Assembly (NCBI GenBank): GCA_009602725.1
Contig: WELB01000337.1
Span: forward strand, 1-30,080
Direction: 5' to 3'
Origin: Spirogloea muscicola
Taxonomy: Eukaryota > Streptophyta > Zygnematophyceae > Spirogloeales > Spirogloeaceae
DNA: 30,080 nucleotides
Positions within the stretch are counted from its first letter, which is position 1. Each line of letters begins with the position of its first letter. The notes below the pieces were generated by a model. That model did no database searches and was not told where the DNA came from. It worked only from the letters and a program-made list of their open reading frames with translations. Made by a program: the position numbers and the translations under genes. Shown piece by piece: positions 1-30,080 of this stretch.

Positions 1-345
1 CTTGCGCCGCCGGCAGCCCGGGCTTGGCGATCCACAGCATTCGTTACAAAACCCCTGGGCGAGCGAACCGCGGCCTTGAAGCCTGGCAGCGCCCCTGGCA
101 GACCCGGCCGCCGGTCATTGCCTGACGGGCAAGCCGCTGGACGAGACCCAGCCAGCGGCTGCCGAAAGCTCCGGAGATCGATTGCCAGAGACGCGAATTC
201 ACCAACCGGCTGATCCGCGTATTCGCGCTCCTTGCCCCGGGCCGCCAGGCCGACCGCGTGCCCAGCAGTCGACGCCGATCTGGTGGAATTGGCGGTCGAC
301 GCAGTCAGTTGTCACCACATCGGCGATGATGCAGGGACCGCCGCC
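1..345 (-). mobile_element. Degenerate non-LTR retrotransposon fragment (C-terminal endonuclease-like domain)
   Basis: Read on the minus strand, this stretch encodes pieces that match the C-terminal domain of the large retrotransposon copy at 18107-19888. GGPCIIADVVTTD corresponds to GGPRLLLDVVTTD, ARGKEREYADQP to ARAKEIKYADHP, and GAFGSRWLGLVQRLARQA to GALGARWLELLNQLARHA. The pieces lie in different frames, so the copy has frameshifts and is dead. It probably continues past the left edge. The domain resembles the restriction-like endonuclease of non-LTR elements, with a D...DV...K/EY arrangement. The relationship to the other copy is seen directly; the enzyme class is inferred. Confidence 0.7.
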
Positions 346-385
346 AACCAGAGAGAGCCAGAACGAACACAAAACAAAATACTGA

Positions 386-660
386 AACTACGAAAGGGCC
401 ATAAGCGCTAGCTCAGAACTGGGTTAGGATGAAGCACTCAACAGCATCCTTGATCTGCGGCTGCTTAGCAGGGGTTACTGAGTGATTCGTAGCTGCTTTG
501 TTTCTTTGTGTGCTTGTTTTTCTTAGCGCTTCCCCTGGCCCCCTTCTCGTACTCTGTTCTTCTTTTTTGGGCTGGCTTTTCCAGCACCTAACCTCAATGG
601 GCGAGCACTTTCTTCAATAACGACGAGTGAGGAGCCTCAAATCCGACAGACTAGCTGCCG
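386..660. repeat. Two retrotransposon 3' ends in opposite orientation
   Basis: On the plus strand, 442-481 encodes LDLRLLSRGY and then a stop. A 3' tail follows: a GCGCTTCCCCTGGCCCC box near 525-541, a hairpin GGGCTGGCTTTTCCAGC at about 568-585, and a GGGCGAGCACTTTCTTC end box near 599-615. At 617-651 the minus strand encodes SDLRLLTRRY and a stop, the end of a second copy in opposite orientation. A third minus-strand tail box (GCGCTTATGGCCCTTTCG) lies at 391-410. All three are 3'-end fragments of the family described at 18107-19888. Confidence 0.75.
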
Positions 661-914
661 GAAAACAAGGTGAGAGGCCAGCCCGAAGAAGTGTTCAAGG
701 AGGCAAGCGTATTGTGGTTATCCTCCAGCTCAGCCCAGAAAACGAAGAGTCTTCTAGGTTCGACTGAGGAGGCTCGCTCAGTTACAAAGGAAGGTCTCTC
801 GGTACTCAACAGTCAGCACCCCTGGAAGCCTTATTTCTCTTTCTCCCTTGTTGGTCAATTACTTTTGCGACTCCTTCCTTTCCTTCCGTTTTCCTGTCAT
901 TCTCTTTGAAGTAG

Positions 915-1262
915 CCTCTTACAGCCATCGCCTAACTTCGGAAGAGCTGTTTGCTTTGAGCAGAAGCACGGAGAGTAGGTTCTTGCGACTTCCGGACTTT
1001 TTAAAGTTTTGTTCATTTCCTCTAGTGCCTTTTACAGCCATCGCCTGACTTTGGAGGAGCTGTTTGTACTGGGCTGGCCTCTCACAGCCATCGCCTTGCT
1101 TTGGAAGAGCTGTTTCATTTATTCGGAGGAATGCACAAGTGCGGCGACTGTCTTGAATCTTGCTCTCTCTTCCTCTCTAGAAGCAACAGCTCTCTTCCTC
1201 TTTAGACCTTGTTCAATAGTGTGAGGCTGGCTTTTTCACAGCCCTCGCCTTCGAAGAGCTGC
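915..1262 (+). repeat. Hairpin-tail repeat cluster A
   Basis: Four related segments lie in a row on the plus strand: about 921-951, 1030-1061, 1071-1112 and 1224-1262. Each carries ACAGCC followed by an A/CTCGCC box and then GAAGAGCTG. The third has the whole hairpin GGGCTGGCCTCTCACAGCC. They match the tails next to retrotransposon C-terminal peptides elsewhere in the window, so they are read as solitary 3' tails or non-autonomous derivatives. From 1263 to 1980 I see no gene, only scattered weak similarity. Confidence 0.7.
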
Positions 1263-1980
1263 CCCTTTCTGTGGAAGAGCTTCATCTGGAAGAGCTGCTC
1301 CGTCTACAGCCTGCTCTAGACAATGCAAACTGCCACACCCGGATCACTCCATCTCCCAATACGTATAGTTTTAGTACTGAGTAACTTACCCAACCCCCAA
1401 TCTCTCCTCAAAGTAGAATGAAGGCCCCATCCAAGCCGGTCCTAAGTCCGTGGCCGATTGCGTGGGGCTGACCACCTCCCGGACTGACACCCCACGTGCG
1501 TCACAACGTGGCGAAATTTATGTGCCCTTGAGAGAGTCCCCCTAACGCCACCGGGTAGCTTGATGGGGGCTTGCGAATGGCATGGTAACGAGACTCGTCA
1601 GGTGAGCTTGTGGCCTTGGGCATGGGGACCTCATCAATAGGAAGAGTTTTCTTTCTTTGAGAGATGAGAAAGACTCGTCCAGTAGGGCGAAGGTTGTGAA
1701 ACTTGGAAGACTCTCTTTTGCACTCGCGATTCACCAGCGTGCTGGTCGTGCATATTAGCCCAGGCTAGTGGCTTCCGTGGTTGTGGTTTGGCTCCTCAGT
1801 ATAGCTTGTCAGATATGCATGTGCTCACTCGGGGAAATTAGTGTCCCCCTTAGCCAGCTCATTTCCCAGTTAACAGGACATTTGTAAGGCTAGATTTGGC
1901 CTCCCTTTCAATTCTTTAAGCACCGGGCGCCTTCTCTCTTTTCTCTAACCTTTAGGGGATCTTGAGCACCCAGTGGCCAC

Positions 1981-2110
1981 TTGCTTTGCGCTTTAGCGCT
2001 TTTCTGGCCCCTTCTGAACGTTGTTCATGCTTTTTCTGGGCTGGCCACTCACAGCCATCGTCCTCTGCTGCAAGAGTCTCGCTTCTTTGAGGGTCCTCCA
2101 CCAAATGCCC
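1981..2110 (+). repeat. Solitary hairpin tail
   Basis: The complete tail order is present: TTTAGCGCTTTTCTGGCCCC near 1992-2011, GTTGTTCATGCTTTTT near 2020-2035, and the hairpin GGGCTGGCCACTCACAGCC at 2038-2056 followed by ATCGTCCTCTG. It is a close relative of the minus-strand copies at 12001-12080 and 12481-12575. No coding part of the retrotransposon is attached. Confidence 0.7.
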
Positions 2111-3355
2111 CACCCTTTCCTTCTCCTAACGATGATCTGTGCAATCTGGTCTGGCATGTTGTAATGTATATTCGCGTGCATGAACATCATTTCCGTAAAA
2201 AATCACACCCCTTATACCCTGGGCCTCAAGAAGTTTGAATCCTAATGCTCCCCTCCACGTGAGGTGTTCTGGACTGGCTACCCACAGCGACTGCAAGACA
2301 TTAAGTGTTACTAATTTGTCAGAAAAGTCATACGCTTGGTGTTCACGTAAAGAAGTTTGTGCAAAAGATGGACTCATCGTCTCTTTGACAACAGCTCTCT
2401 CGCCTTGCCTCACCCCCTGCAGTGAGTCCCACTTATCAGATATCATCAGCAGCCATTTCTATATTTACTTAGTGGCTGCATCCATTAAGCGCTTTCCTCA
2501 TGTCTTGACCGCAACCCTTGAAGCCGCTCTCCTCATGTCTTCTGCCCACTTAAATGGCACCGCCATAGCAGTGCCAACGCATGTCAACTTCTGAAAGGAT
2601 CCTAACGCCTGCTGCGCTTGGCAACCAAACCTTGCTTGTTTCACCAGTCTGAGCTTGTCATTCGATGCAAGAACCCGCACGCTCGGACTTCGCCACTCCC
2701 ACTGTAGGCTTTCCAATTCATAGTACCTGCTTCTCTAAACCCTCTGCTTAGACGTGAAATTACTCCTGCAACGCAAGCATCTCAATCGAGCATCTACAGC
2801 TTGAACCCCCAACATCACTTGAAGCTGATGAGGATGCACCCTTGAATCTTGCGCGTGGGTCTGGTTAGGCGGACTGATTGTGCAGACAGTATCCAGATGG
2901 TATTACTAAGGTAAGAATTAATCTACTCCACAGATAGGAAGTCCAGCTTTATCAAAGCAGGCCAATCCCAAGAATGAATACATAAGCGGCCACTGTCTTG
3001 GAGGGCAGGGCGCACAAAGAGTCCGGCTTTGCTGGACAAGCATGTAGAGTCGCTGCACTTTGGCACTGCCCTGCCAAAGAAGCTCAGGCAATTGTTCTAT
3101 TCTCCAACTTCCACGGGGTTCCCAGCAACTTTGAAGTGCTGGTAGTACCTGTTACAAGAGAGCAGCGGCAAAAGATTTGGGGCTTTAGAGGCCAATGAGT
3201 GTGCAGAAACTGTCACCGTCAGAGTCACTTGCAAGTTTGACTTGCCTGATGGCAGCGCACACTGAATTCGCTCATCTTGAGGACAGCCTGACATTAAAGT
3301 ATGTCAACGTGAGGGCGAAACAGTGCAAAGGCAGTCAAAAGAAGGTGGCCAGCGC
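2111..3355. other. Interval without a recognised gene
   Basis: The open frames here are short, with no recognisable domain and no splice-linked continuation. A weak hairpin-like remnant (GGACTGGCTACCCACAGC) lies near 2271-2288. The right part is the 3' flank of the minus-strand isopropylmalate-dehydrogenase-like gene. Confidence 0.5.
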
Positions 3356-5827
3356 TTACTCCATGGCTTCTACCAAGCGGTCACCGATCTCTTCTGCACT
3401 TGCAATCGTGGCACCCGGGCCTGACTGCATGTCGGCTGTTCTGACCCCATCCGCCAGTAGCGACCTCATGGCCTGCTGCAGTAAGTCTGCCAACACCGGC
3501 TGATAGTAGCAACTAGGTGTCATCACGGGTGTTCATAGAGTGACAACACATTGGCAGTGTTCACTGATCCGATGCGAGGTAAGATGATTAGGCTTAAGCA
3601 TTTGCCAGGCAAGCACATTGGCAGGTGTAGGATTTAGGGTCTAGAGTTATGTATTTAGGGTTAGGGTGGAAGGGTTTAGGGAGAAGATAGATTGAAAATC
3701 GGACCTGCTGGAGTTGATACCGGAGCATCATAGAAACTGATCGTAAAAGTCCAAAGGGATTGGCCGCCCTTCCGCCAAGCTCACCAGCTAACCTTCACTC
3801 ACAAGACAAAGACAAGGAGCGATTGCCTCGTAAGCTCTCATGAGAGCAGGTGTTGTTGGAAGCTGAGAGAAGGTCTCAGTACATGCCTAGACCTTGACTA
3901 CAGACTGACCATCAGTTACGCATGTCCTCAGCACTTAGATAATCTGCCAGCAGGAGTTTACCCAAAGAGGCCAGGCTTGTCCCCTGAGCTTAATTCCGCG
4001 GATGGAGCAAATCGGACACCACCCGTGATGCCCCTGGCTGTCTCAACCAGGACATCACCCAGCATATTCGCCAGCACAACTACGTCGTACTTTGTAGGCC
4101 GCTGGACAGATGCCATGGAAGCCAATGAGGGGTTTTCATGACAACTTCAGAGGGGAGACTGTACATGGAGTGCTCTCAAGCAGCACAAATAGGCTCCGAT
4201 CACTTAAGATTAGGAAAGCCAAGTGGCAGACAAGGGCTGTAGCTCTAGCTAGCAAACTGACTTCTGTCCTTGAGCTGGTACACCTCACAGGTTAGCGTTC
4301 ACATACATTGATATCGTGCTAAACTTACCACAGGAAAGCGAGAACATAGGCAAATCAATAGGCACAAAGGTGTGGACTTATATCACAGACCTGGACAAGA
4401 CGGCTGGCAAAGAGGTCAGCCAGCTCGTGATGCACCTCCACATCCGGATACTCTGTTTCACCAACCCTGGTCACAACCTGACACAACAGTTGATCTGCGA
4501 TTGCTTGAGCAAAACTCTCACCAAAGAGCTGCACCTTTATCCTATGATCTGGTCTTATGATCTGATTAGCTATATTCCTAGCAAGTGATCAGTGCTTACA
4601 AGACATATCCAGTCTGTCAAATGAATCACAATATGAATGCTAAGCACTACGGTTAGCAGGCCCCGCTTCCACAACAAGGGATCGCGAGCGAAGTACCTCA
4701 CGCCAGAGTCGGCTGACTTCCAGGTAGTTGGCAAGGTCGACAGATGTCAAGCGGCGGCTGCGGGCCCTCGCAATGTCAAATGCAGCCCGAGCAATGCGCT
4801 CGACTTCCTGGCTAGAGTATGCAGCAGTGCTGAAGGCCCGCTCATCTCCGCCTGGCAGCGGCTCCCTGCCCTGACACAAGAGAAGCGAGCACACTCGCTT
4901 CACGCCAGGCGGCTCATCCAGAGGGCTCCAACCTCCGTGCAAAAGCAAAACACGTCGCACAAGGCGCGTGCATTGGATACATGGGTGCCTCTCCCCGAGT
5001 CACCTGTTCACCGGTGTATATTCCACCACTGATTTCGCGGACAAAGATGAGGTCGGTGCCGCGGATGACCTCGGCCTTCAGCAGGTAGTCCTTCTCCAGC
5101 TGGGGGAAGGCCAAGGCGGGCGAAAGCTGCCAGAAGAGGTCCATCTCTGCCCGCAGCTTCAGCAGCGTCTGGGAGCGGAGCGGCGATCCCAGCGGGCCCT
5201 GCAATCAAATAACGACTTTGTGGGCGCTGAGTCCAAGTCTTACCAATGTCCTCATCTAGTGACTTGGACTTGCTGCGCTTCTGCTAAAGCCTTGATCAGT
5301 CTAGGATGCCCTTTGGAATGCCAAACAGACCCAACAGCCTGCACAGAACCACTTTGTGCTCATGTCTTGTACACTTCCCAATCTAACTGAAACCAATGAA
5401 CCCTGTATGTAAGACTGCTTCTGCAAAGTATTGCCACAAGGAATCGAGACAAGATCCTTGGCCAGGCAGATGGACACGCCAAGTTCCTCAGACTTGGTCG
5501 CAGTGTCGGTGGGTCGGTCAGTCAGCTGTACCTGTGACTTCATCCCAGCCCCTGATGTGATAGCTTGAGCTAATGACGCGAGTTCCAAGCTCATAAACGA
5601 GGTGAGAGGATCACCTCGTTGCCCTCGACCGTGACCTTGCTCCCGATGCCGCCGAGCAGGACGGCGTCGCAGGCCTTGCAATGCTCCACGGTCTCAGGCG
5701 GCAGCGAGTGCCCGGTCGCCTCAATGGCCGCATTGCCAATCAGGGCGTCGGTGATATCGAAGTCGACGCCGGAGCACTCCTCCAGCGCCTTGAGGGCCTT
5801 CTTGGCGATGGACATCACCTCCGGCCC
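3356..5827 (-). CDS. Isopropylmalate-dehydrogenase-family protein with altered active site (5' end not found)
   Basis: Seven minus-strand exons join in one frame: 5827-5615, 5198-5012, 4851-4697, 4477-4391, 4101-3962, 3792-3705 and 3499-3356 (TAA stop). They encode 337 residues. Family motifs run in order: GPEVM, ACDAVLLGGIGS, GTDLIFVREISGGIYTG, TSVDLANYLEVSRLW, EYPDVEVHH, ANMLGDVLVETARGITGG, GRAANPFGLL, MMLRYQL, and the C-terminal GVRTADM with EEIGDRLVEAM. 3-Isopropylmalate dehydrogenase is a plastid leucine-synthesis enzyme in plants. Retained residues are Arg and Tyr of REISGGIY and Asp of MLGD. The catalytic Lys (family VDKAN) is Leu, the Arg of family ANLRP is Ser, the second metal-ligand Asp is Glu, and the HGSAPDIAG NAD loop is absent. 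The acceptor at 3792 is the weakest junction. The first exon (with GDGI) was not found; the region above 5835 is repetitive and has an ambiguous base at 6181. It may be a pseudoenzyme paralog or a young pseudogene. Confidence 0.83.
3631..3686 (+). repeat. Degenerate telomere-like repeats inside an intron
   Basis: Several TTTAGGG or TTAGGG units lie within about 56 bases, separated by imperfect spacers. The tract falls in the last intron (3500-3704) of the minus-strand isopropylmalate-dehydrogenase-like gene. Plant-type telomeres use TTTAGGG; this is a short interstitial remnant and not a chromosome end. Confidence 0.55.
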
Positions 5828-5902
5828 CTGCACTCATTCGCAGTATAGAAGATTAGGCGAATAGTCACACTGCTGTAAAATTTATGAATGTGGAGCATTT
5901 GG

Positions 5903-6030
5903 ACGAGGCTGACGGCTGACGGCTTGACGGCTTGACGGCTTGGCGGCTGACGGCTTGATGGCTGACGGACCACGTCTGGCGGCTCACGGCCGACAGCCGA
6001 GGACTGACGGCTGACGGGCTGACGGGCGGA
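5903..6030 (+). repeat. Imperfect short tandem repeat, unit GACGGCTT / GACGGCTGA
   Basis: A run of eight- to ten-base units (GACGGCTGA, GACGGCTTG, TGGCGGCTGA and variants) fills most of this interval. The open minus-strand frame through it is Ser/Arg-rich only because of the repeat. It lies between the first detectable exon of the isopropylmalate-dehydrogenase-like gene and the phospholipase exon. Confidence 0.75.
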
Positions 6031-6111
6031 GAACTGGAGGCTGGTGGCTGCTTCAGGACTCTTGCGACCGCGCCAGCAGGAGCACCGGCGGCCGCCATTG
6101 AGCTCGCCGGA

Positions 6112-6113
<2 letters not shown>

Positions 6114-6144
<31 letters not shown>

Positions 6145-6181
6145 CGCGGCTCGAGGGGTTCAGCGAAGCGCACCTGGCCGN
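6114..6181 (+). repeat. GGC trinucleotide run followed by an ambiguous base
   Basis: An uninterrupted GGC run at about 6116-6142 is followed 40 bases later by a single N at 6181. The phospholipase homology begins right after the N, and nothing before it resembles the missing N-terminus of that protein. The N may mark an assembly join or low-quality consensus, so continuity across it should not be assumed. Confidence 0.7.
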
Positions 6182-7064
6182 CTCAACGCGTCGCTGCCCG
6201 GGTCGCCGCGCGTGCCCGTGCAGGACCTCGCCGAGTTCGTGGACCCGGACCCCGGCCACAGCTTCCAGGCCATCCGCGAGCAGGTGTTCGGCGGCAACTC
6301 GTCGCGCCACGTCGCGCAAAACCCGGCGCCCATGGACGGCTTCGTGCAGCAGGCGGAGAGCATGATTTCCGGCTTCGGCGCGCGCGTGATGAGCCAGTTC
6401 CGGCCCGCCGCCGTGCCCGTGCTCTCGGAGCTGGCCGCGCAGTTTGCCGTCGTGGACTCGTGGCACTCGAGCGTGCCGGCGTCCACGCAGCCCAACCGGC
6501 TGTTCATCCACAGCGCGACGTCGCATGGCGCCACCGGCAACCACGTCCCGGACCTCGTCCGCGGCTTCCCGCAGAAGACGCTGTACGACAGCCTGGAGGA
6601 GAGCGGCCTGTCGTGGGGCGTCTACTTCCAAAACATGCCCAGCGTGCTGTTCCTGCGCTCCCTGCGCCGCCCCAAGTACGCGCCGCGCTTCCACTCGTAC
6701 GAGATGCTGCGCCTGCACGCGCGCCTCGGCCTGCTGCCCAACTACGTCGTGCTGGAGCCCGCGTACTTCGACATCGCCGGCCGCCCCGCCAATGACGACC
6801 ACCCGTCGCACGACATCGCCGAGGGCCAGCGGTTCATGAAGGAGGTGTACGAGATGTTCCGCGCGGCCAAGCAGTGGCACGAGATGCTCCTCATCCTCAC
6901 GTACGACGAGCACGGCGGCTTCTACGACCACGTGCCCACGCCCGTGCGCCACGTCCCCTCGCCCGACGGCATCGTCGGCCCCAAGCCCTGGCGCTTCAAG
7001 TTTGACCGCCTCGGCGTGCGCGTCCCCACTGTCCTCATCTCGCCCTGGATCGATGCCACTACTG
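6182..7064 (+). CDS. NPC: Non-specific phospholipase C (phosphoesterase family), partial
   Basis: One long GC-rich exon encodes about 294 residues of the plant non-specific phospholipase C / acid-phosphatase-like phosphoesterase family, which hydrolyses phospholipids to diacylglycerol. Motifs in order are FVDPDPGHSFQAIREQVFG, MSGFGAR-like ISGFGARVMSQF, HSATSHGATGN, GLSWGVYFQNMPS, YFDIAGRPANDDHPSHDI, the acidic motif LTYDEHGGFYDHVPTP and GVRVPTVLISPWI. The N-terminal ENRSFDH-type catalytic motif is missing, because homology starts right at the ambiguous base. Homology ends after LISPWID at a possible donor (ACTG then GTAACA), and no exon with the usual EHSS segment follows before the convergent malate dehydrogenase gene 268 bases away. 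It may be a broken gene, or the other exons may have been misplaced by assembly. Confidence 0.83.
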
Positions 7065-7331
7065 GTAACATGACCACTCATACCACTTGTCAATGCAGCA
7101 GACCTTGTTGGACAGTGTTAGGCTCCAATGCATTTAAACGCAACCCTGATTTTTCCTGGGAGAAAGAGATAATTGTACCAAATGCACAGATGGTGGATGC
7201 AAGGTGATTGAAATGTTTGGAACAATTTCCCCTAAAGTAAACCACTTCACAAGTAGGCGAATAGCCTAAATAGGGAGCCAAGTTCTGTAGGTTGTCTTCA
7301 CTGTTTGTTGCAGAAAGGAGTGTTGCAAAGC

Positions 7332-9809
7332 TCACTTGTTGACAAACTCAATGCCTTTATCAATGCTGGCCTTCAGCTCACCCTTGAGCTTCTCCAGACC
7401 TTGCCTGATGAGCAAGGCCACATCGCAAACAACCGAAATGAGATGGCAAGCTGCTGCTTGAGCAGGATGGCTGCAGCCGATCTTGCAATTAGTGCGACCT
7501 CGAGACGCACAGCTTGCTCAGTAGTGTATGGGAGCTGGGGAAATGCTCCATGCAATCTGTGGCAGTGTGCTCCACTTTGAATAAGAAGTCTCTGATACAA
7601 GAGCACCCTACCTTTCGAAAGTATTCATTGGCCCAAGTGGAAGAATCTCCTCTGCACCATTCCTGCCAAGTACTACTCTAGAAGCGAAGAATGGCAGCTC
7701 GGTGACCTGTAGAGCAAGTCCCAGCCAGCCTCTATAAGAAAGTGATGGCGAGTGGATCTGATTCGCAACTCCAAACTAGCACGTCAGGAGCAGCTCTACA
7801 AGGACAGAGAAGAAGGTTCAGCTCACAATCTCAGTACCTGGGAATCTACAAATGCACATTCAATGATTCCACCTTCCCCACGGAGAGCTCTGAGGCAGGA
7901 TTCTGCAAATTTAGCGGCTGCATATGCCTGCATGTGTCTCTCAGCAAAGATGAATATGTAAGTGCAACGCTGGAGGATCATGTGCAACAAAGATGACGTA
8001 CAGGCATGAGCAAACTATCTCCGTCTGTACATAGTTTAAATCTCAAGCCTGTGTTATCCAGGCTACAGGTAAGCACCCCACCATTCAAGCTTACCATGGA
8101 GAGAGTTGCTGACCCAGCCCCTGCCTTTGCCTGCAGTAAGCCAAAGTGGTTTAAGCCAACTAGCACATATCAGGACAAGCGAAGCCATTATCGCAGAGCA
8201 TACTAGAAGGCCTGCAACTGATAGGCACCCTAAAATTCAGCGTGCATACACCGCTCTTGCTATGTTTTGAAGCTGATCAACTTAGACAGTGTCAAATGCA
8301 TGTACCTTCACAACTTCTGTCCCACCATCTTGCACCCTTGCTGTCAGGGCCTCTGCCTCCTCTTGCGTCAATGAGAGAGGCGGTTTTGCCTGCATGAGCA
8401 AACACACCTATCAGCCCCATAATCTGTATAAAGTAGGCTTCCAAGTGCAGCCATGTGGATGTCGTATACATTCCTGCTCCCCGCCTCATGTTTTGTCAGT
8501 GGCCAAAAAGACGTCCCTCCCATAGTTATCCTTGCCTCCGCTAAAAAGCCTCTGGGCTTCAAATAACCTCTGGGCTTCAAATAACCCAAGGATTGCTCCA
8601 AGGATGACACTCGTGTAACAAGTGAGAGTAACAACTGCTCTCAATACTCAATAAAGAAACCATACTTGAGAAAGCAGAGGCAAAATCGTGACTCCAGCAT
8701 GCCCCCCAACCACAGGAATATTGACATCATTTGGATCCAAGCCCACAATCTCGGCCTGCAAGCACTCAAAATACAGAGCATCACTCTTCAGCATTTGTAG
8801 GCTTGAATGAATCGACCGGAGAGCCCTTATATAACATGGAGCAGGATCACTTTCCTACGTCTCAGACACGAGAAATCTAGTGAAGGTCATTGCTCATACA
8901 TGACATGTAGTAACTACTTACCGCGAACGTGTTAGCCCGAACGACGTCCAAGGTTGTCACACCAAGTAATTTCCTCGGGTCATAGACTCCAGCCCTCTTC
9001 AACACTTCAGCAGCAATTGGTACGGTGGAGTTCACTGGGTTGCTGATGATGTTGATGAAGGCATTGGGGCAAAACTTGGCTACACCTTCAATGAGCGTCT
9101 TCACAATGCCTGCATTGATGTTGAAGAGGTCGTCCCTGGTCATGCCTGGCTTCCTTGGCACTCCAGCTGGTATGATGACCACATCAACACCGCTGAGGGC
9201 ACCTTCAAGCTGAGAAGGCCCCAAGAATCCTCGGACCTGGTAGAGCAGCAGAGGCCAAGCGAGCGTGAGCTCGTGCTCCGCTGCAAGCAAGCAATGCTTG
9301 CAGGACGAGTCGAGATGCTGGTGAGCTGTCCCATCATAGTCCATCACGATGATGCACCAGGTCTGAATATACTTAACGTACCACTGTGGAGGAGTTGATG
9401 TGGCTGATGTCCGCAGTCACGCCTGGCGTGTTTGCGACATCGTACAGGTTCAGGGTGGCCACATTGGGGCAGAGCTTCATGAGGAGAGACAGGGATTGGC
9501 CAATGCCGCCGGCAGCTCCAAGGATGGCCACCTTGAACCCGCTGGCCGCGCCCTTGGCGCGCGTGCCCTCGAGGCGAAGGCAGCCGGCATCCTGCACAAA
9601 TGCGAAAATAGCAGACGGTGGCCTGATCAAGAGGATGCGGGGAACAATGGCCTGATCGAGAGGTAGCAGCGAACGATGGCCTGATCAGGCCGTGCAGAAG
9701 CTCCGGCAGCCGGCAGGAAGGCGTCCGGCCAGGGGCTCCGGACCTCGCCGAGCTCCGCGGGCGGCCGCAGGTGTGCGGCGATGCGGCTGATGCGCGCGCT
9801 GGGATCCAT
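7332..9809 (-). CDS. PMDH: Peroxisomal (glyoxysomal) NAD malate dehydrogenase with PTS2 signal
   Basis: This is a complete gene of nine exons: 9809-9744, 9591-9382, 9236-8922, 8755-8666, 8389-8306, 8130-8095, 7927-7838, 7706-7612 and 7404-7332. It encodes 352 residues, close to the roughly 356 of plant glyoxysomal enzymes. It interconverts malate and oxaloacetate with NAD, serving the glyoxylate cycle and beta-oxidation. The N-terminus has RISRIAAHL at residues 6-14, which fits the PTS2 peroxisome import signal (R-I/L-x5-H-L). Next come the Rossmann motif [40 protein letters not shown], the catalytic-His segment [16 protein letters not shown], and a C-terminus ending [15 protein letters not shown]. 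The start is the ATG just before the PTS2. All joins keep phase. Exon 6 is only 36 bases ([12 protein letters not shown]). The exon 1 donor (GAG then GTCCGG) is the weakest site. Confidence 0.93.
8549..8584. repeat. 18-base tandem duplication in a malate dehydrogenase intron
   Basis: Two identical copies of CCTCTGGGCTTCAAATAA lie back to back at 8549-8566 and 8567-8584, inside the intron between the exons at 8666 and 8389. The exact match suggests a recent slippage event. Confidence 0.85.
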
Positions 9810-9867
9810 GCTTCGCCGGCGCCGCTCCTCCGGCGCGCCGACCGCAGCGGCCTTGCGGCCGGCAGCT

Positions 9868-9912
9868 CCCGNGGCGGCGGCGGCGACGGCGGCGGCGGCG
9901 GCGGCGGCGGCG
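9868..9912 (+). repeat. GGC trinucleotide run with an ambiguous base, upstream of malate dehydrogenase
   Basis: An N at 9872 is followed by a GGC/GAC run to about 9912. It lies 60-100 bases upstream of the malate dehydrogenase start codon, so it is probably in the 5' untranslated region or promoter (as GCC units in the transcript). The run translates as poly-Ala or poly-Arg in open frames, but nothing suggests these are coding. Confidence 0.7.
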
Positions 9913-10164
9913 GCGTCCGGGCCACGAGCTGCGGATAAGACGCGGGCGGGGGAGAGGTGGCACAAAGGGGCCCGCTCTGCTGCGGCTAAGGCAAACCGGT
10001 GGGCTAATCTATCCGGCGCGGATGCGCGCTGCGCGTCAGCCTGTGGAGTCCCGTCAGCCTGACCCCCGCGCGCGATCACGACGGCCACCCCCGCGCAGCC
10101 CGCTGCAAGCTGACGGAGCACCGGGAGGGACCGTCAGCGGGGCAGTCGGCTGCTTTCTGTTGCT

Positions 10165-10415
10165 CTCCATCGAAGAAAGTGCTCGCCCATTGAGAATAGG
10201 GGCTGGAACAACCAGCCCGAAAAAGAATGAACAGAGTACGAGAAGGGGGCCAGGGGAAGCGCTAAGTAACAGAAACAAAGCTGCTACGAGACACTCAGTA
10301 ACCCCTGCTAAGCAGCCGCGGATCAGAGATGCTGGGCTCCTGGAAGTGGGTCCCCTGGCCAGAGCCAGAGGCAGCAGCGAGGGCTCTGCCGGCACGAAGG
10401 TGCAGCGCCCGTCCA
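10165..10415 (-). mobile_element. Retrotransposon 3' end, well-preserved short copy
   Basis: On the minus strand, 10411-10295 encodes ALHLRAGRALAAASGSGQ, then ...HFQEPSISDPRLLSRGY and a stop. This is nearly identical to the C-terminus of the large copy at 18107-19888. The tail follows in the expected order: GCGCTTCCCCTGGCCCC near 10245-10262, a hairpin at 10199-10218 (GGGCTGGTTGTTCCAGCCC), and the end box near 10170-10190. The 5' truncation is extreme and typical of target-primed reverse transcription. Confidence 0.85.
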
Positions 10416-10463
10416 TCTCTTTCTCCCCCCCCCACCCCCTCTGCTTCCATCTCTGCCACCCCC

Positions 10464-10620
10464 CGAGGCTGCTTAGCAGGGGTTACTGAGTGATTCTTAG
10501 CTGCTTTGTTTCTGTGTGCTTGCTTTTCTTAGCGCTTCCCCTGGCCCCCTTCTCGTCCTTGTTAATTCTTTTTGGGCTGGCTTTTCCAGCCCCTATTCTC
10601 AATGGGCGAGCACTTTCTCT
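10464..10620 (+). mobile_element. Retrotransposon 3' end (terminal peptide plus tail)
   Basis: PRLLSRGY and a stop are encoded at 10464-10489, followed by the tail box at 10530-10553, a hairpin at 10574-10593 (stem GGGCTGG / CCAGCCC) and the GGGCGAGCACTTTCT end box near 10600. It lies about 50 bases from the opposite-orientation copy at 10165-10415, so the two form a tail-out pair separated by a C-rich linker. Confidence 0.8.
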
Positions 10621-10830
10621 CTCTCTTGCTTTGCGCCGCCGTGCTGGTCGCGCCCTTGCAGCAGCCTCTGGCCTCAGAAAGAAAGAGCTCGCCCATAGAG
10701 CAGAGGGGCTGGCCTAAGCCCTTTCTTCTTGTGCTTGTTTTTCATAGCGCTTCCCCTGGCCCCCTTCTCGTATGCTATTCATTGTTCTTTGGGCTGGCGT
10801 TTCCAGCCCCTATCCTCTATGGGCGAGCAC
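10621..10830 (+). mobile_element. Two further stacked retrotransposon 3' fragments
   Basis: The plus strand at about 10632-10680 encodes ALRRRAGRALAAASG, matching the LRAGRALAAASG segment of the element, followed by a GGGCTGGCCTAAGCCC hairpin near 10706-10721. A new tail box starts near 10747 and is followed by a hairpin at 10791-10809 (GGGCTGGCGTTTCCAGCCC) and the GGGCGAGCACTTTCTTC end box. This gives two fragments in tandem on the same strand. Confidence 0.7.
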
Positions 10831-10879
10831 TTTCTTCTCTTTCTTCTGGCTTGCGCAGCGGTGTTGCTCTTCCTCCCCT

Positions 10880-10990
10880 CAGCTCATCTGACTTCCTACT
10901 GCTGACACGGGGGTACTAAGGGCGCCATGTTTGCCTAGCCTGTGGCTCTGTCATGAACACCTGTATGCATCTGGCTGGCTTGTTACAGCC
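10880..10990 (+). repeat. Diverged retrotransposon terminal peptide and hairpin
   Basis: SDFLLLTRGY-like sequence and a stop (TAA) are encoded near 10885-10918, and a decayed hairpin (GGCTGGCTTGTTACAGCC) lies at about 10973-10990. This is an old copy of the TRGY subtype. The DNA between it and the next element is pyrimidine-rich (about 11020-11115). Confidence 0.5.
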
Positions 10991-11148
10991 GACTCCTTAA
11001 AAATCAGCAGCCGCATTCAATTTCTCTCTCTGCCCCACCCTCTCCCCCCCCTCCTCGCTCTTCGCTTCCTCCCCTCCATCTCCTCTCGCCCCACCCCCTC
11101 CCCTACCGCGCCATTGTGGAAGTGAGCAATATGATGCCCACGGGTTCT

Positions 11149-11634
11149 TAGGGACGCTATCACCGTCGCACTCTCGACATTGTGGGTGTACAACCTAGCG
11201 GAGGCCCACGAGCCTTCGTTGATGAAGTTGTGACGGAGGCGTACAAGAGTTCCGCATCAACTCACGTCTCTGGCCACGCAGTGGGAGGAGCAGAGCAGAG
11301 AAAGCTCCTACACTACTCTGACTACCCCCGCAGTGATCACCTCCTACCAGTCGACAGTTTCGGCTGCATGGGTCCTCGCTTCCATACCCTACTTGAGAAC
11401 ATTGCAAGTCTGGGATATGCTCGACGTGAGCATATGCTTCCAGCTCAGATGGGCATGCCGGCAGCCTACTTGTCATTCTTGCGACGCCGACTGTCAGCTT
11501 GTCTGCAGCGAGCTCAGGCTCATGCGTTGCATCAGAAAGCTGGTCGAGCCTTAGCTGGTAGCTCAAGAGCTTGCCGATTGCCGTCCGGTGCAGGGCATTA
11601 CTCAGCGACCGCTGTGCTGACTCGTTGTTACTGA
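11149..11634 (+). mobile_element. Divergent retrotransposon endonuclease domain with open reading frame
   Basis: An uninterrupted plus-strand frame of about 160 codons aligns along its length with the C-terminal domain of the element at 18107-19888. RRTLDIVGVQPSGGPR corresponds to ARRVDLVATPQAGGPR, VDEVVTEAY to LDVVTTDAF, and LHYSDYPRSDHLLPVDSFG to IKYADHPPEDEFFPLAIDIHG. ALHQKAGRALAGSS corresponds to ALHLRAGRALAAAS, and the end is VLTRCY with a stop. The similarity is far lower than among the 3' tails, so it represents another subfamily. The core Asp and Asp/Glu-Val positions persist, while the Lys of KEIKY is replaced (RKLLHY). A stop lies just upstream at about 11149, so the copy is 5'-truncated. 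Confidence 0.75.
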
Positions 11635-11819
11635 GCTGGTCAGCTTAGCAGCAGGTGTTGTACATTTGTCAATGCACTTGCCTTTGTACTTGGCCACACA
11701 GGCCCTCCATCACTTTACACACTCCATTCTCTCCTCTGGACGAAGTGAGCTCTTCCCACTTCTGCGAGAGGAAGAAGCTCTTCCAGTAGTAGAAGCTCTC
11801 CACTCTGTGCTTAGAGCTT

Positions 11820-12575
11820 TTTCCAATTTTGTTCATTCTTTTTCTTGGGGCTGGCCTCTCCTAGCCACCGCCCTCTCATGGATTCTTTCTCTCTTTCTCG
11901 GGCCCCTTTGGAGTTTGTCCATTTTTAACTGGGCTGGCCTCTCACAGCCACTGCTGTCAATCTGAAGAGCTCTTTCTTCCTGAAGAGACGACGCTTCCAG
12001 GAGAGGGCGGTGGCTGTGATTGGCCAGCCCAAAAAAAGTATGAACAAAGTTCGAAGGGGCCAGAGAAACATCTAAAGCACACACTAGAGAGCTTCTTCCA
12101 CTTGAAGATCTTCTTCCACTCGTAGAAGCCACGATAAGCAATTCCGCCTATTTTGCATGTCATTCGTGTTTAGTCTATTTTGCGCCTTCCGGCCCTTTCA
12201 GTACCTTGTAAATTTCTTGTACATTGCTCTGGGCTGGCCTCTCACAGCCTTTGCCTTACATTGCAAAAGTTGTTTCTCTACAGATCTTATATATCTCTTC
12301 GGGCTGGCCTCTCACAGCCATTGCCTTGCAATGAGATGTGAGCTCCTCTGAGCTCCTCTGAAGGGAGCGAGGGCTGTGAAAGCCAGCCCGAACAAAGATT
12401 GACAGTCCGAAGGGGCCGAAAGTTCGGCATGATTGTATAGAATGCAAAGCTAATCTTTCTCTTTGGGAAGAGATCACGACTCTTTCAATAGAGGGCGATG
12501 GCTGTGTGGCCAGCCCAGAAAATTACGAACAACGTTTGAAGGGGCCAGGAAAGCGCTAGAGCACACAGCGACTGA
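11820..12575. repeat. Hairpin-tail repeat cluster B (both orientations)
   Basis: Plus-strand hairpins lie at about 11848-11868, 11931-11949, 12231-12249 and 12301-12319. Minus-strand hairpins lie at 12010-12030, 12371-12389 and 12498-12516. Most are preceded, in their own orientation, by a GCGCTTT...GGCCCCTTC box and a TTGTTCATTCTTT box, and followed by an ATCGCCCTC...GAAGAGC box. Orientation alternates every 60-250 bases. No protein part is attached, so these are solitary tails or a short non-autonomous element. Confidence 0.75.
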
Positions 12576-12800
12576 AGTGGCCACTCGGTGCTCAATATCC
12601 CCTGTTAGGCAGTCGCAGGTCAGAGGAACTACTCTCTGGGTAGCGGGTCCCGTCTATAGGATGTGGCTCTCCTGCAGCCTCTACAGGCAGAGGCTGCAGC
12701 CAAAGCGCGATGAGCACGCGTGTGCCATTGACCGCTTCTCTGGACCCTTGGGCCTGGCCCTGTGCAGCCCCTTGCCAAAAGGGCTTTGAATCTGCCATCT
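12576..12800 (-). mobile_element. Decayed retrotransposon C-terminus
   Basis: The minus strand encodes SSSDLRLPNRGY and a stop (12592-12630), with AGCGGTCAATGGCACACGCG near 12745 corresponding to the QRSMAHA part of the element. The intervening segment contains frameshifts and stops. The 3' tail continues into the minus-strand hairpin at 12498-12516 of the neighbouring cluster. Confidence 0.65.
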
Positions 12801-12904
12801 GTGTTGTTCAGGCATCGATTAGCGACCTTGATGTATCAACCCGTGGTTACTGAGCGGGTCAATCTGCAGTGGGTGATGTACGTCATCGGATGTGCTTGCA
12901 TTTG

Positions 12905-12985
12905 TACTTTCAGACCTTGTCCATTCCTTTGGGCTGGCCTTTCCCAGCCACCAGTCAATATGGCCGCGCTTCCTTCTTTTTGGCC
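12905..12985 (+). repeat. Copy of the GACCTTGTCCATTCC hairpin unit
   Basis: This segment matches 16630-16692 almost base for base: CAGACCTTGTCCATTCC, then the hairpin GGGCTGGCCTTTCCCAGCC, then ACCAGTCAATATGGCCGCGC. It also matches, in opposite orientation, the copies at 16320-16400 and 16438-16512. It lies upstream of the F-box gene. Confidence 0.8.
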
Positions 12986-13482
12986 ATTTGGCCTACATTT
13001 GTTTCTAATACACGAGAATTTTTCTTCTTGTACTTGGCCATGTCGGCCTTCGTTTGTACAAGTACAAGTACACGACAGGTTTTCTTTAACCAATCCGATG
13101 TCAGCCCTTGCCACCTTTCACGCATTCCTTTCGGAGAGCCACTTTTCTATTCGGGGCTGTCCAATCACAGCCACCGCCCTGTACTGGAAGAGTCTCTCTC
13201 ATGTGGGAAGAGTCACTTCTCTCGCACCCCATTTCACCGTCACTGGCTCTCACCCTCGCCACCGCCAGCCGCTCCTCGCTTGGCGGACCTCCGCCGCCCT
13301 CCTCGCAGCCCCCAAGCCCTCAGTTGGCACAGCTTGCGCACCGCCATTGCACACAGCCGCCCGTCTGCTCCTCCTCCCCATCGTCCACGCTCGAGGTCCC
13401 GCTGAGCCGACCCTTCTGTTGGCGCGACATCTCCGAGTGGCCTTCAGGAGGCGTTGCCGTTGTGCAGCTCTGGTGGGGCCCA

Positions 13483-14859
13483 ATGAAGAGCCCGGCGGAC
13501 TTCTGGAGCAACCTGCGCCGCAAGCGCAGCAGGGCCGCCAAGCTGTGCGCCGGAGACGGCTGCTGCGGCGGGTGCACGGCCACGGCGGCGGTGGCGTGTC
13601 CTGCTCCATTGCCAAGTTCAGCCGCCACTTGTACTGCCAGTTCCCGGCCTCTGCCAGAGGCGGCCAAGCTCCAGGCACTGCCACTGCTGGCGCCGCCGCC
13701 CAACTCGCAGCGGCGGTCGCTGCGGACCACCCGCAGCACGTCGCGGAGTGACCCCATGGAGGCCCTCGGCAGCAGCCTTGCCGTCAACATGCTGGCGTTC
13801 CTGGACGCCCGGACGCTCGCCACCTGCGCCGCCGTCTGCAGGGAGGTGGGGTCACTCGGCCCGCCCGCCATACCGTGTTATCGTCTCAACGCTGAAAGGT
13901 CTCAACTGGTGGACCAGCTTGGGCTGAGCGTCGCCAGCGTTGGACACCATGCCGGTGCAGTGGCGCGCTGTTTCCCGGGACGACGTCCTGTGGCGGGCGC
14001 ACTGCAAGGAGCTCTGGCAGGACAAGATCCACGTCCCGCCCCGTGCCGCTGACCCCTCCACTCCGCGCCACGAGGCGTACCAGCTGGCCCTCCAAGACTG
14101 CAAGCGGGTACCACTTCTAGACCTCACTATTCAGTGCTTTGGCTGCCCGCGTCCTCTCGCGCTGCCCAGAACCTCCACGACCGTGCTTCCGATGCACTGA
14201 ATGGTTTTCTGGGCCCCTGTGCGCAGGCGACCATTACACTGGAGGACCTGTGCCGCTGCGCATGGGACTTCCGGTTCAAGCCCGTAAGTTGCACGCTGGC
14301 ATCACCCAAGCTTCGCTGGCATTCCTAGATCGAGTCATTCGTTGGCCGTAAGATGAGTCAAGGGCGGACAAATTTGGGTCTGGAGAATGATTTGGCATCA
14401 TATAATGGCATCAAAGTGTATGACAGCGTGGGTGCTTGTCTCTGGAGGTGGTCGCGGGCATGCTTTTGACTTCACCTTTGCTTTTGACTCCGACGATGTT
14501 GACTCTCCAGCCTGCTGGGGGCTGACTTTGCTCCTCTGCTGCAGCAAGCTGGAGAGTACTGGATGTCACTGGACCCGTTCTGGCAGGGCCTGCCATCGAT
14601 GCAGCGTGTCTTCCACGCTAACGGAACGGTTAGCGCGCATAAGATGGACGTGATCTATGGCTCCCACGAGTGCACGTGGCGCTTCACTAAGAGCAAGGAG
14701 GGCAAGCCCGGCACATACATCCGTATCAATCATTGGCCATCACTTATTCCAGCACGTACCAAGGACTGGGGGTGGACACTTGAAAATTGTTGGGTAATAT
14801 ATCATTCCACGCGGCAGCCGCCACACCTGACGCCCGAGGCTACCCCCGAAGCACCTTGA
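13483..14859 (+). CDS. F-box protein with a plant-type F-box-associated domain
   Basis: Four exons join in phase: 13483-13845, 13961-14107, 14227-14283 and 14545-14859. They encode 293 residues from the first in-frame ATG (MKSPADFW), or 202 from the ATG at 13756 (MEALGSSL); the start is undecided. The F-box core reads LAVNMLAFLDARTLATCAAVCRE, split as two phrases by the intron, then WRAVSRDDVLWRAHCKELW. F-box proteins bind SKP1 and select substrates for SCF ubiquitin ligases. The C-terminal part (LEDLCRCAWDFRFK, YWMSLDPFWQGLPSMQRVF, CTWRFTK, WGWTLENCWVIYHST) looks like the substrate-side domain of a conserved plant and algal F-box family that I cannot name. The stretch between 13483 and 13755 is Ala/Ser/Arg-rich low-complexity protein or leader. 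Confidence 0.75.
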
Positions 14860-16035
14860 AGCACGATCACTCTGGTCAACAGACCTCTATCCCTCGTCCC
14901 TCCGCTCAAATGATGGAGGGACCTTGTATAGTGGTTGCCTTTTGACAACCTTCTATTGATCCATACTGAGAGCTTGTACTCCTGGAGCCTGGCCAGCTCC
15001 GTTTACACAGTAGGCATTTGGCATCACAGATGGCAGCCATTCTTGCATTCTCATTGCGACAAAGAATCAACCCTAAAGATGCTGACTCCCAAGACTGCTG
15101 CATTGACTATTCAAAGATGCAGACGAGAGGAAGTGCTTGCTCCCAGGGGCAACAGAAGCCTGCCCATTGTGTTCAGCATCCACACTTGTAGCTACCACTT
15201 GAAGCAGACAGCACACAGCAGGCTAGATAAGTGAGAAGAGTAAGACAAAGATTCAGTGTCAAAGGAGGCCCACATCACACATTTGAGAGAAGAGATTCAA
15301 GATATGGTGGATGCTTGGAGCAGGCGAGATGGCTGCCCAATTTTAGATTGCTATTGCAAAGTGGACCCGATGAAGTCACACCATGAGTAGCAAGCTCGAA
15401 GAAAGCGAAACTCGCCGTCGACTCAATGTGTGCGTCAACCATGTATTAGGAGGCTGGTATGCGGCTCGCAGCTAGCAGGCTACGATAGGTGGGAGCATGG
15501 TGAGAGCGCGGACGAGCACAAGTTGTCTCGGCAATTAGTATGCACAAATCACTCATGAAGTATACCCTCAACACAACCCTGGAATTGCAATATGCAGCTG
15601 TGCAGACAAGGAGTGGCGTCCTCATAGGTAATTCATATTTTGCTAGTGTTACTTCTTATGAGAAGCCGTTTGTCTGTCACCATTTTTCTGGTCAAGCGAC
15701 ATGCAAGGTGTAGGTGTAGTACTCACTTAGTGTTTGGATTGCTGCTGATTGCCACCACCCCAGAAGGACGTGGGAGGTAACAAGAAAGCAGGATTGGTCT
15801 CACGATACTCTTCATGCCCACGTAGCAAAATTCGTCAACAATGGCGTCAAACACCTGCCAAGGGATCAAGGGCTTTGGGCGAGTGACAAATATAGCGGAG
15901 AGGATAAAGAGCCTTCTGGTTGAAAGCCCGACATGACGGTTGACAAGCACGTGGTATGAAGGTGGCAAGCAGAAGATTTTTTCCTTTCACCCCACTTTTT
16001 GCAATAGCTTCTTCCTGAACATTGTATTGCCTTAA
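14860..16035. other. Interval without a recognised gene
   Basis: No family homology is apparent on either strand. A minus-strand frame from about 15857 to 15726 follows a good acceptor (CTTGGCAG then GTGTTTGACG) and reads VFDAIVDEFCYVGMKSIV before ending NPNTK and a stop. It could be a terminal exon, but no partner exon or family is evident. Confidence 0.4.
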
Positions 16036-16039
16036 GTTG

Positions 16040-16262
16040 GACTCCATTCCATGCGCCAGCCCAAGGAATAAAAGAAGTGGTTCTCCCAAAGGGGCAAGGG
16101 CTGGGAAAAGCCAGCCCGAAAAGAAATGACAAAGGTTCGAAGGGGCCAAATGACAGAGGGGCCTAAAGCGCTAAGCAGCTACGAAGGGCTGAAGATGCCA
16201 TGTCAGAAGGGGGGGAAGATGGACCACTCAGTACTCACGAGTGAGGAGCCTCAAATCCGACG
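16040..16262 (-). repeat. Hairpin tail and adjacent terminal peptide copy
   Basis: A minus-strand tail with GCGCTTTAGGCCCC, GGCCCCTTCGAACC and the hairpin GGGCTGGCTTTTCCCAGCCC occupies about 16075-16175. Immediately to the right, 16260-16226 on the minus strand encodes SDLRLLTREY and a stop, the end of a TRGY-type element. Confidence 0.7.
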
Positions 16263-16317
16263 AAGGAATGCATAAGGTCTGAAGGAGCCGGAGTGCTAAG
16301 GACTAAGTCTGAAAAAA

Positions 16318-16692
16318 GAAAGCGCGGCCAGATTGACTGGTGGCTGGGAAAGGCCAGCCCAAAGGAATGGACAAGGTGTGAAGGAGCCGGAGTGCGAAGG
16401 ACTAGGACTAAGATATCGGCCAGGGAACGCTCAGTAGAGGAAGCGCGGCCAGACTGGTGGCTGGGAAAGGCCAGCCCAAAAGAATGGACAAAGTCTGAGG
16501 GAGCCTGAGTGCTCAGTAACCTCTAGTCAGGAGATGCAAGTCTGAGTAGTCTGAAAGGAATGGACAAGGTCGGAAGGAGCCGGAGTGCCGAAGTGCTAGT
16601 CCTAGTCCTTCGCACTCAGGCTCCTTACAGACCTTGTCCATTCCTTTGGGCTGGCCTTTCCCAGCCACCAGTCAATCTGGCCGCGCTTCCTG
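16318..16692. repeat. Three copies of an 80-115 base unit, two direct and one inverted
   Basis: Minus-oriented copies at about 16318-16400 and 16438-16512 share AAGCGCGGCCAGA...CTGG, the hairpin GGCTGGGAAAGGCCAGCCC and AATGGACAA...GGAGCC. The plus-oriented copy at 16610-16692 is the inverse of the first with few changes, so the region can fold into a long imperfect stem. Between them, 16548-16516 on the minus strand encodes SDLHLLTRGY and a stop, another element end. Confidence 0.8.
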
Positions 16693-16715
16693 TTAAGTGC
16701 TAAGACAGCAGCAAG

Positions 16716-16945
16716 GAGACTTTCAGTAACCTCATGTCAGTAAATGCAAGTCGGAGCTGTTTTTTTAGATTGTCCAAGTGGCTGGCGTCTAGCAGCCACG
16801 GCCACGTGTCGGCGTCTCGTCGGGCTCGGGAGCCGCGGCGGGCTGGGCGCGCGTCGTGCCAAGGCCCCGGCTCGCCCACCATGGCGGCGCTGCTGCCCAC
16901 CTCTTCTGGTTGACGGCGATGGCTGTGATTGGCCAGCCCAAGAAG
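16716..16945 (-). repeat. Element end with broken terminal peptide, plus hairpin
   Basis: Minus strand 16760-16729 encodes SDLHLLT, a stop and GY, a version of the terminal peptide with an internal stop. A minus-strand hairpin (TGGGCTGGCCAATCACAGCC) lies at 16921-16940. The GC-rich segment between them has no recognised coding content. Confidence 0.6.
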
Positions 16946-17041
16946 ACATAATGAACCCGCCTCCCTCGCCGGCGGCCAAGCAGGCCAGGGCCCACCGCTG
17001 GTCGGCCTCCACGCACCCACGGTGGCCATCTCTCGGCCCAG

Positions 17042-17330
17042 TTTTATCCGACCTGCGGCTGTTTAGCAGGAGGTTACTAATTGATTGTTTCGTAGCTGCT
17101 CGATTCCATAGGTGCTGGGTTTAGCGTTTCCTTTGGCCACCTTCGACCTTTGTTTAATCCTTTACCTGGGCTGGCCTCTTTCAGCGGTCCATGGCCCACG
17201 CTTTGCACCTGTGTGCTGGCCGTGCTCTCGCTGCTGCCTCTGGCTTTCGTCAGGAGAATTTTTTTCCGCCAGCTAGTCTGTCGGATTTGAGGCTCCTCAG
17301 TCGTTGTTATTGAGTGATTCATCCTTCCCT
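17042..17330 (+). mobile_element. Retrotransposon C-terminus inserted into an older tail
   Basis: An older copy starts near 17047 (SDLRLFSRR, frameshifted) and runs through its tail to GGGCTGGCCTCT at 17168-17179. At 17181 the sequence switches abruptly to the coding end of another copy: QRSMAHALHLCAGRALAAAS, then SLSDLRLLSRCY and a stop at 17316. The second copy is therefore a very short 5'-truncated insertion located exactly in the hairpin of the first. Confidence 0.75.
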
Positions 17331-17339
17331 AGTTTAGAA

Positions 17340-17985
17340 GAACGAAGAAAGTGCTCGCCCATAAAGGAGAAGGCTGGCAAAGCCAGCCCAAAAAGCCGAA
17401 GAAAGAGGAGCCGGAAAAAGACTACACTACAAAACATAACACAGAGCTAGCGCCTCTGGACCCATTGAGGATAGGGGCTGGAAAAGTCAGCCCAAAAAAG
17501 AATGAACAGATTACGAGAAGGGGGGCCAGGGGAACAAGTACATAAAGAGCCAGCGCCTCTGGCCCCTTCGTAGTTTGGCCATTTCGAACCTTGTCAATTC
17601 TGGGCTGGCTCCTCACAGCCCTTGCCCCCATCTGGGAGAGCCACATCTTCCAGCCAACGCCCCCTCATGGAAGCGTCTTCCTCTTCATTTACCAGAGAAA
17701 GAGAAAGCGCGGCCAGACTCTCGGAGAAGAAGGAATGACTTACAATAGAGGGCGATGGCTGTAATTGGCCAGCCCCCCCCCAAAAAGAAGGTGAGAATTA
17801 GCTCGTCCAGTGTAAGGCAATGGCTGTGAGAGGCCAGCCCAAAGGAACGTACAAGGAGAGAAGGCGCGCGGTGTGCATGAAATGAAAGAGGGGCTGGCAA
17901 CGCCAGCCTAAAAAGAATGGACAATGTCCAAAGCCGAAGAAAAGGAAAGCCAGCCCGAAAGAGTTGACAAAGGTTCGAAGACGAG
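17340..17985. repeat. Hairpin-tail repeat cluster C (mainly minus strand)
   Basis: Minus-strand hairpins lie at about 17371-17389, 17473-17493, 17757-17775, 17821-17839 and 17890-17908, with a half copy near 17947. A plus-strand hairpin lies at 17602-17620. GGGCGAGC end boxes and GCGCT...GGCCCC boxes accompany several. Stem arms are largely conserved while loop bases vary (CTTT, GTT, CCAAT, CCTCT). Confidence 0.75.
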
Positions 17986-17989
17986 AGCA

Positions 17990-19888
17990 CGTCAGAAGAA
18001 AGAGCTCGCCCATTGAATGAACAAAGAACGAGAAGGGGGCCAGAGGAAGCCAGAGGAAGCGCTAAGAAACCAAAGCACACAAAGAAAGAAAGCAGCTACA
18101 AATTACTCAGTAACCCCTGCTAAGCAGCCGCAAATCAGAGAGGCTAGGGTCCTGGAAGTGGGTCCCCTGGACAGAGCCAGAGGCAGCAGCGAGGGCTCTC
18201 CCGGCACGAAGGTGCAGCGCACGGGCCATGGACCTCTGCAGCGAGACGGCCAAGCGCATGCGATACACTTGCGCCAGCGACCCGGCTGCAGGAAAGTCTA
18301 CCGGTTCACCATGGAAGCGACGGGCGATTGCGTGGCGGGCGAGCTGGTTAAGTAGCTCAAGCCACCGAGCGCCCAGTGCCCCATGGATGTCAATTGCCAA
18401 CGGGAAGAACTCGTCTTCCGGTGGATGGTCGGCGTACTTGATCTCTTTTGCCCGAGCGGCGCAGGCGACCGCATACCCAGCCTTGGTGGCAGACTGGGCT
18501 GGGTGGGAGCGGTCAAATGCGTCGGTAGTCACCACATCCAGAAGCAGACGTGGCCCGCCGGCCTGTGGGGTGGCCACCAGGTCGACGCGACGAGCGTGGA
18601 GACCGTCGGCCCTGGCCTGGAGCGGCATGACGCCGGAGTGCTCCGCTGCCACCGCGAAGCCAGCCTCCACCAGGATGCTGTGCATCGCGTCCCGGAGGCG
18701 GTCGTGGGCCGCCGTCCTCTCGCCGCCATGGGAACAGCGCAGGACGTGAGCAGCCAGCTCGCCAGGCTTGGCCCCTCGCTCGCCACACTGGCATTGACGC
18801 ACGCCCTGGAGGCATGGAGGCGGCAGCCCCAGGAGCCGGTGGACGGCAGTGCGAAACACCTCATCTGGGAGGGTCAGGGCGTCAGTGATGGGGAGTGCCT
18901 GGAGCCACGCCGCTGCCCCCGGGGAGGAGGCCGAATGTAGTCTCGCGCGCCCGCGCAGGTCAGCCTCAGGAAGCTGCAGCACGGCGGTGGTGTAGGCGGC
19001 CTTGTCGACGACGGCCGCGAAGCGCGCTTGGACGCGCAGGTCAGCGGTGTGCGCGAGGTGCGCAAAGGAGACCGCCTGGCCGGCCATGTCGGGGTGCGCC
19101 GCGAGCAGCTCCTGGTGGGCGGTGCGAAGCGCCACCTGGAACGGCAGCGCGCCTTTGTCCACCTCCACCACCGCCTGCTCCAGTGCACGCCGGCCATGGA
19201 CCATGAAGCGCTGAGCCACGGAGGCGGCAGTCTGCGCCCAGCTGCCGAGGTATGCAGCCCGGCATGAGCGGACGAGCGGGCGCAGGCCGAGACCCCCGTG
19301 GCTGATGGGTAGCGCCGCCTGGTGGATAGCGGCTGGCGACTGGGGGAAGCCCTGGTGGCGGACCAGGGCCGCCAAGCTCGCCACCATGCCCGCGTCGAAA
19401 GTCGCGTACGCCGCCAATGCCTCTGGGGACGGCGGGGTGGCCCGCGTCAAGTACTGGGGCCGCTGCCCGATGGCCTTGGTCAGCATGGCCAAGGACAGCT
19501 GCATATCCTCCAGCTCGGGGAGCCGGGCCGCGGGCTGAAGGTGCTCCGCGAGGCGGGCTCGCAGCTGCCCCTCCACGAAGGCTGGCGTGCCGATGGGGAC
19601 TCCCAGGAGGGTGAAGCCGTCTGCCGGAGTCCGGCAGCCCGGGGGCAGCGCCAGGGTGGGTAGGATCACGCCAGGGGACCAAGCCGCGCACTTCGCCGGC
19701 CGGATGGTCAGGCCGAGGGTGGCCAGCTGCTGCGTGAAAGTAACGAAGGCCGCCGCCACGTCTTCCGGAGGGCCGACAATGGTGGTGTCGTCCGCGTAGG
19801 TGGGAAGAAAGGGGGACCGATGCAAGCGAATCCTCTGTTCTTTCTTTCTGTTCATGCAGAGCTAGTGCAAAAAGTGGGGCTACATTAC
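17990..19888 (-). mobile_element. Non-LTR retrotransposon: partial reverse transcriptase, zinc-binding motif and endonuclease-like domain
   Basis: The minus-strand frame 19855-18107 carries the reverse transcriptase catalytic motif PTYADDTTIVG, then GLTIRPAKCAAW (palm/thumb region), a long connection, a CxC...HxxxC motif (CQCGERG...AAHVLRC) and a C-terminal domain with ARRVDLVATP, LLLDVVTTD and AKEIKYADHP. That domain resembles the restriction-like endonuclease of R2-type elements, which nicks target DNA. The end is SLSDLRLLSRGY and a stop; a tail box and a degraded end box follow to about 17990. Upstream, NVAPLFALALHE at about 19885-19850 looks like the preceding RT motif (family GPLLFALALH) in another frame, so this copy is frameshifted and truncated near 19888, and likely inactive. 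A Dualen/RandI-type algal element is possible. Confidence 0.85.
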
Positions 19889-19929
19889 ACGAAGCCATAT
19901 GCTAAGGTGGCTAAGGTAACAGTGTGACC

Positions 19930-19965
19930 CTTAGTACCCACGAGTGAGCACATGTAAATCCGACA
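19930..19965 (-). repeat. Retrotransposon terminal peptide copy
   Basis: The minus strand encodes SDLHVLTRGY followed by TAA, an element end of the TRGY subtype lying just upstream (5') of the large element copy. No hairpin tail is attached on its 3' side, where the large element's truncation point lies about 45 bases away. This is consistent with the large copy having inserted near an older element end. Confidence 0.6.
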
Positions 19966-21129
19966 ACTTGAGGCGCCGGACAAGGAGAGGATACCGGGAC
20001 GCGGCTTAACAATGGTCGTGTATTTGGAAGGCCAGCCATGATGTTTGGACAAGGTCCAAGGGAAGCCCCAGCACGAAAAAGCAGAACATTCAGCTGAAGT
20101 AGTGGCTGCTACTCAAAGCCAGACTGATGATCACTGGCCACCAGCTGCAAGTTGGCGTGTCTAGTAGCAGGAGGAGCACTCTTCAGCCCTGACAGTCGCA
20201 GTTGTTGGCCCTGCATCGAGGCTCTTATGGGCGCCGGCTTCATGGGCAAGCGACCCCTGCCAGCCCACCGCGTCCTCGGAAAGTGACCCCCTTTATTGCA
20301 GGGAGCCTGCGCTTCGCGAGACAACCTGAAACAAGTGCGTCACTGGTCTCCTCTGTTGCAGCCAGAGCTGCCGCCTCGAGTCAAGCGTGTTGGACGAGGG
20401 AAAAAATGGCGGCGGCTGCAAGTCACAGCCAGTGCAGAAACAGAGAAGTGCGTGCCCCCGAGCAGAGATGACTGCAAGAAGGCCATCTCTCAGCAAGAAT
20501 GCCTTCATAGAGAGGCGTAACAAAGAGTCGCCACGCGAACTCAAGTACAAACGGCAACAGCGGATGAGCTGATGTTGCTCTTAGCTGCTATGCATCCATG
20601 TGGATGAGCTTTTCTCAATGCCGGGCGCCGGCTGCTGCTCTGGGGAGAGCCTCGCTCCCACTTACACGAGATGGACGCCTGGCCCTGCCACACAGGAGGA
20701 AATGACATAGTAGCTCGGGCTGCTTTGCCGGCAGCCCCGCGGTAAGTCTCCGACAGCTTAGTGGAGCTCGAGCCCCCCGTGATCGAGCTTGTCGACAAAT
20801 CGCAGTCCCCCTGGCCGCCCCCCCCTCCCCGGTGGCATATCGACGGTGTTACCAGGCGCCTCTCCCACTCTCCCTCCCACCTACTTGAGTCACCCCCATT
20901 TCCACCCCCCTCCCCGCCCGGGCCGTGAAACGCGGCGCCTCCCACGCCCACGCCGCCGCCGCTACCGCCGCCGCCTCCGACGCCGCCCTTTGCGGCGCCC
21001 GCTCGCGCCGCGCAGCGCGGGCGGCGCTCGCCGGGTGGAGTCTCCCCCGGATCCGGAGCGCGATTGGGGGCTCCAGATCTGGCGCCGCCGCTGCCCGCGG
21101 CGTCTCGCCGGTGAGCGCCGCAGGCGAGG
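19966..21129. other. Interval without a recognised gene, upstream of the transporter
   Basis: From 19966 to about 20780 I find no recognisable coding exon on either strand. From about 20780 to 21129 the sequence becomes C- and CCGCC-rich and is probably the promoter and 5' untranslated region of the nucleotide-sugar transporter. The long minus-strand frame here is an antisense shadow of that GC-rich stretch. Confidence 0.5.
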
Positions 21130-24100
21130 ATGGTGAAGGAAGGCGCGGCCCCCGCGCGGTCATGGAGGGAGGCAATCGCCTCGCGCCTGCCGTCAGACCC
21201 GAAAGTCGTGTTCATCGCCCTCGGTTACTGCCTCTCCGCAAGGTGAGGGTTGATCAAACTCGAAGTCCTCATCCCTCCTGTGCACTGTGCTTTGCTGTGC
21301 GCTTCCGGCTCGTCCTTGAGGCGACAGATCCCGTCGCTCCAAGGGCAAGATGAACTGCGGACTCCGGGTAGCTCCTCTTCTACGAGCCACTGCGGCAGCA
21401 TTCCCCACTGATTGCTAAGGCTGTATCTAGCCTTGTCGGTCGTCGTGTCTCAAAATGGTGGTCTGTCGCGTGCGGATCTTGGCTGAGGGATCGTCTCGGT
21501 CGAGGGATCGTCTCTGCGGCTTGGTGATGATTGCTATTGCATTGCTCCTCAGCCTGCTGGCGATCATCAACAAGTGGGCCATCATGGTCTTTCCCTATGC
21601 TGGGAGCCTGACAGCTCTGCAGGTACTCATATCTACTGTGCTCTTCCATTTGCCAGCCTCCTCTGACAACCTCTGCTCAGATTATGAATGGAGTCTTGGT
21701 GCAGATATGCACTGGTGCGTGGTTGTCAAGGTTTGAATCAATGTGAACCTGCTGCAGTTGGATACTCCACCTGGTCATCTGTAATGCAAGAGATTTCTGC
21801 TAGTCCCAGCACAACTTTCTGATACTGACTTGCAATGCATGACCAAGTGCAGTATGTAACAAGCTTCACAGTGGTCTTCGTCCTTAACAAGCTCGGCTTC
21901 CTGGAGGCTGATCCTTTAGGTGAGATACCGACAGGGCCAGGTTGGCCTGGACAATCTGTTATGATGCAGAGGAGAGTGCAGTCCTCGCTTTTGTGACACT
22001 ATTTAGCAAACATTGTCAAGCAGAGAGGGTTGTGAGCTCAGCGCAGCCAGAGATTTGAAGCAAAGGCAGCTATGTATGCATGACATGCCTCGCAGGAGAC
22101 ACTCAAGTCCGTCACTCAAACAAAACATTGTGTTCCTCAGCATCATACTCATATGATTGTATCGTTTCTGAGCGTACACAGATGATGTTCCTCGCCATAT
22201 CTTCCCAAAGCCTTGTAGCCTTCCCATTAGTGGATTGCCTTAGTGATTCACGTCCGTAGACAGCAGATGACCCAAGTCTAGCGCATGAGTAGCCTTCCTG
22301 CCCCATCTGTGTGGCTGCACAAGCTTCTTCTGGCTATGCATGTGATCTTGACTGGGCTCATTCTGATGGTTTCTGCAGACTTGAAGCTGATGCTCAAGTT
22401 CCTTCCAGCCGCACTTATGTTCTATCTTAGCATTTTCACCTGCACGGAACTGCTGCTGCATGCAAATGTGGACACTTTCATAGTCTTCCGCTCAGCAGTG
22501 CCCATCTTTGTAGCTCTTGGCGAGACTTTCTTCTTGAAATCAGTGAGTCCAGTGCTTCGTATGTGTGAGGCTGGAAGCCATACGTCTCAAGAAGTAGTGT
22601 TGCAGCTTGTGACCTGCTGTTTGCAGATTGACCTGACTTGCGAATTTGAGCTGGTCATCTTGGGCCCAGCCTTCTCTGGGGCAATCAGCCTAAGCACCAC
22701 TCAATTGCTAGTTGTGTGCAACTCTTGCAGCCTTGGCCTAGCTTGACGACATGGACATCCTTGCTGGTGATTGTTGGGGGCTCCATCACATACGTCTACA
22801 ACGACTCTGAGTTTACCATCGATGCCTACTCTTGGGGAGTTGCTTATTTGATCAGCATGTCTGTGGACTTTGTCCTCATTAAGGTGCGAGGTGCAAGCCG
22901 ATGCTCATATGTCAAAGTCAGGTGCAGCCCCTTAATGAGAACACCACAAGGTTTGCCTAGGGCACTTAGAGATGTGGAGGTGGCGTGCTCTTCTTACTGG
23001 TGTCGTGCTAAGTTACCTAAGCTACTTGAGATGTTATAAGGATGTCAATTTGCAGAATAGTTAACTATGCTTCTTGCAGACGTCCTTGCTCTTCAAGCTG
23101 AAGCGCTATGCTATTGCGAACCATGGATTGTGACCACATATAACACATGTTTAATTACGATCCCCCCTCCGGATGTTGCAGCACATTGTGATGACCATTG
23201 GGCTAAATACCTGGGGCCTTGTCCTTTACAACAATCTTGAGGTTAGTTGACACCATTTGAGGTGTTTCACAAGCTGAGGAAATTTTAGGATAAGGGCATG
23301 ATGCAGACAAGAGGCAAAGACCTTTATTGTTAACAAAAGAAGTGGGTCAATGTCGTCAAGGTACAGTATGCAGAAGCGGCTCAGGTCTCCTGACAGCTCA
23401 TCTATCAAAGCTGGAAGATTGTTCAGGCATTTGTCATTCTTCTGGCTAATGCCTGAAGAACCTTCCAGCTGTTGAAGCACGAGCTTGCTGAACACCTGAG
23501 CCGTTCCTGCATGATGTACCTCGACGACCCTTTCGAAAAGTGCATCACTGAGCACTGGTTGTCAACTGGCTTGTCAGCATCTGACGCTCACCTCAATAAT
23601 GCAATGGCAGGCACTTATCATATTTCCGCTTCAGCTCTTAATCACAGGAGAGGGCAATCAGTTGCAGGCTGACTCCCTCAATACAGTAGGCATTTCAACC
23701 CTGTAAATCACCTTCTTCAAAAGGACCAGACTCCTTTCTCAAGATAGTACATGCTAGGTAAGCAAGCATCTGAATTTTGACTTGACAATTCACCCATTGA
23801 TCCTTGATGGCCACAGACCAAGACAGATGGGTGGATGTCAATGGGAGTCATCCTGCCTGTGGGCCTTTCCTGTGCATTTGGCTTAGCAATCTCCTTCTTC
23901 GGGTTCTCGTGCCGGCGGGCCACCTCTGCCACAGGTAAGCCGCGACACCATGCACACCCTGGGAATCCCTACCTTAATGGTAGGTCCCGTGAGCCAGGCA
24001 AGGACTGGGAAATGATGACAGGAGAAAAAGATATTGCCACTTGACAAGGTGTCACACCTGAAAGCGCAATGTATGACTGACGTGGTTAGCTAATCACTGG

Positions 24101-24344
24101 CTACGATTGATATTTAGGAGGACTGACTTGCTGTTCATGCTACTATGCAGCATTCGTTGTGCTGGGAGTTGTCAACAAGTTGCTAACTATAGTCATCAAT
24201 CTGGCGGTCTGGACCCACCATGCTTCGACATTGGGCACAGTTGGCCTCTGTGTCTGCATTCTCGGAGGAGTGCTTTACCAGCAATCCACTGTGAAGCCCA
24301 AGGCAAAAGTACCTGTCGAGGATGAGAAGCCCAGTAAAAGTTAG
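21130..24344 (+). CDS. Nucleotide-sugar transporter, GONST3/GONST4-like (Golgi)
   Basis: Nine exons keep one frame: 21130-21242, 21553-21622, 21681-21730, 21864-21919, 22379-22542, 22731-22883, 23182-23241, 23817-23934 and 24151-24344 (325 residues). The protein belongs to the drug/metabolite transporter superfamily; plant GONST proteins move GDP-sugars into the Golgi. Motifs are INKWAIMVFPYAGSLTALQ, LLHANVDTFIVFRSAVPIF, YSWGVAYLISMSVDFVLIK, LNTWGLVLYNNLE, FGLAISFFGFSCRRATSATA, VLGVVNKLLTIVINLAVW and LGGVLYQQST, with many hydrophobic membrane segments. The start is the ATG of MVKEGAAPARSWREAI. The junction into exon 4 is uncertain. About 25-30 residues that follow YNNLE in relatives (a membrane helix with a Pro-Leu/Val-Glu motif) were not found in the 575-base intron, yet the frame holds without them. 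The substrate cannot be told from sequence. Confidence 0.8.
23352..23528. repeat. Long intronic inverted repeat (hairpin with about 80-base arms)
   Basis: The left arm 23352-23431 and the reverse complement of the right arm 23448-23528 align over their whole length with about four in five bases identical. The loop is only 16 bases (23432-23447). Innermost bases pair well (CAGGCATT / AATGCCTG, and AGCTGGAAG / CTTCCAGCT), and the outer 35 bases have about five mismatches. Weaker symmetry may extend outward. It lies in the intron between transporter exons 7 and 8. The right arm is open when read on the minus strand, while the left arm has a stop. This could be a small-RNA precursor or the relic of an inverted duplication. 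Confidence 0.75.
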
Positions 24345-25468
24345 ACTGTAGGATAGAATGTGCTTTGCCTATCACCTCCCACCCTCTCTGCGCACTGAGC
24401 AAAGGAGAAGCTTGCTTGGATTAGGATTCTCTGCAATTGGAGATTGATTATGATGCACATTTGACCAGGCTAATCTCCCAAATGGAGTGTATGGTGATCT
24501 CTCCAATGGAAAATAGGGGCTGGCATGTGTGCTGTGAGCGTGGAGTGCGTGGCTCTGCCGCGTGCAATTGTGTGGCTTCATCCTTGCAGCTGTGTGGGCT
24601 CCTGGCGGGCTCCCAAGTGAGCTCCTGTCAGACTGTGTGCACAAGTCATGGGGGCCGGCCAAATGTGCAGTGCAGGTGCAGCTTGCCAGAACAGGCAATC
24701 ACGCAAGGACGGTGTCATACCGAATTGCAGCTCTGCCCAGTCAGTGGCTTTCTCTCATGTAAAGCAGCTGTACCGTTGAGAGCCAAGTTATCTGTGGTGG
24801 CTCAAAGCACCAAGCCTGAAGTACGCATGCAAGCCGCTATTCGTCGTGCTCTCTGCCACTGTAGTGCTTGTGACTACACAAAGTGATGATGCTTGAGCCA
24901 TACCGAGAACATGACAAGGAAAGCCGCAGAGATTAGCCAGAAGAGGGACTACAATCAGGCAAAGGCCGGTGGCATGGCATGCTTGAGCAGTTAAGCGCCA
25001 CGATTGGCATGCATACAGTGAGTCTAGCCTGGAGAGCACAATCAAGAAGGCATTGCCATGGAATAGCCTTCGAATTAGCCTTTGATTTCTCTTCTGTAAG
25101 AAAATTCCGACCGCTCAAGGCCCCACAGTAAGATATGAGATCTCTTAGCGAAGCACTTAAGAGAGGCAACTAGACCTGTGTACCGATGCTGTGCTGGCGC
25201 CAGAGCCAGCCCCGGCCAGCCCCGGCCACTGTTGCATGCAGCCCCTCTCCGACAGGCATGGCTTCCTGTAGGTAGCGAACCGGGGTACCCATGAACTACA
25301 TGCCACCTGATTCTTGGAGGGGGCTCCTCATAGCATAGCACTGGTTTTTAAGAATGTGGGGTCATGCAGCACTGGCCAGCACTACAGAAGAAAGGCCTGC
25401 TTTCTAAGCAGGTTCCCAGCGCGCAATGCTTCCTCAAGCAAGCCACCTGCCTCAAGCAAGGTGTTACG
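24345..25468. other. Intergenic interval between convergent genes
   Basis: This region lies between the ends of the plus-strand transporter and the minus-strand pTAC3-like gene. No open frame here resembles a known protein, and none connects to another by plausible splicing. A short tandem GGCCAGCCCC duplication is present near 25202-25226. Confidence 0.5.
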
Positions 25469-28400
25469 TTACCCCAGCGCCCTACGGTGCTCAGCAGGCG
25501 GTGTCAAGGCGCCAGCTGGGTCAGGCTCCAAGCCCCGCCGCGCCGACAGTACACGGTCGAGGAGGTCGCTTGGTGGTCGCACACGTGCGTCCTCCATCTC
25601 TGCCACCACGGCAATCGCGGCATCCTTCTCGCCCTGCTCCAGGCAGAGGTCCACAATCTCCACATACATCTTGCTGCAACACCAGATGGGGCCGCATGGC
25701 AGCAGGTTTAGTGAGGAGTAGCAGCTCCTTCACGTACGGCCTTAATCATCAGAAGCCTGCTTGTGGCCATGAACTGGTTCTTAAGAAGATTACAAAACCA
25801 GGACTGAGGACTACCACATGTGCTATCAGTCTCGCCAGATGTGCTTCATCTTCATCAAAGATACGAACGGCATCTTCAAGCCGGGCCCCTCAGCAGAGAA
25901 CTATGACGACACAAGCACAAGGTCTTGAGAGGGCTGTCCATACACGCCAAATACGTAGTTGAGGCGGTGACATTGCTGGACGAGGGACACGATCGCGTCC
26001 GGGCGCGGCACCCGCATGGCTGCGCGCGTCAGCATGCCCATGTCGCCCTCTGTGGGTGTGCCCCCCAGCTCCACAACCTGCACAGACGCTTCACCAGAGT
26101 ACATTGCACTCCACTGCCAACTGATTGGGGCATGTCTTGTAGTGGTGAACTTCGGCCTTGAAATTATGGGACGGGGCTCACCTGGCTCAAGATGCGGAGG
26201 GCAAGGTCGAGCTCCGCCACTGCAGTCCACCGTGCCGGCTCCCGCTCGCGCAGCTCCTTCTCCCAGGCCCAGCCCCACGCATCGGCGATTGTGTACAGCT
26301 CCTCGACACTGAGCAGGTTGTCGCGCTTGAGGATCGCCACCTTCTCCTCCAGCGTCAGGTCCAGCCACTCACCCTCCCGCTTTTTTGCCTGCTCTTTGGC
26401 GACCTGCACAAGATCTAACAAGTGTCAAGGGACATTGGACATCGCATCAAGCTCAAAATTACACAACGGTGCAAGTATAAGGAGCTCCTATGCTTGGGCA
26501 AACGTACACTCATATCCTTCTACCGACTTGAGCATCGAGAATACAAGTCCTGTCAAGTGAAACGAGGCTCCACAGATTTCTAATTATGGAAGAGCTAATT
26601 ACTAAAGACACCAGCCCTGGCTTTACGGCTTCCATCTACATTTCAGACTCAGGCGTTCAGTATCAACCAGGGTTTGATTCTCTGCAAATGTGAGGGTGAT
26701 CTGCAGTTCACACTGCATCAATGACCTGCCTGATGTGGTACATCAACCATGTGACACTGTTGGGTCTGCGCCGCGGTTGAAGCCTCACCTTCTCCTCCGC
26801 TGGGCTGCTGATCGTCCTGGCAAGCTTGACGGTTAGCATCTCCGGCGGCTCCTCGCCTTCGTCAGCCTCAGCCTCACCCTCTTCCTCCTCGTCCTCCTCG
26901 TCCTCGTCCTCGTCAATGGCGTCATCGCTGTCGTCGTCCACCGCCACTGTGTCCTCACTTTCGTCGACCTCGGCGTCCGAGAGCAGCGCATCCAGCTCTG
27001 TGCCCTTGTCCTCCTCCAGCACCGCCGCCGTCGCTGCCTCCGCAGCCGCCTTGGCAGCCAAGCTCCTTGCTGCCTCCTCGTCCTCGGCCTCCGCGAGGCT
27101 CCTCTTCCAGAAATCCACACCATCGTTCTTCAGGTCTAGGCGAGCAAGCAACACATCCACCTCGTCGTCCGCCTGAACAGAAAGACCAAAGGCTTGATTA
27201 TGACCTCGTTATATAGGGGCAGAGATTGTAAAGCCTCATAAATGCTGACTAGAGGACCAACCTCTTCACATTCTGATTCCTATACTTAAAGCAGAGGGCA
27301 CTTCTTCAGGAAACCCAAAGGATGGCCAGAAAGTGAGCTACTGAGGGCTTGTTACGCTCATATCTTTACGACTTCAAGCTCAAAGGCCCTCCGCTTTGCC
27401 CACCTGAGTTTCCTCCTCGCGCTGCGGCGGGATCCAGAGCGGGCGGCCGCGCGCGCGGTTGATGCGACGCGCCTTCTGCACGCGCTGGTACAGCAGCGGG
27501 CGCGTGCCATCGGTTGGCAGGCCTTGCGCCGCCAGCTCCTCCTTGAGCTCCTGCACCAGCATCTTGGACGCTGCCTTGGGCTTGCGCGCCAGCTCCTCGC
27601 GCTCGCCTGCCGTCTCCTTGCGCAGCCGCTCCACGACGCGCCGGAGCGTCTCCTCCGTCGCGCCCTCCCCGAGCGCCCGCACGCCCTGTGGCAAGCCCAC
27701 CGCTGCAGCTGTCAGGGGCCTCAGGACGAGATTTCATTATCATCAACCGATATCAATAATAAGTAATTGGCAGGCCGTGTTGTTGTTACAGTGGGCTGCA
27801 GGCCCAGGCAGCACCTGCAGCTTGAGCTTGCGGATGAGCTTGAGGCTGTAGATGCGGCGCTCCTCGTGGCAGAACTGCTTGAAGCTCTGCTCCTTGGGTG
27901 CCACGGTTGCAAAGCCCTCCGCATCCGGCTGGCGCTCCCGGTGCAGTGAGCGCTTGCGCGTGCCCGTCAACCCGCCTTCAGCGTAGTACCTGCTCAGAAA
28001 CTCCAGTCCTATCTTATCCATCGGAACTAACGTATTCTGCGCAGCTGGTGCCATGACAATTAGCTGACGGCTATCACCAATTAGGACCAGGTCACAAGAT
28101 ACGCCAGAGCCTTCCGCTCACTCGAGCACGCGGCAGCGCAGGTCAAGCTTGGCCCAACGTGGGCCTAGATCAATCGTCAAAGTGGGCTGAGGTCTAAGCT
28201 CTAGAAAAGTGTTTTAAGTCCTTGATCTTGAGACAACATGATCCCTAAGCCGAAAAACTGGGGGGCCGCGGGGGATATGGAGAGCGAGGTGGCAAGCGGG
28301 ATGGCGTCAGACCTGGCAACGTAGTCGATGCTGTACCCGAGGTCTGCCTCCTTCTTGATGGGCTCGATCCACGAGCTGACGAGCGAACGGCCCTTGCTGT

Positions 28401-30080
28401 TGACCAGCAACGCTCGCCGTGGCAGCGGCTGCCCATCAGCCAACATCGCATCTAGCGCCACCGCCAGGTCAGGTATTCGGCCTGCACAGAGATCACGAAA
28501 GATGGTGGCGCCTTATGCTGGGCTCAATCCTAAGAAGCAAAGATAGAAAGAGTGGTGGGGAGGAGGGGGGAGAGGGTGGAGGGGTGTGTGGAGGGGCGGG
28601 AACCGTGGAGGAGGGAAGAGGTAAAGAGGGAAGGGGAAAAGAGAGCATGAGAGGGAGAGGAACATGTGCCAGGACACATACAGGAGGCAATGGAGACTAC
28701 GAGGACAAAGGAGGGGTACTCCTCTAGTGGAGTTCTACTTAGGAGTACCAGTAGTACTCGAGTAGAAGAGAGATAGAGGGACCATCGTGCAAGCCCGGGG
28801 ACAGGGGAGTGTGGCAAGGGGGTGGGGTGCAGTATCAGTGCAGTGACTTGCCTTCGAGCGTGAGAGCGCGGAGGAAGAGGGACAGGGGGTCGCCGAAGCG
28901 GCCGCCCTGGTGCAGCGCGCGCATTGCCCCCGGGTGCCGGACAAGGGCGCGGAAGTGCCGCAGCGCCTCCTGCACCTTGCCATACTTCGCGAAGCACTCC
29001 ACCAGCAGCCTGCGAGGGACGTCCCGAGCAAGCAGGCCAGAACAATGGGCGCCATGACCATTGGTCGCTGAACTGTAGAAGCACTTGGGTCGCGCACAGA
29101 CGGCACAGAGTTGACAGCAGACAGCTGGAAGGAGAGAGGGAGAGGAGGGAGGAGTCAGGAGGAAGAGGGGGGAGGGAGAGGAAGGAGGGGCCCACAAGTA
29201 CGTCCGCATGTTGGGCTGCACGTGCCGGTGGTCTTCCACCATCTCGCCCAGCAGGTCGACCACCTCCTGGCACCTGCGAGCGACCTCCAGCGGTGGCAAT
29301 CGCCACACCGGGTGAGCACGAGACAAGGCAGCCACCGCTCGGCGGCTGGGCAACGGGACCGCTGCGGAACCCATACCGGTCGCCGACCGCGTGCCGCGTG
29401 TGCGCCTGGATGAGCCAGTTGTACGACTCCGTGTCCGGCCGCATCTCCTCTGCAAAGGCCAGCAGGCTTTAGAGTTTAGTTTTAAGGGGTGAGGTTTACG
29501 ATTTAGGGTTAGGTTTTAGTGCAGGCGCTGCCTGCCAGCTGTGAGCGGGCTGGGAGCGGCGGGGCCAGCAATGCACTCGAGCGACGGGCGAGCGCGCAGC
29601 TTGGGCAGGCAGGCGGGGAGCCCGCACCGCTGCCGTACTGCATGTTCTCGAACGTCATCGCCGCGATGTCGGGCATGTCCGCGTCCGCCTGCGCCGCCAC
29701 CGCCACTGCCGCGCCATCAGTTGGCTGATATCGGGCTCTGACTCAGGCTGAGTCTCACTTGGGCTCCTGAGCTTGGTGGGCGCACCTGGGCCATGAGCAG
29801 GCAGTTGTAGTGGAACGTGGCGGCGAGGCGGTCGCCGTACTCCATCAGGCGCAGCACGTCGATCGCCGAGGCGTGGTCGCCCGCCGCACAGCACGCCTCC
29901 ACGGCGGCGTTGTACGCCGCAGCGGTCGGGCGGAGGCCGCCGGCCGCGCCCTTGAGGAGTACAGCGGTTGACGCGGCCAGGTGACCAGCCCTCCGGAGCT
30001 CCGCCACGAGGGCCAGCCAGGCGGCGCGGGGGTCGGCGCCCAGCCGCTCCATCGCCGCCAGCACCGCCTCGCCGTCGGCG
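25469..30080 (-). CDS. PTAC3: pTAC3/PAP1-like plastid transcription protein with PPR and SAP domains (5' end outside window)
   Basis: Twelve minus-strand exons join in phase: beyond 30080 to 29786, 29688-29628, 29449-29377, 29273-29196, 29009-28852, 28481-28313, 27989-27815, 27685-27404, 27172-26789, 26403-26182, 26077-25944 and 25673-25469. They give about 745 residues; the plant protein has roughly 900. Plant pTAC3 belongs to the nucleoid-bound, plastid-encoded RNA polymerase complex. PPR-like helices come first (AAAYNAAVEACCAAGDHASA, RPDTESYNWLIQAHTRH, VECFAKYGKVQEALRHFRAL). Then come SLVSSWIEP and EADLGYSIDYVARYYAEGG, a SAP DNA-binding motif (VQELKEELAAQGLPTDGTR) with QRVQKARRINRARGRPLW, a very acidic tract of about 45 residues, and a C-terminal repeat-like part (YTIADAWGWAWEKEL, VVELGGTPTEGD, EIVDLCLEQGEKDAAIAVVA). 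The joins at 29688 and 27685 were chosen mainly by phase and family fit. Confidence 0.86.
28482..28851 (-). other. GC-AG intron with a pyrimidine-rich tract
   Basis: In the pTAC3-like gene the exon 28852-29009 ends CTCGAAG, followed by GCAAGT, which is the GC variant of the donor consensus. The next exon starts after CTCTGTGCAG at 28481. Splicing here restores LEGRIPDLAVALDAM in frame, whereas no GT donor nearby does. About 28541-28660 of the intron is almost pure purine on the plus strand (pyrimidine in the transcript). Confidence 0.7.
29116..29190 (-). repeat. Pyrimidine-rich intron tract
   Basis: This is a G/A-rich run on the plus strand, so C/T-rich in the pTAC3-like transcript, filling much of the intron 29010-29195. 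Together with the tract at 28541-28660 it makes two neighbouring introns strongly strand-asymmetric. Confidence 0.7.
29470..29519 (+). repeat. Degenerate telomere-like repeats inside an intron
   Basis: TTTAGAG, TTTAGTTTTAAGGGG, TTTAGGGTTAGG and TTTTAG units occur within about 50 bases in the pTAC3-like intron 29450-29627. The orientation relative to transcription (antisense TTTAGGG) is the same as in the tract at 3631-3686. Confidence 0.5.

Follow-up and report, generated by a model that had tools for sequence, protein, structure and literature searches.

Pseudoenzyme-like regulatory subunits are already known in the sister IDH3 family of the isocitrate/isopropylmalate dehydrogenases. In the parts of the structural account of human IDH3 that concern its active and allosteric sites, the active site of the alpha subunit uses Lys182 and Asp215 from the gamma subunit, and the citrate site of gamma is formed by its own Arg97, Arg128 and Tyr135 together with two residues of the partner alpha, Lys173 and Asn175, with Asn78, Thr81, Ser91, Asn93 and Arg272 as further citrate ligands in gamma (PMC5241874). 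Likewise, the relevant parts of a second account describe the beta3-alpha3 and beta12-alpha8 loops as NAD-binding in alpha, whereas in gamma and beta these loops form the allosteric and pseudo-allosteric sites (PMC6827300). In the open-licence literature searched, apparently neither a pseudoenzyme of the LeuB branch nor an algal LeuB paralogue has been described; what would be new in the locus presented here is pseudoenzyme evolution in the LeuB branch, inside the isocitrate/isopropylmalate dehydrogenase superfamily.

The window, that is, the whole stretch of 30,080 nt analysed here (contig WELB01000337.1 of Spirogloea muscicola, designated C337), contains a gene for a LeuB-like protein on its minus strand; the genome searched for related genes comprises 153 Mb in 471 contigs. 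It carries genes for the RuBisCO small subunit (eight exon matches, distributed over four contigs), which points to a green alga, as does the closeness of its canonical LeuB to the Arabidopsis chloroplast enzyme. The first-pass annotation had located this gene at 3356–5827 (minus strand), which is correct, the exons being bordered by AG acceptors and GT donors with phases that fit, and had seen seven exons splicing in phase, which indeed join into 1041 nt coding for 346 amino acids plus a stop. The gene model is beyond chance because its exons, splice sites and residues recur in a near-twin gene at C29:413914–416437 (minus strand). An eighth exon, in fact the first of the gene, ends in LPGDGQ in C29 and is absent from the window. 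The features are listed below in window coordinates; residue numbers follow Thermus LeuB, as in the first-pass annotation.

6182–7069, plus strand: fragment (888 bases) of a phosphoesterase gene of the phospholipase C type, occupying the place of C29 exon 1 and its upstream DNA
6181, no strand: lone N, the break that cuts exon 1
6174–6180, minus strand: last 7 bases of exon 1, recognised by alignment to C29
5615–5827, minus strand: exon 2 (GPEVMSIAKK...VTVEGNE), where the LeuB-like domain begins in the window
5004–5198, minus strand: exon 3, carrying the latter half of the rebuilt loop that precedes helix 3, with Arg94, Arg132 and Tyr139 kept
5123–5121, minus strand: codon in exon 3 for Ser at the position of Arg104 (WQLSP)
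4697–4870, minus strand: exon 4, with Leu at the position of Lys185 (SVDLANYLE; codon 4735–4733)
4391–4477, minus strand: exon 5, with the Asp217 equivalent kept
3962–4101, minus strand: exon 6, with Asp241 kept and Glu at the position of Asp245 (codon 4044–4042)
3705–3792, minus strand: exon 7, with a shortened and rewritten coenzyme loop in which GLAGELGGRAANP replaces EPVHGSAPDIAGKGIANP
3356–3499, minus strand: exon 8, C-terminal part, with stop TAA

The 33-aa peptide of exon 1 has a match in the genome only in C29, and the genome search with the exon 2 region matched C29 at 90% over residues 1–80, read-through included. The 888-base fragment is 98% identical to C111 and C328, matches Pfam PF04185 with 254.8 bits and starts in the middle of an exon of the phosphoesterase gene, and similarity between the window and C29 resumes at 7071 with 86–87% identity. 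The fragment is probably an assembly fault, and we favour such a fault as the reason for the missing exon 1 because this misplaced sequence has an N at one end; if it were instead a real replacement or rearrangement, the window copy would be without its start. Exon 1 of the C29 gene also contains an N. Additionally, C111 and C328 are 100% identical over 1665 bases, which may reflect redundant sequence in the assembly.

Past the stop codon of the gene, at 3097–3165 (minus strand), there is a 69-base block identical in C29, consisting of an acceptor-like stretch followed by YYQHFKVAGNPVEVGE and a stop; it resembles a coding exon, and no upstream exon for it was found by eye. The last intron contains telomere-like repeats of the TTTAGGG type at about 3626–3680, with a degenerate counterpart in C29. 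Elsewhere in the window, a 584-residue open frame at 18110–19861 (minus strand) has a weak match to reverse transcriptase (E 0.0038, 17.4 bits), under the Pfam cut-off of 29.6.

The LeuB-like protein matches Pfam Iso_dh nearly end to end with 268.4 bits (cut-off 27), and its best NCBI family model is TIGR00169 (leuB), with 279.4 bits, the next model scoring 155.7 bits and mito_nad_idh 81.5 bits; the top 12 PDB rows are also IPMDH. The protein did not reach the curated cut-off of TIGR00169 (353.2 bits); without exon 1, the first 10 of the 349 model positions have no counterpart, and it is unlikely that they explain the whole shortfall. These sequence comparisons place the protein in the LeuB branch of the isocitrate/isopropylmalate dehydrogenase family. 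Two sorts of NAD-IDH-type genes, spread over five contigs, are also present in the genome and are distinct from the LeuB-like gene. A canonical isopropylmalate dehydrogenase is present twice, in C31 and C14; its intron after ELTG apparently opens with GC and not with GT in both copies (L019, about 2030–2285, in C31; L020, in C14).

In an alignment of 15 sequences, the LeuB-like protein is 41% identical to the canonical LeuB of the same genome and 38–43% identical to bacterial LeuB, and against Arabidopsis the canonical LeuB scores 535 bits vs. 231 bits for the LeuB-like protein. In the tree from these 15 sequences, the C337 and C29 proteins stand together, apart from all others, at the end of a very long branch; the AU test neither speaks for nor rejects a grouping of this pair with plant LeuB (p-AU 0.48). 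Six intron positions were mapped in the LeuB-like gene and nine in the canonical one; none coincide, and the closest two are separated by 4 columns. A single scan of genomes from bacteria and archaea confirmed nine loci from 55 pattern-matching stretches, and one scan of viral contigs confirmed none from seven; no relative sharing the odd changes described below appeared in either scan. A close bacterial source was rejected on the former scan, where the nine confirmed loci were all canonical and 37–41% identical over the best segment.

Residues were compared, with positions mapped by alignment, to 13 other LeuB rows: the two canonical proteins of the genome, those from Arabidopsis and Bacillus, and nine bacterial loci. 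The LeuB-like protein keeps L90, L91, R94, R132, Y139, N187, D217, D241, G274, A276 and N286, and is changed at E87 (to S), N102 (to Q), R104 (to S), K185 (to L), V188 (to Y) and D245 (to E), and, in the coenzyme loop, at S275 (to L), P277 (to G) and D278 (to E), with E270–H273 absent. Residues E87, R104, K185, D245, H273 and D278 are intact in 13 of the 13 other rows. In the LeuB-like protein, the loop ahead of helix 3 has more residues than in the other rows and does not resemble theirs, which makes the alignment there uncertain and the assignment of E87 less sure. The alignment thus agrees with the first-pass annotation in that Lys185, Arg104 and Asp245 were exchanged for Leu, Ser and Glu, and in that Arg94, Arg132, Tyr139 and Asp241 were retained, to which Asp217 can be added. 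In terms of the active site, the catalytic Lys/Tyr pair keeps its Tyr and has Leu for Lys in both copies, two of the three substrate Arg are kept (Arg94 and Arg132, with Ser for Arg104), and so are two of the three metal Asp (Asp217 and Asp241, with Glu for Asp245). It had also been remarked there that the HGSAPDIAG loop appears deleted, which holds in part: EPVH is lost, but the loop is not wholly deleted, since exon 7 supplies GLAGELGGRAANP and GLAGE remains. The protein lacks the NAD loop EPVHGSAPD of a functional LeuB, and several contacts to the coenzyme are missing.

The odd residues could derive from a wrong choice of exons or from sequence errors, given that the loop change hangs on one exon join and that the N and the misplaced fragment are close by. 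However, the changes of Lys, Arg and Asp are inside exons and away from the joins, and C29 agrees, including a conserved start of exon 7. The possibility that the Leu codon was a sequencing error, contemplated in the first-pass annotation, was not borne out, since this codon is CTT in the window and CTC in C29, and such a synonymous difference between two loci argues against error. The same fate befell the alternative exons that might have restored the Lys and HGSAPD segments: HGSAPD, EPVHG and NLRP are absent from the three coding-strand frames over 2434–6180 of the window and over the C29 gene, no HGSAPD-like codons were found in the intron preceding exon 7 in either copy and, therefore, no alternative exon there restores the lost motifs. 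An origin of the odd residues in errors or exon choice is scarcely credible, and wrong splicing was rejected as an explanation because the changes are exon-internal, the twin agrees and no frame holds the lost motifs.

The exons from C337 and C29 are identical in 989 of 1041 columns, with no gap, and the introns in 1140 of 1409 ungapped columns (81%), with 96 gap columns in 1505; the proteins share 337 of 346 residues and differ in nine. By the Nei–Gojobori method, this corresponds to a Ks of 0.174 and a Ka of 0.0118 (42 synonymous vs. nine nonsynonymous differences), and to a Ka/Ks of 0.068, compared to 0.073 for the canonical pair C31/C14 (Ks 0.128, Ka 0.0093; 341 codons, first exon left out), which carries the residues intact. 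The two LeuB-like copies thus differ in the manner expected of strong purifying selection, and their gene has been kept about as strictly as the working leucine enzyme since the duplication. This argument holds alike for C337 and C29 as paralogues, homeologues or diverged haplotypes. The odd changes are common to both loci and, therefore, predate their duplication. With two sequences only, differences are not assignable to branches; were all nine assigned to the window branch, this branch would have a Ka/Ks of about 0.135 (0.0118 divided by half of 0.174), which is its upper limit. In this genome, genes of the superfamily occur in pairs or triplets of diverged copies (C31/C14, C29/C337, C13/C157 and C1/C70/C159), which suggests that the genome is duplicated, of hybrid origin, or diploid with its copies left unmerged.

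These values bear on whether the gene is a pseudogene, or a recently inactivated copy of LeuB in the course of decay, as its lost catalytic residues and the cut of exon 1 at 6181 in the window might indicate. We consider this very improbable, because Ka/Ks is low, the changes are older than the duplication and the ratio of the window branch, although not separable with two sequences, is at most about 0.135; the missing exon adjoins an N and a misplaced fragment. Moreover, exons 2–8 of both copies show conserved splice sites and no stop, frameshift or exon indel, in agreement with the initial view that intact splicing counts against simple decay. The very recent loss of activity suggested in the first-pass annotation as another option is not supported, because the changes precede a duplication with a Ks of 0.174.

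The combination of lost catalytic residues and purifying selection was found in two copies from one genome and, with changes shared by a diverged locus and lost motifs in no coding-strand frame, supports the pseudoenzyme proposed for this gene in the first-pass annotation. From this evidence, it is likely that the gene encodes an old, conserved pseudoenzyme derived from LeuB. Judging from the chemistry of the family, a protein that has lost Lys, Arg104, Glu87 and the coenzyme loop is unlikely to carry out NAD-dependent oxidation of isopropylmalate. The constraint on the rest of the protein implies a function, which is probably a different, non-catalytic job; a structural or regulatory role, as first proposed, would be plausible. 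An active enzyme with a different chemistry, such as a lyase or a dehydrogenase with another proton donor, would explain that the metal and carboxylate residues Arg94, Arg132, Tyr139, Asp217 and Asp241 were kept and that the constraint is similar to that on the canonical enzyme. Nevertheless, Lys185, Arg104, Glu87 and EPVH are gone, Asp278 is Glu, and the bacterial/archaeal and viral scans, one of each, returned no relative with the odd changes, and so we deem such an enzyme clearly improbable.

For a conserved pseudoenzyme, the most likely mechanism would start with a protein that folds as a LeuB-like dimer and that could still bind a malate-type acid through Arg94, Arg132, Tyr139, Asn187, Asp217 and Asp241, and would serve as a ligand sensor in a regulatory or structural role. 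When paired with itself, it would be a stand-alone ligand binder, and a role as a stand-alone binder or scaffold is an appreciable possibility, if short of an expectation; pairing with the canonical LeuB, where it would supply no Lys in trans and could silence the LeuB site, is put forward tentatively.

In LeuB, Lys185 is donated in trans, and Asn187 and Asp217, taken as the other residues given in trans, are both kept in the LeuB-like protein. The protein might then be a dominant-negative partner that, in mixed dimers with the canonical LeuB, withholds the Lys, turns the LeuB site off and tunes leucine synthesis. Such a role would fit with active sites in the superfamily being completed by the partner subunit, as in the parts of the IDH3 account already mentioned (PMC5241874), and with a statement in an account of Thermus LeuB that links residue 220 to a different subunit (PMC6597716). 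This residue belongs to the helix from which Asp217 and His222 extend to the NAD pocket, and a canonical LeuB is available in the genome as a partner. Against it, identity to that LeuB is only 41%, and ARGITGG replaces ASMLTGS, with Arg and Gly where LeuB has Ser and Met, in a helix that we take to be the dimer core; additionally, the N-terminus is incomplete, so that an organelle shared with LeuB is only presumed. On balance, a dominant-negative partner is possible but doubtful. If true, the conserved pseudoenzyme indicates that the alga controls its synthesis of branched-chain amino acids in a way not yet recognised; likewise, annotation based on similarity could mislabel the LeuB-like gene as a leucine enzyme.

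The LeuB-like protein shares with the canonical LeuB (C31 and C14) and with the Arabidopsis chloroplast IPMDH (5J32) the fold family, 41% identity and residues Arg94, Arg132, Tyr139, Asn187, Asp217 and Asp241, whereas it differs from them in Lys185, Arg104, Glu87, Asp245 and the EPVHGSAPD loop, and its gene differs from the canonical one of the same genome in intron positions. A residue other than Lys is also found at the same place in the Arabidopsis IPMDH2 chain 5J34, which has SVDMAN where 5J32 has SVDKAN; this Met is presumably an engineered mutation, unlike the Leu of the LeuB-like protein, which is natural and accompanied by many other changes.

By their motifs and spacing, the two rebuilt loops of the LeuB-like protein appear to correspond to the beta3-alpha3 and beta12-alpha8 loops of IDH3. 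Within the parts of the IDH3 accounts drawn on here, the protein resembles IDH3 beta and gamma in being a paralogue of a catalytic subunit, with both corresponding coenzyme-side loops different from those of that subunit, and it resembles gamma in keeping two Arg and one Tyr in the substrate pocket; rebuilt coenzyme loops thus coexist with carboxylate-binding Arg and Tyr, as in an IDH3-type regulatory subunit. The likeness is incomplete: Asn78, Thr81, Ser91, Asn93 and Arg272 of gamma, as named in those parts, lie in or near the loops rewritten here and could not be matched, and the protein belongs to the LeuB and not to the IDH branch (279 bits for leuB vs. 81.5 bits for mito_nad_idh). Unlike gamma, as described there, it has no Lys for a catalytic partner, with Leu at that place in both copies; the missing donated Lys argues against a helper of the IDH3 type, so that the remaining options are a partner that silences LeuB or a protein that binds its ligand on its own. 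It is conceivable, although unlikely, that a green algal lineage evolved a dedicated silencing subunit for leucine synthesis that would sense a malate-type acid and, by not providing the trans Lys in mixed dimers, inactivate LeuB; by analogy, such a subunit would be the reverse of IDH3, whose regulatory subunit supplies the Lys.
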